Below are positions 1 through 64,000 of a stretch of DNA of 64,000 bases, in pieces. Below the pieces are notes generated by a model, which did not search any database, was not told the DNA's origin, and saw nothing but the letters and a program-made list of their open reading frames with translations. Source of the DNA: Halosolutus halophilus. GTDB lineage: Archaea > Halobacteriota > Halobacteria > Halobacteriales > Natrialbaceae. Within the stretch, counting starts at the first letter, position 1. Every line of letters starts with the position of its first letter. The DNA is taken from assembly GCF_022869805.1 (NCBI RefSeq), contig NZ_CP094974.1, forward strand, positions 3,534,001-3,598,000, written 5' to 3'. A program made the translations under genes and the position numbers.

Positions 1-210
1 TCAGTCGATCGGTCGACGTGCCGTCACTGCGGAGCCCACGTCACCGATCGATTCCGGCGCGTCTTCGGTGACGATCGCGATCGGGCCCATCGCTGTAGCG
101 AGTGCGATAGCTACCGCCGACTGAGCCGCGGGTCCGCTGCTGGCGTGGACGTCGAGATACTCGATCCGGAGACGTCGTCGGGACGTCACGGAGGGGAGGC
201 AAATGCGTGA
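1..210 (+). CDS. Small zinc-finger protein, 5' end outside window
   Basis: The reading frame is open from base 1 to a TGA at 208-210, so only the last 69 residues are visible and the start lies off the left edge. It contains two Cys pairs, TCRHCG near residue 7 and RCSECD near residue 37, separated by about 30 residues, as expected for a small zinc-ribbon. This resembles the small zinc-finger proteins (DUF7563 type) common in haloarchaeal proviruses and plasmids; that assignment is from memory. The next gene starts inside its last codons, so the two are translationally linked. A minus-strand frame also runs through this stretch, but it lacks any motif and I treat it as a shadow. Confidence 0.65.
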   Translation, partial: SVDRSTCRHCGAHVTDRFRRVFGDDRDRAHRCSECDSYRRLSRGSAAGVDVEILDPETSSGRHGGEANA

Positions 211-472
211 CGGGGCGTTCGTCCCGGCGAATCGGCTGTACGATGTCGAAACCGGGACGCCCATAGCCCACCCAGTGACGCAAGCGACGGACGAGCAAGT
301 TCGTCGTGCCGTCGAGAATCCGAACGAATCGACGGCTCGTTACACACGCGGGCAGGGTGGGGATAAGTTACATACGACAACGTTTAACAACACTCGAAAA
401 GGGGCACCATTTCGACTGGAAAACGGCTGTCACACGGCTGATTCCGTCAACGGGAGCGGGGGGTCGCGATGA
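203..472 (+). CDS. Hypothetical protein in small-gene operon
   Basis: This 89-residue frame starts with ATG inside the end of the upstream zinc-finger gene and stops in an ATGA overlap with the next start, so its boundaries fit an operon exactly. I recognise no family. The first half looks coding (mixed hydrophilic sequence with an acidic bias). The second half, from about base 360, is richer in A/T, has poor third-position GC and reads like a promoter or degraded sequence. Either the gene is real with an unusual C-terminus, or the downstream genes have their own promoter around 360-400. The overlap at both ends is the main support. Confidence 0.5.
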   Translation: MRDGAFVPANRLYDVETGTPIAHPVTQATDEQVRRAVENPNESTARYTRGQGGDKLHTTTFNNTRKGAPFRLENGCHTADSVNGSGGSR

Positions 473-588
473 GTCGTCTCGTCGAGTCCGACGAGTGCGA
501 GCGCTGCGGCGATCGCGTCGACGCGCTTCGCCGACTGTGTGCTGACTGTACGCGCGACGTCCGCGACGCGCGGGAGGGTCCGCTATGA
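469..588 (+). CDS. 39-residue zinc-finger microprotein
   Basis: A very short gene whose ATG overlaps the upstream stop (ATGA) and whose TGA overlaps the next ATG in the same way. The product has two Cys pairs, ECERCG near residue 10 and LCADCT near residue 24, enough to bind one zinc ion in a treble-clef or ribbon-like knuckle. Haloarchaeal viruses and plasmids carry many such microproteins, generally of unknown role; nucleic-acid or protein binding is inferred only from the Cys spacing. The perfect ATGA junctions at both ends are the main evidence that it is translated. Confidence 0.65.
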   Translation: MSRLVESDECERCGDRVDALRRLCADCTRDVRDAREGPL

Positions 589-899
589 GTTCGCGGACGT
601 CGGAACTCGAGAGACCGAAGGCCAGCGGCGACGATCGCGACCTCGAGGCGGAACTCGCGAGCGCGAGTGCGGGCCACGTCGGCATTCCTGTCGACGCGAT
701 TTGCGTGGGTTGTGGGCGTATTCGCGTCAAGCGGGCTGGTCTCGAGGAGATAGGCCAGCACCTGCAGGTCGACCCAATGACAATCGAGGTTCGCCACCTT
801 GAGTCATTCAAACACGTCTGTCACCCGTGCGGGAGCGCGACGTGGTGGAACCCAGTGGCGGTGCTGACCGGCCTGCTCGACCGCGAGCGAGGTGAGTAG
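585..899 (+). CDS. Zinc-ribbon hypothetical protein
   Basis: A 104-residue protein whose ATG overlaps the preceding stop and whose TAG ends two bases before the GTG of the next gene. It has two widely spaced Cys pairs, ICVGCG near residue 40 and VCHPCG near residue 78, with a mixed polar stretch between them, consistent with one zinc-binding domain. No catalytic motif is visible. With its neighbours it forms a tightly packed set of zinc-type small proteins upstream of the DUF7845-like gene, the arrangement of a viral or plasmid early operon. Function unknown. Confidence 0.7.
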   Translation: MSSRTSELERPKASGDDRDLEAELASASAGHVGIPVDAICVGCGRIRVKRAGLEEIGQHLQVDPMTIEVRHLESFKHVCHPCGSATWWNPVAVLTGLLDRERGE

Positions 900-901
900 C
901 G

Positions 902-1756
902 GTGCTGCAAGTAGCGACGACACCGCACGAGATCGAGGGCCGCTGGAAGTGGCCCGACTGGGATCGCGGTCCGTACGACGCGCTCTCGTCGGTCATGCTC
1001 GGCCCGCCGTTCGAGGGATACCTCGAACTGAGTACCGAAGTCGACGGCGAGCCGTGGTGGCTCGAGGTGAGCTATAGCAAGTCCGGGTTCGCGCCGCGAC
1101 TGTCGGACGGGATCAACGCCGAACGGCTGTACGAGTGGGACATCGTGGGCCGTGGGCGAAACGAAAAGAAGGCGTCGTTCAACATCTCTCCGCGGTTTCC
1201 GAACATGCGCCACTGGGAGACCGACGAACCAGTGCAGCTTCCTTGGGAGAATCAGGTCGGCGAGACCGAAGGCGTCGACGTCGAGTACCACACGAGCAAC
1301 ATCGAAGCCGAACGAGGCCTCGAGTTGCTGCCGGAGTTCTTCGCGGCGATCTTCGACGAGGCAAACGAGCGCGTTCATCCGGAGTACTTCCGAAGCGATC
1401 CGCACCCGACGAGCACGATGTGGGCGTACGAGCGGTACGTCCGGATCAGGCGCGAATGGGCGCAAAAGCTCTCGTCGGCCGGTGTTCTCCAGAAGATCGC
1501 GCTCTACCTATCGGACCTGGAGGGTGTCAAGGCCGAGTTGCACATCGACAACACGGAGGTGATGAACCACCAGAACCGCCTCTTCCTCGAGCCGTCGTCG
1601 GTGACCGAACTCCTGCCGGGCCACACCTACGGCCGCAAATTCGAGATCTACCAGCTGAAGGACCCGGACGCGGTGTCGAAGGACCACCCGTCGTACCACC
1701 CGAAGGTCGAGGTACTGGTCAACAAGAAAATGAACGGCGGTCAGGCGTGGGCGTAG
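902..1756 (+). CDS. DUF7845-like protein, N-terminal part (amber-interrupted)
   Basis: A 284-residue frame from GTG at 902 to a TAG at 1754-1756. The sequence matches my memory of the N-terminal domain of DUF7845-type proteins, which are frequent in haloarchaeal proviruses and are usually about 430-450 residues with a C-terminal helix-turn-helix half. Here the frame stops after the segment KKMNGGQAWA, but the same frame continues without a shift into 1772-2245, where the missing second half is encoded. The simplest reading is one ancestral gene split by a single nonsense codon. Either the N-terminal fragment is made alone, or the stop is read through, or the gene is dead. The role is unknown; DNA binding is plausible from the C-terminal half. 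Confidence 0.75.
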   Translation: MLQVATTPHEIEGRWKWPDWDRGPYDALSSVMLGPPFEGYLELSTEVDGEPWWLEVSYSKSGFAPRLSDGINAERLYEWDIVGRGRNEKKASFNISPRFPNMRHWETDEPVQLPWENQVGETEGVDVEYHTSNIEAERGLELLPEFFAAIFDEANERVHPEYFRSDPHPTSTMWAYERYVRIRREWAQKLSSAGVLQKIALYLSDLEGVKAELHIDNTEVMNHQNRLFLEPSSVTELLPGHTYGRKFEIYQLKDPDAVSKDHPSYHPKVEVLVNKKMNGGQAWA

Positions 1757-1771
1757 GCCGATCGTCACGAA

Positions 1772-2245
1772 GTGACCGAACAGATCGACGAGACGCTGTT
1801 GAACGCGCTTCACTGGGAAGACATCCCGCTGGCCCCGGACGGCAACGGCGTCTACGTTGCGGACGATCACTTCGATGCGGTTGCCCGAGAGGAGGCGGTC
1901 GAACTGTACGAGGATCCGACGCCGCGCCTCGAAGCGAAGACGGACCACCTGTTGATGACGACGCTGCGGGACATGGGCGAGACCGCTCGCGACGTCACGG
2001 AGACGATCGCGACCGACGGCGGTGCGACCGTCGACGACCTCGCCGACCAGTTGGGGAAACACCCCGCGACGATCTACCGGGCGATCAACGAGATCGCAGA
2101 TTGGCTCGAGGGCAAACTCGACCTGTTCGCTGGAACCCACTGCACGGGCTTCGAAGCACAAGCTATCCTCGCCGATCGACTTCCCGAGGCGTTCCGCCCC
2201 GTCGGCGTGGGCAGCAAAATCGAATTGCCACCCGACCAGGGCTAA
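1772..2245 (+). CDS. DUF7845-like protein, C-terminal HTH part
   Basis: This is the in-frame continuation of the preceding gene after its amber codon: after the TAG the codons read A-D-R-H-E and then GTG at 1772. If translated independently from that GTG it gives 157 residues. Residues about 85-115 form a MarR/winged-helix-like helix-turn-helix (a VDDLADQLGKHPATIYRAI core), a DNA-binding unit. No ribosome binding site precedes the GTG and only 15 bases separate it from the stop, so independent initiation would have to rely on translational coupling. Convergent to the FAD oxidase downstream. Confidence 0.65.
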   Translation: MTEQIDETLLNALHWEDIPLAPDGNGVYVADDHFDAVAREEAVELYEDPTPRLEAKTDHLLMTTLRDMGETARDVTETIATDGGATVDDLADQLGKHPATIYRAINEIADWLEGKLDLFAGTHCTGFEAQAILADRLPEAFRPVGVGSKIELPPDQG

Positions 2246-2379
2246 CACCCGTCTCAATTCAGTACTCGATGTCGAATCTGATGAATATGTGCCTTCTATT
2301 CAGCAGACTCTGTCCAAACTCCCGAGTCGCTGTCAAGAGAGGTGTGCTGGATACAAAGAATCTATGAACCACTTCCCTC

Positions 2380-3774
2380 CTAGTCCGCTGGCTTCACGTT
2401 TTGATTCAGCTGGAAGCGATTCTCCGGGTCGTACTCGTTTTTCGACTCGACGAGTCGGTCGTAGTTCTCACCGTATGCGTTCCGCTCACGGCCCTCGCGG
2501 TCGCCCTCGAAGTTGACGTACGTCCCGCCCGTCGCACCTTCAGCGAGCGCATCGTGACACTCTCGAACCCACGCGATGCACTCGTCGTCTTTCGCCGGAT
2601 CCTCCCAGCGTGCGCCGACGGTTACGATGTACTCCGTATCCCGGTGTGGATATGCGGTCGCATCCGACGCGACATCGTTGACGGCCCCGCCGACCTGATG
2701 GATGAGTACCTCGGATTGCGGGGTCGGGGACCGTTCAGCGGAGTCGATTACGGTGTCGATCGTCTCTTCGGTGAGGGCAGTGAAATTGGGCGCCTTCCAG
2801 TAGTTTCGGGCACCCTCAGCGTACAACTCGTCCAGCAGACTCTGGACCTCGGTATAGCGCATCGGTTCGACGGCGTCGGCGATGGGATCGCCGTACTCGC
2901 GGAGCGGTTCGAGCACCGCGTTGCCCACATCGAGATCGCCGGCGTAGAATCCCATCAGTATGAGAACCGTAGTTCCGTGGATCGCTTCGGGAAGGAACGG
3001 AAGCGGCGGCGCAGCGACGCTGTTCGCCCAGACAGTGCACTCCCGCGGTGCGCCTCGAGTAAACTCCTCGTAGCGGGCGAGCACGTCAGGTGCGTCCTCG
3101 TACGGGTAGACAATCGGCCCGAAAAGCACTTGCGGGCCGACTTCGTGGAGATCGAATTCGAACGACGTGATGATCCCGAAGTTACCGCTTCCGCCGCGGA
3201 TCGCCCAGAAGAGGTCCGGGTTCTCGTCTTCATTTGCGGTTACAAGCTCCCCGTCCGCGGTGACGACATCGACCGACCGAAGGTTGTCGATCGAAAGGCC
3301 GTATTTACGGCTGAGCCAGCCGATCCCACCGCCGAGCGTGACCCCGGCGACGCCGGTCGTCGAGATGACGCCGCCAGGCGTAGCGAGGCCGAACGCCTGC
3401 GTCTCGTGGTCGAGGTCGGCCATCGTCGCACCGGGCCCGACGCGGGCGGTTCGGGATGAGGGATCAACTCGTACCGATGAGATTGAGGACAGATCGATCG
3501 TGAGACCGTTGTCACAGATGGCGTTACCAGCGACGTTATGGCCGCCGCCTTTGACTGAGAGCGGGAGATCGCGATCGCGGGCAAACTCCACGGCGGTCAT
3601 CACGTCGGCTGCCCCGGTGGGGCGGACGATGACGGCCGGTTCCCGGTCGATCATCGCATTCCAGATCGATCGGGCCTCGTCGTAGCCGTCGTCTCCGGGA
3701 CGGAGCACCTTGCCATGGGTTTCCTGAGCAAGCGTTTCGTATTCGGGTTCGTCGATCGGAGCGGTGATCGTCAT
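2380..3774 (-). CDS. FAD-binding oxidoreductase, berberine-bridge (BBE) type
   Basis: A 464-residue flavoprotein of the VAO/p-cresol methylhydroxylase superfamily. The PP-type FAD domain fills residues 40-220: the GGGHNVAG motif near residue 77 supplies the His expected to carry the 8-alpha covalent flavin bond, and TLGGGIGWLSRKYG near residue 148 is the second FAD contact. That segment lacks the Cys used for bicovalent attachment in glucooligosaccharide oxidases, so flavin is probably linked once. The C-terminus carries the BBE motif (NAYGENYDRL ... PENRFQLNQN). Members oxidise alcohols, sugars or heterocycles with O2; the substrate cannot be read from sequence. It has no export signal. It stands alone, convergent with the zinc-finger operon and preceded by an insertion-like region, so it may be cargo of the element. 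Confidence 0.88.
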   Translation of the reverse strand: MTITAPIDEPEYETLAQETHGKVLRPGDDGYDEARSIWNAMIDREPAVIVRPTGAADVMTAVEFARDRDLPLSVKGGGHNVAGNAICDNGLTIDLSSISSVRVDPSSRTARVGPGATMADLDHETQAFGLATPGGVISTTGVAGVTLGGGIGWLSRKYGLSIDNLRSVDVVTADGELVTANEDENPDLFWAIRGGSGNFGIITSFEFDLHEVGPQVLFGPIVYPYEDAPDVLARYEEFTRGAPRECTVWANSVAAPPLPFLPEAIHGTTVLILMGFYAGDLDVGNAVLEPLREYGDPIADAVEPMRYTEVQSLLDELYAEGARNYWKAPNFTALTEETIDTVIDSAERSPTPQSEVLIHQVGGAVNDVASDATAYPHRDTEYIVTVGARWEDPAKDDECIAWVRECHDALAEGATGGTYVNFEGDREGRERNAYGENYDRLVESKNEYDPENRFQLNQNVKPAD

Positions 3775-3851
3775 AAGTCACGCCTCAAGCGAGGTACGAT
3801 CGCAGGGAATAGATAGGCATCTAGTGATAATTTGGCAGCCATTGCTGGTCA

Positions 3852-3864
3852 TGCAACTGTTGCA
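3852..3864. promoter_or_regulatory. Palindrome upstream of FAD oxidase (possible operator)
   Basis: TGCAAC-T-GTTGCA is a perfect 6-bp inverted repeat with a one-base centre, about 80 bp upstream of the oxidase start at 3774. A site of this size and symmetry suits a dimeric repressor, but no binding protein is identified. Confidence 0.35.
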
Positions 3865-4004
3865 AGAGCACACCACGGTGCACGATAAGGGTGGTTTTCT
3901 TCGGGCTGATAGATCAATTGAGTAAATTCCTGATACCAGTTTAGTGAGACGGCAGTTTTTCGTCCCGACGGTCGGCCGTACTCACCGAGTGATCATCGGC
4001 ATCC

Positions 4005-4012
4005 GCTGAATA
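4005..4012. repeat. Left arm of the disrupted target palindrome
   Basis: GCTGAATA here is the exact reverse complement of TATTCAGC at 4172-4179. With the element and one target copy removed, the two arms would bracket the 9-base loop CGCGCCCTG, so the element inserted into the loop of a perfect hairpin. Confidence 0.7.
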
Positions 4013-4021
4013 CGCGCCCTG
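4013..4021. repeat. Target-site duplication, left copy
   Basis: CGCGCCCTG, identical to 4163-4171 on the other side of the MITE-like element. Confidence 0.75.
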
Positions 4022-4162
4022 GGCCTTGTTTAGACGCCCCTGAATGGACGAGTCAGGAGTCCCTTCATCTAACCAGAATACGGTGGTGGCCACCTCACGG
4101 TCCAGTTTCGTATGTAGAGAACAACGCGTGAGAGCCGATTGTTGCCGCGTCTAAACACGGCC
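4022..4162. mobile_element. MITE-like element with 17-bp terminal inverted repeats
   Basis: The left end begins GGCCTTGTTTAGACGC and the right end, read in reverse complement, begins GGCCGTGTTTAGACGC: one mismatch in 16 bases. The 141-bp interior codes for nothing. The element is flanked by an exact 9-bp direct repeat (CGCGCCCTG at 4013-4021 and 4163-4171), the mark of a transposition target duplication (8 or 9 bp, since the outermost base is ambiguous). This identifies a non-autonomous element mobilised by a transposase encoded elsewhere. I cannot name the parent IS family. Confidence 0.8.
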
Positions 4163-4171
4163 CGCGCCCTG
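4163..4171. repeat. Target-site duplication, right copy
   Basis: CGCGCCCTG, identical to 4013-4021 and directly abutting the right terminal inverted repeat. Confidence 0.75.
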
Positions 4172-4179
4172 TATTCAGC
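4172..4179. repeat. Right arm of the disrupted target palindrome
   Basis: TATTCAGC, the reverse complement of the left arm at 4005-4012. Together they define the pre-insertion hairpin. Confidence 0.7.
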
Positions 4180-4321
4180 ACGGCTTTGCCACCATCACTG
4201 ATAGCTGATAGAAGTAACGGCGTTAAGTTTGCACGGTAACAAGCGGATGTTTTACCTTCAAAATAAATCTAAACAATATGGTTTCAACAGAGCCGTGTAA
4301 GGGGTACTATGTAACCTTAGT

Positions 4322-4711
4322 TCAGAATAGGGCTGTTATAGGGATCTTCGCCTGCTGAGTGCCACGGTGATCGCCACCTCCATGCCAGCGAAGTAACGGG
4401 AGGTCGCCCGATCGAACCATCTTGTCCTGGAGGATCGTCAGCCCAGAGCGGCCGTGTGGCCGGTAAACGACAAAGCAGTACCAGCCGTCGTGACGCCGGA
4501 GTTTCTCGTGATATTTCCGATATTCCTTGAAGTTCCCCGGTTGGCCGTTTGCGTGCTCTTGCATCGTCGATTTGATCTCGACAGGCGTTCCGTTGCCGAA
4601 CCTGGCGTCGTGCCAGCTGCACCGCGCGAGTTCGAACCGGCGTTTCTTCGCCATCCGCTTCTCGACGATCGTCTCGAAGTGGTTGGCGCGCTTCGAGCGC
4701 GATCGACTCAC
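4322..4711 (-). CDS. PD-(D/E)XK-type nuclease, provirus family
   Basis: A 129-residue protein starting with the GTG at 4711. I prefer this start because a TATA box (ATATATATA, 4736-4744) lies centred about 29 bp upstream, and relatives I remember begin with a similar basic SRSKRA segment. The core holds the E-x-K half of a PD-(D/E)XK site (PVEIKST, near residue 45), preceded by an Asp in HDARFGNG, and a later FVVYRP strand and HGGGDHRG segment. This layout suggests a small endonuclease or Holliday-junction-resolvase-like enzyme. The family is common in haloarchaeal proviruses, so I take it as element DNA; the actual substrate is unknown. Confidence 0.65.
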   Translation of the reverse strand: MSRSRSKRANHFETIVEKRMAKKRRFELARCSWHDARFGNGTPVEIKSTMQEHANGQPGNFKEYRKYHEKLRRHDGWYCFVVYRPHGRSGLTILQDKMVRSGDLPLLRWHGGGDHRGTQQAKIPITALF

Positions 4712-4735
4712 GGGCACCACGCGCTCCGCGCGCCG

Positions 4736-4744
4736 ATATATATA
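4736..4744 (-). promoter_or_regulatory. TATA box of the nuclease gene
   Basis: ATATATATA centred about 29 bp upstream of the GTG at 4711, the spacing expected for a leaderless haloarchaeal transcript. Confidence 0.55.
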
Positions 4745-4835
4745 CTCCTCCGCTGGCCACGAGATCGCGCGGTGGGCTGTGGGCTACAGTGTAGGGGGGC
4801 TCGCTTACGCTTTACAGCTTGACACCCCGACGCTC

Positions 4836-5192
4836 TCATGCGATCACCTGCTCGACGGTGTCAACCCAGTCTCGCTTCTCGCCGCCTTCGTCGATCTCTT
4901 TCCACCAGTTCGAGACGGTAGCGTGGCTGTAGGGGACGAATTCGGCGGTTTCGCGTGCCGACATGCCTTGTTTTCGACACTCCTCCATCGTCCAGGCCGC
5001 GACCTGCTTCACGTCCTGTTCGTCGATCGGGTCCTCGTCGACGTCACCTCCAGGAGCGTTCCAGTTCCAGTCGGCCTTGTCGTAATCCGGTTCTGTGACC
5101 GTGATGTCGTCCGAATCGCTTTCTCCGACAGTCGCATCGACATCATAGAAGTCGAGAATGTCGAGAACGTGGGACGACCCTCCAGACCGCAC
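4836..5192 (-). CDS. Helix-turn-helix protein of the element
   Basis: A 118-residue acidic protein. The N-terminal half is rich in Asp and looks disordered. The C-terminal half contains a helix-turn-helix: SARETAEFVPYSHATVSNWW near residue 80, with the pattern of a Hin/terminase-small-subunit or sigma-like recognition helix. It lies 124 bp upstream of the nuclease gene on the same strand, so they may act together or be co-transcribed, although the nuclease has its own TATA box. Likely a DNA-binding regulator or replication/packaging accessory of the integrated element; I cannot choose between these. The true start may differ because the N-terminus is poorly conserved in such proteins. Confidence 0.6.
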   Translation of the reverse strand: MRSGGSSHVLDILDFYDVDATVGESDSDDITVTEPDYDKADWNWNAPGGDVDEDPIDEQDVKQVAAWTMEECRKQGMSARETAEFVPYSHATVSNWWKEIDEGGEKRDWVDTVEQVIA

Positions 5193-5600
5193 AAAAGTAC
5201 CTGCGACTTAGTGGCGGCCCAACGGCCAAAGCGCTCGAAGACACCCACGCGGATTAATTCTCGTGTTTCTGATTCGTCCGAGCCACTGATTAGGCGATTC
5301 CCGGCGAGTCAGACCGTCGACCCGATCGGTCCCGTTCGAGACGCTATCCAGCCCGGCCATAACAGTTAGGCAGAACCAACATGACCGTCTCTGCACAAGA
5401 TCGAAAGTAGGCTGGAGTGGTAGGTGGTGATGGTGGTCTCGCTCCAGCCAGACGCTTGATTCTACAACTCCGATCTTTAATCCCACGTTATTGGTTGACG
5501 AACGCCGGGGTGGCCGGCGAAGGATCCCCGTCACCGATCGACTCGATCGCGGTTTTCGCTCCGTCGGTCACGGGACGATCGCTTCCGCTGCGCCAGAGCG
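5193..5600. other. Gene-free stretch
   Basis: About 400 bp between the helix-turn-helix gene and the subtilase. Open frames exist but show no family features or coding-type composition. I looked for a tRNA or attachment site that would mark an element border here and saw none. Confidence 0.5.
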
Positions 5601-6953
5601 TTAGTCCCGAACCGCAGCCACCGTATCCAGATATCCGTGCCCGTAGTATTTGTGCTCGTATTCGTCCGGGACGCTCGCGGTCCGCGTCAGGGCGTTCGCG
5701 ACCTGTTCCGCGGTATAGTGGGAGTTCTCGCTCGCGACGAGTGCACCAGCCCCGGCGACCTGCGGCGCAGCCATCGAGGTGCCCGCGAACCAGGCGTGGC
5801 CGTACTCCGCACCGAGATACGTGCCGTCTTCGTCGAACCGCGGGATCGCAATCGCGTTCACCACGTTGTCGTGCCGGAACTCGCCGCCCTTGCCGCCCGG
5901 TGCGGCGAGATCGATCGCACCTACGCCGTGGGTTGTGTACGTCGACGGAGAGTGTGGTGGCTCGTCGTACTCCCCGGTCTCCGGATCGAACCCGACGGGC
6001 CCCGTTGCGCTTGTGGTGATTCCACCGGCCGTCTCGGAGGAGTCCGTCTCGTCCCGGTTGAACTGGAGGCTCTCGCCCCAGTTGCCCGAGGCGTGGGTGT
6101 GGACCATCCCCTTCCGGCGGGCGTACCGGCCCACGCGCTGGTGGACCGTGCCCCAGAATTTGCCCCAGCCGTCCATCCGCATCTCCCAGGTCCAGCCGAG
6201 GCTGAGGTTTGCGACGTCACAGCCGATCTCGGCGGCGTAGACGATCGCGGCCATGACGTCGCCCATGTACGTCTCGCGCCAGTAGTCGGGTGGCAGGTCC
6301 CCCCGGTCGCGGCTCTCGAGGGCCGCGCCGAAGACGCGCAGGTCGACGAGTTCGGCACCCGGCGCGGAGCCGACGACGCTCCCGGCGCGATCGGACGCGG
6401 CGACGATCCCGGCGACGTGGGTGCCGTGGGCCCCGCCGTACGGTTCGCCGACGCCGTACTGGTCCGGCGCGAAGCTCCGGGACAGTTCGAGGTCGACTTG
6501 CCCCTCGAGGTCGGGATGGCCCGTCGCGATACCGGTGTCGATGATCGCGACGCGACTGCCCTCACCCCGCGTTATCTCGTGGGCTTCGAGGATGCCCTGG
6601 TCGTGTTTGTCCCACTGATAGTCGAACAGGTCGAGTTCCTCGTCGACGGCTTCGACACCGGCGACGGAGACCGGCCGGTACCGATCGAGCGACAGCCGTT
6701 CGTCGGGCGCGAACGCGGCTCCCGATCGATCGATCCGGTCCGCCGTCGCTCGGACCACGAGGAGGTCCACCGGCTCCAGTTCGTGGACGATCTCGAGGTC
6801 CGATTCGGTGTTGAGGCTCGATCGATCGACGACGAAGCGGCCGGTCGAGTCGGCCGTCACGACCGTCGATCCGAGGGTGAGTGCCCCGAGCGATGCGCTG
6901 CCCGCCTGAATGAAACTCCTTCGGTCCATGGTTGTGGGGGTTTCGAGAGACAC
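5601..6953 (-). CDS. Tat-exported subtilisin-like serine protease (S8)
   Basis: A 450-residue preproenzyme. Residues 9-35 form a twin-arginine signal (DRRSFIQ followed by a hydrophobic stretch), so it is exported folded. A propeptide of about 80 residues follows. The catalytic triad is complete: Asp in AIIDTGIA near 135, His in HGTHVAG near 175, Ser in GTSMAAP near 395, with the oxyanion Asn in HASGN. This is the halolysin family of extracellular proteases, but it lacks the long C-terminal extension of classical halolysins and ends right after the catalytic domain. Translation could also begin at the ATG at 6929, directly before the Tat motif. It is flanked by non-coding DNA and appears monocistronic. 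Confidence 0.92.
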   Translation of the reverse strand: MSLETPTTMDRRSFIQAGSASLGALTLGSTVVTADSTGRFVVDRSSLNTESDLEIVHELEPVDLLVVRATADRIDRSGAAFAPDERLSLDRYRPVSVAGVEAVDEELDLFDYQWDKHDQGILEAHEITRGEGSRVAIIDTGIATGHPDLEGQVDLELSRSFAPDQYGVGEPYGGAHGTHVAGIVAASDRAGSVVGSAPGAELVDLRVFGAALESRDRGDLPPDYWRETYMGDVMAAIVYAAEIGCDVANLSLGWTWEMRMDGWGKFWGTVHQRVGRYARRKGMVHTHASGNWGESLQFNRDETDSSETAGGITTSATGPVGFDPETGEYDEPPHSPSTYTTHGVGAIDLAAPGGKGGEFRHDNVVNAIAIPRFDEDGTYLGAEYGHAWFAGTSMAAPQVAGAGALVASENSHYTAEQVANALTRTASVPDEYEHKYYGHGYLDTVAAVRD

Positions 6954-7482
6954 CGGTCCCGTCGCCCGGTTTGGACGACACTGCCACTGTCTCCCACACC
7001 CAGTGTACCGATGAAACGAAGTTATAGCTGCCCGGCATTATCAGGATCCGTTACTGTCACCAGCGTTTATAGGTTCGAATGTATGCAGGCTCGGTTCGGT
7101 GATGGAGGACGGCTGGATGGGGAGTGCAGCCACGACCCCGTCCGCGGCTGCCAGCGGCAATCGGTCACTCCGGGTGTCCGACCCGATCGATCAGGCTGTT
7201 CGCAGTGCGTGTGCTCTCGGTACTGTAATTGTAGTGGATCGAAACCGGCGACGGCGTGGGGACCGTGGGTCGACGGTCCGTTCGATCCGCCAAACGATCG
7301 CGGCTGCCTGACAGTTCGTTCGATTCGACAGTCAGTGAGCAAGAGTGTCCTGCGACACGATTATCACGTCATACAGTACTGAGCTATATTCCAACGGTTT
7401 CGTTACACCTGTCCGTCGGCGACCCCGATCGGTGACTGGTAGAGAAGGTCCTATCGACGGGGGACAGTCCGACAGGTAGATC
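6954..7482. other. Divergent intergenic region
   Basis: About 530 bp between the divergently transcribed subtilase and ferritin-like genes. A TATA-like TATAG near 7023-7028 could serve the subtilase. No gene, RNA or repeat was recognised; small frames on either strand lack coding signature. Confidence 0.5.
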
Positions 7483-8223
7483 ATGACAGACGACAACGAT
7501 TTGTCCGAAACAGGCTCCGGATCGAACGAGCGAATAATGAGTAATGAGTCGTCACGACGCCGCGTTCTCGCCGCCTCTGCAGTGCTCAGCGCTGGTGCGC
7601 TGGGCGGGGTGTCAGCCGTCGCCGCAGACGACCACGTGGACAGTGACAAACGGAAAGGCGACGAGAAACCGGTCGACGAGCCACCCGAGGCCGTCCCGGA
7701 CGAGTTCGCGAACGACATCGAGATCCTCAACTTCGCTCGTCTTCTCGAGTTCCTCGAAGCGACGTTCTACACGAGGGGAATCCGAAACATTAGCGAGCAA
7801 GAGTTCAGAGCGGCCGTCGAGGAGTACGGTGTGATTCAGGATCGGGTCGTCAACCGATTTCGCGTGATTCGCGATCACGAAATCACGCACGCGCAGGCGC
7901 TCGGCGAGACGGTCGAACTGCTCGGCGGAGAGCCGATCGCAGCGCCGGAGTTCGACTTCGGGACGGCCGTTCAAGATCCCGACGAGTTCATCGCGACCGG
8001 TGCCCAGCTCGAGGACGTCGGCGTGTCGGCGTACGCCGGTGCAGCACCATCGATCGAGTCGGCGGAACTGATCCCTCCGGCGCTCAGTATCCACAGCGTC
8101 GAAGCTCGCCACGCCTCGTTCCTCCGGGAACTCAACGACGAGATCGGGTTCCCGACGCCGTTCGATCAGCCCCGATCCCGATCGGAGGTCGAGGAACTGG
8201 CGAGCCAGTTCATCGTCGGTTAG
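7483..8223 (+). CDS. Ferritin-like domain Tat-exported protein
   Basis: A 246-residue protein with a twin-arginine signal (SRRRVLAASAVLSAG, residues about 24-40) followed by a four-helix ferritin-like domain (Ferritin_2 type). Helix-borne metal-ligand candidates are visible: E in LLEFLEATFY near residue 90, the E-x-x-H of DHEITHAQ near 128, and VEARHASFLREL near 205, a typical paired E..H arrangement. Such proteins occur on the outer face of archaeal membranes and may bind iron or manganese and counter oxidative stress; the exact reaction is unknown. Translation might start at the ATG at 7537, which would put the Arg motif near the N-terminus. It stands alone. Confidence 0.85.
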   Translation: MTDDNDLSETGSGSNERIMSNESSRRRVLAASAVLSAGALGGVSAVAADDHVDSDKRKGDEKPVDEPPEAVPDEFANDIEILNFARLLEFLEATFYTRGIRNISEQEFRAAVEEYGVIQDRVVNRFRVIRDHEITHAQALGETVELLGGEPIAAPEFDFGTAVQDPDEFIATGAQLEDVGVSAYAGAAPSIESAELIPPALSIHSVEARHASFLRELNDEIGFPTPFDQPRSRSEVEELASQFIVG

Positions 8224-8410
8224 GCCGTTCGTGGCGGGGGCGAGCGCCGATTCTCGACGTCAGCGTCGGTATCGTATCATCTCGTATCCCGCCCGTGCGT
8301 GCGAACTTCGGAGTTCGTTCTCACGATGGGTACCGATCGTTGATTTTCCGTCGTCCGGTCGCTCCCTGACGGGGAGTACAGCCAAGGCCCCGGCCCGCCA
8401 ACATCCGGGT

Positions 8411-8752
8411 ATGCCAGCAGATTCCAATCGCGCCGAGGAACCCGACCCGATCGAGGAGGATCCGACGGACACGCTCGATCTCGAGCATCCGGACGACGTC
8501 CAGATCGGCGTCACTCGCGGCGAGGCCGACATCGAGATCGGACCGCCGCGGGACTATCCCGATCGAGCGGACATCTCGGTCCGGCCGGAGGACGAGCGGG
8601 TAGTCCTGAGCGTCGACGCGATGGCAGGCGACCACGGGACGGGCCACGTCGACGCGACGCTGACGCCCGCGGAGGCGCGCCAGCTGTCCGAGCGGCTGGC
8701 CGCGACCGCACGCTGGATGACTGAAGACGACCCGACCGACGTGGACGAGTGA
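8411..8752 (+). CDS. Acidic hypothetical protein
   Basis: A 113-residue strongly acidic protein. I chose the ATG at 8411 because upstream codons of the open frame are non-coding in character. The body (residues 35-100) alternates charged and beta-type segments and ends in an amphipathic helix (PAEARQLSERLAATARWM). No known motif. It resembles small conserved haloarchaeal proteins of unknown function. No obvious partner; the gene to its right is convergent. Confidence 0.6.
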   Translation: MPADSNRAEEPDPIEEDPTDTLDLEHPDDVQIGVTRGEADIEIGPPRDYPDRADISVRPEDERVVLSVDAMAGDHGTGHVDATLTPAEARQLSERLAATARWMTEDDPTDVDE

Positions 8753-8881
8753 CCGAATCCAAGGACCGATCCGCGGTGACCAAACTGGGTGAACCGACGG
8801 GCAGGGCCGTTCGCAGGTGCGGCCGCTCGAGGGTCGATCCCCGTGATCGTGCCGACTCCGGGCCAGCGGCGGTCGTGACGA

Positions 8882-9292
8882 CTACAGGTCTTCGGGGGTC
8901 GGTGCGGACACGCGCGAGAGATACGCTGCCAGGTCCGAGGTCGTGACCATCCCGATGACGCCCTCGTCGTCGTCGACGACCGGGAGGTGGTGGAACTTGT
9001 GTTCGACCATCGCGTCCGCCGCGTCGACGATACTGTCCTGTGCGGAGGCCGTGACGACGTCCGTGGTCATGTACCGCGAGACCGACGTCTCGGCTTTCGG
9101 GTGGCTCTCCGCGACGATGTTGACGAAGTCGGTCGTCGTCAGGATTCCTTCGAGCTGGTTGTCGTCGTCGACGACGACGACCGAGCCGATGTCGTTTTCG
9201 AGCATTACCTGTCCCGCGTCCTCGACGAGCGTGTCCGGCGTCACGGTGTGGAGTGACGTGGACATAACTCGTGCGACGAAAATATCGTCCAT
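8882..9292 (-). CDS. Two-CBS-domain protein
   Basis: A 136-residue protein consisting almost entirely of a tandem pair of CBS domains (residues about 5-62 and 70-128), which together form a Bateman module that binds adenosyl nucleotides. Each repeat shows the typical VMSTSLHTVTPD / VMLENDIGSVVVVDDD pattern. I start at the ATG at 9292 rather than an upstream one because a TATA element lies 22-29 bp before it, giving a leaderless message. Stand-alone CBS proteins usually sense energy charge and regulate a partner enzyme; none is evident next door. Confidence 0.88.
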   Translation of the reverse strand: MDDIFVARVMSTSLHTVTPDTLVEDAGQVMLENDIGSVVVVDDDNQLEGILTTTDFVNIVAESHPKAETSVSRYMTTDVVTASAQDSIVDAADAMVEHKFHHLPVVDDDEGVIGMVTTSDLAAYLSRVSAPTPEDL

Positions 9293-9313
9293 AGACAATG
9301 ATGGCCCTTGGAT

Positions 9314-9321
9314 AGTATAAG
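9314..9321 (-). promoter_or_regulatory. TATA box of the CBS gene
   Basis: CTTATACT on the minus strand, centred about 26 bp upstream of the ATG at 9292. It decides the start codon: an upstream in-frame ATG at 9331 would precede the promoter. Confidence 0.6.
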
Positions 9322-9510
9322 GATTGGCCAATCGGTGCGATTCGTCGGGACCGCGGACGCGGGCTCGAGGTCACGGCCGGCGGTGACGATCCGGCTTCCG
9401 CGACGTTCGCGCCAGGCGACACCCTCGTCGTCAGTCCCACTCCGTCGAACGCGACCGGGCACTCGCTCACGGACTCCCTAACAAAGCCCCTGCAGGCACG
9501 ACCGCAACGT

Positions 9511-10011
9511 ATGCCGGACGACCCGGTCGACGATCGCGAGAGGGCGTCTTCGCCGACGTTCGACGGCGGATCCGACGCCGGTGACCCCAGCTCAAGCGCC
9601 GTCCCGTCGCCCACGGATACGAGCGGGTACGGTCTCACGTTGACGCTCGTCGGTGCCGTGTTGCTCGCCCTGGCGTACTACGGGGTGGTCGCGATCCAGG
9701 GGCCGCGACAACTCGGGCAGGCGATTCCCGAACCGTTCTACGGACTGGCCGTCGCCCTCCTGTTCGTCCTCGAGTTGCTCCAGCGGGGGACCCTCGACGT
9801 GATCACGCTCGCGCGCGCGATCGCGCTCGCCGTCGTCTACGGCGGCTTATTCGTCTTCGCCGTCGAAGGCGGGGCGTATCTCTGGGAACGACCCGAGGTC
9901 GCACTCGAGGGCTACGTCGGCGTCACGGTGTTCGCCGCCGCGCTCGTGGTCGCGGCCCTGCTGTACGTGGGGTACCTGACCGTCGTCGGGATCGATCGCG
10001 GGACGTCGTGA
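9511..10011 (+). CDS. Four-helix membrane protein, unknown
   Basis: A 166-residue protein with a disordered polar N-terminus of about 38 residues, then four predicted transmembrane segments (approximately residues 40-60, 75-92, 100-122 and 135-158). No transporter or enzyme motif is visible. The polar tail would lie in the cytoplasm if the helices insert in the usual orientation. Possibly co-transcribed with the Nudix gene 100 bp downstream. Function unknown. Confidence 0.72.
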   Translation: MPDDPVDDRERASSPTFDGGSDAGDPSSSAVPSPTDTSGYGLTLTLVGAVLLALAYYGVVAIQGPRQLGQAIPEPFYGLAVALLFVLELLQRGTLDVITLARAIALAVVYGGLFVFAVEGGAYLWERPEVALEGYVGVTVFAAALVVAALLYVGYLTVVGIDRGTS

Positions 10012-10111
10012 CGGACGATGAGACCATCGCGACACGTCGTGAGAAGGGGTGTCCGGGATCGCACCGGATCGTGATGGTGGGCTTTATTCGCGATCGGACG
10101 AACATCCCGGT

Positions 10112-10642
10112 ATGATCGAGGCGACGCTGTGTTTTCCGCTCCGGAACCGCGCTCCCGGGGACGGATCGGGCGGGGACGAACGCGACGCGACCGACGAAGT
10201 GCTCCTGATCGAGAAGCGTCGCGGTCTCGGCGAGGGGTGGTACAACGGCCCCGGCGGCAAACTCGAGGGCGGCGAGACGCCCCGGGAGTGTGCCGTTCGC
10301 GAGACCCGCGAGGAGGTCGGACTCGCGGTTCGCGAGGTGACGAAAGCCGGCGAACTCACGTTTACGCTCGACGGCGACCCGCACACGTTCTGTCACGTCT
10401 ACCGGACCCGATCGTTCGACGGCGAGCCGACCCCCTCCGACGAGGCCCGCCCGGAGTGGGTTCCGGTCGGCGAGGTGCCCTACGATCGGATGTGGGAGGA
10501 CGATCGACTCTGGCTCCCGGCCGTCCTCGAGGGGGACACCGTCGCCGGCGAGTTCCGGTTCGAGGGCGGCAAGCCGCTGGACGAAGCCGCCTTCGTCGAT
10601 CACGACCTCGAGCGGGGCGTCTCGTTCGACGACCGGCCGTGA
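10112..10642 (+). CDS. Nudix hydrolase, MutT/8-oxo-dGTP diphosphatase type
   Basis: A 176-residue Nudix protein. The Nudix box is complete at residues about 49-71: GGKLEGGETPRECAVRETRE followed by EVGL, with the Mg-binding REXXEE glutamates. Flanking features (WYNGPGGK before the box, and a later WVPVGEVPYDRMWEDD segment) match the MTH1-like group that cleans oxidised purine nucleotides. The ATG at 10112 is chosen because the protein then begins directly with the first beta strand; an earlier start would add a low-quality tail. The cofactor and fold are certain, the precise nucleotide is inferred. Confidence 0.88.
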   Translation: MIEATLCFPLRNRAPGDGSGGDERDATDEVLLIEKRRGLGEGWYNGPGGKLEGGETPRECAVRETREEVGLAVREVTKAGELTFTLDGDPHTFCHVYRTRSFDGEPTPSDEARPEWVPVGEVPYDRMWEDDRLWLPAVLEGDTVAGEFRFEGGKPLDEAAFVDHDLERGVSFDDRP

Positions 10643-10743
10643 TTGATCGCTGCTCGAGACTGTCAACGCCCTGTACCGACGCTCTCGGCCAGCGAAGGGC
10701 GCGATAACGTTCTTCACCGGGGCCGTGGTAGCCCCGAGTTCGT

Positions 10744-11451
10744 ATGCGCGAGACGTCTCGACGCCGATCGGTCCTCGTGGCGGCCGCTGGCGCGGTGACG
10801 ACCGCGCTCGCGGGCTGTCTGGGCGACGACGAGGATGACGGTGAGTGCGACGGCGAGTGCGAGAACGAGATCAGGGACGTCGGTGGAAATCGATCCCAAA
10901 CCGACGACCGCTCGGTGACGGGCGTTACGATCGACGAGGATACGGACGAGAGCGTCTCGGCCGACGGTCCCGTCGAGGTCCGTGCTGGCGTCGCGGTCGG
11001 CGGTGACGTCAGCGGCGTGTCGGTGACGATCGGCGAGGACGCCGCCGTGGACGGGAGCGTCTCCGGCACGGCGGTGACGATCCGCCCCGGTGCGATCGTC
11101 GAGGGCGACGTGACCGCCGAGTCGATCGACGTCAGTGACGACGCCGAGGTCGGCGGGGAAATCGACGAGGATGGCGCGGCTGCTGACGAAGACGAGAGAG
11201 CCGACGGAGACGAGGACGGAGACGGGGATCGGGAAAGCGACGAAGAGAACGAAGACGAGGAAGAGCACGAAGACGAGGAAGAGAACGAAGACGAGGAAGA
11301 GAACGAAGACGAGGACGAGAACGAGGATGAGGAAGACGAGGACGGGACAGACGACGAGGACGAAGATGAAGGGGATGGAGAGGAGGAGCGCGAGGGTGAA
11401 GACGAAGATGAGCGCGAGGGCGAGGATGAGAACGGCGGAGACGACGAGTAA
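10744..11451 (+). CDS. Tat lipoprotein with bactofilin-like repeats and acidic tail
   Basis: A 235-residue exported lipoprotein. Residues 1-25 form a twin-arginine signal ending in a lipobox (ALAGC), so the mature protein is anchored by a lipidated Cys. Residues about 58-140 are a short right-handed beta-helix of the polymer-forming (bactofilin-like) type, with rungs such as GVAVGGDVSGVSVTIGEDA and GAIVEGDVTAESI. The last 90 residues are almost pure Asp/Glu/Asn built from an 18-bp tandem repeat. The acidic tail would bind cations or keep the surface hydrated in high salt. No close relative is named; a structural role at the cell surface is inferred. Confidence 0.75.
   Translation: MRETSRRRSVLVAAAGAVTTALAGCLGDDEDDGECDGECENEIRDVGGNRSQTDDRSVTGVTIDEDTDESVSADGPVEVRAGVAVGGDVSGVSVTIGEDAAVDGSVSGTAVTIRPGAIVEGDVTAESIDVSDDAEVGGEIDEDGAAADEDERADGDEDGDGDRESDEENEDEEEHEDEEENEDEEENEDEDENEDEEDEDGTDDEDEDEGDGEEEREGEDEDEREGEDENGGDDE
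11251..11322. repeat. 18-bp tandem repeat encoding acidic tail
   Basis: Four consecutive 18-bp units (11251, 11269, 11287, 11305) of the form GAAGACGAGGAAGAGAAC with one or two changes, encoding EDEEEN/H. Degenerate copies flank it. Such an array is prone to slip, so the tail length may vary between strains. Confidence 0.85.
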
Positions 11452-11514
11452 CGGCGGTCTCCGGTCGCCCGATCGGATTGCAGATCCGGGTCGCGCGATC
11501 GGGTGCGGCAGTCG

Positions 11515-12486
11515 TCAGGGCTTCAGGACGACTTTGCCGGAACTCTTGCGGTCTTCGATGTACTGGTGGGCGTCGGCCGCGTCTTCGAGCGCGAACGAGT
11601 CGCCGAGGACGACCTCGAGGTCGCCGTTCGTGAGCCCCTGCGTGAGGTCGGGGACGGCCTTCATGATCTTGCTCGGGTCGTGGTAGGCGGCCTGGCCGAG
11701 GTGGAATCCTTTGACGGTCTTGTTCTCGAAGAGGAGCCGCTGGTTCTCGGCGCTCGCGGGGACCCCGCTCGCGACCCCGAAGGTGACCATCCGGCCGAAG
11801 TGGGCCATCGCGTCGAGGCTGCGATCGAAGACGTCGTCGCCGACGCTCTCCAGGACGAGGTCGACGCCCTCGCCGTCCGTCTCCTCGTCGACGACTTCGC
11901 GGAAGTCCGTCTCGGTGTAGTTGATCGGGTGATCACAGCCCAGTTCCGCCGCGAGGTCGAGTTTTTCCTGCGTGCTCGCGGTGCCGAACACCTCTGCACC
12001 GTGGTTCGTGGCCAACTGGACGGCGGCCGTCCCGACGCCACCGGCGGCGGCCTGGATCAGGACCGTCTCGTCCTCCTCGAGGCCGCCCCACTCGAACAGA
12101 CAGGAGTGAGCGGTGAGGAACTGGACCGGGAAGCCCGCGGCCTCCTCGAAACTCATCCCCTCCGGAATGGGAAAGAGCATCTGGGCGTCGGCGGTGGTGT
12201 ACTCCGCGTAGCCGCCGGTGTTCACCATCGCGACGACGCGATCGCCCTCGTCGAGTCCGACGCCCTCGCCGGTCGCGTCGATCGTCCCGGCGGCTTCCAT
12301 GCCGGGGACGTAGGGAGCGTCCGGCCCACCCGGGTAGAGCCCTCGGCGCTGCATGATGTCGGCGAAGTTGATCCCCGCGGCTTCGACGTCGATCCGGACC
12401 TCGCCCGCTTCCGGCACCGGAACCTCTCGGTCCACGACCGCGAGCTGTTCGCTGTCTCCGTACTCTGTTACCTCGATCGCTTTCAT
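11515..12486 (-). CDS. NADPH:quinone oxidoreductase, zinc-free MDR family
   Basis: A 323-residue medium-chain dehydrogenase/reductase. The N-terminal GroES-like domain lacks the catalytic zinc Cys/His ligands, and the nucleotide-binding domain carries AAAGGVGTAAVQLA near residue 150, the signature of the quinone oxidoreductase (QOR/zeta-crystallin) branch. It reduces quinones or enones with NADPH in the cytoplasm. I take the ATG at 12486; the open frame extends far upstream but that part is the shadow of proS. The 5' end faces proS, whose start is 178 bp away on the other strand. Confidence 0.88.
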   Translation of the reverse strand: MKAIEVTEYGDSEQLAVVDREVPVPEAGEVRIDVEAAGINFADIMQRRGLYPGGPDAPYVPGMEAAGTIDATGEGVGLDEGDRVVAMVNTGGYAEYTTADAQMLFPIPEGMSFEEAAGFPVQFLTAHSCLFEWGGLEEDETVLIQAAAGGVGTAAVQLATNHGAEVFGTASTQEKLDLAAELGCDHPINYTETDFREVVDEETDGEGVDLVLESVGDDVFDRSLDAMAHFGRMVTFGVASGVPASAENQRLLFENKTVKGFHLGQAAYHDPSKIMKAVPDLTQGLTNGDLEVVLGDSFALEDAADAHQYIEDRKSSGKVVLKP

Positions 12487-12663
12487 GGACTTACATTCGT
12501 AACCGACGTCCATAAACATTCGACAACTGGAAAGAACTCGTGAGCCGTTGCGGCGGTTGGCTCGGCCGTCGGATCGGGTCGATCGTACGATCGGGCCGAG
12601 AGAACGAGCGATCACCGTTCGGCCTTCGCATGGTTTAAGACCGCGCTGACTGTCGTTCGAGGC

Positions 12664-14148
12664 ATGAGCGACGAGAGTCAGGAACTCGGGATCACCGAGT
12701 CGAAATCGCACAAACCCGGCGAGTGGTACGCCGAGGTCGTCCAGAAGGCAGGGCTTGCGGACTACGCGCCGATGGGCGGGTTCATCGTCACGAAGCCCCG
12801 CGGCTACGCGCTGTGGGAGTCGATCCAGGACGCGCTGGACGGGTGGTTCAAGGAGACCGGCGTCCAGAACACCTACTTCCCGCTGTTCATCCCGGAGAGC
12901 TACCTCGAGCGCGAGAAGGACATCGTCGAGGGGTTCGACCCCGAGGTGGCGTGGGTCACCCAGGGCGGCCACGAGGAACTGGAGGAGCGTCTCGCCGTTC
13001 GACCGACGAGCGAGTCGATCATCGCGCCCTTCATGGCCGAGTGGGTCCGGAGCCACCGCGACCTGCCGCTGCGACTGAACCAGTGGTGTTCGGTCGTCCG
13101 GTGGGAGGCCACCGAGACCAAGCCGTTCTTCCGGACGAAGGAGTTCCTCTGGCAGGAGGGCCACACCGCCCACGCGACCGACGCGGGGGCCTGGGAAGAA
13201 GTCTGGACGCGCCTGGGCCAGTACGAACGCGTCTACGAGGACGTGCTGGCGATTCCGGTGCTTCGCGGGAAGAAGCCCGAACACGACAAGTTCCCCGGCG
13301 CGGACACGACCACGACGGTCGAGGCGCTGATGCCCGACGGCAAGTCCGTCCAGGGTGGCACCAGTCACCACCTGGGCCAGTCCTTCGCCGAGGCGTTCGA
13401 CATCACGTTCGTCGACGAAGACGAGGAGGAGCAGACCGCCTACACGACGTCGTGGGGGCTCTCCTGGCGTGCACTCGGCGCGCTCATCATGACGCACTCG
13501 GACGACCAGGGACTCGTTCTCCCGCCGACGATCGCACCCACCCAGGTCGCGATCGTTCCCATCTGGCAGGCCGACACCAAGGAGAAAGTCCTCGAGTACT
13601 CGGAAGCGATCGCCGCCGAACTCGAGGATGCGGGCCTGCGCGTCGAACTCGACGATCGCGACGAGCGCAATCCCGGCTTCAAATTCAACGAACACGAACT
13701 CAATGGCGTCCCCCTCCGACTGGAGATCGGTCCCAACGAGGTCGACGACGAGGAGGTCACGCTCGTCCACCGGCCGGACACCGAGAACGTCGTCGCCGAT
13801 CGCGAGGGACTCGTCGAGACCGTCGAGGAGAACCTCGACGCCATCTACGACAAGTTGTACGACGCGGCCGCGGAGAACCTGGAAGCGAACGTCCGCGAGG
13901 CACACAGCCCCGAGGAGATCCTCGGCACGATCGGCAAGCACGGTGGCTACGTGAAGACGCCGTGGTGTGGCGACCAGGCCTGCGAGGAGGCGATCAAGGA
14001 GAAGATCGCCGCCGAAATCGTGATGCAGCCGCTGGCCGAGGAGGGCGGCTCGAGCGCGGGCGAACCAGTCCGTCCGGACGACGACGCGGCGTGTGGTGTC
14101 TGCGGCGACGCCGCCGACGAGATCGCGTACTTCGCGAAATCGTACTGA
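12664..14148 (+). CDS. proS: Prolyl-tRNA synthetase
   Basis: A 494-residue class II aminoacyl-tRNA synthetase that charges tRNA-Pro. Class II motifs are clear: motif 2 (RWEATETKPFFRTKEFLWQEGHTAHA, residues about 140-165, quoted only in part elsewhere) and motif 3 near residue 275 (GLSWRALGALIM). An anticodon-binding domain occupies about 285-390, and the archaeal/eukaryotic-type C-terminal domain follows with zinc-site Cys residues (WCGDQACEE and ACGVCGD) and the terminal Tyr typical of this ProS group. It lacks the bacterial editing insertion. Length is normal. Monocistronic. Confidence 0.97.
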   Translation: MSDESQELGITESKSHKPGEWYAEVVQKAGLADYAPMGGFIVTKPRGYALWESIQDALDGWFKETGVQNTYFPLFIPESYLEREKDIVEGFDPEVAWVTQGGHEELEERLAVRPTSESIIAPFMAEWVRSHRDLPLRLNQWCSVVRWEATETKPFFRTKEFLWQEGHTAHATDAGAWEEVWTRLGQYERVYEDVLAIPVLRGKKPEHDKFPGADTTTTVEALMPDGKSVQGGTSHHLGQSFAEAFDITFVDEDEEEQTAYTTSWGLSWRALGALIMTHSDDQGLVLPPTIAPTQVAIVPIWQADTKEKVLEYSEAIAAELEDAGLRVELDDRDERNPGFKFNEHELNGVPLRLEIGPNEVDDEEVTLVHRPDTENVVADREGLVETVEENLDAIYDKLYDAAAENLEANVREAHSPEEILGTIGKHGGYVKTPWCGDQACEEAIKEKIAAEIVMQPLAEEGGSSAGEPVRPDDDAACGVCGDAADEIAYFAKSY

Positions 14149-14494
14149 TTCTACTCGCCGGAATCGCGTGGTCCGACCCGCGATCGTTTCTCTCGACCTG
14201 TCGAGTCCCCGGTCCGCCGACGGACAGTACGAGCGATGAAAACAGTGGGCGAAAACACGCCTCTCGGGGGCGTTCGAGACGGTTTCCCGGCCGCTCTCGC
14301 GTCGTGTCGAACGTGGGAACCTAATCGTTTACCCAAATAGGGCTTCCCGTTACAGAACGAACCACGGGTGTGGTGTTCACTCTGGTGGGTGAGCACTACA
14401 TGCCTCTGACACTTCTGTTCCGGCCACGCGGTACTTCCGTCGACGCGCTCGTTCGATCGCTGCATCGACATCCACACCCCTATACCTTATATCC

Positions 14495-14511
14495 GATTAT
14501 ATGTGATTATA
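14495..14511 (+). promoter_or_regulatory. Helically phased direct repeat upstream of gltB
   Basis: GATTATA occurs at 14495-14501 and 14505-14511, one helical turn apart, within an A/T-rich tract about 30 bp before the TATA box. The position suits an activator or TFB-assisting site. No cognate factor is known from the sequence. Confidence 0.35.
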
Positions 14512-14538
14512 ATACCCTTAGCCATTATGGGGTAGCCT

Positions 14539-14546
14539 CTTATGTA
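14539..14546 (+). promoter_or_regulatory. TATA box of gltB
   Basis: CTTATGTA centred about 25 bp upstream of the ATG at 14567, implying a leaderless or nearly leaderless mRNA and favouring that ATG over the GTG at 14558. Confidence 0.5.
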
Positions 14547-14566
14547 CGGTCGCGCCAGTGGGGAGT

Positions 14567-17500
14567 ATGCCACAGCCACACTCATCCACCGAGCGTTCGC
14601 AGGGTCTCGCCGACCCGGCGGACGAACGGTCGAACTGCGGGGTCGGCGTCGTGATGGACCTCGACGGTGAGGGAGGCCACGACGTCGTCTCCGACGGCCT
14701 CGAACTCCTCGTCAATCTCGAACACCGCGGGACCACTGGCGCGGAGAAAAACACCGGCGACGGGGCTGGCATCCTGCTCCAGCTTCCGGACGCCTTCTTT
14801 TCGAGCGTCCTCGAGGCATCTCTCCCGGACCCCTACGCCGCCGGCTCGATCTTCTTCCCGCAGGACGACGAGGCTCGCGAGGAACTGGTCGCGATCGCCG
14901 AGGACGTCTTCGATCGGTACGACCTCTCGGTCGTCGAGTGGCGGGACGTCCCGACGAACAACGCGGACCTCGGCGAGACGGCCGTCGCCGCCGAACCCGA
15001 CGTCTGGCAGGTGTTCGTCACGCCCGAGGACGACGTCGACGGCGACGACCTCGATCGACGGCTCTACGTCGCGCGACGCGCGCTCGAAAACGAAATTGAA
15101 ACGCGTGACGTCGAGGGCGCGGATCGCTTCTACGTCTGCTCGCTCGATTCGAAGACGATCGTCTACAAGGGCCTGCTCAAGGGCGAGCAGGTGCCCGCCT
15201 ACTACCCCGATCTGACCGACGAGCGGACGGCGTCGACGTTCGCGATGGTCCACGAGCGGTTCTCGACGAACACGCTCGGTGCCTGGCACCTCGCCCACCC
15301 GTACCGAAACATCATCCACAACGGCGAGTTCAACACCATCCAGGGCAACATCAACTGGATGCGCGCCCGCGAGACGGACATCGAGAGCGACGTCCTCGAA
15401 GACCTCGAAGCGGTCAAGCCGATCATCGACGACCCCGACCAGTCCGACACCGCGAGCGTCGACAACGCGCTCGAACTCCTCATGCAGGACGGGCGCGACC
15501 TCGCACACGCCCTGCGGATGCTCATTCCCGAGGCCTGGCGCGGCGACGACGCCATGGATTCGGCCCGCAAGGACTGGTACGACTTCCACGCCTCGCTCGT
15601 CGAGCCGTGGGACGGTCCCGCACTCGTGGCGGCGACCGACGGCGAACGCGTCGGCGCGGTGCTCGATCGCAACGGCCTCCGTCCGTGCCGGTACGACGTC
15701 ACGAGCGATAACCGCCTGATCATGGCCAGCGAGGCCGGCGCGCTCGACGCCGACCCCGCCGAAATCGAGGAACGCGGCCGCCTCAAGCCCGGGCAACTGT
15801 TCCTCGCAGATCCGAACGAGGGACGGGTCATTCCCGACGAGGAGGTCTTCGACGATCTCACCGACGATCGCTACGGCGAGTGGGTCGAACAGGAGCAGGT
15901 CCATCTCGACGACATTCGAACCACGGCCGACAACACCCCGCGGGAGAGGGTCGACGGGCTGCGCGACTACCAGGCCGCGTTCGGCTATACGCGGGACGAA
16001 CTCGACAACATGATCGAGCCGATGATCCAGAAGGGGAAAGACCCCGTCGGCTCGATGGGCGACGACACGCCGTTGTCGGTACTCACGGAGTTCAACCGCC
16101 CGCTCTTTTCCTACTTCAAGCAGCTGTTCGCGCAGGTCACCAACCCGCCGCTCGACTACATCCGCGAGGAACTTGTCACCTCGGTGGAGAGCCGGCTGGG
16201 CTTCCAGCGCAACCTGCTTTCCGAATCACCCGAACACGCCCGCCAACTCGTGCTCGACTCCCCCATCCTCACCGACGCGGAACTCGAGTCGATCCGAGAC
16301 TGCTCGGCCAACGGGATCACCGCCGCGACGGTCGACATCACCTACGAACCCGAGAGCGACGCGCCCGGGACCGACTTGGAGGCGGCGATCGAACGCGTTC
16401 GCGAGGAGAGCGTCGACGCCATCGAGGCGGGCCACGACGTGCTCGTCCTCTCCGATCGGAACGTCGGCGCCGAGCGCGCGGCGATCCCGAGCCTGCTCGC
16501 GACGGGGGGCGTCCACCACCACCTCGTCCGCAACGGGCTGCGCAACCACGTCGGGCTCGTCGTCGAGTCCGCCGATCCGCGGACCGTCCACCACTTCGCG
16601 ACGCTCGTCGGCTACGGTGCCGGTGCGATCAACCCGTACCTCGCCTACCAGACGATCGAAGACATCACCGCCGGCGAGGACGGCGCGGACACCCAGGTCG
16701 CGATCGACGCCTACGTCGGTGCGGTCGAGGACGGCCTGCTGAAGATCATGGCCAAGATGGGGATCTCGACGGTCGAGAGCTATCAGGGGGCCCAGATCTT
16801 CGAGGCCGTCGGTCTCGACTCGGATCTCGTCGCGGACTACTTCACCGGCACCGAGAACCGCACCGAGGGGATCGGACTCGCCGAGATCGAGGAGGACGTC
16901 CGCGAACGCCACGAGACCGCCTTCGGCGGGGACGACAACTCGAATCTCGCCCGTTCCGGCGAGTTCGAGCACCGGTCGACCGGTATCCACCACCAGTGGA
17001 ACCCCGACACCGTCGGTACGCTCCAGCAGGCCGTGCGATCGAACGACTACGAGCGCTACGGTGACTTCGCCGAACAGATCAACGACCAGCAGCAAACCCT
17101 CCAGACCCTGCGCGGACTGCTCGAGTTCGACAGCGACCGGGACCCGGTCCCGATCGAGGAGGTGGAACCGATCAAAGACATCGTCCAGCGGTTCTCGACC
17201 GCGGCGATGTCGCTCGGCAGCCTGTCGCCGGAAGCCCACGAGAACAACTCGATCGCGATGAACCGCATCGGCGGCAAGTCCAACTCGGGCGAGGGCGGCG
17301 AACCGCCGGAACGGTTCGACACCGAACGCGAGTGCAACGTGAAGCAAGTCGCGTCGGGCCGCTTCGGCGTCACGAGCACCTACCTCTCGTCGGCCGACGA
17401 ACTCCAGATCAAGATGGCCCAGGGCTCCAAGCCCGGCGAGGGCGGTCACCTCCCCGGCGAGAAGGTCAACGAGATGATCGCCCACGTCCGCAAGTCCACG

Positions 17501-19114
17501 CCGGGCGTCGGCCTCATCTCGCCGCCGCCGCTGCACGACATTTACTCGATCGAGGACCTGAAACAGCTGATCTTCGACCTCAAAGCCGCGAACGAGGAGG
17601 CGGACATCAACGTCAAACTCGTCAGCGAGGCCGGCATCGGCACGATCGCGGCCGGCGTCGCGAAGGCCAACGCCGACGTGGTCCACATCTCGGGCCACTC
17701 CGGCGGGACGGGTGCGTCGCCGCGCACCTCGATCAAGAGCGCGGGGCTCCCCTGGGAACTCGGCCTCGCCGAAGCGAACCAGATGCTCTGTCGGACCGGC
17801 CTGCGCGATCGGATCCGCGTCTCCGCCGACGGCGGGATGAAGACGGGGCGCGACGTCGCCGTCGCCGCCCTGCTCGGGGCCGAGGAGTACGTCTTCGGGA
17901 CCGCCTCGCTCGTCACGTCCGGCTGCGTGATGGCCCGGCAGTGTCACAAGAACACCTGCCCGGTCGGCGTCGCCACCCAGCGCGAGGACCTGCGCAAGCG
18001 GTTCCCCGGCGAACCCGAACACGTGATTAATTACATGACCTTCATCGCGCAGGAACTGCGCGAGATCATGGCCGACCTCGGCTTCCGCACGGTCGACGAG
18101 ATGATCGGCCAGGTCGGCGTGCTCTCCCAGCGCGACGACGTCGACCACCCGAAGGCCCGCAACGTCGACCTCTCGGAAGTCCTCGCGGATCCCGGCAGCG
18201 AGGTCCGGCGCAAGATCCGCGAGCAGGACCACGAACTCGAGGACCAGCTCGATCGGGACCTCATCGAAGCCGCGGCCGACGCGATCGAGGACGGGGAACC
18301 GGTCTCGCTCGCGACCGACGTTACCAACGTCGATCGGACCGTCGGCGCGATGCTCTCGAACCGCATCACGAGCCGTTACGGCGAATCCGGTCTCCCCGAG
18401 GACACGATTTCGGTCGATCTCGAGGGGACGGCCGGCCAGAGTTTCGGCGCGTTCCTCGCGAACGGCGTCTCGCTACACCTCGACGGTAGCGCCAACGACT
18501 ACGTCGGCAAGGGGCTCTCGGGCGGCAAGATCACGGTCCGGACGCCGGAGACGGCCGCCTACGATCCGACCGAGAACGTCGCGATCGGCAACGTCGCGCT
18601 GTACGGCGCGACCGGCGGTCAACTGTACGTCAACGGCGTGGCCGGCGAGCGCTTCGCCGTCCGCAACTCCGGCGCGAAGGCCGTCGTCGAGGGCGTCGGC
18701 GACCACGGCTGCGAGTACATGACCGGCGGCGTCGTCGCCGTGCTCGGCGAGACGGGCACGAACTTCGCCGCAGGGATGTCCGGCGGCGTCGCCTACGTCT
18801 ACGACCCGGACCGCGAGTTCGAAGCGAAAGCCAACACCGGGATGGTCTCGCTCCACGAGGAGCTAGAAGAGAAAGACGAGGCGATGCTGCGCCGACTCGT
18901 CGAGAACCACGTCGCCTACACCGGTTCCGATCGGGGCGAACTCATCCTCGAGAACTGGGACCGTGCGGTCGACGCCTTCGTGAAGGTCATGCCGGAGGCC
19001 TACCACCGAGCGATCACCGAACAGGGCTCGGACGACGTGCGCAACGAACTGCCCGGTTCGCCCGAGGCGGAGGCCGTCGTCGAGTCGGCCGGGTTCGCCG
19101 CGAGCGACGACTGA
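14567..19114 (+). CDS. gltB: Glutamate synthase large subunit
   Basis: A 1515-residue enzyme that makes two glutamates from glutamine and 2-oxoglutarate. The N-terminal class II glutaminase begins at the catalytic Cys in NCGVGVVMDL (about residue 24); the preceding residues would be cleaved off. The central domain is followed by the FMN synthase domain (residues about 850-1230) with the GGKSNSGEGGE loop and the iron-sulfur cluster motif CHKNTCPVGVATQ. The C-terminal GXG beta-helix (residues about 1270-1480) supplies structure. No small subunit (gltD) lies beside it, so electrons probably come from ferredoxin, as in other haloarchaea (inference). Confidence 0.96.
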   Translation: MPQPHSSTERSQGLADPADERSNCGVGVVMDLDGEGGHDVVSDGLELLVNLEHRGTTGAEKNTGDGAGILLQLPDAFFSSVLEASLPDPYAAGSIFFPQDDEAREELVAIAEDVFDRYDLSVVEWRDVPTNNADLGETAVAAEPDVWQVFVTPEDDVDGDDLDRRLYVARRALENEIETRDVEGADRFYVCSLDSKTIVYKGLLKGEQVPAYYPDLTDERTASTFAMVHERFSTNTLGAWHLAHPYRNIIHNGEFNTIQGNINWMRARETDIESDVLEDLEAVKPIIDDPDQSDTASVDNALELLMQDGRDLAHALRMLIPEAWRGDDAMDSARKDWYDFHASLVEPWDGPALVAATDGERVGAVLDRNGLRPCRYDVTSDNRLIMASEAGALDADPAEIEERGRLKPGQLFLADPNEGRVIPDEEVFDDLTDDRYGEWVEQEQVHLDDIRTTADNTPRERVDGLRDYQAAFGYTRDELDNMIEPMIQKGKDPVGSMGDDTPLSVLTEFNRPLFSYFKQLFAQVTNPPLDYIREELVTSVESRLGFQRNLLSESPEHARQLVLDSPILTDAELESIRDCSANGITAATVDITYEPESDAPGTDLEAAIERVREESVDAIEAGHDVLVLSDRNVGAERAAIPSLLATGGVHHHLVRNGLRNHVGLVVESADPRTVHHFATLVGYGAGAINPYLAYQTIEDITAGEDGADTQVAIDAYVGAVEDGLLKIMAKMGISTVESYQGAQIFEAVGLDSDLVADYFTGTENRTEGIGLAEIEEDVRERHETAFGGDDNSNLARSGEFEHRSTGIHHQWNPDTVGTLQQAVRSNDYERYGDFAEQINDQQQTLQTLRGLLEFDSDRDPVPIEEVEPIKDIVQRFSTAAMSLGSLSPEAHENNSIAMNRIGGKSNSGEGGEPPERFDTERECNVKQVASGRFGVTSTYLSSADELQIKMAQGSKPGEGGHLPGEKVNEMIAHVRKSTPGVGLISPPPLHDIYSIEDLKQLIFDLKAANEEADINVKLVSEAGIGTIAAGVAKANADVVHISGHSGGTGASPRTSIKSAGLPWELGLAEANQMLCRTGLRDRIRVSADGGMKTGRDVAVAALLGAEEYVFGTASLVTSGCVMARQCHKNTCPVGVATQREDLRKRFPGEPEHVINYMTFIAQELREIMADLGFRTVDEMIGQVGVLSQRDDVDHPKARNVDLSEVLADPGSEVRRKIREQDHELEDQLDRDLIEAAADAIEDGEPVSLATDVTNVDRTVGAMLSNRITSRYGESGLPEDTISVDLEGTAGQSFGAFLANGVSLHLDGSANDYVGKGLSGGKITVRTPETAAYDPTENVAIGNVALYGATGGQLYVNGVAGERFAVRNSGAKAVVEGVGDHGCEYMTGGVVAVLGETGTNFAAGMSGGVAYVYDPDREFEAKANTGMVSLHEELEEKDEAMLRRLVENHVAYTGSDRGELILENWDRAVDAFVKVMPEAYHRAITEQGSDDVRNELPGSPEAEAVVESAGFAASDD

Positions 19115-19129
19115 TCGGCCCCGTCACGG

Positions 19130-19750
19130 TTATTCTCTTCCCAGCGTGTGGAACTCGTCGTTCGGTCGCATGTCCGCGAACATCGCCAGCCGGTTGCTCA
19201 GGTTGTAGAAGGCCGTGACGGCCGCAACGTCCCAGATCGCCTCCTCGCTGAAGCCGGCGTCGCGCAGGGCCGCGAGATCGCTCTCCTCGACCTCCGTCGG
19301 CCGTTCTGTGAGTTTTACGGCGACGTCGAGCATCGTCCGGTGGGCGTCGTTGATATCCGCGGTCCGGTAGTTCGCCACGAGTTGATCGGCGAGTTGCGGG
19401 TCGTCCGCGTAGATCCGGACGAGTGCGCCGTGGGCGACGTTGCAGTAGTAACAGTGGTTGACGCCCGAAACTGCGACGACGATCATCTCGATCTCCTCGC
19501 GCTCCAGGGCGGTGTCCTCGACCAGCGCATCGTGGTACGCGAAGAACGCGCGGAAGTGCGACGGTTTGTACGCCATCGCCGAGAACACGTTCGGCGTAAA
19601 GCCCGCCCGATCGGTCTCGTCGGCGATGCGCTCCTGGAGATCGTCGGGGAGGTTCTCGAACTCGGGGACGGGGAATCGGTGCATGGCGTCGTCTGCGAGA
19701 TCGGGCTGGGATTCGAGACTGGCGTCGGGGTCTGATTCCGGTTCGGACAT
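19130..19750 (-). CDS. Peroxidase-related carboxymuconolactone decarboxylase-like protein (AhpD fold)
   Basis: A 206-residue all-helical protein of the CMD/AhpD superfamily, in the peroxidase-related alkylhydroperoxidase group. The redox CxxC is present in NHCYYCNVAHG near residue 105, with the downstream His that activates it. Members use the Cys pair for hydroperoxide reduction or thiol exchange. The first 25 residues are an acidic tail; I start at the ATG at 19750 since the frame upstream is basic and non-coding in style. Convergent with gltB, 15 bp away. Confidence 0.86.
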   Translation of the reverse strand: MSEPESDPDASLESQPDLADDAMHRFPVPEFENLPDDLQERIADETDRAGFTPNVFSAMAYKPSHFRAFFAYHDALVEDTALEREEIEMIVVAVSGVNHCYYCNVAHGALVRIYADDPQLADQLVANYRTADINDAHRTMLDVAVKLTERPTEVEESDLAALRDAGFSEEAIWDVAAVTAFYNLSNRLAMFADMRPNDEFHTLGRE

Positions 19751-19847
19751 AGCCCCCTCTTCACAGTCGATCGTGATAATTCGCGGTGTTCGGTCGCTGG
19801 ATCGCGACGCGATCGACTCCCGAACCGGACGGTGCCGATCGACGGCA

Positions 19848-20261
19848 TCACTCGTCTGCGGGCGTGCCGCCTTCGGCCGTCGCCGCCTCGCGGATCGCCT
19901 CGGCGTCGGGCGCGGCGAGCAGATGGGCCGCACAGGTGCAGTCCGAGGCCCCGAATCCGGCGACCCGATCGCCCGGCAGCCGATCCGCCAGTTCGCACTC
20001 CCGATCGGCGTCGGGGAACGTGATCGCGCTCTCGAGTCGCGTCTCGGACTGGCCGAGCAGGTAATCGACGTGCCAGTGGCGCACGTCGCGGCTGCCGCGG
20101 GCGAGTTCGCGGTGGCGGTCGACGCGGGCGAAGCCGCCGGGGCCGAACGCGGTGCCGACGTAGGCGTACGCGCCCGCAGGGAACTCGCGGGTCCCCAGCG
20201 CGCCGACGTCGAGTTCGATCGCCTCCGGAACGTCGATCACGAGCACGTACGTGCCGCCCAT
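19848..20261 (-). CDS. DUF123 (GIY-YIG-like) protein
   Basis: A 137-residue protein matching the DUF123 family, a divergent GIY-YIG nuclease-like fold that in some archaea is fused to endonuclease III. Recognisable parts are the N-terminal TYVLVIDV strand, the AGAYAYVGTAFGPGG motif near residue 30 (the GIY-YIG equivalent), RHWHVDYLL near 60 and the late DCTCAAHLL segment. It is probably a small DNA-related enzyme, but activity has not been proven for stand-alone members as far as I know. It may share a transcript with the gene to its left, about 100 bp away. Confidence 0.82.
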   Translation of the reverse strand: MGGTYVLVIDVPEAIELDVGALGTREFPAGAYAYVGTAFGPGGFARVDRHRELARGSRDVRHWHVDYLLGQSETRLESAITFPDADRECELADRLPGDRVAGFGASDCTCAAHLLAAPDAEAIREAATAEGGTPADE

Positions 20262-20342
20262 ACCGGGAGTGAGGGCGAGACGAACAAAAACTGGCGTGAT
20301 TTCTGGACGCGTTCGGGGCGCTGGATCGATCAGCGTGGCCCC

Positions 20343-21560
20343 TCACTCGGATTCGTACCGATCGCGTCGGCTCTCGTCAGTCGGATCCTGTTCGTGGACG
20401 TGCCGCCGATTGCGCTTGTCCTCGTCAGCTCGCGAGTCGTGTTCTCGTCGCTGATTCTGGTCACGATCGCCGCTCGATCGCTCCTCGGTCCAGCTTCCGG
20501 ATTCGTCGCGTGGCCGATCGGGGTCGTACTCGAGGCCGCCGCCGGTTCGGTCCTCCGCTCGGGGCTGGTCCCGCGACGTCTCGCCGGTCCCACGACGCGA
20601 TTCGTCCTGCCCGCGGTCTCCGCCTCGAGACTCGTGGCGACTCCCCTGCTCGGTCCGGCCCTGCTCTTGCTGCCCACGGGAGCCCTGGCTCCGCTGGTGC
20701 CGGCCTCCCGGGGGCTGGCCCGGTCGGTCCTGGTGGGTGTCGCGTTCCTCGTGCCAGCGCTCCTGGGGGCCCTGCTGTTCGCGATCGCGATGGTCCCGCT
20801 GGCCGCGCCGGCCCCCCTGTGGCTGGCCCTGCTGGTGCTGTTGCTGGCTGCCTTCGCGGCGCGCCTCCCCGCCGTACTGGGGGTTCGATTCCTGCATCGC
20901 GTCGGTGTGGAACCCTTCTCGCTCCCCGCCGCGTCTCTCCGCCTGCTGATCGCGGCGGCTACCTCGATCGCGGCCTCGCTGCTGTTCGTACTGCCCGCGT
21001 CGCTGTTGGCCCTCGCGATCGTACTGGCCACGGTCCTGCCGTCCCTGGGGCTGGTGGATCTCGCGATCGGGTTGGCTCGATTCGCGGCGTTCCTGGCGCC
21101 CGTGTTGCTGGTCGCCGCGATCCGTCCGCTGTCGGCCCTGTCGGCCGCGCTCGGCGACGCGTGGCGGTCCGCGCTGGTCGCGGGCGTCGGACCGGCCCTC
21201 CCGTCGCCAGCCGGTGTCCTGATTCTGGCGGCTCTGGTGACCCTCCTGGCGGCCCTGGCGGCTCTGGCGGTCCCCTCGTTTCCGGTCGCGTTCGCCCTGC
21301 ACGCCGGGGCTCTGACCCCAACCGGGTTCGCCGTAGGGTGTGTCCGTCCGTGTTCGGTCACCCGTCTCGTGCTGTCTGCCTCGATCGCCGCGACGACGCT
21401 CGCTGTCGCTCTCACCGCGGCTGAACAGCCCGTGGAGCCAGCCGCGATCGTCGCCGCCTCGATCCCGGCCGCCCTCGTCGCCGCGATACCGATCGCTCTC
21501 GCTCTGTCGGACGGTTCCTCGATCCCGCCGTCGCCGGTCGTCGTCGTATCGGTCGTTCAT
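20343..21560 (-). CDS. R/Q/G/E/D-rich intrinsically disordered protein
   Basis: A 405-residue polyampholyte made almost only of Arg, Asp, Glu, Gln, Gly, Ser and His, with many RGG, RGQ, DRG and RQ pairs and no globular domain beyond a short WLHGLFSR segment near residue 42. That it is real rests on composition: in a sampled 60-base stretch its codons show third-position GC around 90% and second-position GC around 55%, the haloarchaeal pattern, while the opposite-strand open frames have neither. A TATA-like element (CTTTTATT on the minus strand, near 21650) lies upstream. Such Arg/Gln-rich disorder is very rare in the acidic proteome of salt-in archaea. Function unknown; RNA binding or condensate formation is a hypothesis. 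Confidence 0.7.
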   Translation of the reverse strand: MNDRYDDDRRRRDRGTVRQSESDRYRGDEGGRDRGGDDRGWLHGLFSRGESDSERRRGDRGRQHETGDRTRTDTPYGEPGWGQSPGVQGERDRKRGDRQSRQGRQEGHQSRQNQDTGWRREGRSDARDQRGPPRVAERGRQGRQRTDRGDQQHGRQERRESSQPDREIHQPQGRQDRGQYDREGQQRRGQYEQQRGRDRGSRRDQQAERRGGEREGFHTDAMQESNPQYGGEARREGSQQQHQQGQPQGGRRGQRDHRDREQQGPQERWHEERDTHQDRPGQPPGGRHQRSQGSRGQQEQGRTEQGSRHESRGGDRGQDESRRGTGETSRDQPRAEDRTGGGLEYDPDRPRDESGSWTEERSSGDRDQNQRREHDSRADEDKRNRRHVHEQDPTDESRRDRYESE

Positions 21561-21727
21561 GATTGGAGTGAGGTGACGTCTCGCCCAGGTGAGGCGCTGA
21601 TGGCCGTCGCTACGTTCGTTCTCCGGGCGATGGTTCGCCGATCAGGTGAATAAAAGCACGGCGTGCGTTCGCTTGCAGCCGTTCGACGGGCGATCGGGTT
21701 CCGACGCGACGCGTTCGAGGCCCCGAC

Positions 21728-22729
21728 TCACCGGCGGTCGGAGACACGCGGTCCGTTCGCAAGATCGTATACCTCCCTCGCGTCAGTCGACGGGCCGAAC
21801 GCGAACAGGCCACGGGCCGGTTCGTACTCGTAGGTGATCCACTGTGGCAGGAACTGTGCCCCGATCAGTTTGCGCACCCCGAGTTGCTTGAGGCGGGTCT
21901 CGGGCGCGAGCTGGTCCGTCAGCCGCAGATCGACGATCCCGTCGAAGACGTACTCGTCCTCCGGATAGCTGTCGCTTCCGGCCGTTGTCGCCCCCGCAAC
22001 GATCGGCACGTACCGGGCCGTACAGACCGTCCCGCGAACCTCGGTGACGAAGTCGTGGACGCGTTCGCGCTGGAGCAGCCGTCCGAGTTCGTCAAGCGAG
22101 TCGATCGCCACCAGTCCCGTTTCGGTCATCTCGAGGGCGTCCAGCGCCTCGTGCAACGCTTCGGCCACCGCCGGCCCGTCGCTCGGCTCTTCGACGGCAA
22201 CGATCGAGTCCGCCGCCGCCTCGCCCACGAACGTCTGCCACTGGCTGCAGGTTTCGAGGAACTCCTCGCGGTCCGAGAGCCGGTGGGTGAAACAGTCGAC
22301 GATCCGCAGCCGATCGCTCTCGAGCGCCGGGAGGACGTTCCAGCCGTTCCCGAAGAACCGCTCGAGGGCCGCCGTCGGCGGGTTGGCGTAGGCGACGACG
22401 ATCGCGGGCTCGCCCCGTTCGATGGCGCGCCAGACGAGTTCGGTCAGGAGTTCGCTTCGGCGGGTGCCCTCGTCACCGGAGAGCAGCAGAAACGAGTCCG
22501 CCGGGATGCCGTTCGGTACGAGGGAGTCGAGCGGTTCGATCCCCGTCACGACGCGTTTGTAGGCGTCGGGATCGGGCATCGTCGACTCGTCGTCGGCGGC
22601 CTCGCGACAGCTCTCGGAGCAGTATTGCCCGTCCGTCCCCTCCTGCAGTTCGTCCGGGATCGGGTAGTGGCAGTGATCGCACCGGAGTGGATACTGGGGT
22701 GTCCGGTCCGTCGATCGGTGCTCACTCAT
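21728..22729 (-). CDS. Zinc-finger KaiC/RadA-like ATPase-fold protein
   Basis: A 333-residue protein. Residues 15-45 hold a zinc finger (RCDHCHYPIP then YCSESCREA), and the remainder is a RecA/KaiC-like fold with LVPNGIPADSFLLLSGDEGT near residue 70 in the P-loop position. The loop reads GDEGTRRS instead of GxxGxGKS, so the catalytic Lys is replaced by Arg, which predicts weak or no ATP hydrolysis. Walker B-like TGLVAIDSL is present near 200. The ATG at 22729 starts directly before the zinc finger. KaiC-like proteins of this group are widespread signalling or regulatory proteins in haloarchaea; the substrate is unknown. Confidence 0.78.
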   Translation of the reverse strand: MSEHRSTDRTPQYPLRCDHCHYPIPDELQEGTDGQYCSESCREAADDESTMPDPDAYKRVVTGIEPLDSLVPNGIPADSFLLLSGDEGTRRSELLTELVWRAIERGEPAIVVAYANPPTAALERFFGNGWNVLPALESDRLRIVDCFTHRLSDREEFLETCSQWQTFVGEAAADSIVAVEEPSDGPAVAEALHEALDALEMTETGLVAIDSLDELGRLLQRERVHDFVTEVRGTVCTARYVPIVAGATTAGSDSYPEDEYVFDGIVDLRLTDQLAPETRLKQLGVRKLIGAQFLPQWITYEYEPARGLFAFGPSTDAREVYDLANGPRVSDRR

Positions 22730-22865
22730 GACGCCGTCCCTACGACGAACGGCGAAATAGAACCCCTTCGTGACTGCCCTGACTGTTCGACGGGGAGAAC
22801 GGAACCGGGTCAGAAACGGCGGCCTGCTTCGCCATCGTTTTCCCGGCCAGCGACGACGATCGGAC

Positions 22866-23855
22866 ATGGACACCGCACTCGTCATCGGCGGCACGCGCTT
22901 TATCGGCCGCCATCTCGTGGACGACCTGCTCGCTCACGGCTACGACGTGACGACCTTCAACCGTGGCAACCACGACGATCCCTTCGCCGCCGACGATCGG
23001 GTCACGCACGTCGAGGGCGATCGGACGAACGACTCCGCGCTCGAGGCTGCCGCCGCGACGATCGAGCCGGACGCCGTCTTCGACTGCGTCGCCTACTATC
23101 CGAAGGACGTGCAGGCGGCGACCCGGATCTTCGCGGATTGCGAGGCGTACGTCTACATCTCGAGCGGCGCGGCCTACGGCCGCGAGGAGATCCCCAAGCG
23201 CGAAGGAGAGACGCCGCTCGAACCGTGCACGCCCGATCAGGCGACCGACGACTCGAACGAGACGTACGGCGCTCGCAAGGCCGAGGGCGATCGGGCCGTC
23301 TTCGCCGCCGCGGAACGCGGTGTCGACGCGATGTCGATCCGGCCTTGCATCGTCTACGGTCCTCACGACTACACCGAGCGGCTGGACTTCTGGATCGATC
23401 GGGTCGAGCGGTTCGATCGCGTGGTCGTCCCCGGCGACGGGACGAATATCTGGCACCGGGCGTACGTCGAGGACGTCGCGAGCGCGATGCGAATCGTCGC
23501 CGAACGCGGCGAGGCGGGTGAGGCGTACAACGTCGGCGATCGGCGACTCGTCACGCTCGAAGAGATGGTCGACCTGATCGCCGACCAGCTAGAGACCTCG
23601 GTGGAGGTCGTCACCGCCGGCCCCCGCGAACTCGCGGCCGGCGACATCGCCCTCGACGACTACGTCCTCTACCGGGCGTACCCCCACGTCCTCTCGACCG
23701 CGAAACTCGCCGCACTGGGCTGGGAGTCGACGCCGCTCGAGGAGGCCATGGCCCGATCGGTCGAGGCCCACACGGAGAGCGATCGGACCGGGCGGGAGCA
23801 CGGCCCCGATCGGGAGGCCGAGGAGCGCGTGCTGGGTATTCTGGACACGTTCTGA
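22866..23855 (+). CDS. NAD-dependent epimerase/dehydratase (extended SDR)
   Basis: A 329-residue extended short-chain dehydrogenase. The Rossmann motif GGTRFIGRHL is at residue 8, and NRGN follows beta-2, which in this group favours NAD(P). The catalytic part shows SSGAAYG near residue 98, but the YxxxK position reads YGARKAEGD near 137, so Tyr and Lys are in place. It is similar to sugar-nucleotide epimerases and to the mRNA-binding CSP41-like branch. The substrate is not predictable. Divergent from the KaiC-like gene, 136 bp away. Confidence 0.85.
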   Translation: MDTALVIGGTRFIGRHLVDDLLAHGYDVTTFNRGNHDDPFAADDRVTHVEGDRTNDSALEAAAATIEPDAVFDCVAYYPKDVQAATRIFADCEAYVYISSGAAYGREEIPKREGETPLEPCTPDQATDDSNETYGARKAEGDRAVFAAAERGVDAMSIRPCIVYGPHDYTERLDFWIDRVERFDRVVVPGDGTNIWHRAYVEDVASAMRIVAERGEAGEAYNVGDRRLVTLEEMVDLIADQLETSVEVVTAGPRELAAGDIALDDYVLYRAYPHVLSTAKLAALGWESTPLEEAMARSVEAHTESDRTGREHGPDREAEERVLGILDTF

Positions 23856-24056
23856 TCAGGACTCCCGGAGCCGCTCGAGCCGTCGTGCCGTCGCCGACGT
23901 CGACGCGAGTCGTTCGTGAACTCGTCCTCGGCCGTCGGCGGCCGTCCGCGGGCAGACGGAAGCGTGGAACGCGAGACCGTCCGATCGTAACTCGAGGCCG
24001 TCCGATCGCGAACGAGCCACCGAATTCCGTGCCGGTCGCTCGGATCGACGAGAACG

Positions 24057-24064
24057 GTTTTATG
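24057..24064 (+). promoter_or_regulatory. TATA box of egsA
   Basis: GTTTTATG centred about 27 bp upstream of the ATG at 24088, consistent with a leaderless mRNA and deciding against an upstream ATG at 24064 that overlaps it. Confidence 0.6.
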
Positions 24065-24087
24065 TGCTCCCCTCCGTGGAACGAACT

Positions 24088-25149
24088 ATGTTCGAGAAGT
24101 CGACGTGGATTCGCCTGCCGCGAAACGTCGTCGTCGGCCACGGCGTCATGGACGAGGTCGTCGACGTCATCGACGATCTCCACCTGCAGGGGCGGCCGCT
24201 GTTCGTCACGAGTCCGACCCCGAAGAAAGTCGCGGCCGATCCGATCGCCGCCGACTTCGCGGCGGCCGGAATCGATCCCGCGATCGTCACGGTCGAACGA
24301 GCGACGTTCGACGCCGTCGAGCGCGTGATCGAGACCGCCGAGGCCGAGAACGTCGCCTACCTCGTCGGCATCGGCGGCGGGAAGGCGATCGATATCGCGA
24401 AGATGGCGAGCGACCACCTCTCGATGGGCTTCCTGTCGATTCCGACGGCGGCCAGCCACGACGGGATCGTCAGCAATCGTGGCTCGGTTCCGGACGGGGA
24501 CACGCGTCACAGCGTCGCCGCCGAACCGCCGCTGGCCGTCGTCGCCGACACGGCGATCCTGGCCGAGGCACCGTGGGAACTCACGACTGCGGGCTGTGCC
24601 GACATCATCTCCAACTACACCGCGGTCATGGACTGGCGACTCGCGAAGCGGCTCAAGGACGTCGAGTATTCCGAGTACGCCGCCGCCCTCTCCGAGATGA
24701 CCGCCGAGATCCTCGTGGACAACGCCGACCTCGTCCGGCCGGGACTCGAGGAATCTGCGTGGATCGTCACCAAGGCGCTGGTCTCCTCGGGCGTCGCGAT
24801 GAGCATCGCCAGCTCCTCGCGGCCCGCGAGCGGTGCCGAACACCTCTTCTCCCACCAGCTCGATCGGCTCGCACCCGGGGCGGCGCTGCACGGCCACCAG
24901 GTCGGGGTCGGTTCGATCATGACGGCCTACCTCCACGGCGGCGAACGCGGCTTCTGGCGCGACATCCGCGACGCCCTCTCGAGTATCGACGCGCCGACGA
25001 CCGCCGCCGAACTCGGTATCGACGACGAGACCGTGATCGAGGCGCTGACGACCTGCCACGAGATCCGCGATCGCTACACGATACTCGGTGACGGGATGAA
25101 CGAGCGCGCTGCGCGCGAAGTCGCGACGAAAACGGGCGTCATCGACTGA
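24088..25149 (+). CDS. egsA: sn-Glycerol-1-phosphate dehydrogenase
   Basis: A 353-residue enzyme that reduces dihydroxyacetone phosphate to sn-glycerol-1-phosphate, the committed step that sets the archaeal stereochemistry of ether lipids. It has the NAD(P) motif GIGGGKAIDIAK near residue 97 and the metal-binding Asp/His of the iron-alcohol dehydrogenase-like fold: SHDGIVSN near 122, GAEHLFSH near 248 and LHGHQVGVG near 268. The ATG at 24088 is set by the TATA box. Length is normal and all metal ligands are present. Essential housekeeping gene; single transcription unit. Confidence 0.97.
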   Translation: MFEKSTWIRLPRNVVVGHGVMDEVVDVIDDLHLQGRPLFVTSPTPKKVAADPIAADFAAAGIDPAIVTVERATFDAVERVIETAEAENVAYLVGIGGGKAIDIAKMASDHLSMGFLSIPTAASHDGIVSNRGSVPDGDTRHSVAAEPPLAVVADTAILAEAPWELTTAGCADIISNYTAVMDWRLAKRLKDVEYSEYAAALSEMTAEILVDNADLVRPGLEESAWIVTKALVSSGVAMSIASSSRPASGAEHLFSHQLDRLAPGAALHGHQVGVGSIMTAYLHGGERGFWRDIRDALSSIDAPTTAAELGIDDETVIEALTTCHEIRDRYTILGDGMNERAAREVATKTGVID

Positions 25150-25193
25150 CGACCGGAGGCGTCGCGTCTCACCCGAGGTCCGCACGCCCGAAC

Positions 25194-25778
25194 CGCCTCG
25201 ACCTCGGAGAGGATGTGACTCGAGAAGAACACGGTGGTCCCGGCCGAGGCCTCCTCGCGGAGGAGTTCGCGCATGTCCTGAATCCCCGTCGGGTCCAGTC
25301 CGGACGACGGTTAGTCCAGGATCAGCAGGTCGGGATCCCCGACGAGGGCCATCCCCAGGCCCAGTCGCTGGTGCATTCCCTTCGAGTAGCCGCTGGCCTT
25401 CCGATCGGCGTCCTCGAGAAGACCGACGCGTTCGAGCAGATCGTCGGAATTGTCGTCGGCTTCCGCGGTGTCGACGACCCACTCGAGGTGCTCTCGTGCG
25501 GAGAGTCGCTCGTAAACGGTCGCACCTTCGGGGAGAACGCCGATCCGCTTGCGAATCCGTTCGGCCTCGTCCTGGGCGTCGTGTCCGAGCACCGTCGCCG
25601 TTCCCGTCGTCGGCCGGACGAAATCGAGGAGCAGGTCGATCGTCGTCGACTTCCAGGCCCCGTTCGGGCCCAGAAAGCCGAAGATTTCTCACTCCTCGAC
25701 GACGAGGTCGAGGTCCGAGACGGCGAGGACGTCCTCGCCGAACCGTTTCGTCAGGGCGGCCGTTTCGATCGCAGCCAT
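25194..25778 (-). pseudogene. ABC transporter ATP-binding subunit, inactivated
   Basis: The frame from ATG 25778 reads as an ABC-2-type exporter ATPase (CcmA/NatA-like) with no frameshift, but has two stop codons: TGA at 25691-25689, where the family has the Gly before EIFGFLGPNG, and TAA at 25313-25311, where LLILD should be followed by the catalytic Walker B Glu. In addition Walker A reads GPNGAWKST with Trp replacing Gly. Signature and downstream parts (SKGMHQRLGLGMAL, DPTG, FFSSHILSEVEA) are still visible, and homology ends near 25194, against the end of egsA. All three lesions are G-to-T changes relative to consensus. No permease partner exists nearby. The gene is dead and C-terminally truncated. 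Confidence 0.88.
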
Positions 25779-25897
25779 ACGCCCCGTCCCGCCCCGTAAC
25801 TTGTAGCTTTTCTCAGCAGTTTCTGAGCGTGAATACGCGCGCGAGTATCACTCGCCCGGGCCGCTCGAGGCACGTCCAGAAACTCTCGTCCGGGCCG

Positions 25898-27718
25898 CTA
25901 GAGGTGCTCGTCCAGGAACTCCGCGATCGCGGCGTAGGCTTCGATGCGGTTCTCGAGTTTCGAGAAGCCGTGGCCCTCGTCCTCGAAGATCAGTTTGCGG
26001 ACGGGGACGCCCTGTTCGTCGACCTCCTCGACGATCTGTTCGGCCTCGCCGACCGGAACGCGGGGGTCGTTCTCGCCGTGGAGGACGAACAGCGGCGCCT
26101 CGATGTTCTCGACGTTGTTGATCGGCGAGATCTCTTCGAGGAACTCGCGATCGTCTTCGAGACTGCCGTACTCCGCTTCCCGCAGTTCCCGTCGCCAGTC
26201 GCCCGTATTTTCGAGGAACGTCACGAAGTTGGCGATGCCGACGACGTCGACGCCGGCAGCCCAGAGGTCGGGATACTCGGTCAACGCTGCCAGTACCATG
26301 AACCCGCCGTAGGAGCCGCCCTTGGCGGCGATCCGGTCGGGATCGACGGCCGGGTGGTCCTGGAGCCACTCGACGCAGGCCCTGATGTCGGCGACGGAGT
26401 CCATCCGCTTCTCGACGTCGTCGAGGGCCGCGTAGTCGGCACCGTACCCCACCGACCCGCGGACGTTCGGCTCGAAGTAGCCGTAGCCCCGATCGAGGAA
26501 GTACTGTTTGACGCTCGAGAACGAGGGTCGGCGCTGGCTCTCGGGTCCGCCGTGGATGTCGACGACGACGGGGACGCCGTCGTCGGTCTTTTCGGACTCC
26601 TCCGGCAGCGTGAGGAAGCCGGGGACCGCCAGGTCGTCGAAACTCTCGACGTGGACGAGGTCGGACTCGTCGAACGTCGCCCGGGGGATACCCGCGGTCG
26701 GCGCGTCCGTCCAGCGTTCGGCGTCGCCGGTCTCGCACTCGACGACGAAAACGTTCGTGTTGACCGCATCCCCCGTCGTCGAGAGAGCGAACCGTTCCGC
26801 GTCGGGGTCGAAACTCACGCCGCCCGCGACGCCGCCAGGCAGATCGGGTTCGGGGAAGGTTTCGAACGCGATCGGATCGTCGGCGTCGAACTCGCCGACG
26901 GTCAGGTCGGTGTACCCCTCGACGTTCCGCGAGTAGACGAACCGGCCGGTCTCGTCGTCCAGCGCGATGCCGTCGACGTTCCACCCCTCGCCCTCCACGA
27001 TCGGTTCGAGTTCGTTCGTCTCGAGGTCGAGATAGGCCAGGTAGAGGGTATCCGCGTCGCCCTCGTCGGTGACCAGGTAGATCCCCGTCCCGTCGGGCGC
27101 CCAGCTCGCGCTCCCGTAGCGGACGTCGCCCTCGTGGGGCGTGAGGTGCTCCATCTCCTCGGTCTCGAGGTCGAGGACGTACAGGTCCTGGTCGAAGTTG
27201 GAGTAGGCCTGCGAAACGAGCAGCCGGGAGTCGTCCGGGCTCCAGCCCGACAGCGAGAGCCAGCCGTCGCCCTCGTGGACGAGGGTTGCCTCGTCGCCGG
27301 TCTCGTCTCGATCCTGGACGTACACGTCGAAGACGGACTCGTCGCGCCGGTTCGAGGCGAACGCGAACCGATCGCCGTCGTGGCTCCAGCCACCCCAGCG
27401 GTGCTTGGCGTCCGGCATCGCCGTCAGGTTCTCGATCGTGCCCGTATCCGCGTCGAGCCGGAAGAGCTGAGCCCGTTCGTTGCCGCCTTCGTCCATCCCG
27501 AAGATCAACTCGGGGCGCTCCGGCGACCACGAGGCGAAGGTCACCCGCTCGTCGTAGAAAGTGCGCTGTTCGGGCCACTGGCGGGGGCCCGCGAGCGTCC
27601 AGACCTGCGGCGTCCCGGTCGTGTCCATCAGAAACGAGAGTCGATCACCGTCGGGGCCGAACGACGCGCCGTACGCGCTCCGGATGTTGAGATACCGTTC
27701 GATGTCGTAGGTACGCAT
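25898..27718 (-). CDS. S9 family peptidase (prolyl oligopeptidase/acylaminoacyl type)
   Basis: A 606-residue cytoplasmic serine peptidase. Residues 1-340 are a WD-like beta-propeller (TolB-type repeats such as WSPDDSRLLVS and WAPDGTGIYLV) that screens substrates. Residues about 370-606 are an alpha/beta-hydrolase with the nucleophile Ser in KGGSYGGF near 460, Asp in HGENDPRVP near 545 and His in DEGHGFSK near 580. DIHGGPESQ is the oxyanion-hole motif. It cleaves short peptides, releasing N-terminal (often acylated) residues. Neighbouring genes are unrelated; upstream is a long gene-free region. Confidence 0.93.
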   Translation of the reverse strand: MRTYDIERYLNIRSAYGASFGPDGDRLSFLMDTTGTPQVWTLAGPRQWPEQRTFYDERVTFASWSPERPELIFGMDEGGNERAQLFRLDADTGTIENLTAMPDAKHRWGGWSHDGDRFAFASNRRDESVFDVYVQDRDETGDEATLVHEGDGWLSLSGWSPDDSRLLVSQAYSNFDQDLYVLDLETEEMEHLTPHEGDVRYGSASWAPDGTGIYLVTDEGDADTLYLAYLDLETNELEPIVEGEGWNVDGIALDDETGRFVYSRNVEGYTDLTVGEFDADDPIAFETFPEPDLPGGVAGGVSFDPDAERFALSTTGDAVNTNVFVVECETGDAERWTDAPTAGIPRATFDESDLVHVESFDDLAVPGFLTLPEESEKTDDGVPVVVDIHGGPESQRRPSFSSVKQYFLDRGYGYFEPNVRGSVGYGADYAALDDVEKRMDSVADIRACVEWLQDHPAVDPDRIAAKGGSYGGFMVLAALTEYPDLWAAGVDVVGIANFVTFLENTGDWRRELREAEYGSLEDDREFLEEISPINNVENIEAPLFVLHGENDPRVPVGEAEQIVEEVDEQGVPVRKLIFEDEGHGFSKLENRIEAYAAIAEFLDEHL

Positions 27719-28296
27719 GGGAGAGTCGTACGGAGCCGATCCCGTAGTGGTTTGTGTTGTGGCTGCGCCTTCGGACTCGCTCGATTGCCGGACCCGGACT
27801 CCTGCTCGCCGACTCCGATCGCGTTCGGATTCGATGACGGATAGTCAGCTGTGGAAGTGGCGTAATAGACGCTGTCTCGGCTTCGAAACGAGAGAACCGA
27901 ACGGGGTCGTCACGGCACTCTCTTCGGGTGCGTTCGTCCGATCGGCCAGTACCCTGTTTCACGTACTACGTCGATCCCGAAACGATCGAAACCGTCACCG
28001 GGGCGTCGGGTTGAGGATACCAATTCGGTTTTGATCGGCGATCGTTTCGATCGATCATCGAGATAGTTACGCTCGAATCGGCGTGGAGAGACGTCCCGGT
28101 CTCGACCAGAGACCGATCGACACGGTCCGGCCCTCGCGTAACCCGTGCGTACAGCGGCTGTTGGGAACCCGTTCCCTGCGCCGACGAACGATTTCCGAAC
28201 GCGTCCGCCGGTGGTCGTGATCCGCTCGCCGCCGATCGCGGCGGCACCAATCGGTGTGCCTAACAAAGCGGTTCGGACGGCCTAGGGACGGTATCG
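27719..28296. other. Gene-free stretch
   Basis: About 580 bp between the S9 peptidase and the acidic membrane protein, which are divergent. It contains clustered CGATCG-type words near 28040-28060 but no gene, RNA or repeat that I recognise. Confidence 0.5.
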
Positions 28297-28887
28297 ATGA
28301 CCGACGGCGGGGACGAACGCGGTACGGACGACGTTTCGGTTCGCACGCTCCTCCTGACGACGCTGATCGTGCTGGTCGCGTTCGGGACGATCGTCGCGAT
28401 CGTCGCACCGGGGTTCGTGATCGGGGAGTCGCCAGCCGACGACGGGGAAACCGGGTCGACCGACACCGATTCCGAAACGGGTGCCGATTCGGTCGAGGAC
28501 ACGCAACGCAACGAAACCGCCTCGACCGATCCGGAGACCGAGTCCGACCCGACGGGGGACGGATCGGCGAGTGACGGCGCTTACGGAGACGATGCAGGCG
28601 ACGGCGCTGAAGGTGCCGGTGATGGCGACGACAGTAGTGACGATGACGACGGGGATGAGGGTGACGCGGCCGACGAAGACGAGACGCCAGCCGACTCCGA
28701 CGACGCCGATACCGGGGCGGAATCCGGTACCGACGACCAGACCGGTACCGGAGCGGAATCCGATGACGACTCCGACACCGTCGTCGATCCGATCGACGAG
28801 GTCACCGACGACGGTCCGGGCGGCGGACTGCTCGATCGGATCGAGTCCTTCATCGACGATCTCGTGTCCGAATTCGACGAGGACTGA
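28297..28887 (+). CDS. Single-pass membrane protein with acidic extracellular tail
   Basis: A 196-residue protein: about 15 cytoplasmic residues, one transmembrane helix (residues about 17-40, LLLTTLIVLVAFGTIVAIVA), then more than 130 residues of Asp/Glu/Gly/Ser/Thr-rich low-complexity sequence, ending in a short amphipathic helix (LLDRIESFIDDLVSEF). The tail resembles disordered spacers of haloarchaeal surface proteins. No enzymatic motif. Probably a surface-exposed anchor or regulator; the role is unknown. Confidence 0.72.
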   Translation: MTDGGDERGTDDVSVRTLLLTTLIVLVAFGTIVAIVAPGFVIGESPADDGETGSTDTDSETGADSVEDTQRNETASTDPETESDPTGDGSASDGAYGDDAGDGAEGAGDGDDSSDDDDGDEGDAADEDETPADSDDADTGAESGTDDQTGTGAESDDDSDTVVDPIDEVTDDGPGGGLLDRIESFIDDLVSEFDED

Positions 28888-28972
28888 ATCAACCACGGCC
28901 TTCGGGCCGGTGCGATCGGTGAGAACGCGTCCTGCGACCGGGCGGCATCGCTGAACTGAACGAAAGAAGTGA

Positions 28973-28980
28973 TTTTTTAT
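28973..28980 (+). promoter_or_regulatory. TATA box of the glycosyltransferase gene
   Basis: TTTTTTAT centred about 28 bp before the ATG at 29005, fixing that start and implying a leaderless message. Confidence 0.6.
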
Positions 28981-29004
28981 CCCCGCACTGCGTGCCGATG
29001 GCAT

Positions 29005-30066
29005 ATGCGCATCGCGTTCGTCTCGTACGAAACGGTCTTCCACCGCGATACCGAGACGAACCAGCGGTTCCAGTCGATCCTCGAGCTACTCGCGGCACGC
29101 GGCCACGACGTCCACCTGTTCTGTACGCAGTTCTGGTCCGGCGAGCGGAGTCGACTCGAACGCGACGGCATCACCTATCACGGCGTCTCGATCGGGCCGG
29201 AGGCAACGACCTCGTTCCTGTTGCGGCTGCCGTTCGTGCTCGGCCCCGCGCGGCCGGACGTCGTCCACGCGAGTGCACAGCCGCCGGGACAGGTCCTCGC
29301 GGCGACCTGCGCGGCGACGCTCGCTCGCGCCCCGCTGCTCGTGGAGTGGTACGGTGACGGCGGCGTTACCGGCGATCGATCGACCCGGCTGGCGGCCGGT
29401 CGCCCGGACTGGATCGTGACACCCTCCGAACTCGTCGCGACGCGGGTCCGGGAACGCGGGGCGGACGGCGACGACGTCGAGACGATCCCCAATCCGATCG
29501 AACTGGAGCGAATCCGGGACGTCCAGCCCGACGAGCGCGTGGACGTGATCTACGCCCGGCGGCTCGACGAGGGAGCCAACCTCGAGAGTCTCCTGCTTGC
29601 GCTCGCGGAACTTCGCGATCGCAACTGGGAGGCGACCGTCGTCGGCGACGGCCCGGAACGGGAGACCTACGAGCGACTCGCGAGCGACCTCCGGATCGAC
29701 GATCGGATCTCGTTCGCCGGCGAACTCTCGCTCGACGAGCGGATCGCCGCTTACCGCGGCGCCCACGTCTTCGCGCAGACGGCCGAGCACTGCGCCTTCC
29801 CGACGGAGATGCTGTGGGCGCTCGCCTCGGGCTGTGTCGGGATCGTGGAGTACCACGTCGACTCGAGTGCCCACGAACTCGTCGAGGGCTGGGATCGTGG
29901 CTTTCGCACCACCAGCGAGCAGGAACTCGCGGACGCCATCCTCGCGGCGGGTGACCTCGAGCACCGCGACTACGACGAGACCTTCGCCGAGTACGACGGC
30001 GACGCCGTGACCGATCGATATCTACAGCGGTACCGGGCGTTGCAGGACGACCACGGCGTGTTGTGA
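29005..30066 (+). CDS. Glycosyltransferase, GT4 family
   Basis: A 353-residue GT-B glycosyltransferase. The N-terminal half binds the acceptor (FVSYETVFHRDTETNQR near residue 5, ARGHDVHLF near 32). The C-terminal half has the donor-site pattern of family GT4: VVGDGPERETYERLA near 216, IAYRGAHVFAQTA near 250 and the EMLWALASGC motif with its essential E near 270, which contacts the nucleotide-sugar. It adds a sugar to a lipid, glycan or protein; donor and acceptor are unknown. No other glycan genes are near, so it looks like a lone enzyme rather than part of a polysaccharide locus. Confidence 0.88.
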   Translation: MRIAFVSYETVFHRDTETNQRFQSILELLAARGHDVHLFCTQFWSGERSRLERDGITYHGVSIGPEATTSFLLRLPFVLGPARPDVVHASAQPPGQVLAATCAATLARAPLLVEWYGDGGVTGDRSTRLAAGRPDWIVTPSELVATRVRERGADGDDVETIPNPIELERIRDVQPDERVDVIYARRLDEGANLESLLLALAELRDRNWEATVVGDGPERETYERLASDLRIDDRISFAGELSLDERIAAYRGAHVFAQTAEHCAFPTEMLWALASGCVGIVEYHVDSSAHELVEGWDRGFRTTSEQELADAILAAGDLEHRDYDETFAEYDGDAVTDRYLQRYRALQDDHGVL

Positions 30067-30175
30067 CGGCCGTCGAGAATGTCATCGAGTTGCCGGCTCC
30101 GAGACCTACGTGGACTCCGGAACGCCGTGGTGGAGGACGACCACGAGCGGTCACGCGAGCGGATCCGGTACCCGG

Positions 30176-30388
30176 CTACTGCGCCAGGAGCGTTGCCATC
30201 CACGCCAGCACCGCGACTGCAAAGAGTACGACTGTCACCGACAGCAGTTCGACGAACACTGGAAGCGTCTTCGGAACGGTGGGAAGGAGGCCGCCCCAGT
30301 AGGCCGCCGTCACGGCGAGGGAGACGGCGAACGCAGCTGTCACCAGGGTCGGAACCGGGTAACGGCGAGGAAAGGCATCGACGGTCAT
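30176..30388 (-). CDS. 70-residue two-helix membrane protein
   Basis: A small integral membrane protein with two predicted transmembrane segments (residues about 12-32 and 43-66). The ATG at 30388 is chosen because a strong TATA box (TATAAATA, 30411-30418) lies 23-30 bp upstream. Upstream codons of the same frame are non-coding. No motif is recognised, and it may be one of the many uncharacterised small membrane proteins of haloarchaea. Confidence 0.7.
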   Translation of the reverse strand: MTVDAFPRRYPVPTLVTAAFAVSLAVTAAYWGGLLPTVPKTLPVFVELLSVTVVLFAVAVLAWMATLLAQ

Positions 30389-30410
30389 GTTAAATACCGA
30401 ACCAGTGGCA

Positions 30411-30418
30411 TATAAATA
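30411..30418 (-). promoter_or_regulatory. TATA box of the small membrane protein
   Basis: TATAAATA, near-consensus, centred about 26 bp before the ATG at 30388. Confidence 0.65.
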
Positions 30419-30675
30419 CTTTCTGCTCGGATTCGAGAGTTTTACCGTCCAGACGGACGGCGTACGTGCTCTCGATTTCGTCGATGGCGAGTTGGGGCTC
30501 CGGAAGCGTCCGTCCTCCGTCGACGACGGTCGTCGTGCCGGTGATGTACCGGGCTCTGCGGACGGGAGGAACGCCAACGGTGGTCGGACCCGATCGAGAT
30601 CGGGTACGGCTCGCCGGCCGATCGGGCGTCGCTGCGGGACAGCTATTACGATCGACTCGTAACAGGGAGACGAAC

Positions 30676-31083
30676 ATGCACGACGACTGTGACTTCTGTC
30701 GGATCGTCGCCGGTGACGCCGCTGCAGCGCGGGTCCACGACGGCGATCGGGTGATCGCGTTTCTCGATCGACGGCCGGCCACGACGGGGCACACGCTGGT
30801 CGTTCCGAAACAACACGGATCGGAACTGTTCGAGATGGACGACCGAACGACAGCGGACGTCTTCCGGGCAGTCGGGACGGTCAAGACGGCGGTCGACCAC
30901 GTCCTCGATCCGATCGGGGTCAGCGTGTTCTACACCACGGGGTCGCTCGTCGGGACGGTCGAGCACGCGCACGTCCACCTCGTCCCCCGATTCGAGGACG
31001 ACGACGTCACGCTCTCCTTGCTACGGGATCGCCTCGAAGACGAAGACGGGGAACGGCTCGGGTCGCGACTCCGGGACGTGTAG
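30676..31083 (+). CDS. HIT family hydrolase
   Basis: A 135-residue histidine-triad protein. The active-site motif is VEHAHVHLVPR near residue 97, with the central His as nucleophile towards nucleoside phosphoramidates or dinucleotides. The N-terminal CDFCRIVAGD with a Cys pair is typical of the branch related to Hint and ApnA hydrolases; the second Cys-rich half is not complete, so zinc binding is uncertain. The stop abuts the end of trpB on the other strand (tail to tail), so it does not share an operon with it. Confidence 0.9.
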   Translation: MHDDCDFCRIVAGDAAAARVHDGDRVIAFLDRRPATTGHTLVVPKQHGSELFEMDDRTTADVFRAVGTVKTAVDHVLDPIGVSVFYTTGSLVGTVEHAHVHLVPRFEDDDVTLSLLRDRLEDEDGERLGSRLRDV

Positions 31084-32235
31084 TCAGAGGTCGAACTTGG
31101 CGGCCGCCGTCTCCATGTCCTTGTCGCCGCGCCCCGAGAGGTTCACGAGGATCGTCTCGTGCTCGCCGGCCTCGGCGATCTGGATCGCCCGCGCGATCGC
31201 GTGACTGGACTCGAGTGCGGGGATGATCCCCTCGGTCTCGCTGAGTTCCCGGAACGCCGCCAGCGCCTCCTCGTCGGTGACCCCCTGGTACTCACAGCGG
31301 CCGACGGCGCGAAACATGGCGTGTTCGGGGCCGACGCCGGGATAGTCGAGTCCCGCCGACACCGAGTGAACGTCGACGTCGTCGTCGATCACGCGCGTCT
31401 TCATCCCGTGGAGCACGTCGTCTTTCCCCTTCGTGAGCGGCGCGGCGTGCTTGCTCGAGTCGGCGCCCTCGCCGCCGCCCTCGGCACCGTAGAACGCGAC
31501 CTCGTCGTCCCGGAACGCGTGGAACAGGCCGATCGCGTTCGAACCGCCGCCGACGCAGGCGACGGCTGCGTCGGGCACATCACCCGTGCGCTCCTGGAAC
31601 TGTTCGCGGGCTTCCTCGCCGATGACGCTCTGGAAGTCCCGGACCATGCGCGGGAACGGGTCGGGACCGACGACGCTGCCGACGAGGTAGTGGGTGTCGT
31701 CGACGTTCTCGGCGAAGTCCTCGAGCGCCGCGTCGACGGCGTCGGCGAGGCCCTCGTTTCCGCGGGTGACCTCGTTGACCTCGGCACCCATCAGGCGCAT
31801 CCGGAAAACGTTCATCTCCTGGCGCTGAACGTCCTTCGTCCCCATGTAGATCTCCGTCTCGAGGCCCAGCAGAGCACCGACCATCGCGGTTGCGACGCCG
31901 TGCTGGCCGGCCCCGGTCTCGGCGATCAGCCGATCGCGCCCGGCGCGTTTCGCCAGCAGAGCCTGCCCGAGACAGTTGTTGATCTTGTGCGCGCCGCCGT
32001 GGAGTAGATCCTCCCGTTTGAGGTAGATGTCGGCCCCGTACCGATCGCTCAGGTTGGTCGCGTGGTACAGCGGCGTCGGGCGGCCAGCGTACGATTCGAG
32101 CAGATCGCGGAACTCGGTCTGGAACGCGTCGGTCGTCGCGACCTCGTCGTAGGCGGCCGCGAGTTGCTCGAGCGGCTCCTCGAGCGGTGCTGGAACGTGT
32201 CGGCCACCGTATCCCTCGAACTCTCCGTCGGACAT
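31084..32235 (-). CDS. trpB: Tryptophan synthase beta subunit
   Basis: A 383-residue PLP enzyme that joins indole and serine to form tryptophan. The PLP Lys is in [16 protein letters not shown] near residue 82, with the following motif [12 protein letters not shown] and the glycine-rich phosphate loop [13 protein letters not shown] near 225. The start is taken at ATG 32235; an in-frame ATG at 32274 would add 13 residues. It belongs to the common TrpB1 type. In most haloarchaea trpB sits with trpA and trpC; here neither is adjacent, so this copy is either a relocated or a second gene. Confidence 0.94.
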
Positions 32236-32402
32236 ACCCGGCAACTCTTGCCCGATCGTAATAGGTGCTCTCATCTCCGCTTGCGGGACTCTCACATCGT
32301 GGGTCCTGCTGTGCGGCTTTCGCCACGTGCCGGCTCCAGTAGTCCGTGCGAGCACGGTGCGTCAGACGGCGCAAATCGGGTCGCAGTCGAGAATCGACGG
32401 CG

Positions 32403-34088
32403 TCAGCGATCGACGCTCCCGAGCACGATGTCGAGACTACCCAGCGAGGCGATCAGGTCGGCGACGTACTCGCCTTCGGCCATCTCGGGGAGGGCGGAGA
32501 GGTTGTGGAAACACGGGCTGCGGATCTTGAACCGTGCGGGCGAGTTCGAGCCGTCCGATCGGACGTAGACGCCGAGTTCGCCCTTCGCGGATTCGACGGC
32601 GCGGTACGTTTCGGTGCCGGCGTCCGGTTTGAGCGTGCGAGGGACGTTGCTCTGGACGGTTCGCTCGTCTTCGGGCCAGTCCTCGAGCAGGTCGAGACAC
32701 TGCTGGACGATCTTGGCGGACTCCTCGACCTCCCGCATTCGGACGAGCACCCGCGCGTAGTTGTCACAGCCGTCCATGGTGACGACGTCCCAGTCGAGGT
32801 TCGGGTAGTAGCCGTAGGGGTCGTCGCGCCGCAGGTCGTAGTCGATTCCCGAACCGCGGGCGACGGGGCCCGTACAGCCGTAGTCTTTGGCCACGTCGGG
32901 CTCCAGGATGCCGGTGTCGACGCACCGAATCTGGAAGATTTCGTTCCCGGTGAGCAGCGCGTGGTACTCCGAGACCTTCGCCGGCAGTTCGTCCAGGAAA
33001 TCCCGGCACTTCTCGACGAACTCGTCGCGCGGTCGGGGGAGGTCCCACGCGACCCCGCCAAGCCGGAAGTAGTAGAACATCATCCGCTGACCGGTCAGGT
33101 CCTCGAGAATGTCCTGGACGACCTCCCGATCGCGGAAGGCGTACTGGAAGATGGCGGTGAAATCGCCGTAGACGTCGAGTGCGAAGGTTCCCAGCGCGAG
33201 GAAGTGGCCGAGCATCCGGCCGAACTCGGTCGCCATCGTGCGCAGGACCTGGGCGTACTCGGGCACCTCGATGTCCGCGAGATCCTCGATCGCCCGGGCG
33301 ACGGCCCACTCGTTGGGGAGGTTCGCGGTGTAGTCCCACCGGTTCGAGTAGGGGATGATCTGGTGGCGGTACTGGCCGTTCTGGCACATCTGCTCCTCAC
33401 AGCGGTGCAGGTAGCCCACGTCGGGGTCGACGTCGGCGACGGCCTCGCCGTCGAGGGTCGTCTTGAGGTGGAGCACCCCGTGGGTCGCGGGGTGGTGCGG
33501 TCCGATGTTGAGGAACATCGTGTCCGACTCGGACTGTTCCCGGTCGGGTTGCAACGGGTTCGCGTGCGCTGCGAACCGGACGACCTGTGGCTTCTCCTGG
33601 TCGTAATCGAGCGAGAGGGGGTGGCCCTGCCACGATTCGGGCAGGAGGATTCGGCGCGGATCGGGATGTCCCTCGTACTCGATTCCGACGAGGTCGAAGG
33701 CCTCGCGTTCGTGCCAGTCCGCCGTCCGGAAGACGGGTTCCGCGGTCTCGCAGACGGGATCGTCTTTCGGTAACTGCGCGATCAGCGTCACCTCGTGGGT
33801 CCGCCGGTCGTACTTCGTCAGGTGGTAGACCGACTCGTACCGGTCCTCGTACTCCTGTGGGGTGAGACACGAGAGGTGATCGAACCCGGCCTCGTCCCGC
33901 AGCAGCGCCAGGACCGCCTGGACGTCGTCCGGGCGGATCACGAACGCCGGCGCGTTCTCGTGGTCGTCCCGCCCGATCGCGTACTCGTCGAGCAGCGCCT
34001 CGAGTTCGGTCTCGTCGACCTGCTCGTCCCGCAGGTGGTCGTACTCGGGGTCGATGCGCTCGCGCTCGCGCTGTTCCGGTTCACTCAT
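32403..34088 (-). CDS. nuoCD: NADH-quinone oxidoreductase subunit C/D fusion
   Basis: A 561-residue fusion of the NuoC and NuoD subunits of complex I. The N-terminal NuoC part (residues about 60-165) carries CLTPQEYEDRYESVYHL and a HEREAFDLVGI segment. The NuoD part (about 180-561) has GPHHPATHGVLHL, GYLHRCEEQMCQ, and later RGSGIDYDLRRDDPYGYY and CFHNLSALPEM, which shape the quinone pocket near the membrane. Start chosen at ATG 34088 before the acidic N-terminus. Haloarchaeal complex I normally lies in one operon, but no other nuo gene is near, so this is an orphan copy. Confidence 0.93.
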   Translation of the reverse strand: MSEPEQRERERIDPEYDHLRDEQVDETELEALLDEYAIGRDDHENAPAFVIRPDDVQAVLALLRDEAGFDHLSCLTPQEYEDRYESVYHLTKYDRRTHEVTLIAQLPKDDPVCETAEPVFRTADWHEREAFDLVGIEYEGHPDPRRILLPESWQGHPLSLDYDQEKPQVVRFAAHANPLQPDREQSESDTMFLNIGPHHPATHGVLHLKTTLDGEAVADVDPDVGYLHRCEEQMCQNGQYRHQIIPYSNRWDYTANLPNEWAVARAIEDLADIEVPEYAQVLRTMATEFGRMLGHFLALGTFALDVYGDFTAIFQYAFRDREVVQDILEDLTGQRMMFYYFRLGGVAWDLPRPRDEFVEKCRDFLDELPAKVSEYHALLTGNEIFQIRCVDTGILEPDVAKDYGCTGPVARGSGIDYDLRRDDPYGYYPNLDWDVVTMDGCDNYARVLVRMREVEESAKIVQQCLDLLEDWPEDERTVQSNVPRTLKPDAGTETYRAVESAKGELGVYVRSDGSNSPARFKIRSPCFHNLSALPEMAEGEYVADLIASLGSLDIVLGSVDR

Positions 34089-34374
34089 GGGTGACTCCAG
34101 GGACGCCGTTGCGGACGCTAGCGTGCGTTTCACTCACGTACACCCGACACGGGAATGAGGGTTTTGGAGGGTCGTACTGACAGTCACGGGATCCGATCGG
34201 TTTCGGGGGGACGCCTGCGGTCACCGATCGCGACGGGCCGGAAACTCGGAACCTGCTCGCCGATCGTACTCGCCCCACGGCACTGCGGCGACTGCCACTC
34301 TTCAGCGTTGGCGTCCTCCGTTCACGTGTGTGCCGAGATCGGCCTTTATGTGAACGAGTGACATAGCGTGCGAT

Positions 34375-34953
34375 ATGCCTCCCCGCATCGAACCGGTGGG
34401 TCCCGGTGAATCGGACGACGAGAAAGTCAACGAGATTCTACAGGAGAGTGAAAACGGGTGGTACAAGGACTCCGCTTACTTCGGCGCTGTTGCGCATCAA
34501 CCGCGACTTTTGAAACGACTCGTGCGAACGTTCCGGCTCTTCCCTCGTAGCGACTCGATCGACGCAGAGACGCTGGAACTGATGCGACTGAGGGTTGCTG
34601 CAGTCCACGGGTGTGCCTACTGTGGAACCGTTCGTACCTGGGAGGTGAAGGAGGCAGTCGAGCCGAAAGAAGACGCAGTTTTCTCCGACCGGATCGATAC
34701 GAGCAAACTCACGCGGCGCGAGAAACTCGCCGTTCGCGTGGCAGACTACATGTCCCGCGATCCACAGGAGATGCCGGATGCGTTCTTTGCCGAACTGAGT
34801 GAGGAATACAGCGACGAGGCGATCATCGAACTCCTGCTGTTTGCCGGACTCGAGGTGGGACTCGACAGGTTCTGTATCGCGTTGCGGTTAGATACCACCG
34901 AAACGAGTCCGTATCCCACGGGACTCGAGTATCCGCTCGAGCGCGAACCGTAG
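34375..34953 (+). CDS. Carboxymuconolactone decarboxylase family protein (AhpD-like)
   Basis: A 192-residue all-helical protein of the CMD/AhpD superfamily. The CxxC redox motif is in VHGCAYCGTVRTWEV near residue 80, followed by the usual second helix and a LTRREKLAVRVADYMSRD helix that packs against it. It may act as a disulfide-dependent peroxidase or thiol-transfer protein. Together with the related gene at 19130-19750 this gives two AhpD-like genes in the window, but the two share only the CxxC core. The start is the ATG at 34375; it appears monocistronic. Confidence 0.83.
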   Translation: MPPRIEPVGPGESDDEKVNEILQESENGWYKDSAYFGAVAHQPRLLKRLVRTFRLFPRSDSIDAETLELMRLRVAAVHGCAYCGTVRTWEVKEAVEPKEDAVFSDRIDTSKLTRREKLAVRVADYMSRDPQEMPDAFFAELSEEYSDEAIIELLLFAGLEVGLDRFCIALRLDTTETSPYPTGLEYPLEREP

Positions 34954-35028
34954 CACCAGATCCGTTCTCGTATCGGTTCCCCTCCGCTCAGCAGACGCCT
35001 CACCGGATGCCATCCGCGCCGTCGTCCG

Positions 35029-35472
35029 TCAGTGCCCGGCATCGGCCGCCGATGCGCGCACGATGTGAACCGGTACCGGTGCGGTCCGGATGGTCTTCTC
35101 CGCCACGCTCCCCAGCAGATACCGCTTGAAACCCGTTCGTCCGTGCGTCGCCATCACGATCAGATCGATGTCGTGTTCGTCGACGTACTCGAGGATTGCG
35201 TCGTGCGGTTCGCCCCGAACGACGGCCGTTTCGACTCGATCGACACCCCGCGTCGACGCGGTTTCGGCGATCTCCCCGACGGCCCGCTGTCCTCGTTCCT
35301 CGAGCGACTCGATCATCGACTGTGTGATGCCCTCCGCGTCGTACGGTCTCGTATCGACGACGTGGAGTACGTGGAGGGGAGCCTCGTATGCCCTGGCGAG
35401 GTCGATCGCGTGGTCGGTGGCAACGTTCGATTCGTCGCTTCCGTCGGTCGTCAAGACGATCCGATCGTACAT
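35029..35472 (-). CDS. Universal stress protein, UspA family
   Basis: A 147-residue cytoplasmic protein of one complete Usp domain. It opens with MYDRIVLTTDGSD and ends with the nucleotide-binding signature GRTGFKRYLLGSVAEKTIR near residue 115, matching G-2x-G-9x-G(S/T), so it is expected to bind ATP. The first ATG before DYxxIV is at 35472; upstream codons are not coding. UspA genes are often found next to ion or stress transporters, and here it is head-to-head with the crcB pair, so a shared stress signal is possible. Confidence 0.93.
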   Translation of the reverse strand: MYDRIVLTTDGSDESNVATDHAIDLARAYEAPLHVLHVVDTRPYDAEGITQSMIESLEERGQRAVGEIAETASTRGVDRVETAVVRGEPHDAILEYVDEHDIDLIVMATHGRTGFKRYLLGSVAEKTIRTAPVPVHIVRASAADAGH

Positions 35473-35734
35473 ACTCGACGTTCGATGGCCGGATTGAAAC
35501 CTTTGGCTGCGAAGGGAGGTTTCGAAAGCGCCTCGATCGTTCCCGCGCTCGGTTCGACCGAAAGCTGTTCCCCTCCGTGCCGGTTGGAGTGTTACTTCGA
35601 TCGATCGAAGGCCGAACGCTGCTTCCCGACGCAGGTCGAGAACGAGTGACGATCCGCCCGGTTTGCCGTTTGCGATTCGGAGACCTACCAGTTGTGCGAC
35701 AGTGATTTCACAGAGAGCGGTGTTGTCTGAAGGG

Positions 35735-36124
35735 ATGACCGTTCGAGACCGATTCGCCGACACCGAGGTGGTAATACTCATCGTGATCGGCGGTTTTCTG
35801 GGGGCGAACGCCCGGTACGGGATCGGGCTCGCCTACCCGGGCTTGACCGGAACGTTCGTCGCAAACGTGACCGGGAGCTTCGTCCTCGGATTCGTCGTGT
35901 ACGAAGCGATGTACACCGACTATCTCACCGACAGAGGCCGACTGCTCGTGTCGACGGGGTTTCTCTCCTCGTACACGACCTACAGCACGTTCGCGTACCA
36001 AACGGTGACGGCCGAACCACTGTTCGGCCTGATCAACGTCGTCGCCAATTACTCGTTTGGGTTTGCGGGCGTCGTGCTCGGTCGATGGGTTGCGCTGCGA
36101 ATTCGAGGTGCGTCTCGTGATTGA
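35735..36124 (+). CDS. crcB: Fluoride channel CrcB, first subunit
   Basis: A 129-residue membrane protein with four transmembrane helices and the Fluc/CrcB signatures GGFLGANARYG near residue 20, FVANVTGSFVLGF near 45 and the FLSSYTTYSTF motif (the Phe-box and Thr/Ser polar track) near 80. It exports fluoride from the cytoplasm. The 3' end overlaps the next crcB by eight bases. Two non-identical CrcB proteins in tandem form heterodimeric channels in many prokaryotes, which fits here. Confidence 0.92.
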   Translation: MTVRDRFADTEVVILIVIGGFLGANARYGIGLAYPGLTGTFVANVTGSFVLGFVVYEAMYTDYLTDRGRLLVSTGFLSSYTTYSTFAYQTVTAEPLFGLINVVANYSFGFAGVVLGRWVALRIRGASRD

Positions 36125-36464
36125 TCCGCTGTTCCTCGTCGGCTTCGGTGGCGCGATCGGTGCGCTGGGGCGGTACACCGTCAGCAGTACGATCGAGAGG
36201 GAGCGCTTCCCGCTATCGACCTTCATGGTGAACGTTATCGGGAGTTTCCTGCTCGGTCTCGTTATGTTCGCGGACGTCGGCGAGTCGGTCCAGTTGTTCG
36301 TCGGGGTCGGAGTGTGCGGCGCGTTTACCACGTTTTCGACGTTCTCCGTCGATACGATTCGACTCCTCGAGGACGGATACGTGTGGACTGCCGTCGTCTA
36401 CGCGCTCGGCAATATTCTGGTCTCGGTCACGGCGATCGGGATCGCCTGGGTTCTGCTAGTCTGA
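36117..36464 (+). CDS. crcB: Fluoride channel CrcB, second subunit
   Basis: A 115-residue partner of the preceding protein, with four transmembrane helices and the signatures GGAIGALGRYTV near residue 11, FMVNVIGSFLLG near 38 and GVCGAFTTFSTFS near 72. I start at the GTG at 36117, inside the end of the first crcB; the GTG at 36108 is also possible. Translational coupling by overlap suits equal production of two different subunits, as expected for an antiparallel heterodimer. Confidence 0.9.
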   Translation: MIDPLFLVGFGGAIGALGRYTVSSTIERERFPLSTFMVNVIGSFLLGLVMFADVGESVQLFVGVGVCGAFTTFSTFSVDTIRLLEDGYVWTAVVYALGNILVSVTAIGIAWVLLV

Positions 36465-36500
36465 CTGGCTGCTGGCGCTCGAAAACCGAACTCGATGTCA

Positions 36501-37043
36501 TCAGGCTGCCCACGGCCAGAAGCCGGCCGCCATCAGATATCCGGCCGCACCCGTGATGATGCCGACGAGCGTAGTGAACCAGGCAACTGGTTCGGTGAAA
36601 TCATCGCGTTCCAGCCCCAACAGCAGCCAGAACGTCGCCCAGAGGACCGCCCAGATCCACCAGAGCGCAGCGAGTCCGATATCACCCCCGAGAAACACCA
36701 GGTAGCCCGTCGGAACGGCGACTACGGTTACGAGTATGCAATACCACCCGAACGATCGCTGGTCACTGATCCCGCGGATCGCGTTCGCTCCGATCCACAG
36801 GTACGTAAACGAGAACAGTAACGTTCCCGCTGCCACGAACGCGTCTCCGGACTGGTACTCGCCGAACGCCCACAACTCGCCGAACGCCCACCACATCGCG
36901 ATAATGAAAGTCAATACCCCGACAAACAGATTCAGTATCGCGACGTCGCTGTCTGCACCCTTACCGAGCAACCATATCCCATTCACTACCAGTACGGCAC
37001 CGACGAAAATCAGTCCCATGCCCAGGATCATGTACAGTGACAT
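36501..37043 (-). CDS. AmiS/UreI-type amide or urea channel
   Basis: A 180-residue membrane protein with six predicted helices, matching the AmiS/UreI family, whose members conduct urea, acetamide or formamide passively. Typical features are the N-terminal MGLIFVGAVLVVNGIWLLG helix, WWAFGELWAFGEYQSGD between helices 2 and 3, and WWIWAVLWATFWLLLG near residue 130. The proton-gating periplasmic His loop of Helicobacter UreI is absent. Two formamidase genes and a creatininase-type enzyme lie within 8 kb and no urease is present, so the likely cargo is a short amide (inference). Its promoter faces 37044-37310. Confidence 0.85.
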   Translation of the reverse strand: MSLYMILGMGLIFVGAVLVVNGIWLLGKGADSDVAILNLFVGVLTFIIAMWWAFGELWAFGEYQSGDAFVAAGTLLFSFTYLWIGANAIRGISDQRSFGWYCILVTVVAVPTGYLVFLGGDIGLAALWWIWAVLWATFWLLLGLERDDFTEPVAWFTTLVGIITGAAGYLMAAGFWPWAA

Positions 37044-37310
37044 TGATGATCACTCGATATTGCGTGTTATTACCACACAAATACAGCTTCAGCGGACAGA
37101 ATAATAATTCTGGTCACAGGACTTGTGAACTATCTTCGCTCGAATACCGTCTCGAGTCCGTAAACAAACGAAGACCCCCCGTTCCAGTGCGTCGGCAGCC
37201 GCAATCCGGAACCCGGGAGCCGATTCGAGTTATCGAGTATCGGATCTCGATTAACGGATCATCACCACGTACAACGGTTATATCTCGGGACGTGGTGAGG
37301 ACGACTACGG

Positions 37311-37580
37311 ATGTCCGAGAACGAGACTGACCCCGCCACGGATCGAGAACGGCTCCCGCCGAAGACGATTACCGACCGGTTCGATTCCCTCAGCGTTGGC
37401 GACGAAATATCGTTCAACGATCGAGACACCCCGTACGAGGTCGTCGAGACGGACAGATACTCGGTTACGGTCGCCGGTCCGAACGACAATCGCGTCACGC
37501 TATCACAGAACCTCCAGACCGGCGGGTGGGTCGTCCACGAGGAACTCTGGTGGATCGATGCTGAACGGGGCGTGGACTGA
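37311..37580 (+). CDS. Small hypothetical protein with beta-barrel-like core
   Basis: An 89-residue acidic protein. Residues 25-75 alternate strand-like segments (EISFNDRDTPYEVVETDRYSV, quoted in part) and end with WVVHEELWWIDA, the pattern of a small SH3- or OB-like barrel. No family name is recognised. It lies between the channel gene and a predicted regulator, with good coding bias, but whether it belongs to the amide cluster is unknown. Confidence 0.65.
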   Translation: MSENETDPATDRERLPPKTITDRFDSLSVGDEISFNDRDTPYEVVETDRYSVTVAGPNDNRVTLSQNLQTGGWVVHEELWWIDAERGVD

Positions 37581-37733
37581 CTCGTCTCGGACTGGCGGTT
37601 TTCTCGGGCCGGGTGTCGACCTTCGGGGATCGGGTGCGACACACTTCCGAGATCGACCGTCACGCCCTACATCGCGTCGGTGGCGCACCCGACTCAAGCG
37701 ACGCGTCGTGAACGACGTACTCGACTCGGTGGA

Positions 37734-38372
37734 TCACGCGGTCCGCAGGAACAACCGAAATTCGAGGGCGTCTTTGGACTCGCCGACGACGTCGGAAAGC
37801 CCCTTCTCGAGCGGCCGCTCGAGGTCGGTTCGGTCGGCGATATCGGAAGTACACAGTTGGTCCGCGATCCGCTGGACGTGATTAGCGCGCGCTCCCGACG
37901 CCCGCAGGACGACTCCCGCGGCGGACTCGTCCCGAGTGAGCGCGGTCGCTGCCGTCCTCGCGACGGACTCGGCGTCGTCGTGTTCGAAGACGAAGACGCT
38001 GGCGAAGGGATCACCGTCCTGCCGCAACAGTTCCACGTTCGCGTCGTCGGACGCCGTTCGCCGATCCGCCGTCGGATCCGTGACCAGTCGATGTAACGTC
38101 TCGGCCCGCTCGGCGGTTCGCTCCCGCCACTGCGTGATACTCTCGTCCGGTGAACAGCGAATCCGGTACCGATCGTCGTCGATACGGTCGACGAGGCCGT
38201 ACGCGACGAGGAGTGTGAGTCGGTACTCGACGTCAGATGCCGATGATTCGTCGCCGTCTACCTGGTCGGCAACGTCGGCCGCCGAGAACGGGTCGGAACC
38301 GAAGGAGGCATGCGCTGTGAGATACGCCTCGATGCAGTCGTCGATTGCCGGAAGTGTGCCGAGCGTTGCCAT
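37734..38372 (-). CDS. Winged-helix-like transcriptional regulator of amide cluster
   Basis: A 212-residue protein. The N-terminal half (residues about 10-75) looks like a winged helix: FSAADVADQVDGDESSASDVEYRLTLLVAYGLVDRI has the recognition-helix and wing arrangement of MarR/TrmB-like regulators (quoted in part). The C-terminal half shows a helical sensor of about 120 residues with no known ligand-binding motif. The start is set by a TATA-like ATAAAAAA (38402-38409) 30-37 bp upstream of ATG 38372. It is divergent from the first formamidase, 202 bp away, a classical layout for a local regulator. This role is an inference. Confidence 0.65.
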   Translation of the reverse strand: MATLGTLPAIDDCIEAYLTAHASFGSDPFSAADVADQVDGDESSASDVEYRLTLLVAYGLVDRIDDDRYRIRCSPDESITQWRERTAERAETLHRLVTDPTADRRTASDDANVELLRQDGDPFASVFVFEHDDAESVARTAATALTRDESAAGVVLRASGARANHVQRIADQLCTSDIADRTDLERPLEKGLSDVVGESKDALEFRLFLRTA

Positions 38373-38401
38373 CGATCGGTACCGCAATCGGCGACGCTCG
38401 G

Positions 38402-38409
38402 ATAAAAAA
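38402..38409 (-). promoter_or_regulatory. TATA-like box of the regulator gene
   Basis: ATAAAAAA (TTTTTTAT on the minus strand) 30-37 bp before the ATG at 38372; slightly farther than ideal, giving a short leader. Confidence 0.45.
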
Positions 38410-38538
38410 CGTTGTCGGGTACTCTCGGTGAGAGAACGCGGTCCCGAATCGAAATACCGCGCAGTCGACTCGCGAATTCCAATTGATATTCTGCCGATCA
38501 TCGACGTAATCATCAGGGTAAACCGTGCTGTCAAATAG

Positions 38539-38548
38539 CTATATATAC
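38539..38548 (+). promoter_or_regulatory. TATA box of the first formamidase
   Basis: CTATATATAC centred about 31 bp before the ATG at 38575. A GGAGGT at 38558-38563 also lies 11 bases before the ATG, so either a leaderless start or Shine-Dalgarno initiation from an upstream promoter is possible. Confidence 0.5.
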
Positions 38549-38574
38549 TGATATGTGGGAGGTCAACACGGACC

Positions 38575-39834
38575 ATGCCAGAAACGATATTCGAGGTGGA
38601 CGTCGACGCGTCCATCGACGAACAGCCAGATCCGATAGTGAACCGCTGGCACCCGGACGTTCCACCGGTAGCGACGATCGAACCCGGTGAGAAGGTTCGG
38701 ATCGAATGCCTCGACTGGACGGGGAACCAGGTGAAAAACGACGACAGCGCGAACGACATCCGAGACATGCGATTGGATCCCAACCATCACTTGAGCGGCC
38801 CCTTCGAGGTCGAAGGAGCCGAACCCGGTGACGTTCTCGTCATGGACATTCTGGATCTCGGGGCGTTCCCGGACAACGAGTGGGGATTCACCGGAATCTT
38901 CGAACTCGACAACGGTGGCGGGTTCCTCACCGACCACTTCCCGGAAGCCCGGAAGGCCATCTGGGAGGTCGACGGCGTAATGACTCACTCGCGTCATATC
39001 GAGGACGTCAGGTTCCCGGGTTGTGCCCACCCCGGCATCGTCGGAACGGCACCCTCGCACGAATTGCTCGAGGAGTGGAACGAACGCGAGCAGGCACTCA
39101 TCGAGCGGGGGCCGGACGCCGAAACCGCAGTCAATCACGAAACTCGAGAGGACGACCCGCCGCTCGCCCTGCCACCGGAGCCGAACGAGGTGTTCCTCGG
39201 GGACATGGACGAGGAAGACGTCGAGGACGCGGCCGAAGAGGCAGCCCGAACGATCCCGCCCCGGGAGAACGCTGGTAACTGCGACATCAAGAACCTCGGT
39301 CGCGGCTCCCGGGTGTACCTCCCCGTATTCGTCGACGGTGCGAACTTCATCACCGGGGACCTGCACTTCTCCCAGGGTGACGGGGAGATCACCTTCTGCG
39401 GCGCCATCGAGATCGCCGGCTGGATCGACATGAAGGTGGACGTCATCAAAAACGGGATGGAGCAGTTGGGAACTGATTACGCGATGTTCAAACCCGGATA
39501 CCAGGACCCCGACTTCTCGAACTACGTCGTCTTCGAGGGTTACTCCGTCGACGAGGACGGAACCCAGCACTACAAGAACGCGAACGTCGGAATGCGCCGT
39601 GCCTGCCTGGACGCGATCGACTACCTGACGAACTTCGGCTACACCGAAGAACAGGCGTACATCCTCCTCAGCACGATCCCCGTCGAGAGCCGCATCGCGG
39701 GGATCGTCGACCTGCCGAACACCTGCGTGACGGTGTCGGTTCCCAACGAGGCCTTCGACATCGACATCGATCCGGATACGCTCTCTGACGAGTACGACTC
39801 CGGTGACAAGGGAGACATCGCCAAGCCCTCCTGA
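38575..39834 (+). CDS. fmdA: Formamidase/acetamidase, FmdA family (copy 1)
   Basis: A 419-residue amidohydrolase of the FmdA/AmdA family that hydrolyses formamide or acetamide to the acid and ammonia. Typical features: the N-terminal NRWHPDVPPV, DNGGGFLTDHF near residue 120, HPGIVGTAPSHELL near 150, and the late DLHFSQGDGEITFCGAIE block near 260, where the zinc ligands and catalytic residues lie. Position after an amide channel and divergent from a regulator supports a role in nitrogen scavenging. Strongly similar in layout to copy 2 at 42156-43427, a clear paralogue. Confidence 0.93.
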   Translation: MPETIFEVDVDASIDEQPDPIVNRWHPDVPPVATIEPGEKVRIECLDWTGNQVKNDDSANDIRDMRLDPNHHLSGPFEVEGAEPGDVLVMDILDLGAFPDNEWGFTGIFELDNGGGFLTDHFPEARKAIWEVDGVMTHSRHIEDVRFPGCAHPGIVGTAPSHELLEEWNEREQALIERGPDAETAVNHETREDDPPLALPPEPNEVFLGDMDEEDVEDAAEEAARTIPPRENAGNCDIKNLGRGSRVYLPVFVDGANFITGDLHFSQGDGEITFCGAIEIAGWIDMKVDVIKNGMEQLGTDYAMFKPGYQDPDFSNYVVFEGYSVDEDGTQHYKNANVGMRRACLDAIDYLTNFGYTEEQAYILLSTIPVESRIAGIVDLPNTCVTVSVPNEAFDIDIDPDTLSDEYDSGDKGDIAKPS

Positions 39835-39885
39835 TTCGCCGATCGTCTCCCTTTGCGATCGATCTTTCGAGCCGCGTCTCCCAAA

Positions 39886-41589
39886 TCAGTGCCCCATCGA
39901 GTGACCGACCGCCCACGGGTATCCTTCGGTACTCTCGACGACGCCTCCCGGGCCGTGCTCGTGCTCGTGCTCGTGTTCGTGCTCACCTTCTTCACGGGTC
40001 ACCGCGACGACTTCGTCGACGCGGACGATCACGTTCGCGGCCTCGGCCGCACTTGCGATCGCCCGCTCGGTGACCGCACGGGGCTCGAGGATCCCGCCCT
40101 CGACCACGTCGCCGATCCGTCCCGACTCCTCCTCGAGTCGCAATCCTGCCGCGTGATCGCCGTCGTGATGTCTGGCTCGTAACTCGACAATGGCGTCGAT
40201 CGGATCCAGCCCCGCCGATGCGGCGAGGGTCCGGGGAATCACTTCCAGGGCGTCGGCGAACGCCTCGACGGCGAGTTGCTCCCTTCCGGGGACGTTCGCC
40301 GCGTACTCGCGGAGATCCCTCGCGAGGTGGATCTCCATCGCACCGCCGCCGGGAACGACGGCGCCGTCTTCGATCGCGCGTGACAGGACGTGAAAGCACC
40401 CGTCGACGACTCGCTTCGTCTCGTCGGCGACCTGTTGTGTCCCGCCTCGGAGGAGCAACGACACCTGATCGACACCCGGTCCGCCGTCGACGATCGCGAC
40501 TTCGGTCGGGCCGAGGTCACGGCGCTCGACCCGTCGCGCCAGGCCGGTGTCCGTAGCCCTCAGGTCGTCGACCGTTCCGACCGGACTCGCTCCCGTGGCA
40601 CGACCGATCTTCTCGAGTTCGTCCTGTCGAGTCCGTTCGACGGCGAGGATGCCAGCCTTCGCGAGCAAGTACCGGACCATATCGTCGATCGACTTCTGGC
40701 AGAAGACGACGTCTGCACCCGCGTCGGTGATCCGGTCGACGTATCGCTCGTAGACCTCCTGCTCGTACTCTCTGAGATCGCGTACGTCCTCCGGGGACTC
40801 GAGGGTGACCGCCCCCTGTCCAGTCGCCGTTTCGATCGTGAGCTGATCGTCGACGAGTGCGACGGTGGCGTCTTCGAACACGTCGGGGAGGCCGGGTTCG
40901 GGTGATACCGGTGTCGTGGACGACGACTCCATGTCGATGACGAGTCCCTCGACGAGTTCCGAGTCGTAGTAGGAACTACCCGGAATCGCGGTGCGCGTGA
41001 TACGTTTCAGATCGACCGTCCCGTCCCGTTCGATCGCGCGGACGGCGGCGACCGTCTTTTCCGCCAGGAAGTCGCTCGCCTCTCGATCCCACTTGCCCGT
41101 GATCGCCGTGCGTGCGACGGTTCGAAGCCGAGAGCGGTCGTCAGGAGCCACCGGAATCGTCCGTTCGTCCAGCGTGTCCCGTGCGCGTTCGGCAGCGAGG
41201 GTGTACCCCCGCGCGATGGTCGTCTGGTGGAGCCCCTTCTCGAGAAGCGACTCGGCCTCCTCGAGCAGTTCACCCGCCAGAACGATCGCCGACGTCGTCC
41301 CGTCACCGACCTGTGAATCCTGTTGGGCCGCGACCTCGACGATCGATTTCGCGGCGGGATGGACGATCTCCATCCGATCGACGATGCTCGCTCCATCGTT
41401 GGTCACGACGATCGTGCCGTCCGAACTCACGAGGAGTTTGTCCAGTCCCTTCGGGCCGAGCGTCGTCTTGATGGTTTCCGAAAGCGCCCTGGCGGCCGCG
41501 ACGTTGTCCGCCTGTGCGTCGCGTCCGTCGAGCCTGTGGAACCCGTTTCTCCGCGAGAGTACCTGTTGAGGGTTGCCACCGTTTGTCAT
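39886..41589 (-). CDS. Divergent group II chaperonin (thermosome) subunit
   Basis: A 567-residue thermosome-type subunit. The ATPase parts are intact: GPKGLDKLL near residue 47, NDGASIVDRM near 66, GDGTTSAIVLAG near 96 and GGGAMEIHLARDL near 398. The apical domain is shorter and less conserved than in the main haloarchaeal subunits. The C-terminus replaces the usual Gly-Met tail with EGEHEHEHEHEHGPGG and then another 20 residues ending in HSMGH, a likely metal-binding stretch. It lies between two formamidase genes, convergent with copy 1. It resembles the poorly expressed third thermosome paralogue (CCT3) of haloarchaea; a dedicated role in folding the amide enzymes is a hypothesis. Confidence 0.88.
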   Translation of the reverse strand: MTNGGNPQQVLSRRNGFHRLDGRDAQADNVAAARALSETIKTTLGPKGLDKLLVSSDGTIVVTNDGASIVDRMEIVHPAAKSIVEVAAQQDSQVGDGTTSAIVLAGELLEEAESLLEKGLHQTTIARGYTLAAERARDTLDERTIPVAPDDRSRLRTVARTAITGKWDREASDFLAEKTVAAVRAIERDGTVDLKRITRTAIPGSSYYDSELVEGLVIDMESSSTTPVSPEPGLPDVFEDATVALVDDQLTIETATGQGAVTLESPEDVRDLREYEQEVYERYVDRITDAGADVVFCQKSIDDMVRYLLAKAGILAVERTRQDELEKIGRATGASPVGTVDDLRATDTGLARRVERRDLGPTEVAIVDGGPGVDQVSLLLRGGTQQVADETKRVVDGCFHVLSRAIEDGAVVPGGGAMEIHLARDLREYAANVPGREQLAVEAFADALEVIPRTLAASAGLDPIDAIVELRARHHDGDHAAGLRLEEESGRIGDVVEGGILEPRAVTERAIASAAEAANVIVRVDEVVAVTREEGEHEHEHEHEHGPGGVVESTEGYPWAVGHSMGH

Positions 41590-41788
41590 GGAGGTTCGAA
41601 TGTGCCTCTCACCAGGTGTGAACAAAAAGCTACTGTGGAGCTTCAATGAGAACACCGCGGTGCTCCCGCCAGAACTCGATCGGCACCGGTACTGATCCTC
41701 CGGAACCGACAGGTACCGTTCGCGCGTCCGCGTCTCGCCGTCGGAACCTCCCAAACACTTACGTCCGTCTCTCTGGTGGCACACTCCC

Positions 41789-42124
41789 ATGACCGACGAC
41801 GAAATCGCGGCCGCCGCGACTCGCTTCCACGAGGACGTCCCACACCAGTTTCAGGTCTCGTTGACGATGTCGATCCAGACCCGAGACCGGCTTCGAGCGA
41901 TCCAGGACGAACTCAACGACAGCGTCGGAGAGCGAGTGTTCACGACGAACGACGTCATGCGGATCGCGCTCCTCGGTGCGGACCGCTATCACGCACTGGC
42001 CACCGGAGAGATTCAGGAACTCGAACCCGTCGACGAGGAACAACTGCTGCCGTTGACCGCCCCCGTTCGTGAGGTCCTCGACGGGGAGGACCTGCTCGAC
42101 CCCGCCGAACGGGATTCGAGTTGA
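41789..42124 (+). CDS. Small acidic hypothetical protein, ribbon-helix-helix-like
   Basis: A 111-residue protein starting at ATG 41789, divergent from the chaperonin gene, 199 bp away, and convergent with the second formamidase. Residues about 22-65 read as a strand followed by two helices (QVSLTMSIQTRDRLRAIQDE, then a loop and DVMRIALLGADRYH), compatible with a ribbon-helix-helix DNA-binding fold. The C-terminal 40 residues are acidic and probably disordered. I cannot assign a family. It is a candidate regulator of the cluster. Confidence 0.6.
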   Translation: MTDDEIAAAATRFHEDVPHQFQVSLTMSIQTRDRLRAIQDELNDSVGERVFTTNDVMRIALLGADRYHALATGEIQELEPVDEEQLLPLTAPVREVLDGEDLLDPAERDSS

Positions 42125-42155
42125 GAGCGACGACGGAAACCGACGACCGAGCGGA

Positions 42156-43427
42156 TCAGCCCAGCGGATCGTCGGTGATCGGGATCTGGTCGCGGCCGTC
42201 GTGCTCGTCGAGTGCGTCGGGACTGACGTCGAACTCGAAGACGTCCTTCGGGACGGCGATCGTCGAACATGCGTTGGGAATGTCGACGATCCCGCTCTGT
42301 CTGCCCTGGATGGGGACGGTTCCGAGGATCATGTACGCCTGTTCGCGCGTGTATCCGAACTTGGTCAAATACTCGATCGCTTCGAGCGCGGCACGCCGAT
42401 ACGCGACGTGAGGATCCATGTACCGCTGTTCGCCGTCCTCCGTGACGGAGTAGCCCTCGAAGACGACGTAATCGGTGAAGTTCGGGCCGCGATGCCCCGG
42501 TTCGAATATGGGGTGGTCGATGCCGTACTTGTTCATCCCGTTCTTGACGAGTTCGAACTTCACGTCCACGTAGCCGGCCATTTCGATGGCGCCGCAGAAG
42601 GTGATCTCCCCGTCGCCCTGGGAGGCGTGGATGTCACCGATGCCGAACTTCGCACCGTCGACGAAGACCGGGAAGTAGATCGTCGAACCCAGCGAGAGAT
42701 CCTTGATGTCACAGTTGCCGCCGTGTTCCCGCGGAGGGACCGTCCTGGCACCTTCTTCGGCGATGCTGTCGGCGGTGTCGCCGGTCGCCTCGCCGGGAAG
42801 GGCCCCGTCAGTGGTCGGCGGCGACGCGACGGGCGGTTCCGACTCGCCGGTCGGGTGGTTCTGGATGGACTCGGGATCCTCCTCGTGTTTCTCGATCAGT
42901 TCCTGTTCGCGCTCGTTCCACTCCTCGAGCAGTTCGTGGGAAGGGGCGGTACCGATCAATCCCGGGTGGATCATCCCCTCGTAGTAGACGTCCGGAATGT
43001 GTCTCGAGGAAACGTACGTTCCGTCGAGATCCCAGATCGCCTTCGCAGCGTCGGGGAAGTGATCGGTGAGGAACCCGCCACCGTTCTGTTGGGAAAAGAT
43101 CCCAGTGAAGCCGAACTCCGACCGTTCGTTCAGCGGCCCGATATCGAGGAGCGTCGTCTTCAGCAGGTCTCCCGGCTCGGCTCCGGTTACCTCCACGGGA
43201 CCGCTCAGGTAGTGAACCTGGTTGAGGTCCACGTCCCGGACCTCGTTCGCGTTGTCGTTGTCCTGTATCTGTCCACCAGTCCAGTCGAGACACTCGAGTC
43301 GAACCGTCTCGCCAGGCTCGACCGTGATGACGGACTCGATCTTCGGATGCCAGCGATTAAACGGGTTGTCCCCTGGCTGTTCGTCGGGTGGCTCGTCGAC
43401 GTCCACCTCGAATTGTACTTCGGGCAT
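42156..43427 (-). CDS. fmdA: Formamidase/acetamidase, FmdA family (copy 2)
   Basis: A 423-residue FmdA-type amidohydrolase, with the same block order as copy 1: NRWHPKIESV at residue 24, QQNGGGFLTDHF near 112, HPGLIGTAPSHELL near 152 and DIHASQGDGEITFCGAIE near 268. The main difference is a central acidic insert of about 15 residues (PTTDGALPGEATGD). A GGAG lies eight bases before the ATG. Two non-identical copies suggest different amide substrates, or oligomers of two chains. The creatininase-type gene lies further upstream on the same strand. Confidence 0.93.
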   Translation of the reverse strand: MPEVQFEVDVDEPPDEQPGDNPFNRWHPKIESVITVEPGETVRLECLDWTGGQIQDNDNANEVRDVDLNQVHYLSGPVEVTGAEPGDLLKTTLLDIGPLNERSEFGFTGIFSQQNGGGFLTDHFPDAAKAIWDLDGTYVSSRHIPDVYYEGMIHPGLIGTAPSHELLEEWNEREQELIEKHEEDPESIQNHPTGESEPPVASPPTTDGALPGEATGDTADSIAEEGARTVPPREHGGNCDIKDLSLGSTIYFPVFVDGAKFGIGDIHASQGDGEITFCGAIEMAGYVDVKFELVKNGMNKYGIDHPIFEPGHRGPNFTDYVVFEGYSVTEDGEQRYMDPHVAYRRAALEAIEYLTKFGYTREQAYMILGTVPIQGRQSGIVDIPNACSTIAVPKDVFEFDVSPDALDEHDGRDQIPITDDPLG

Positions 43428-43610
43428 AAGTTACTCCGGGCCAACAAGCCCATTCCATAGGGCCATGAACGCAGCAATAATGCTTTTCAATACACATATC
43501 CAAAGTTCTATAAAAGAAAAGTACAGTTGTATCAGAATCGAACAACGTAGTAGATACTACGGATCGATGGGGACTGACGGATTTCTCGGTTCGAGACGAT
43601 CACGTCGGGG

Positions 43611-44432
43611 CTACCACTGCTCCTGGGCGCGGTCCGGACGCTGTCGCTGGTAAATATCGTCTCGAACCTCCTGGAACGTATTGATGAGTTCGGCAACGGC
43701 GTACGTGATCGTCTCGAAGTACTCCTCGCCGAGGTCCGCAGTCGCGTCGCTCGGGTCTCCCCACGTCCCGGTTTCGCTGACCCGGTAGTATGCACCTTTG
43801 CCGATCAGGAGGTGGTCAAGCAGCGCCGCGGGATTCTCGATGTCCTCGGGCAGGTCGGGGTCGTCGGTGGACGTGCTCTCGAGGTCGACGAGGTCCTCGT
43901 CGATGGCCATCACTGCGGCCGTCTCGCCGATGTTCGCGTGCCACCCGGCGTCGAAGGAGAGGTAGTCCTCCATGTCTTCCCCGCTGAGAGCGTCCCAGTA
44001 GGGGAACGCGTACACGTAGTTCTCTTCGGGCAAGTCGTGTGTCGCCTGGTTGGCACCGACTTTCGCCGCCCAGTCGTTCGTGAGGTGTCCGGAAATGAAC
44101 ACGATATCGGTGAACCCGCTCTCGGCAAGCGAATAGGCGATATCGCGCACCACCGTCGCCAGCGTCCGGTAGTTGAGATAGGTGATGCCATCGTACCCCG
44201 CGTGCATATCCGACGCCCCGTAGTTTATCGGTGGCCCGACGAGTGCGTCGACGTCCTCGGCGATCCGCTCGCAGATCTCGGTCGGGATGAACGCGTCGGT
44301 ACCCATCGCGAGATGTTCGCCGTGTTGTTCCGTCGTTCCGACCGGAATCAACGCTGTTGGCGTCTCCGTACCGTCGAGATACGCTTCGACTTCCGGATGG
44401 CGCAACTCGTCGAGTCGACTAGAACGTGGCAT
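43611..44432 (-). CDS. Creatininase-family amidohydrolase
   Basis: A 273-residue metal-dependent amidohydrolase. The N-terminal metal-site motif is VGTTEQHGEHLAMGTD near residue 30, with Glu, His and Asp ligands; ISGHLTND near 119 and WHANIGETA near 166 fill the positions of the family's second His and Glu. Members hydrolyse creatinine or other cyclic or linear amides, including formamides in pterin and nucleotide pathways. Clustering with two formamidases suggests a related nitrogen substrate, but the exact one is unknown. The ATG at 44432 is supported by the TATA box upstream. Confidence 0.87.
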   Translation of the reverse strand: MPRSSRLDELRHPEVEAYLDGTETPTALIPVGTTEQHGEHLAMGTDAFIPTEICERIAEDVDALVGPPINYGASDMHAGYDGITYLNYRTLATVVRDIAYSLAESGFTDIVFISGHLTNDWAAKVGANQATHDLPEENYVYAFPYWDALSGEDMEDYLSFDAGWHANIGETAAVMAIDEDLVDLESTSTDDPDLPEDIENPAALLDHLLIGKGAYYRVSETGTWGDPSDATADLGEEYFETITYAVAELINTFQEVRDDIYQRQRPDRAQEQW

Positions 44433-44454
44433 ATTGGTGTATGCTACCGCACAC

Positions 44455-44462
44455 CACATAAA
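44455..44462 (-). promoter_or_regulatory. TATA box of the creatininase gene
   Basis: TTTATGTG on the minus strand, centred about 26 bp before the ATG at 44432. Confidence 0.55.
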
Positions 44463-44760
44463 CCCATCAGGGAAATGAGGTTCGAACGGCGAATACCGCG
44501 AGCATTTTCGAACCGGTCTCACCGATCGCGTCGGTCGGTTCTCCGGTGCTCAGGACTCAGGTTCGGACCACCAGCACGCGTTCGGGCGGCTGCTCCGGAT
44601 AACGCCCCGCTTCACGTCGGTTCGATCTGCCGCTCGGACACCGCTTGCAGTTCGATCGGGTCGAACGGCCGTGGGCCGGTTTCGATCGACACGCGCAAGG
44701 CGGCCGTCGTCGGGCGGCGTCTCGACGCGCTCGTATCGAAGACCTGCTCGTCGTCGCCCG
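44463..44760. other. Gene-free stretch
   Basis: About 300 bp between the creatininase promoter and the end of the next gene. No RNA, repeat or coding feature was recognised. Confidence 0.5.
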
Positions 44761-45564
44761 TTACTCCTCCGTTTCCTCTGTTTCTTCCGTTCCCTCCGTT
44801 TCGTCGGGATCGCCGTCCGCCGCGTTCCCGCCATCGTCGTGGGCCTCGGCTTCGTCGTCGTCCTCGTCGGGGTCGACCTGCATCTCCGACGCGTCTTCCG
44901 AGGGCGTCTCTTCGGGTTCGATCGCGTCCGTCTGCGTCGGTTGGGCCTGTTCGGGATCGGGGCCCGTCGCCTCGGACATCTCCTCGGCCGTGGCCGAGTC
45001 GGAGACGTCGATCGTCACGCTATCGTCGCCGGTATCGCGTCGGGGGTCCTCCTCGCCCCCCTCGACTCCGGGTTTCGAATACGGCTCCGATTCCGCCGCG
45101 TCGTCCGTGAACTCGATTTTCGAGCCCGTATCACCCTCGTCGCCGAGCTGTGACGAGTCGTCGATCTCGCCGCTCGCGTCGATCTGGGACTCTCGCCCGG
45201 AGTCGGGGCGCTCGGCGGCCGCGTGAGCCGCATCCGAGACCGCTTTGCCCTCGGTCCCGCCCTCGATCTCGTCCGTCCTCGGCTGGAACGTCGACCGATC
45301 GCCGGATCGGCGCTGCCGGAGGCCAACACCGACCAGTCCGGCACCGACGAGTCCCTTCGGAATCGCCCGTGGCTGCCCGCGCGCCAGCGACCTGACGGCG
45401 GAGAGCAGCACCACGCCGCCGCCAGCCAGTGCGAGGGCCCCGTTTCGGGCACCGCCCCTGGCGGCAGCCACTGCCATCTTCATCGGCGAACTCACCTCCT
45501 CGCGGTCCGCGAGTCGTTCCATTCCGACGTCCGACTGCGGGTCGTGATCGTGGTCTGACGTCAT
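44761..45564 (-). CDS. Membrane-anchored acidic low-complexity protein
   Basis: A 267-residue protein starting at ATG 45564. Residues about 28-80 contain one or two hydrophobic segments (GALALAGGGVVLLSAVRSLA and GLVGAGLVGVGL) typical of a haloarchaeal membrane module of unknown function, and the remaining 180 residues are a Glu/Asp/Thr/Ser-rich tail ending in repeated TEE. No enzymatic motif. The 3' tail DNA is repetitive. It lies 71 bp downstream of folCP on the same strand, so the two could share a transcript. Role unknown. Confidence 0.7.
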   Translation of the reverse strand: MTSDHDHDPQSDVGMERLADREEVSSPMKMAVAAARGGARNGALALAGGGVVLLSAVRSLARGQPRAIPKGLVGAGLVGVGLRQRRSGDRSTFQPRTDEIEGGTEGKAVSDAAHAAAERPDSGRESQIDASGEIDDSSQLGDEGDTGSKIEFTDDAAESEPYSKPGVEGGEEDPRRDTGDDSVTIDVSDSATAEEMSEATGPDPEQAQPTQTDAIEPEETPSEDASEMQVDPDEDDDEAEAHDDGGNAADGDPDETEGTEETEETEE

Positions 45565-45635
45565 CGTGACCGTCCCGTACTCGTCCCGGACGGTTGAAGC
45601 TTGGACCGGCAGGTGCGGAGATCGATCGCCCGGCC

Positions 45636-48122
45636 CTACGTCCACTCGAACCGGTCCGGATCCCGCGCTGCCAGCGCCGTTCGCACGGCCGCGACGTTCT
45701 CCGGCACGTCGTGAACCCGGATCACGTCGGCACCCCGATCGGCCGCGATCGCACTCGCCGCGACCGTCGCCTCGCGGCGCTCACCGGCCTCGCGGCCGAT
45801 GTGGCTGTACATCGATTTGTGCGAGTGACCGACGAGGACGGGACAGCCGAGCGCACGGAACTCGTCGATTCGGCCGAGCAGTTCGAAGTTCTCGCGGGCC
45901 GACTTGCCGAAGCCGATGCCGGGGTCGACGACGATCCGATCGCGATCGATCCCCGCCTTCTCCGCGAGCAGGATCCGTTCGGAAAGCTGGTCGATCACGT
46001 CCTCGACGACGTCGTCGTAGGCGACCTCCCGGTCCGGGACCACCGGCGCGTCGATGCTGTGCATCAGGACCAGTCCCGCATCGTGGTCGGCGACGACGAA
46101 TCGCATCTCGGGATCCTCGAGCCCCGAGACGTCGTTGACGACGTCCGCGCCGGCCTCGAGCGCCGCCTCGGCGACCGCGGCCTTGCGCGTGTCGATCGAA
46201 ATCGTCGCGTCGAGATCGGAAATCCGCTCGACGACCGGGACGACCCGATCGATCTCGTCCTCGACCGGGACGGGGTCCGCGCCGGGGCGGGTCGACTCCC
46301 CGCCGACGTCGATTACGGTCGCGCCGGCGTCGACCATCGCCTCGGCGCGGGCGACCGCGTCCTCGAGCGCGTCGTACTCCCCGCCGTCGTGGAAGCTGTC
46401 GGGCGTGACGTTCAGGATGCCCATCACCGCCGTCCGATCGTGCCACGGGTATCTGGAGTCGCCGTCGGCCCCGACGGTGCCGCGATCGGCGTCCGTCTCG
46501 GTGGAGGCGCCACCGGCGTCGATCGCCAGCGTCTCGCGCAACTCGCGACCGATCTCGGCGAGTCCGTGCGGTTCGTCCGCGAGTGTCTCGGTGAGGCGCT
46601 CGAACTGGTCGAGCGTCCCCATCAGGACGGCATCGACGCGCTCGTCGTCGCGTTGCAGGCCGGAGATCGCACACTCGCCGCCGAGACGCAGCAGTTTCCC
46701 CTTCAGGTGGTTCGCCCGTCTGGACTGCAGACTCGTCTTGACGACGCGGTGGACGGCGTCCCCGCGCAGACGGGTCACTCCGGCGTCGGTGACGTCCGCC
46801 CCCTCGAGCGCGGCCGTCGCGTCGTCGAGGTCGCGGATGCGCTTCGGGATGCCCGTCCCAGTCCAGCGCGTTCGGGCGTCGGCGACGGCGAACAGCGAAC
46901 CGGTGACCAGCACGCAGTCGTCCGGATCGCTCTCCGCGAGCGCCACCGTGAGGGCGTCCTGCACGGCTGGCTCCGTCGTCACGGACTCGACGCCGGCCCG
47001 TTCGAACACTTCGGCGAGGACGTCCCGGTCTTCGGCCCGAGAGAGGGGGGGTTCCGTCGCGATCGCCCGATCGGGCGTCGGCAGCGCGGCGGCCATCTCA
47101 CCGTGGTCCTTGTCGTGCATCGCCCCGAAGACGAGCGAGAGGTCGTCGTACTCGTATCCCCCGAGCGTTTCGGCGAGTTGCTCGCAGGCCCCGGGGTTGT
47201 GAGCACCGTCGAGGACCACCAGCGGATCGGTGTCGATAACCTCGAACCGGCCCGGCCAGTGGGCGCTGCGCAGTCCGCATTCGAGGTCCGCGAGCGAGAC
47301 GTCGGCGACCTGTCGGGCGAGGACGGCGGCAATTCCGGCGTTTTCGGCCTGGTGACTCCCCGGGAGCGGAATCCGCGTCTCGAGGGCCCACTCGTCGGCG
47401 TCGATCGAGACGGCGGCTTCGGTGTGATTCCGCAGTCCGTCGTACTCGACGCGAACGTCCGCAGCCGATTCCGTGCCGACCGTGACGACGTCGCCGGCGA
47501 CCTCGCGGATCGCGTCGAGCGGGTCGCCGGTCACGCCCGTCACCAGCGGCGCGTCGCCGGGGGCGACGTGGGCCTTGTCGCGGGCGATCGCCTCTTCCGT
47601 ATCGCCGATGATCCCCGTGTGCTCCAGGGTCACGCTCGTAACCGCGCTGGCGACCGGGTCGACGACGCTCGTGGCGTCGTACTTGCCGCCGATGCCGACC
47701 TCGAGGACGGCGACGTCGACGTCCTGCTGGCCGAAGTGCCACAGCGCCATCGCGGTCATCGTCTCGAAGAACGTCGGCGACTCGCCGTCGGCGCCGCGAT
47801 CGGTGACGTACCCGCGGACCGCCCCGACGTACTCGGCGACGGCGGATCGGGGGATCTTGCGGCCGTCGACGCGGACCCGTTCGCGCAGGTCCTCGAGATG
47901 TGGCGAGGTGTAGAGTCCGACCGAGAGCCCCGCCTCGCGCAGCGTTCGCTCGACCATCCGCGCCGTGCTTCCTTTCCCGTTCGAGCCGGCGATCTGGACG
48001 CAGTCGATCGACTCGTGGGGGCCATCGAGGTGGGCGAGTAACTGCGCGGTCGACTCCGTCCCCGGCTTCGGACGGAAGCGCCGCAGACCGAACAGAAAGT
48101 CCGCCGCCTCGTAGTACTCCAT
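45636..48122 (-). CDS. folCP: Folylpolyglutamate synthase-dihydropteroate synthase fusion
   Basis: An 828-residue bifunctional folate enzyme known from haloarchaea. Residues 1-430 are FolC (Mur-ligase fold) with the P-loop AGSNGKGSTARM near 45 and the ligase motif GIGGKYDATS near 145; it adds glutamate to folates. A linker of about 120 residues follows. Residues about 550-828 are FolP: MGILNVTPDSF, DVGGESTRPGA, DPGIGFGKS and GHSHKS are the pterin- and PABA-binding blocks. FolP makes dihydropteroate, so the fusion covers two steps of the same pathway. Both active sites look complete. Confidence 0.96.
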   Translation of the reverse strand: MEYYEAADFLFGLRRFRPKPGTESTAQLLAHLDGPHESIDCVQIAGSNGKGSTARMVERTLREAGLSVGLYTSPHLEDLRERVRVDGRKIPRSAVAEYVGAVRGYVTDRGADGESPTFFETMTAMALWHFGQQDVDVAVLEVGIGGKYDATSVVDPVASAVTSVTLEHTGIIGDTEEAIARDKAHVAPGDAPLVTGVTGDPLDAIREVAGDVVTVGTESAADVRVEYDGLRNHTEAAVSIDADEWALETRIPLPGSHQAENAGIAAVLARQVADVSLADLECGLRSAHWPGRFEVIDTDPLVVLDGAHNPGACEQLAETLGGYEYDDLSLVFGAMHDKDHGEMAAALPTPDRAIATEPPLSRAEDRDVLAEVFERAGVESVTTEPAVQDALTVALAESDPDDCVLVTGSLFAVADARTRWTGTGIPKRIRDLDDATAALEGADVTDAGVTRLRGDAVHRVVKTSLQSRRANHLKGKLLRLGGECAISGLQRDDERVDAVLMGTLDQFERLTETLADEPHGLAEIGRELRETLAIDAGGASTETDADRGTVGADGDSRYPWHDRTAVMGILNVTPDSFHDGGEYDALEDAVARAEAMVDAGATVIDVGGESTRPGADPVPVEDEIDRVVPVVERISDLDATISIDTRKAAVAEAALEAGADVVNDVSGLEDPEMRFVVADHDAGLVLMHSIDAPVVPDREVAYDDVVEDVIDQLSERILLAEKAGIDRDRIVVDPGIGFGKSARENFELLGRIDEFRALGCPVLVGHSHKSMYSHIGREAGERREATVAASAIAADRGADVIRVHDVPENVAAVRTALAARDPDRFEWT

Positions 48123-48339
48123 ACTCGAACCACAGAGTCTGCCCGCTTTAGGGTGTCGGACTCGGGTTCGACGCCCGAAATCGATACACTGACGTCGGTT
48201 TCCGACGCGATCGTTCGATCGAATCCGCCGACGTGCTCGCCGTCCGCGCCCCCGTCGGTCGCGGCATCTGGCCCGCCGCAGATGGCCGATTCGCTGTTGT
48301 ATGCGACGCGAGCGCGATGCCGTCGGGCCGTGACGACGA

Positions 48340-51300
48340 TCAGTCGTCTTTCGGCTGGCCCCAGTACTCCTGGCGCTGCGGACGGTCGGTGATCGCCTGG
48401 ACGTCGATCGGCTCGTCCTTGGCCGCCCTGGCTTCGAGGGCCGCCTTCGCGGACGTCTCTGTCGAGAAGTAGGTGACTTCCTCCTCGACGGCGACCTCGA
48501 GCAGGTCGCGGTCCCGGGAAATGATCAGGTCCACCTCGCCCTCGCGGACGGCCTGGATCAGGTCGACCGCTTCACAGAGGTCGTAGTACTCGGTGAAGCC
48601 GGAGACGAGTTCCTCGCCGGCCTCGCTGCCGGGGTCGGGGAACTCGTCGGCCGAGAGGTCGACGACGATCGTTCCGTCCTCCGGGATCGGCTTCCCGACG
48701 GCGTCCTGTGCCTTGTCGTAGGCCTTGCCGAACGTATCGGCGGTGCCCATGACCTCGCCCGTGGACTTCATCTCGGGACCGAGACGCGGGTCGGAGCCGG
48801 GGAGGCGATCGAACGGGAGGACGACCTCCTTGATCGAGGTCTGGGTGGGCACCTGTTCCTCGACGCCGAGGTCGGAAAGCGACTCGCCTGCCATCACCTT
48901 CGCGGCGATCTTGGCGATCGGGACGCCCGTAGCCTTCGAGATGAACGGGACGGTGCGCGAGGAGCGCGGGTTCGCCTCGAGGACGTAGACGGTGGGTTCC
49001 TCGTCCGGGTCGTCTATACCGGTCACGGCCAACTGGACGTTCAGCAGGCCGACCGTGTCGAGCGCCCGGGCGATCTCCTCGGCCACCTCGCGGACGCGGC
49101 GGTTGACGTCGCGGCCGAGCGAACGCGGCGGGATCATGCAGGCGGAGTCGCCGGAGTGGACGCCGGCGCTCTCGACGTGTTCCATGATGCCGCCGATCAG
49201 GACGTCCTCGCCGTCCGCGACGGCGTCGACGTCGAGTTCGACCGCGTCCTCGAGAAAGTCGTCGACGAGGATCGGCTTGTCCGGGCTCACGCGAACCGCT
49301 TCCTCGATGTACTGCTCGAGTTCGGCGTCGTCGTAGACGACGTCCATCGCGCGGCCGCCGAGCACGTAGGAGGGACGGACGAGCACCGGGTAGCCGATCT
49401 CGTGGGCGAGCTCCAGGGCTTCCTCCTTGGAGAAGGCAGTCCCGCCCTCGGGCTGGGCGATCCCCAGGTCGTCCATGAGGGCGTTGAACCGATCGCGGTC
49501 CTCGGCCAGGTCCATCGCCTCGACGGAGGTGCCCATGACCTCGCAGTCGAGTCCGCGGCGATCGAGTTCGTCCTCCAGCGGTTCGCCGATGTTGACCGAG
49601 GTCTGGCCGCCGAACTGAACCATCACGCCGTCGGCACCCGTCGCCTCGGCGACGTCGGCGACCTCCTCGGCGGTGATGGGCTCGAAGAACAGCCCGTCGG
49701 ACGTGTCGTAGTCCGTCGAGACGGTCTCGGGGTTATTGTTGACGACGTGCGCGTCGATCCCCTGGTCTCGGAGCGCCTGTACCGCGTGGACCGAACAGTA
49801 GTCGAACTCGACGCCCTGACCGATGCGGATCGGACCGCCGCCGACGACGATCACGCTCTCGACGTCCCGATCGACCTCGAGTTCGCCCGCCGCGGCGTCG
49901 CCCTTCAGCGGCCCCGACTCGAACTCGGATTTGCGCGCGGAGTAGTAGTACGGCGTCTCGGCCTCGAACTCGCCGGCGCAGGTGTCGACCTGCTTGTATG
50001 TGCGGCCGGGGACCGACTCTTCGACGGTCCCGACGTCCGCGCCGGCGGTCGCGGCGATCGTCGCGTTCGTGTGGCCGGCGATCGCGGCCTCCGTGAAGTC
50101 GCCGTCCTGGGCGGCGACGCTGGCGTCGGCGATCCGCTTGAACCGTTCGACGTACCACTCGTAGATGTCCGTCAGTTCACAGACCTCCTCGACGGTGTAG
50201 CCGCGTTCGAACGCCTCGAACATCGCGTACGGGCGATCGGGCGTCGGCGTCGCGAGGTGCTCCGCTTCGAGTTCCTCGTCGCTGACCGCGTCCCAGTCGA
50301 CGTCGGGATCGTACTCCGAGGAGCGAAGCGCCTTGAGCAGGCTCTCCTCGAAGGTCCGGCCGATCGCCATCGCCTCGCCGGTCGACTTCATCGCCGTGGT
50401 CAGTTCGAAGTCGACGTCGTCGAACTTGTCCTTGGGCCACCGGGGCACCTTCGTGACCACGTAGTCGATCGCGGGCTCGAACGCGGCTGTCGTCTCGCCC
50501 GTAATCTCGTTCGTGATCTCGTGGAGGCGCTTGCCGAGGGCGACCTTCGCGGTGACGCGGGCGATCGGGTAGCCCGTCGCCTTCGAGGCCAGCGCCGAGG
50601 ATCGAGAGACCCGCGGGTTCACCTCGACGACGCGGTACTCGCCGCCGGGGGTCCCGTCGTCGCGCCAGGCGAACTGGATGTTACAGCCGCCCTGGATGCC
50701 GAGTTCGCGGATGACGTCGAGCGCCGCGGTGCGCATCTCCTGGTGACCCTCGTCGGGGACGACCTGCGAGGGCGTGACGACCGTCGACTCCCCGGTGTGG
50801 ATACCCATCGGGTCGATGTTCTCCATGTTACAGATGATGATACAGGAGTCGTCGGCGTCGCGCATGACCTCGTACTCGTACTCGACCCAGCCGGCGATCG
50901 ATTCCGTGATGAGCACTTCGCTGTTCCGGGAGAGGCGCAGGCCCTTGCGCACGCGGCGGAGGAGTTCGTCCATCTCGTGGACGACGCCCGACCCGCTCCC
51001 GCCGAGCGTGTAGGTGGTGCGGGCGATGACCGGCAGCCCGCCCACTTCCTCGACGGCGGCCTCGACGCGGTCCTTGAGGTCGTCCTCCGTCAGTTCCGAG
51101 ACTTTCTCGCCCTCGTCGAGCGAGATGGTGGTCGATTTCGGAACGGGCTGGCCGATCTTCTCCATGCGCTGGCGGAAGAGGTCGCGGTCCTCGGTCGCGT
51201 AGATGGTGTCCAGCGGCGTCCCCATGATATCGACGTCGTACTCCTCGAGAACGCCCTCCTCGGCGAGTTCGGCCGTGACGTTCAGACCGGTCTGGCCGCC

Positions 51301-51594
51301 CAGCCCGGCGATGACGCCGTCGGGGTTCTCCTCGCGGATGATTTCGGCGATCGCTTCGGTCGTGATCGGTTCGATGTAGACCCGGTCCGCCATCTCCGGG
51401 TCCGTCATGATCGTCGCGGGATTGGAGTTGACGAGAACGACGCGGGCGCCTTCCTCCTGCAGTGCCCGACAGGCCTGCGCGCCGGAGTAGTCGAACTCGG
51501 CGGCCTGGCCGATCTGGATCGGGCCACTCCCGATCAGCAGGATCGTGCGTCCGTCCCCTGCGGCGTCCCCGCTGCCCTGGTGGTCCGTACTCAT
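48340..51594 (-). CDS. carB: Carbamoyl-phosphate synthase large subunit
   Basis: A 1084-residue synthetase that makes carbamoyl phosphate from ammonia, bicarbonate and two ATP for pyrimidine and arginine synthesis. Two homologous ATP-grasp halves (residues about 1-400 and 560-930) each carry the glycine-rich and metal-binding motifs: RTTYTLGGSGSG near 180, EVNPRVSRSSALASK near 310, and in the second half RPSYVLGGRAMD near 740 and LEANPRSSRTVPF near 875. An oligomerisation domain lies between, and the C-terminal 130 residues form the methylglyoxal-synthase-like allosteric domain. The ammonia-delivering small subunit gene carA is not in the window. Confidence 0.97.
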   Translation of the reverse strand: MSTDHQGSGDAAGDGRTILLIGSGPIQIGQAAEFDYSGAQACRALQEEGARVVLVNSNPATIMTDPEMADRVYIEPITTEAIAEIIREENPDGVIAGLGGQTGLNVTAELAEEGVLEEYDVDIMGTPLDTIYATEDRDLFRQRMEKIGQPVPKSTTISLDEGEKVSELTEDDLKDRVEAAVEEVGGLPVIARTTYTLGGSGSGVVHEMDELLRRVRKGLRLSRNSEVLITESIAGWVEYEYEVMRDADDSCIIICNMENIDPMGIHTGESTVVTPSQVVPDEGHQEMRTAALDVIRELGIQGGCNIQFAWRDDGTPGGEYRVVEVNPRVSRSSALASKATGYPIARVTAKVALGKRLHEITNEITGETTAAFEPAIDYVVTKVPRWPKDKFDDVDFELTTAMKSTGEAMAIGRTFEESLLKALRSSEYDPDVDWDAVSDEELEAEHLATPTPDRPYAMFEAFERGYTVEEVCELTDIYEWYVERFKRIADASVAAQDGDFTEAAIAGHTNATIAATAGADVGTVEESVPGRTYKQVDTCAGEFEAETPYYYSARKSEFESGPLKGDAAAGELEVDRDVESVIVVGGGPIRIGQGVEFDYCSVHAVQALRDQGIDAHVVNNNPETVSTDYDTSDGLFFEPITAEEVADVAEATGADGVMVQFGGQTSVNIGEPLEDELDRRGLDCEVMGTSVEAMDLAEDRDRFNALMDDLGIAQPEGGTAFSKEEALELAHEIGYPVLVRPSYVLGGRAMDVVYDDAELEQYIEEAVRVSPDKPILVDDFLEDAVELDVDAVADGEDVLIGGIMEHVESAGVHSGDSACMIPPRSLGRDVNRRVREVAEEIARALDTVGLLNVQLAVTGIDDPDEEPTVYVLEANPRSSRTVPFISKATGVPIAKIAAKVMAGESLSDLGVEEQVPTQTSIKEVVLPFDRLPGSDPRLGPEMKSTGEVMGTADTFGKAYDKAQDAVGKPIPEDGTIVVDLSADEFPDPGSEAGEELVSGFTEYYDLCEAVDLIQAVREGEVDLIISRDRDLLEVAVEEEVTYFSTETSAKAALEARAAKDEPIDVQAITDRPQRQEYWGQPKDD

Positions 51595-51856
51595 TGGTTC
51601 CTGTCAGTCCGGAGTTCGCACATCGTAATAAGCCCCACGATACAGTACGAATCTCGAAATGGCTTTTCGAAATTCGAACCTCGCACCGCGGGCGGTTCGT
51701 TTGATCGCCCTTTCGCGTTTCGATCGGCGGCGCTCGTCGCTCGTTCGGTCCGTTGACTACTCCTAACGACGACATCGTGACGGGGAGACGGATCGGCGCC
51801 GCTCGAGACTCGCCTCAAACAGCGGTCGCGTATTCGTTCGTATTACGGACAGTCAC

Positions 51857-51864
51857 TATTAATA
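51857..51864 (+). promoter_or_regulatory. TATA box of panB
   Basis: TATTAATA centred about 30 bp before the ATG at 51890. Confidence 0.55.
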
Positions 51865-51889
51865 CGGCACATCGGTAACGCGTCGAGCC

Positions 51890-52720
51890 ATGGGTCGAAC
51901 AACGATCCGCGACCTCGAGCGGAAGTACCGCGACGACGAACCGCTGACGATGCTCACCGCGTACGACGCTCCCATCGGAAAACTCGTCGACGAAGGCGGC
52001 GTGGACATGATACTCGTCGGCGATAGCGCCGGTCACAACCACATGGGGTACGAGGATACGATTCCGGTGACGATGGACGAACAACTGTCGAACACCGCGT
52101 CCGTCGTCCGCGGCACCGAGGACGCGATGATCGTCGGCGACATGCCGTTCGGTTCGTACGGGGCGTCCGTAGAGGAGAGCGTCGAAAACGCCAGTCGGTT
52201 CCTTCAGGAGGCGGGTGCCGACGCGGTCAAACTCGAGACCGCACCCGCTGGCGAGACGACGATCGAAATCGTCGACCGACTCACCGAACTCGGAATTCCG
52301 GTCCAGGGCCACCTCGGCCTCACGCCCCAGCGGATGAACGAACTCGGTGGAGCGGTTATTCAGGGCCGCGAGGGACCGGATTCGGCGTTCGCCGACGAAC
52401 TCGTCGACACCGCCGAGCGACTGGAAGAAGCTGGAATCTTCTCGCTGGTCCTCGAGGGCGTCACGGAGGCCGTCGCCAAGCGGATCACCGAGGCCGTGGA
52501 CGTCCCGACCATCGGGATCGGCGCCGGCCGGTACGTCGACGGTCAAGTACTCGTCATCACGGACGTACTCGGTCTCGGCGGGGAGGGGTACAGCCTCTCC
52601 AAACAGTACGCCGACCTCGACTCGGTGATTCGGGAGGCCGTCGAGTCCTACGTGGCGGACGTCGAATCCGGCACGTTCCCGACCAGCGAGAACGCCTACG
52701 AGCCGATCGACGCCGAATGA
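51890..52720 (+). CDS. panB: 3-methyl-2-oxobutanoate hydroxymethyltransferase
   Basis: A 276-residue TIM-barrel enzyme that adds a hydroxymethyl group from methylenetetrahydrofolate to 2-oxoisovalerate, the first step of pantothenate (coenzyme A) synthesis. Metal-binding residues are seen in LVGDSAGHNHMG near 43 and GDMPFGSY near 84; the catalytic Glu is in LVLEGV near 183, and the C-terminal motif GIGAGRYVDGQVLVITD near 205 is typical. Length is normal. Convergent with the DUF5815-like gene. Confidence 0.96.
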   Translation: MGRTTIRDLERKYRDDEPLTMLTAYDAPIGKLVDEGGVDMILVGDSAGHNHMGYEDTIPVTMDEQLSNTASVVRGTEDAMIVGDMPFGSYGASVEESVENASRFLQEAGADAVKLETAPAGETTIEIVDRLTELGIPVQGHLGLTPQRMNELGGAVIQGREGPDSAFADELVDTAERLEEAGIFSLVLEGVTEAVAKRITEAVDVPTIGIGAGRYVDGQVLVITDVLGLGGEGYSLSKQYADLDSVIREAVESYVADVESGTFPTSENAYEPIDAE

Positions 52721-52769
52721 TCGGTTGTCGCTCACTACGAACGAGATAGAGCGCCGCCCCGCGATTTCG

Positions 52770-53303
52770 CTACACCGGCCGATCGTGCTCGGTCTCGAAC
52801 TCGCGCCGGCGGCGGTACTGCTCGACGAACTCGCTCACGTCGAACTCGAGCATCTGGGACTCGAACTCGGTGATCGCGGCGTCGTCCTCGGCGTGGCTGA
52901 TCGCGTGTTCCATCAGTTCGACGACGAGTTCGACGACGATCTCGTGGAGTCGCCGCGAGTCGAAGTCCGTCGCCCACAGCATCGCGTAGCCGACCGCGCC
53001 GTCGTCGCTGGCGTCGTGGACGGCGACCTTCTCGGGGAACTCCTCCATGACGACGCCCATGAGGTGCGGGGTGCCGAACTCCTCGAACTCGTCGGCGGTG
53101 TCGATCGTCTCCTGGAGGACGGCGACGAGCGACTCCGGGAAGAAGCGGGAGGGCGGGTGGACGTCGGTGACGACCGCGTGAACGTCGCCACAGGAACAGG
53201 TGTACTCGCGCATCCCGAGGTCGATCGCGTGCGGGTCGAGGGTCTCCCCGCAGGGCAACTCGAGTTCGTCGTCGCGGGGGCCGGGGACGCGGGGTTCTGC
53301 CAT
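52770..53303 (-). CDS. DUF5815-like haloarchaeal protein
   Basis: A 177-residue protein that matches my memory of the haloarchaea-specific DUF5815 family (the number is not checked). It has two paired Cys sites, LPCGE near residue 16 and YTCSCGD near 36, which could bind zinc, and an otherwise helical, acidic body. The start is the ATG at 53303 ahead of AEPRVPG. No function is known, but families of this kind are conserved across the class. It faces the GNAT gene head-to-head. Confidence 0.8.
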   Translation of the reverse strand: MAEPRVPGPRDDELELPCGETLDPHAIDLGMREYTCSCGDVHAVVTDVHPPSRFFPESLVAVLQETIDTADEFEEFGTPHLMGVVMEEFPEKVAVHDASDDGAVGYAMLWATDFDSRRLHEIVVELVVELMEHAISHAEDDAAITEFESQMLEFDVSEFVEQYRRRREFETEHDRPV

Positions 53304-53440
53304 CGGTTCGAATTCGGCCGGCGCGGCCATAAGGGCGACGACTCGAGACCGCGTGATCGATTACGGACGATCGATGCTCGTCGATCCGGCCGCCGCGAGC
53401 GGGGGGAGTATTACGCCGGCGAGTCCGCATACGATGGGCC

Positions 53441-53941
53441 ATGGACGTGACGGTTCGCGAGGCGGTCCCGACCGATCGGCGGGCCGTTCGCGACGTGCAC
53501 CTCGCGTCGATCGAGGGGTTCGGCGGCGAGGCGTACGACGAGCGGCAGGTCGAGGCGTGGGCTCACGATCGATCGCCGGACGCGTACCCGATCGAGACGC
53601 CGGAGACGTACTTCGTCGTCGCGGCGGCCGACGATCGCGTCGTCGGCTTCGGCTGGCTGCAACCCGATGCCGACGACTGCTTCGAGCGGCCGGTCGACGG
53701 CGATATCACCGCCGTCTACGTCCCCCCATCGGTCGCGCGGAGCGGCGTCGGATCCCGACTCTACGACGCGCTCGAGGCGCACGCGAGGAACCTGGCGGTC
53801 GAATCGCTCGGGCTCTGGGTGTCCCGCAACGCGGTCCCGTTTTACGAATCGATGGGGTACCGGCGGGTGACCGAGCACGTCCACGAGTTCCACGACGGCG
53901 TCGAGGGGACCGTCGTCGAGATGCGCAAGAATCTCGCGTGA
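53441..53941 (+). CDS. GNAT-family N-acetyltransferase
   Basis: A 166-residue acetyltransferase. The acetyl-CoA pyrophosphate loop is PSVARSGVGSRLYDAL near residue 96 (R/Q-x-x-G-x-G/A), preceded by the ITAVYVPP strand and followed by LGLWVSRNAVPFYESMGY, the C-terminal fold of the family. It transfers an acetyl group to an amine, such as an antibiotic, a metabolite or a protein N-terminus. The substrate is not predictable and no partner gene is adjacent. Confidence 0.88.
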   Translation: MDVTVREAVPTDRRAVRDVHLASIEGFGGEAYDERQVEAWAHDRSPDAYPIETPETYFVVAAADDRVVGFGWLQPDADDCFERPVDGDITAVYVPPSVARSGVGSRLYDALEAHARNLAVESLGLWVSRNAVPFYESMGYRRVTEHVHEFHDGVEGTVVEMRKNLA

Positions 53942-54017
53942 TCGCGGCGGCGCCAGGGAGTTCGTTCGAACCCCGCGAAGAAGGGTCGTGACGATCGTCT
54001 CCGAAGCGTCGGCCTCG

Positions 54018-54428
54018 TCAGGGCCAGTCGTCCCGGACCGGTTCGGTGTCCTCGTCTTCCGTTTCGACGCTCGCGGCCAGCGTCCAGTCGGCCGCCTCGG
54101 CGGCGTCCTCGATCGAGAGGTACTCCCAGCCGACCGTCTCGGCGAGTTGTTCGTCCTCGTCGTCCACGCCGACGAAGACGTGTCGGTCGGTGTCGAACTG
54201 TCCTTTGACGCCCTCGAGGCTCTCCTGTTTCCCGCGGGGCCCGGAGAAGAAGTCCTGACGGATGCGGTTCTTGCGGGTGAAGTTGGTGACGACGTAGGTC
54301 GGTTTCTCGGAGACGACGCCGATGTACTCGGTCCAGCTTCTGGCGTCCTCGAAGACGGTCTCCGGCGAAGCGAGCTCTTTCAGCGCTTCGAGCTCGAACG
54401 CCAGCGTCATGTCGCTATCCCCGTTCAT
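54018..54428 (-). CDS. Conserved haloarchaeal protein, DUF7124-like
   Basis: A 136-residue protein similar to a small conserved haloarchaeal family that I remember as DUF7124 (not verified). Typical segments are LKELASPETVFEDARSW near residue 17 and FTRKNRIRQDFFSGPRGK near 50, then an acidic tail. It may be a Rossmann-like or thiol-transfer-related protein, but no catalytic motif is evident. The start could be the first or the second ATG (54428 or 54410). It lies 70 bp from the next minus-strand gene and may be co-transcribed with it. Confidence 0.7.
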   Translation of the reverse strand: MNGDSDMTLAFELEALKELASPETVFEDARSWTEYIGVVSEKPTYVVTNFTRKNRIRQDFFSGPRGKQESLEGVKGQFDTDRHVFVGVDDEDEQLAETVGWEYLSIEDAAEAADWTLAASVETEDEDTEPVRDDWP

Positions 54429-54498
54429 AGGTCACAGAAAACGGGCACCGGGGAAAACGGCTTCGATACCTCTCACCTCGACCGGGGCGGCAGCCTCC

Positions 54499-54732
54499 CT
54501 AGACGCGATCGACGCGGTAGTAGTCGGTGAAGACGACGACCTCGCCACGCTCCAGATCGGTCCCGGCAGCCGGCAGCGATCGATCGGTTTCGATCGCGTT
54601 CCAGACGGCCGCCAGCGTCTCTTCGTCGAGTTGATCGACGTGTCGAACGGTCGCGTCCGCGTCGGCTGTCGCTACCGGTCGGAGCTGCAGCGTCCGACCG
54701 GGTCCGGAGAGTTCACTGGTGGCCATGTTCAT
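54499..54732 (-). CDS. 77-residue acidic hypothetical protein
   Basis: A small acidic protein with two strand-like ends and a helical middle (LDEETLAAVWNAIETD near residue 38). The TATA-like CGTTTAAG (54755-54762) is centred about 27 bp before the ATG at 54732 and supports leaderless initiation there. No family is recognised. It precedes the DUF7124-like gene on the same strand. Confidence 0.6.
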   Translation of the reverse strand: MNMATSELSGPGRTLQLRPVATADADATVRHVDQLDEETLAAVWNAIETDRSLPAAGTDLERGEVVVFTDYYRVDRV

Positions 54733-54754
54733 TGGTAGCAAATGGCAACTATCA

Positions 54755-54762
54755 GCTTAAAC
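54755..54762 (-). promoter_or_regulatory. TATA box of the small minus-strand gene
   Basis: CGTTTAAG on the minus strand, centred about 27 bp before the ATG at 54732. Confidence 0.45.
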
Positions 54763-55275
54763 GTTCCGCTGCGTGGCGGTCCGCTGGCAGTTCGCGTCGG
54801 CCGGCAGGCACCCACCGACTGCAGTCGCGAACCGCCCCCGATCGCTCCCGTCGGTGGGGTATCGCAAGCGTCGGGCGACGAACCGAACCGGGAGCGAACG
54901 AGGAGACGGAGTTCGACCGCGAGGACCCGGGCCGAACGCCGCTGGACGAAGCAGTCTCGGACGACGTGGTCCCCTGCTGGTCTGGCGCGTACGCGATCAG
55001 CAGCATCGACGATACCCGTGTCTCTCCGTGCAACGCAAATATATTGATTCGGTAACTTATCATAAGACCTTAGAGTGATGGATATGCGTATAACGGCACA
55101 ACAGGTACTGGAACGACGATCTATGGCCGAGTAGTGCGACCAAATTCTGCCATAAGGTTTAATTATAATTAACCCTGAATGTGTTAGTCATGTTACCCCC
55201 ACGGAAACGACCGGTAACTGGCGATGGTGGAGACGTGCTACTACCCCGAACCGAAAACGGAGGGCGCTGGCGCTA
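54763..55275. other. Upstream region of the multicopper oxidase
   Basis: About 510 bp. The left half holds open plus-strand frames with some coding-like character (a stretch near 54870-55040 reads as acidic residues in one frame) but no motif, and could be decayed coding DNA. The right half is A/T-rich, with a perfect 12-bp palindrome at 55160-55171 and other TATA-like tracts around 55040-55075. It serves as the promoter region of the oxidase. Confidence 0.45.
55160..55171 (+). promoter_or_regulatory. A/T palindrome upstream of multicopper oxidase
   Basis: TAATTATAATTA is a perfect 12-bp palindrome, flanked by GGTT and ACCC, 105 bp before the oxidase ATG. It may be an operator or the core promoter itself; its distance implies a 5' leader of some 75-80 bases if it acts as TATA box. 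Confidence 0.45.
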
Positions 55276-57120
55276 ATGTTCGACGTATCGAGGCGTCGCT
55301 TGCTGCGAGCCAGTGCCGCACTCGGACTCGCCGGGGTCGCCTCGTCGAACGCGACGGCGGAAGAGGGTCACGACGGCGGTATGGGCGATATGGGCCCCTC
55401 CTACAACGAGCACTCCTCGCCGGAGCTCGAGAAGTACAGCCACGAGCTGACGGTCCCCGAGGAGCGGACCCCCGACGGAAAGCGACGCGGGGCCGATTAT
55501 CACAACATCCCGGTCCAGGAGACCCAGCACAGCTTCCACCCGGATCTCCCGGACACGACGATCTGGGGATTCGACGGGCAGTTCCCAGGGCCGATCCTCT
55601 CGGCCCGCAAGGGCCAGCGGCTCGCGATCGAGTTCGACAACAGCGAGATGCCCGACGATCACCTGTTCAACGTCGACGAGCAGATCAAGGGAACGACTAC
55701 GGAGAACTACGTCAACTACGACGGACCCGTCCCGGAAGTCAGGACGGTCACGCACTTCCACGGGCTCAAGATCCCGCCGGGCGACGACGGTCAGGCCGAG
55801 ATGTGGACCTCTCCCGACGGGGTCGAGGGCCCGCGATTCGACGGACCTGTTCAGGAAGTTCCGAACCGACAGGACAGACTGACCACGATGTACCACGACC
55901 ACGCTCGTGGTATTTCCCGTCTCAACAATTACGCCGGGCTGGTGGGTCCCTACCGGATCAAAAGCAAGCAGGAGGAGCACCTCGGGCTGCCGGACGGCGA
56001 GTACGACGTCCCGCTCGTTCTGGCGGACCGCTCGTTCACGAACGACGGCGAACTCTACTACCCGGGCATGTTCATGGCGAACGTCGCCGGGGACACGCCA
56101 ACCGTCAACGGCGCGGCGTACCCGTACATGGAGGTCGAACCGCGCAAGTACCGGTTCCACGTCATCAACGTCTCCAACGGCCGAGCCTACGATCTCGGCC
56201 TCGTCGAGGGCGAACCGGAGGACGACGGTCATCACGACGATGACGACGGCCATCACGGCGACGTCCCGACGCTCCACCAGATTTCAGCCGGCCACGGCTT
56301 CCTCGAGGACGTCGTTCCCATCGGCCCTCACGGCGACATGGAATCGCTGGTGATCGCTCCGTTCGAGCGCGCCGAACTCGTCGTCGACTTCTCGGACTAC
56401 GCCGGCCAGACGTTCACCGTGACCAACGACGCCGAATTCCCGTACGGCGGCGGGCACGGAGACAGCGGTCACGAGGAGGACGGTGGAACGGGGGGGATGA
56501 ACATGGACCACCCGGAGATCCACCAGATCATGCAGTTCCGGGTGGCCGACGAAGCCGAGGGAACGGACACTAGCGTCGACCCGACCGAGCTGTCGCTCCC
56601 GAACCGAAATGGGCCGGACCCGAGCGCTGCCACGGAGACGCGCCAAGTCACCATGCACATGGGCATGGACGACAACATGAACATGATCCACACGCTCAAC
56701 GAGGAGCGCTGGGGCGACCCCGTGGAGTTCAAACCGCAGCTCGGCTCGACCGAGATCTGGGAGCTCAAAAACGACGACGACCACACCCACCCGATCCACC
56801 TGCATCTGGTCGAGTTCGAGGTCATCGAGCGCGAACACCACGCCGAAGGGCACGACCCCGAAGGGCCACTGCCCAACGAACGCGGCGGCATAGACACCGT
56901 CCGCGTGAATCCGGGCGAGACCGTCCGTATCGCCGTCAAGTTCGACGGCTACACCGGTCGATATCCCTACCACTGTCACATCCTCGAGCACGAGGAACAC
57001 GAGATGATGCGACCCTTCGAAGTCGTCAGCGGTAACGGTGCTGACGACCGGCCCGGGAACGGCCACGACAACCGGGGCCGAGGTCGCGATCGTAGCCTCG
57101 GTTACGGACCGGACCGCTAA
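55276..57120 (+). CDS. Tat-exported multicopper oxidase (laccase/CueO type)
   Basis: A 614-residue secreted oxidase with a twin-arginine signal (SRRRLLRASAALG at residue 5). Three cupredoxin domains carry all four copper motifs: HFHG near 157 and YHDHARG near 203 (types 2/3), THPIHLHLVEF near 498 and YHCHILEHEEHEMM near 560 (types 1 and 3), where Cys, His and Met complete the blue copper site. It oxidises phenols, or Cu(I) or Mn(II), with O2; haloarchaeal laccase LccA is of this type. Unusual are a His/Asp-rich insert (DDGHHDDDDGHHGD near 318) and a Gly/His-rich one near 400, which may load copper, and a disordered Arg/Gly tail. Confidence 0.94.
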   Translation: MFDVSRRRLLRASAALGLAGVASSNATAEEGHDGGMGDMGPSYNEHSSPELEKYSHELTVPEERTPDGKRRGADYHNIPVQETQHSFHPDLPDTTIWGFDGQFPGPILSARKGQRLAIEFDNSEMPDDHLFNVDEQIKGTTTENYVNYDGPVPEVRTVTHFHGLKIPPGDDGQAEMWTSPDGVEGPRFDGPVQEVPNRQDRLTTMYHDHARGISRLNNYAGLVGPYRIKSKQEEHLGLPDGEYDVPLVLADRSFTNDGELYYPGMFMANVAGDTPTVNGAAYPYMEVEPRKYRFHVINVSNGRAYDLGLVEGEPEDDGHHDDDDGHHGDVPTLHQISAGHGFLEDVVPIGPHGDMESLVIAPFERAELVVDFSDYAGQTFTVTNDAEFPYGGGHGDSGHEEDGGTGGMNMDHPEIHQIMQFRVADEAEGTDTSVDPTELSLPNRNGPDPSAATETRQVTMHMGMDDNMNMIHTLNEERWGDPVEFKPQLGSTEIWELKNDDDHTHPIHLHLVEFEVIEREHHAEGHDPEGPLPNERGGIDTVRVNPGETVRIAVKFDGYTGRYPYHCHILEHEEHEMMRPFEVVSGNGADDRPGNGHDNRGRGRDRSLGYGPDR

Positions 57121-57321
57121 CTCCGATCGTCCCGCGCGAACCGGATCGCCGTCGTAGCCGTCTCGAGTTCGGTTTCTTTTCCTGCAGTGCTGTCGACGAC
57201 GGGGCTCGATCGGCGAACCGTATCGTACGCAGTCGACGGGAAATGGGAGCAGAGGGGTGCGCCCGAGAATGGTTCGGCAACACGTGGCATTGCCGCCGAA
57301 ACGAGCAGGTTTTCCGGCGAG

Positions 57322-59718
57322 CTACCGGGTTCCACCGCCCGATCCGGTGTCTCGTGGCTCCGCGTCTCGATCGTCAGTTTCGTTCGAAGAGTCGGCCGGA
57401 TCGACGAACGAGAACGCGTCGACGCTGGACGACGGCGTCGACGCTGCATCGCCGTCGGTCGCGTTCTCGGGATCGACCTCGGTTTCGAACTCGTCGAGTT
57501 TCGAGTACAGCTCCGAGGCCTGCTGTGAGAGGGTATCGATGGATCGGGAAACCTCGGTCAGTGCGGTGGTCTGTTCTTCGCCGGCGGCCGCGACGGTTTC
57601 GGCCTCTTCGGTGGTTGCTTTGGCGATCGTCGCCGCCTGGTCGACCATCGAGACGACTTCCTGGGTCGACGCCGCCTGCTGTTGGGTGGCCGCAGAGATT
57701 TCCTGAACGCCGTCGCTCGTTTTGTTCGCGTACTCCGCGATCTCTTCGAGGACGTCCACGGTATTCTCGACGGCCTGTCGATGGCGTGCGATTCGGTCGC
57801 TCGTCTGTCGGACCTCGCTGGCAGTGCGATCGGTCTCCGTTTTGAGTTCCTCGATTCGCGATTCGATGTCTTCGGTCGCCTCCTTCGTTTCTTCGGCGAG
57901 TTCCTTGACTTCCTCTGCGACGGCCGAGAACCCGTCCCCGGAGTCGACCGATCGAGTGGCCTCGATGTTGGCGTTCAGGGCCAGCATATTCGTCTGCTTG
58001 GCCACCTTGGTGATGAATTCGACCAGTTCGTCGATCTGAGCGATTTCGTCCTCGAGCGATTCGATCGCGTCGATGGTTCGCTCGGAGTCGGCCTCGACCT
58101 CGTTCATCTCCTCGATGATTTCGCTCGCGACCTGTTGGCCCTCCTTGCCGGTCTGTGCCGTCTTCGCCGCGAGGTCGGCGAGGTTATTCGAAGAGGCGGC
58201 GATCTGTTCGGTCGTCGTCGACAGATCGTTCATCTCCTTGTTGACGGTCTGTAAGTTTTCGCTCTGCCGCTCGGCACCGTCGGAGATCTCCTGAATCGAC
58301 TCCGTCACCTGGACGCTCGCCGAGTGAACCTCCTCCGTGCTCGCGGTGACCTGTTCGCTCGAGGCAGCGACCTCGTTTGCGAATCGCGATACTCGATCGA
58401 CCGTCCCTTCGATCTCCGAGACCATCTGATTGAACTCGACGGCGATTTCGGTCATCGCCTCGCTCTGGCTCTCGGGATCCATTCGCTGCGTGAGATCGCC
58501 CTCTCCGCACGTTTGCATCACGTCGGCGTACTCGTCGGCTTTTTCCTCCAGATGGGTGTTGAGACGATCGGCCCGGGCACGGGCGTCCTCCACCTCCTGC
58601 ATGCGTTCGCGCAAGGAGGTTCGCATACTGTCGAACGCGTCGTACAGTTGCCCGATTTCGTCCGTCCGGTTCGTCTCCAGTTCCGTCTCGAGGTTCCCCG
58701 TTTCGAGTTCGGACGCCCGTCTGGCCAGTTGTTCGATCGGACGGGTCGTATTCCGCCCGATGACGACGCCCACGGTGGTGAGTCCGAGCAACGAAAGGAC
58801 GACCAGAGCGATTACGGAGGTTTCGATCTCGCTTTGCAGCGTGTAGGCCGAATCGGCGGGGACGTGCGTCATGATCACCCAGTCCGTATCGGGGACCCTC
58901 GTGAATCCCATCGCCATCTGTTCGCCGTGCCCGTGGTCCAGTTCCATTTCCATGTAGCCCGTCTCACCGTCGAGGCCGCGTTCGACGGCCATCGAGTCCA
59001 CCCCGAATTCGTCGTCGGAACCCATGTTCTGGGTGTTGATGTCCTCGGTGTGGTGGCTCATCACGACCGTCCCCCGGTTGTCGACGATGTGCGTGAACGA
59101 TCCATCCGCCGTGGACGGTCGTTCGAGTTGCTGCGTCTGGGCTTCAAGGTCGACGATCAGGACGATCGCTCGCTCGGGGTCGTCCGGCACCTGGCTGACG
59201 AACGCGACCGATCTCGTCGCCGTCGATGGATCCTCGTACGGATGCGTAATGGTGGTGTGACGCTCGTTTTCGGACGCGATGCCCTGGACCGCCCATTCGG
59301 TGCCTACGTCACGATAATCGACGTCTGTGGCCCCCTCTTCCGTACTGGCGAGCACCTCGTTCTCGGCCGTATCGTAGTAGTGAATCGCTGCGACAGGGGC
59401 CGACATCTCCTTGTGTTCGTCTCGAAGATACGCCTCAATGTCCGAGAGGTCCCCACTGGCGACGCGATCAGATTCCGAGAGGTATCGCGTTCGCTCTCGC
59501 GTCTGATCGACCCACTTTCCGACGGTGTTCGATTGAAGCACGGTCGACTGCTTCATCTCCTGCTCGGTGCTCTCCTGGAGTGCCGCTCCCGTTTGTATGT
59601 AGATGACGCCTCCGATACTCGCGATGAGCAGCAGGACGAACAAAAACAGGACGGCCAGTTTCCGTGAGAAGCGACTTCGGATTGCCCTCGATGGTGACTC
59701 GAAAATATCAGCGTCCAT
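57322..59718 (-). CDS. Methyl-accepting chemotaxis transducer
   Basis: A 798-residue receptor. A transmembrane helix at residues about 25-50 is followed by an extracellular dCache-like sensor (to about 290), a second helix near 300-325, a HAMP domain and the cytoplasmic signalling coiled coil. The highly conserved hairpin tip is present (KQTNMLALNANIEATRS near 590, then EEVKELAEETKEATEDI), the part that contacts CheA/CheW. The ATG at 59718 is preferred to one nine codons upstream. No che, fla/arl or sensory-rhodopsin genes are near, so it is an orphan transducer with unknown ligand. The gene is convergent with the multicopper oxidase. Confidence 0.94.
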   Translation of the reverse strand: MDADIFESPSRAIRSRFSRKLAVLFLFVLLLIASIGGVIYIQTGAALQESTEQEMKQSTVLQSNTVGKWVDQTRERTRYLSESDRVASGDLSDIEAYLRDEHKEMSAPVAAIHYYDTAENEVLASTEEGATDVDYRDVGTEWAVQGIASENERHTTITHPYEDPSTATRSVAFVSQVPDDPERAIVLIVDLEAQTQQLERPSTADGSFTHIVDNRGTVVMSHHTEDINTQNMGSDDEFGVDSMAVERGLDGETGYMEMELDHGHGEQMAMGFTRVPDTDWVIMTHVPADSAYTLQSEIETSVIALVVLSLLGLTTVGVVIGRNTTRPIEQLARRASELETGNLETELETNRTDEIGQLYDAFDSMRTSLRERMQEVEDARARADRLNTHLEEKADEYADVMQTCGEGDLTQRMDPESQSEAMTEIAVEFNQMVSEIEGTVDRVSRFANEVAASSEQVTASTEEVHSASVQVTESIQEISDGAERQSENLQTVNKEMNDLSTTTEQIAASSNNLADLAAKTAQTGKEGQQVASEIIEEMNEVEADSERTIDAIESLEDEIAQIDELVEFITKVAKQTNMLALNANIEATRSVDSGDGFSAVAEEVKELAEETKEATEDIESRIEELKTETDRTASEVRQTSDRIARHRQAVENTVDVLEEIAEYANKTSDGVQEISAATQQQAASTQEVVSMVDQAATIAKATTEEAETVAAAGEEQTTALTEVSRSIDTLSQQASELYSKLDEFETEVDPENATDGDAASTPSSSVDAFSFVDPADSSNETDDRDAEPRDTGSGGGTR

Positions 59719-60026
59719 ATCCAGCCCCAACAACACAGTAATCAATTAAGAGAATTGTGCTTCAGTAGAGAAGTCAGGACACATTATATATGTGCTACCG
59801 GGATCGGTTGATTGCCCTTCGAGTGCCCGTTTATAATGATTCCGGCCGTTTCTCGAGGAATGCGCTCCGCCTCCAGATGGAGCGCGGAACTGACACCACT
59901 GTAGAATCGACGGTCCGAAAGTGAAGCCGGCGTCGCGAAGACGATTTCGAAACGCGCGTCGAGAGTGCTGCGATTCGTGATGTGCGTACTGAATCGAGAC
60001 GTCGCGTCGAGAACGGGCGGCGATCG
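59719..60026. other. Gene-free stretch
   Basis: About 300 bp between the transducer start and the end of the FAD oxidoreductase, which share a strand. A/T-rich tracts near 59740-59790 probably hold the transducer promoter. No gene or RNA was recognised. Confidence 0.45.
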
Positions 60027-61265
60027 CTACTGCTCCTGGGACGGTGCGAGTTCGTCGAGATCGACGCTTTCCTCGAGCAGTACCTCTTTCTGGTCGGCGA
60101 CGATGCGCTGTTCGCGCATCAGTTGCTTGAGTTTGCTCTGGGGCGAGAGGTCGCCGATGAGGACGCCGCCGACCACCTTGCCGTCCTTGAACGCGATGCG
60201 ACGCCACTCGGTGTCGCTGTACCGGCGTTCGGCGTGGTCGTCGCCGAGGGTCGGGTGACCGAAAGAGAGGAAGGGGAAGTCGAAGTGGGTGATCGAGTAC
60301 GAGGACACCCACTGGAACGCCTCGGCTTCGTCGTCCGCTGCCATGTTGACGGCAGCGATTCGGCCCTGTTCCTTGGCCGACCCCCAGGAGCCGTTCTGGG
60401 CCTGTTCGCCGAGCAGAACGTCGTAGAACCGCGTGATGTCGCCGGCGGCGTAGACGTCGTCGACGTTGGTCTGCATGTACTCGTCGACGACGATCCCGTT
60501 GTTCTGCTTGATTCCTGCACCGCGGAGGTACTCGGTGTTGAACGTCAGGCCGATCGCGACGCCGGCGAAGTCACACGCGTAGCGATCGCCGTTCGGATCG
60601 ACGGCGGCGGTGACGTGGCCGTCGTCGTCGGTCTCGAAGTGATCGACGCCGCTGTCGAAGACGGGTTCGACGCCCTTCTCGCGCATGCCCTCGTGCATGA
60701 TCTCGGCACCGTCTTCCGAGAGGGCGTACCGCCACCAGCGATCGCCGCGCATGAGGTACTTGCCCTCGACGCCCTGGGAGCCACAGACGGCGGCGAAGTC
60801 GATCCCGAGCAGTCCGGCGCCGACGATGACCGCCCGGTCCGCCGCCTCGGCGCTCTCGCGAATCTTCCGTGCGTCCTGGAACGTCCAGAAGTGGTGGATT
60901 CCGTCGGCGTCGCTGTTGTCGACCGGAAGCTGTGTCGGCGTCCCGCCGGTCGCGATCAGCAGTTTGTCGTAGGAGATGTCGTCACCCGCGTGCGTGTGGA
61001 TCGTCTTCGCGTCCGTGTCGACGCTCGTCACGTGGGTGTTGAGCGAGAGGTGGATGTCGCGTTCCTCGTACCACTCCTCGTCGTGTATCGAGATGGGGGC
61101 CTCCGGGAGCTTTCCTTTCGCGTGCTCCTTGATGAGAATCCGATTGTACAGAGCCTCCCCCTCATCGGTGATGACGGTAATCGAAGACTCCGGGTCTTCC
61201 TCCCGGAGGGTCTCGGCAGCCGAACTGCCCGAGATCCCGTCACCGATGATCACGTACTGGGTCAT
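60027..61265 (-). CDS. NAD(P)/FAD-dependent oxidoreductase (pyridine nucleotide-disulfide family)
   Basis: A 412-residue flavoenzyme. The FAD motif VIIGDGISGSSAAETL is at residue 5, the NAD motif VIVGAGLLGIDFA near 145, and the second FAD contact VYAAGDITRF near 277. It belongs to the ferredoxin- or rubredoxin-reductase-like and NADH-oxidase-like branch and lacks the redox Cys pair of true disulfide reductases. It transfers electrons from NAD(P)H to an unknown partner, perhaps a ferredoxin or a thiol protein. No partner is evident nearby. Start at ATG 61265. Confidence 0.9.
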   Translation of the reverse strand: MTQYVIIGDGISGSSAAETLREEDPESSITVITDEGEALYNRILIKEHAKGKLPEAPISIHDEEWYEERDIHLSLNTHVTSVDTDAKTIHTHAGDDISYDKLLIATGGTPTQLPVDNSDADGIHHFWTFQDARKIRESAEAADRAVIVGAGLLGIDFAAVCGSQGVEGKYLMRGDRWWRYALSEDGAEIMHEGMREKGVEPVFDSGVDHFETDDDGHVTAAVDPNGDRYACDFAGVAIGLTFNTEYLRGAGIKQNNGIVVDEYMQTNVDDVYAAGDITRFYDVLLGEQAQNGSWGSAKEQGRIAAVNMAADDEAEAFQWVSSYSITHFDFPFLSFGHPTLGDDHAERRYSDTEWRRIAFKDGKVVGGVLIGDLSPQSKLKQLMREQRIVADQKEVLLEESVDLDELAPSQEQ

Positions 61266-61512
61266 ACCGTGACCGTTCGTAATGCGGGTTAAAGTGGGTT
61301 GCTATCTCGTTCATTTTCCCGTCTGGCTGAACTGTGCCAACGATTGTCCGCCAGCAGGCGAGTTTGTCTCCACGATCGAAACTTCGACCCCGATATATGA
61401 CGGGCGTTCCGACCGATCGCTCCCGTGGCCCGTCGTGTCCCCGATCGGCCCGGGTGCAGCGCCCTTCGCCCCCTCCGAACCGTTCTTGTGGAGCGATTCC
61501 CTAAGTGGGTCC

Positions 61513-62115
61513 ATGAAGATCCGCCAGAACGCGCGTCACTTCGCCTCGCGGAAGGCCCTCGAGATTCCGGGCGTCCGATCGGTCACCAGGTCGGGGTTGG
61601 TCCGCCTTCACACGAAAATATTCACGAAGAAGGCCGATCCGGACCACGCCGACGAACGCACCGATCGCCTCGACGCCTTCTTCGACGCGACGATGGACAC
61701 CTACCTCCGTGCGCTCCAGGAGGGGTACTCCGAGGCCGAGGCTCGCGAGATTACCCACGTCCAGGCCAACTTCGACTTCTACAACCACGGCTGGACCGAG
61801 ATGATGGAGTTCCCCGCCGACGAACTCGACGATCACTACGACCGCTACCGGGACTTCTTCGAGACGTGGGAGATCACGATCGACGATCCGCTCGGCCAGT
61901 TCGCGCCGCCGGAGGGGCTTCCCGCGGCACCCTCGACCCCCGAAAAACTCGAAACACCCGAACATCCGTACGCCGAGGGCGGATTCGCGGACGACGTCTA
62001 CGTCGAGACCGCGGACGGCGACCTGATCGTCGGCGGCCAGGACGAACCCGACGACGTCGACGTCACGCAGGCCGTCGGCGTCGACGACGAGACGCCCGAG
62101 CCAGAAGACGACTGA
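61513..62115 (+). CDS. DUF6149-like haloarchaeal protein
   Basis: A 200-residue protein resembling the haloarchaea-specific DUF6149 family (from memory). The conserved part is residues 1-145, with RQNARHFASRKALEIPG, AREITHVQANFDFYNHGWTE near 90 and a helical remainder. The tail is acidic. The ATG at 61513 is supported because homologues start with MKIRQN. No function is known. It may share a promoter region with the FAD oxidoreductase, which is divergent 250 bp away. Confidence 0.8.
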   Translation: MKIRQNARHFASRKALEIPGVRSVTRSGLVRLHTKIFTKKADPDHADERTDRLDAFFDATMDTYLRALQEGYSEAEAREITHVQANFDFYNHGWTEMMEFPADELDDHYDRYRDFFETWEITIDDPLGQFAPPEGLPAAPSTPEKLETPEHPYAEGGFADDVYVETADGDLIVGGQDEPDDVDVTQAVGVDDETPEPEDD

Positions 62116-62291
62116 TCGGTACCAGTGTCCCGATCGGTCCCGTCGTCATCGATGCACCGTCCGAGACCGGTCGTCGCGGCGCGTCGATCGGTTCGAATCG
62201 CCACCACGAACTGTTCACCGCGCTGTCCCGACCGCGCTCGTTTCGAGGAGGCTAAGTGGGCGGGGCCTCGCGGTCTCAGCAACGACCGAGT

Positions 62292-63569
62292 ATGGCACTG
62301 AACGCGAACGATCGCTCGATCGCGGGCTTTACGATGGCCGGCCACGCGCTGGTCCACTGGTTCGAGACGTCGATCCCGATCTTTCTCGTCGTCTGGCTCG
62401 CCGAATTCGACGTCAGCGTGGCGCTCTTCGGCCTCGTCGTCGCGCTCGGTTACGCCCCGTTCGGCCTCGGGGCGCTTCCCGGCGGGATCCTCGCCGATCG
62501 GTTCGGCACGAAACGACTCATCCTGGGGTGTCTCGCGGGCATGAGCGGTGCGTTCCTCGTCCTCTCGATCGGCACGTCGATCTACGCGATCGCCGTCGGC
62601 CTGCTCCTGTGGGGCGTCGCCGCCAGCATCTACCATCCGGCCGGCCTGGCGCTCATCAGCACCGGCGTCGAGGATCGGGGCACCGTCTTCGCCTGGCACG
62701 GCATCGCCGGCAACGCCGGCATCGCGCTCGGTCCGTTCGCCGCTGCGACCCTGTTGATCGTCCTCGACTGGCAACTCGTCGCCGCCCTGCTCGCGCTTCC
62801 CGGGCTGGTGGCGGTCCTCTACGGACTCTCCGCGGAATTCGATCCCGCTGCGGCGGTCGAAGACGACGCCGACGCCGGCCCCGACGAGGCGCTCTCCCTG
62901 TCGGGCCTGGTCGGCGACTCCCGGGCGCTGTTCGCGAGCGCCTTCGCGATCGTCTTCGTCATCGTCACCTTCGAGGGGCTGTACTACCGGGGGATGCTCA
63001 CCTACCTCCCCGAGATCCTCCACGGCCTCCCCGCGATGGACGCGCTCGAACTGCCGGCCGGCCTCGAGGGGATCGAACCGGCCGACTACATCTACGTCGG
63101 CCTGCTGGTCGTCGGGATGGCGGGCCAGTACGCCGGCGGCAAACTGACGAACCGCGTCGCGCCCGCCCGCGGACTGGCTGCGATCTTCGGGATCCTCGCG
63201 GTCCTCGCCGTCGCGTTCGTCCCCGTGACCGGGCTGGGACTGGGTGCGATCGCCGCCCTCTGTGGCGTCTTCGGCTTCTTCCTCTTCGCGATCCAGCCGT
63301 TCTACCAGAACGCCGTCGCGGTCTATACCCCACCGGACAGCCGCGGACTCTCCTACGGCTTTACGTATCTCGGGGAGTTCGGTCTCGGCTCGGCGAGCAT
63401 CGCGATCGGCGGCTTCGTCCTCGGGGGACTTCCGCTGGCGGCGTTTTTCCTGCTGATCGCCGGGTTCGCGGTCGCCGGCGGCCTCCTCTCGATCGGACTG
63501 GTCGCCGGACTCGATCGGTATCTCGTGACCGGGCACGCGCCGGAGAGACGGACCGACGTCGACGACTGA
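62292..63569 (+). CDS. Major facilitator superfamily transporter
   Basis: A 425-residue integral membrane protein with 12 predicted helices. The conserved MFS motif A is in the cytoplasmic loop between helices 2 and 3 (GGILADRFGTKRL near residue 64). Helices 4-5 carry a GVAASIYHPAGLALIS stretch, a feature shared with fosmidomycin-resistance-type and other exporters. A charged loop of about 30 residues separates the two halves. The substrate is unknown. Start at ATG 62292. Convergent with the binding-protein gene. Confidence 0.9.
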   Translation: MALNANDRSIAGFTMAGHALVHWFETSIPIFLVVWLAEFDVSVALFGLVVALGYAPFGLGALPGGILADRFGTKRLILGCLAGMSGAFLVLSIGTSIYAIAVGLLLWGVAASIYHPAGLALISTGVEDRGTVFAWHGIAGNAGIALGPFAAATLLIVLDWQLVAALLALPGLVAVLYGLSAEFDPAAAVEDDADAGPDEALSLSGLVGDSRALFASAFAIVFVIVTFEGLYYRGMLTYLPEILHGLPAMDALELPAGLEGIEPADYIYVGLLVVGMAGQYAGGKLTNRVAPARGLAAIFGILAVLAVAFVPVTGLGLGAIAALCGVFGFFLFAIQPFYQNAVAVYTPPDSRGLSYGFTYLGEFGLGSASIAIGGFVLGGLPLAAFFLLIAGFAVAGGLLSIGLVAGLDRYLVTGHAPERRTDVDD

Positions 63570-63583
63570 ATCGCGGGACCCGC

Positions 63584-64000
63584 TCACGCGAGCCAGTGCG
63601 GTTCGAGGTACCCGGTTTCGGTCGTCACCTGGTCTTCGGGCCAGATAACTTCCTGTGAGCCACCGTCGCCGTTCTCGTCTGCCTGCCACTGGAAGAAGAC
63701 CGCCTGCACGTTGTCGGGCCCGTAGATGACGTCGTGAGCGAACTCGTGATCGTGGTCGTAGAACTCGATGGTCCCGGTGACGCCGGTGTACTCGGCGGAT
63801 TCGAGTTCCGGGACCAGTTTCTCGGAGTCGACCGTCCCGGCCCCGTTGGCGACGTGGGCGAACAGTTTGATCGCGTCGTAGGTGATGTAGCCGGTGTAGA
63901 CGGGATTGGTGCCGTACGCGTCCTGGTACGCCTGGATGAAGCCCTGGGTTTTGGGGGTAATCTCGCTCTGTGCCGTTGCGCTGGTATAACTGACGCCGTA
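63584..64000 (-). CDS. ABC transporter substrate-binding protein, 3' end only
   Basis: The last 139 codons of a minus-strand gene whose start is beyond the right edge; the frame is open at base 64000 and stops with TGA at 63584-63586. Visible segments such as FIQAYQDAYGTNPVYTGYITYDA and later TGTIEFYDHDHEFAHD match the C-terminal lobe of branched-chain amino acid binding proteins (LivJ/periplasmic-binding type 1). Such proteins are lipoproteins that deliver ligands to an ABC importer; those genes would lie to the right. The ligand is unknown. Confidence 0.82.
   Translation of the reverse strand, partial: YGVSYTSATAQSEITPKTQGFIQAYQDAYGTNPVYTGYITYDAIKLFAHVANGAGTVDSEKLVPELESAEYTGVTGTIEFYDHDHEFAHDVIYGPDNVQAVFFQWQADENGDGGSQEVIWPEDQVTTETGYLEPHWLA

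What the first reader, a model, noticed from the sequence alone, without database searches (positions are those of the whole stretch)
20343..21560. Arg/Gln/Gly-rich disordered protein in a salt-in archaeon
A 405-residue protein composed of R, Q, G, D and E with RGG-like pairs is close in style to eukaryotic condensate proteins and very different from the acidic haloarchaeal norm. Codon-position composition supports the minus strand. In molar KCl, mixed-charge and Arg/Gln contacts could drive phase separation in ways acidic proteins cannot. A similar protein in archaea is not known to me.
Basis: partly seen in the sequence, partly recalled or inferred. Interest (0 to 1): 0.65.

Follow-up and report, generated by a model that had tools for sequence, protein, structure and literature searches.

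The report
Conserved arginine-rich disordered haloarchaeal protein
A salt-loving archaeon carries a real, evolutionarily conserved protein that is predicted not to fold, made almost entirely of arginine, glutamine, glycine and acidic residues with a few fixed short motifs; it belongs to an undescribed family found across several haloarchaeal families, and whether it forms droplets or shields other molecules is untested.

Summary
The minus-strand ORF 20343-21560 encodes 405 aa; R+Q+G+D+E make 72%, Lys 0.5%, Cys 0, hydrophobics under 5%. It is a real gene. Orthologues at the same locus in Natrialbaceae (52 of 125 genomes by profile; Natrinema, Halopiger, Natrialba) evolve with sense pN/pS 0.21-0.45, while the opposite strand in the same register gives 1.2-2.0. 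A TATA box lies at -95. The middle varies greatly in length, but composition, near-zero net charge and about eight short motifs are kept, above all FxTDAx5LEYGGEARHE (1-3 copies), RGWLHGLFSRG, SGGGLEY...W and NRRHVHE. The motif core L-x-Y/F-GG-E-A/S-R-H recurs in R/Q/G-rich ORFs of two other haloarchaeal families, at other loci. No Pfam, NCBIfam, PHROG, PDB or Rfam match; AlphaFold2 pLDDT 45. 'RGG-like' is only partly right: RG pairs are modestly enriched, but RGG triplets are at chance and no di-/tri-RGG exists. Condensation in molar KCl is physically plausible (published reentrant high-salt phase separation of Arg-rich proteins) but unproven. Even charge mixing and few aromatics leave a soluble 'shield' role almost as likely. 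The gene is dispensable: lost or broken in several species.

The parts
20343..21560 (-). CDS of the 405-aa R/Q/G/D/E-rich disordered protein (with stop codon)
   Evidence: purifying selection; AF2 mean pLDDT 44.9
21650..21655 (-). TATA box TTTTAT at -95 from the ATG; inferred own promoter
   Evidence: aligned and conserved in most orthologues, followed about 20 nt on by TAG(C/G) in most
21531..21560 (-). N-terminal motif MNDRYDDDRR
   Evidence: M1, D3, R9 invariant
21408..21449 (-). hydrophobic motif DRGWLHGLFSRGES
   Evidence: coordinates; absent in some lineages
21306..21341 (-). motif TPYGEPGWGQSP (weaker conservation)
   Evidence: coordinates
20853..20915 (-). repeat motif GFHTDAMQESNPQYGGEARRE (YGGEAR motif; 1 copy here, 2 FxTDA...YGGEAR copies in same-genus G002, up to 3 elsewhere)
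   Evidence: core also in other haloarchaeal families
20736..20765 (-). motif QERWHEERDT
   Evidence: coordinates
20682..20708 (-). motif GGRHQRSQG
   Evidence: coordinates
20484..20549 (-). motif RTGGGLEYDPDRPRDESGSWTE
   Evidence: highest AF2 confidence block (65)
20364..20426 (-). C-terminal motif DEDKRNRRHVHEQDPTDESRR (RRHVH in 23 of 23 diverse members aligned)
21728..22729 (-). upstream neighbour: KaiC-like ATPase with Cys-rich N-terminus; syntenic but not obligate
19848..20261 (-). downstream neighbour: DUF123 protein; syntenic but not obligate
19458..21653 (+). long hydrophobic antisense ORF (731 aa), judged spurious: the reverse complement of R/G/Q/D/E codons is automatically stop-poor and hydrophobic
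   Evidence: pN/pS above 1 in that register

Best explanation
A real protein-coding gene, probably with its own promoter, for a fully disordered polyampholyte, presumably cytosolic. Shown by computation: coding strand, orthology, conserved composition, conserved short motifs on freely varying R/Q/G spacers, no recognisable folded domain. Inferred: the motifs (F/L/Y in the YGGEAR repeat, W/L/F in RGWLHGLF, L/Y/W near the C-terminus, the RRHVH tail) are docking or sticker sites and the nearly Lys-free Arg/Gly/Gln chain is a weakly cohesive spacer, so the protein acts as a multivalent scaffold that self-associates and recruits partners in molar KCl through non-ionic Arg/Gly/Gln/Tyr contacts, probably as condensates or loose assemblies under some condition (the gene is dispensable).
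For: Sense pN/pS 0.21-0.45 in 9/9 pairs; orthologues in 52/125 family genomes in conserved synteny; conserved TATA box; spacers vary (full-length forms of about 325-760 aa) while R stays about 14-27%, K 0-0.6% and net charge mostly near 0; motifs invariant or nearly so with fixed internal spacing, YGGEAR repeated 1-3 times; the motif recurs in R/Q/G-rich ORFs of families f17 and f4, with about 3 reversed-pattern control hits against some 80 real hits; AF2 pLDDT 44.9; in a rough coarse-grained Monte Carlo the chain is near theta (nu about 0.47-0.55) and R-to-K makes it a swollen coil (nu 0.58), so Arg supplies the cohesion in that model. Published: Arg-rich but not Lys-rich peptides re-enter phase separation at high salt (PMC9705477); FUS and others do so by hydrophobic and non-ionic contacts (PMC7889641).
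Against: No binding, expression or droplet data. Charges more evenly mixed than shuffled in nearly all orthologues; aromatics only about 3.7% here; no RGG clusters. The simulation is near theta, not clearly collapsed, was noisy (replicates 0.47 and 0.54 at 4 M), and its parameters were recalled from memory and are not validated at 4 M.
Confidence: 0.4

Rival explanations
1. Hydrophilin-like molecular shield: a highly hydrated, non-aggregating filler that protects proteins, nucleic acids or membranes during desiccation, dilution or oxidative stress. It works by bulk composition, and the motifs are minor.
For: Gly 15% and mean hydrophilicity 2.5, above the hydrophilin thresholds as I recall them; very low hydrophobic content and no Cys; evenly mixed charges favour an expanded soluble chain; dispensable, lost or broken in some species.
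Against: Pure bulk function does not need invariant motifs with fixed spacing nor near-total exclusion of Lys in favour of Arg; Lys would hydrate at least as well and makes a more expanded chain in the simulation.
Confidence: 0.27
2. Nucleic-acid-binding protein (RNA chaperone or nucleoid/ribosome associated): the Arg/Gly-rich chain contacts RNA or DNA and the short motifs recruit a partner enzyme.
For: Arg 22%, RG pairs enriched (p 0.015); acidic haloarchaeal proteomes have few Arg-dense chains.
Against: Net charge about zero because D+E equal R; molar KCl screens phosphate contacts; no RGG clusters; no folded nucleic-acid-binding domain; neighbours are not RNA genes.
Confidence: 0.2
3. Adaptor or substrate for the neighbouring KaiC-like ATPase (one operon, one complex).
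For: KaiC-like gene directly upstream, same strand, in most orthologous loci.
Against: Natrialba loci keep the disordered protein without the ATPase or DUF123, G089 keeps both neighbours without it, and it has its own TATA box; the f17 relatives sit next to an NAD(P)H-hydrate epimerase/dehydratase gene instead.
Confidence: 0.06
4. Not a gene: antisense shadow of a hydrophobic plus-strand protein, or a low-complexity sequence artefact.
For: The plus strand is open across the whole region.
Against: Plus-strand register shows pN/pS above 1 and the minus frame 0.21-0.45 in all pairs; the motifs exist only in the minus frame.
Confidence: 0.02

Closest known systems
RGG/RG-box proteins (fibrillarin GAR domain, FUS, LAF-1, Ddx4 type)
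   Same: Disordered, Arg/Gly-rich, Lys-poor, RG pairs enriched
   Different: RGG triplets at chance, no di-/tri-RGG, few aromatics, acidic residues equal Arg so net charge about 0, no folded partner domain, conserved motifs of its own
Hydrophilins / LEA-like proteins
   Same: Gly above 6%, extreme hydrophilicity, disorder
   Different: Arg instead of Lys, fixed short motifs, no LEA repeat or Pfam match; stress induction unknown
Scaffold-type disordered proteins with short linear motifs (general class)
   Same: Variable spacers plus short conserved motifs, one of them repeated
   Different: Partner unknown; cytoplasm at molar KCl; no folded domain anywhere in the chain
Arg-rich reentrant condensates (protamine with hyaluronic acid, PR25 peptide)
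   Same: Arg-driven cohesion expected at high salt (PMC9705477, PMC7889641)
   Different: Those are strongly cationic; this chain is a neutral polyampholyte; no droplet data

Membership tests
RGG/RG-box proteins | Closely spaced RGG repeats (di-RGG or tri-RGG within 4 residues) | tested here: not met
   3 RGG, 0 di-RGG, 0 tri-RGG, 0 tri-RG
RGG/RG-box proteins | RG dipeptides above composition | tested here: met
   21 versus 13.7 in shuffles, p 0.015
RGG/RG-box proteins | RNA binding | not testable with these tools
   needs CLIP or in vitro binding in high salt
Hydrophilins (definition from my own knowledge) | Gly above 6% and mean hydrophilicity above 1 | tested here: met
   Gly 15.1%, mean hydropathy -2.51
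Hydrophilins (definition from my own knowledge) | Induction by water deficit | not testable with these tools
   no expression data
Any described protein family (Pfam, NCBIfam, PHROGs, PDB) | Profile or sequence match | tested here: not met
   (one of 17 members gave a weak collagen-repeat hit, E 0.006)
YGGEAR-motif disordered family (proposed here) | R/Q/G-rich, hydrophobic-poor chain with LxY/F-GG-E/D-A/S-R-H motif | tested here: met
   the window copy reads PQYGGEARRE, so two positions deviate from the core
Condensate scaffold | Forms droplets or foci | not testable with these tools
   only indirect: composition and rough simulation

The most novel reading that the evidence does not exclude
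A dedicated haloarchaeal condensate scaffold: a nearly Lys-free, charge-neutral Arg/Gln/Gly chain that phase separates in molar KCl by non-ionic Arg-based contacts and gathers partners through a repeated YGGEAR docking motif, giving salt-in archaea membraneless compartments that acidic proteins cannot build.
Probability: 0.22. Interest if true: 0.85.

Novelty: new variant of a known kind. Interest (0 to 1): 0.58.

Why it matters
Haloarchaeal proteins are expected to be acidic. A conserved family of neutral, Arg-rich, fully disordered proteins shows that selection there also keeps a different kind of chain. It offers a natural system for testing whether Arg-driven, non-ionic self-association works inside a cell at molar salt, and the conserved motifs give concrete baits for finding partners. 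The family has no model among the libraries searched, so it is likely to be annotated only as hypothetical.

Tried and rejected
Plus-strand ORF as the gene: rejected by pN/pS above 1 in that register. Obligate operon with the KaiC-like ATPase: rejected by synteny exceptions. RGG-box membership: rejected by RGG counts. Known RNA in the region: none. Plasmid or phage origin: no tblastn match in those collections (low-complexity filtering limits these). Searching outside Natrialbaceae with the C-terminal profile gave only weak, unconvincing hits; the repeat motif worked better. Literature: no paper found on a comparable haloarchaeal protein. Laying the whole genome for proteome-wide ranking was not available, so composition was ranked against window genes only. 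The salt dependence in the Monte Carlo was within noise.

Full report
Observation. The minus strand of 20343-21560 encodes exactly the 405-aa protein described. R, Q, G, D and E make up 72%. Compared with 44 other predicted genes of the window it is far outside the range for Arg, Gln and hydrophobic content, and about one and a half standard deviations above the mean in net charge, since the others average -0.106 per residue and this one is +0.012. Arg replaces Lys almost wholly (R/(R+K) 0.978, against 0.785 on average in the window).

It is a gene. Orthologues lie at the same locus in the two same-genus genomes, in Natrinema, Halopiger and Natrialba species, and in other genera of the same family (names; synteny). 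Profiles of the C-terminal part find it in 51-52 of 125 family genomes. In nine orthologue pairs, substitutions concentrate at third positions of the minus frame (pN/pS 0.21-0.45); in the in-register plus-strand frame, which is the long hydrophobic ORF, the ratio is 1.2-2.0. That plus-strand ORF is open only because the reverse complements of CGN, GGN, CAG, GAC and GAG codons are stop-free and hydrophobic. A haloarchaeal-type TATA box (TTTTAT, window 21650-21655) is conserved upstream, usually followed about 20 nt later by TAG(C/G), consistent with its own promoter. This is inferred, not measured.

Anatomy. Full-length forms run from about 325 to 760 aa, so the spacers change freely, yet Arg (about 14-27%), Lys (0-0.6%) and near-zero net charge are kept. 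Short motifs stay fixed: MNDRYDxDRR; DRGWLHGLFSRGES; FxTDAx5LEYGGEARHE, present 1-3 times with constant internal spacing; RHQRSxG; SGGGLEY...W; and NRRHVHE, where RRHVH is invariant in 23 diverse members. Not every member has every motif. AlphaFold2 gives mean pLDDT 44.9, highest over GGGLEYDPDR (65). There is no match in Pfam, NCBIfam, PHROGs or PDB sequences; across 17 members only one gave a weak collagen-repeat hit.

Wider family. The repeat-motif profile gave weak hits in two other haloarchaeal families, f17 and f4, and the ORFs there proved to be R/Q/G-rich and hydrophobic-poor, with the core L-x-Y/F-GG-E/D-A/S-R-H. A degenerate DNA pattern for this core hit 60 of 392 order genomes; the reversed-pattern control hit about three. 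Outside the home family the pattern also falls in unrelated ordinary ORFs, but 12 genomes show it in R/Q/G-rich, hydrophobic-poor ORFs of 359-581 codons, stop to stop. The f17 members lie next to an NAD(P)H-hydrate epimerase/dehydratase gene in all eight loci examined, a different place from the Natrialbaceae locus. Common descent is likely but rests on a short motif plus composition.

Dispensability and neighbours. G089 has the KaiC-like ATPase and DUF123 genes with no such gene between them; Natrialba chahannaoensis keeps only a 155-aa internal deletion form; in G083 the motifs fall in two different frames. Natrialba keeps the gene without the two neighbours. So the neighbours are not obligate partners and the gene is conditionally useful.

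Mechanism. Invariant motifs on variable spacers are the usual signature of a scaffold-type disordered protein. Near-complete use of Arg over Lys fits cohesion by Arg, which published work shows persists at high salt where Lys fails (PMC9705477), as do non-ionic contacts of FUS-type proteins (PMC7889641). A rough one-bead-per-residue Monte Carlo put the chain near theta conditions and an R-to-K version in a swollen state; removing aromatics and Leu changed little and the salt effect was within noise (parameters from memory, not validated at 4 M). Against condensation: charges are mixed more evenly than in shuffled sequences in nearly all orthologues, aromatics are few, and RGG clusters are absent. 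I give scaffold or condensate 0.4, hydrophilin-like shield 0.27, nucleic-acid binding 0.2.

Verdict. The sequence observation is right and stronger than claimed, because a conserved family stands behind it. The condensate reading is plausible but unproven, and the RGG comparison holds only for RG pairs.

Noticed in passing
21728-22729 (-): KaiC-like ATPase with a Cys-rich (zinc-finger-like) N-terminus; orthologues at 55-87% identity in most syntenic loci of the home family, and homologues at about 40% in other haloarchaeal families.
   Followed up: partly
L169, L171, L172, L174, L181-L183, L185: In family f17 the R/Q/G-rich motif protein is always next to an NAD(P)H-hydrate epimerase/dehydratase gene; in L171, L172 and L174 it is also next to an amphi-Trp/HVO_2922 family gene.
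   Followed up: partly
L136 (G089), L085/L100, L145: Natural loss, internal deletion and frame-broken copies of the gene in otherwise intact loci.
   Followed up: partly
L005 1501-2679: Halopiger orthologue carries a perfect tandem repeat of a 9-residue unit (GQRHQQGQQ), suggesting spacers grow by repeat expansion.
   Followed up: no
window 21561-21640 and A7: The 5' leader between the inferred start site and the ATG (about 70-95 nt) has a partly conserved stretch (GCCATCAGCG-like); could be a regulatory element.
   Followed up: no
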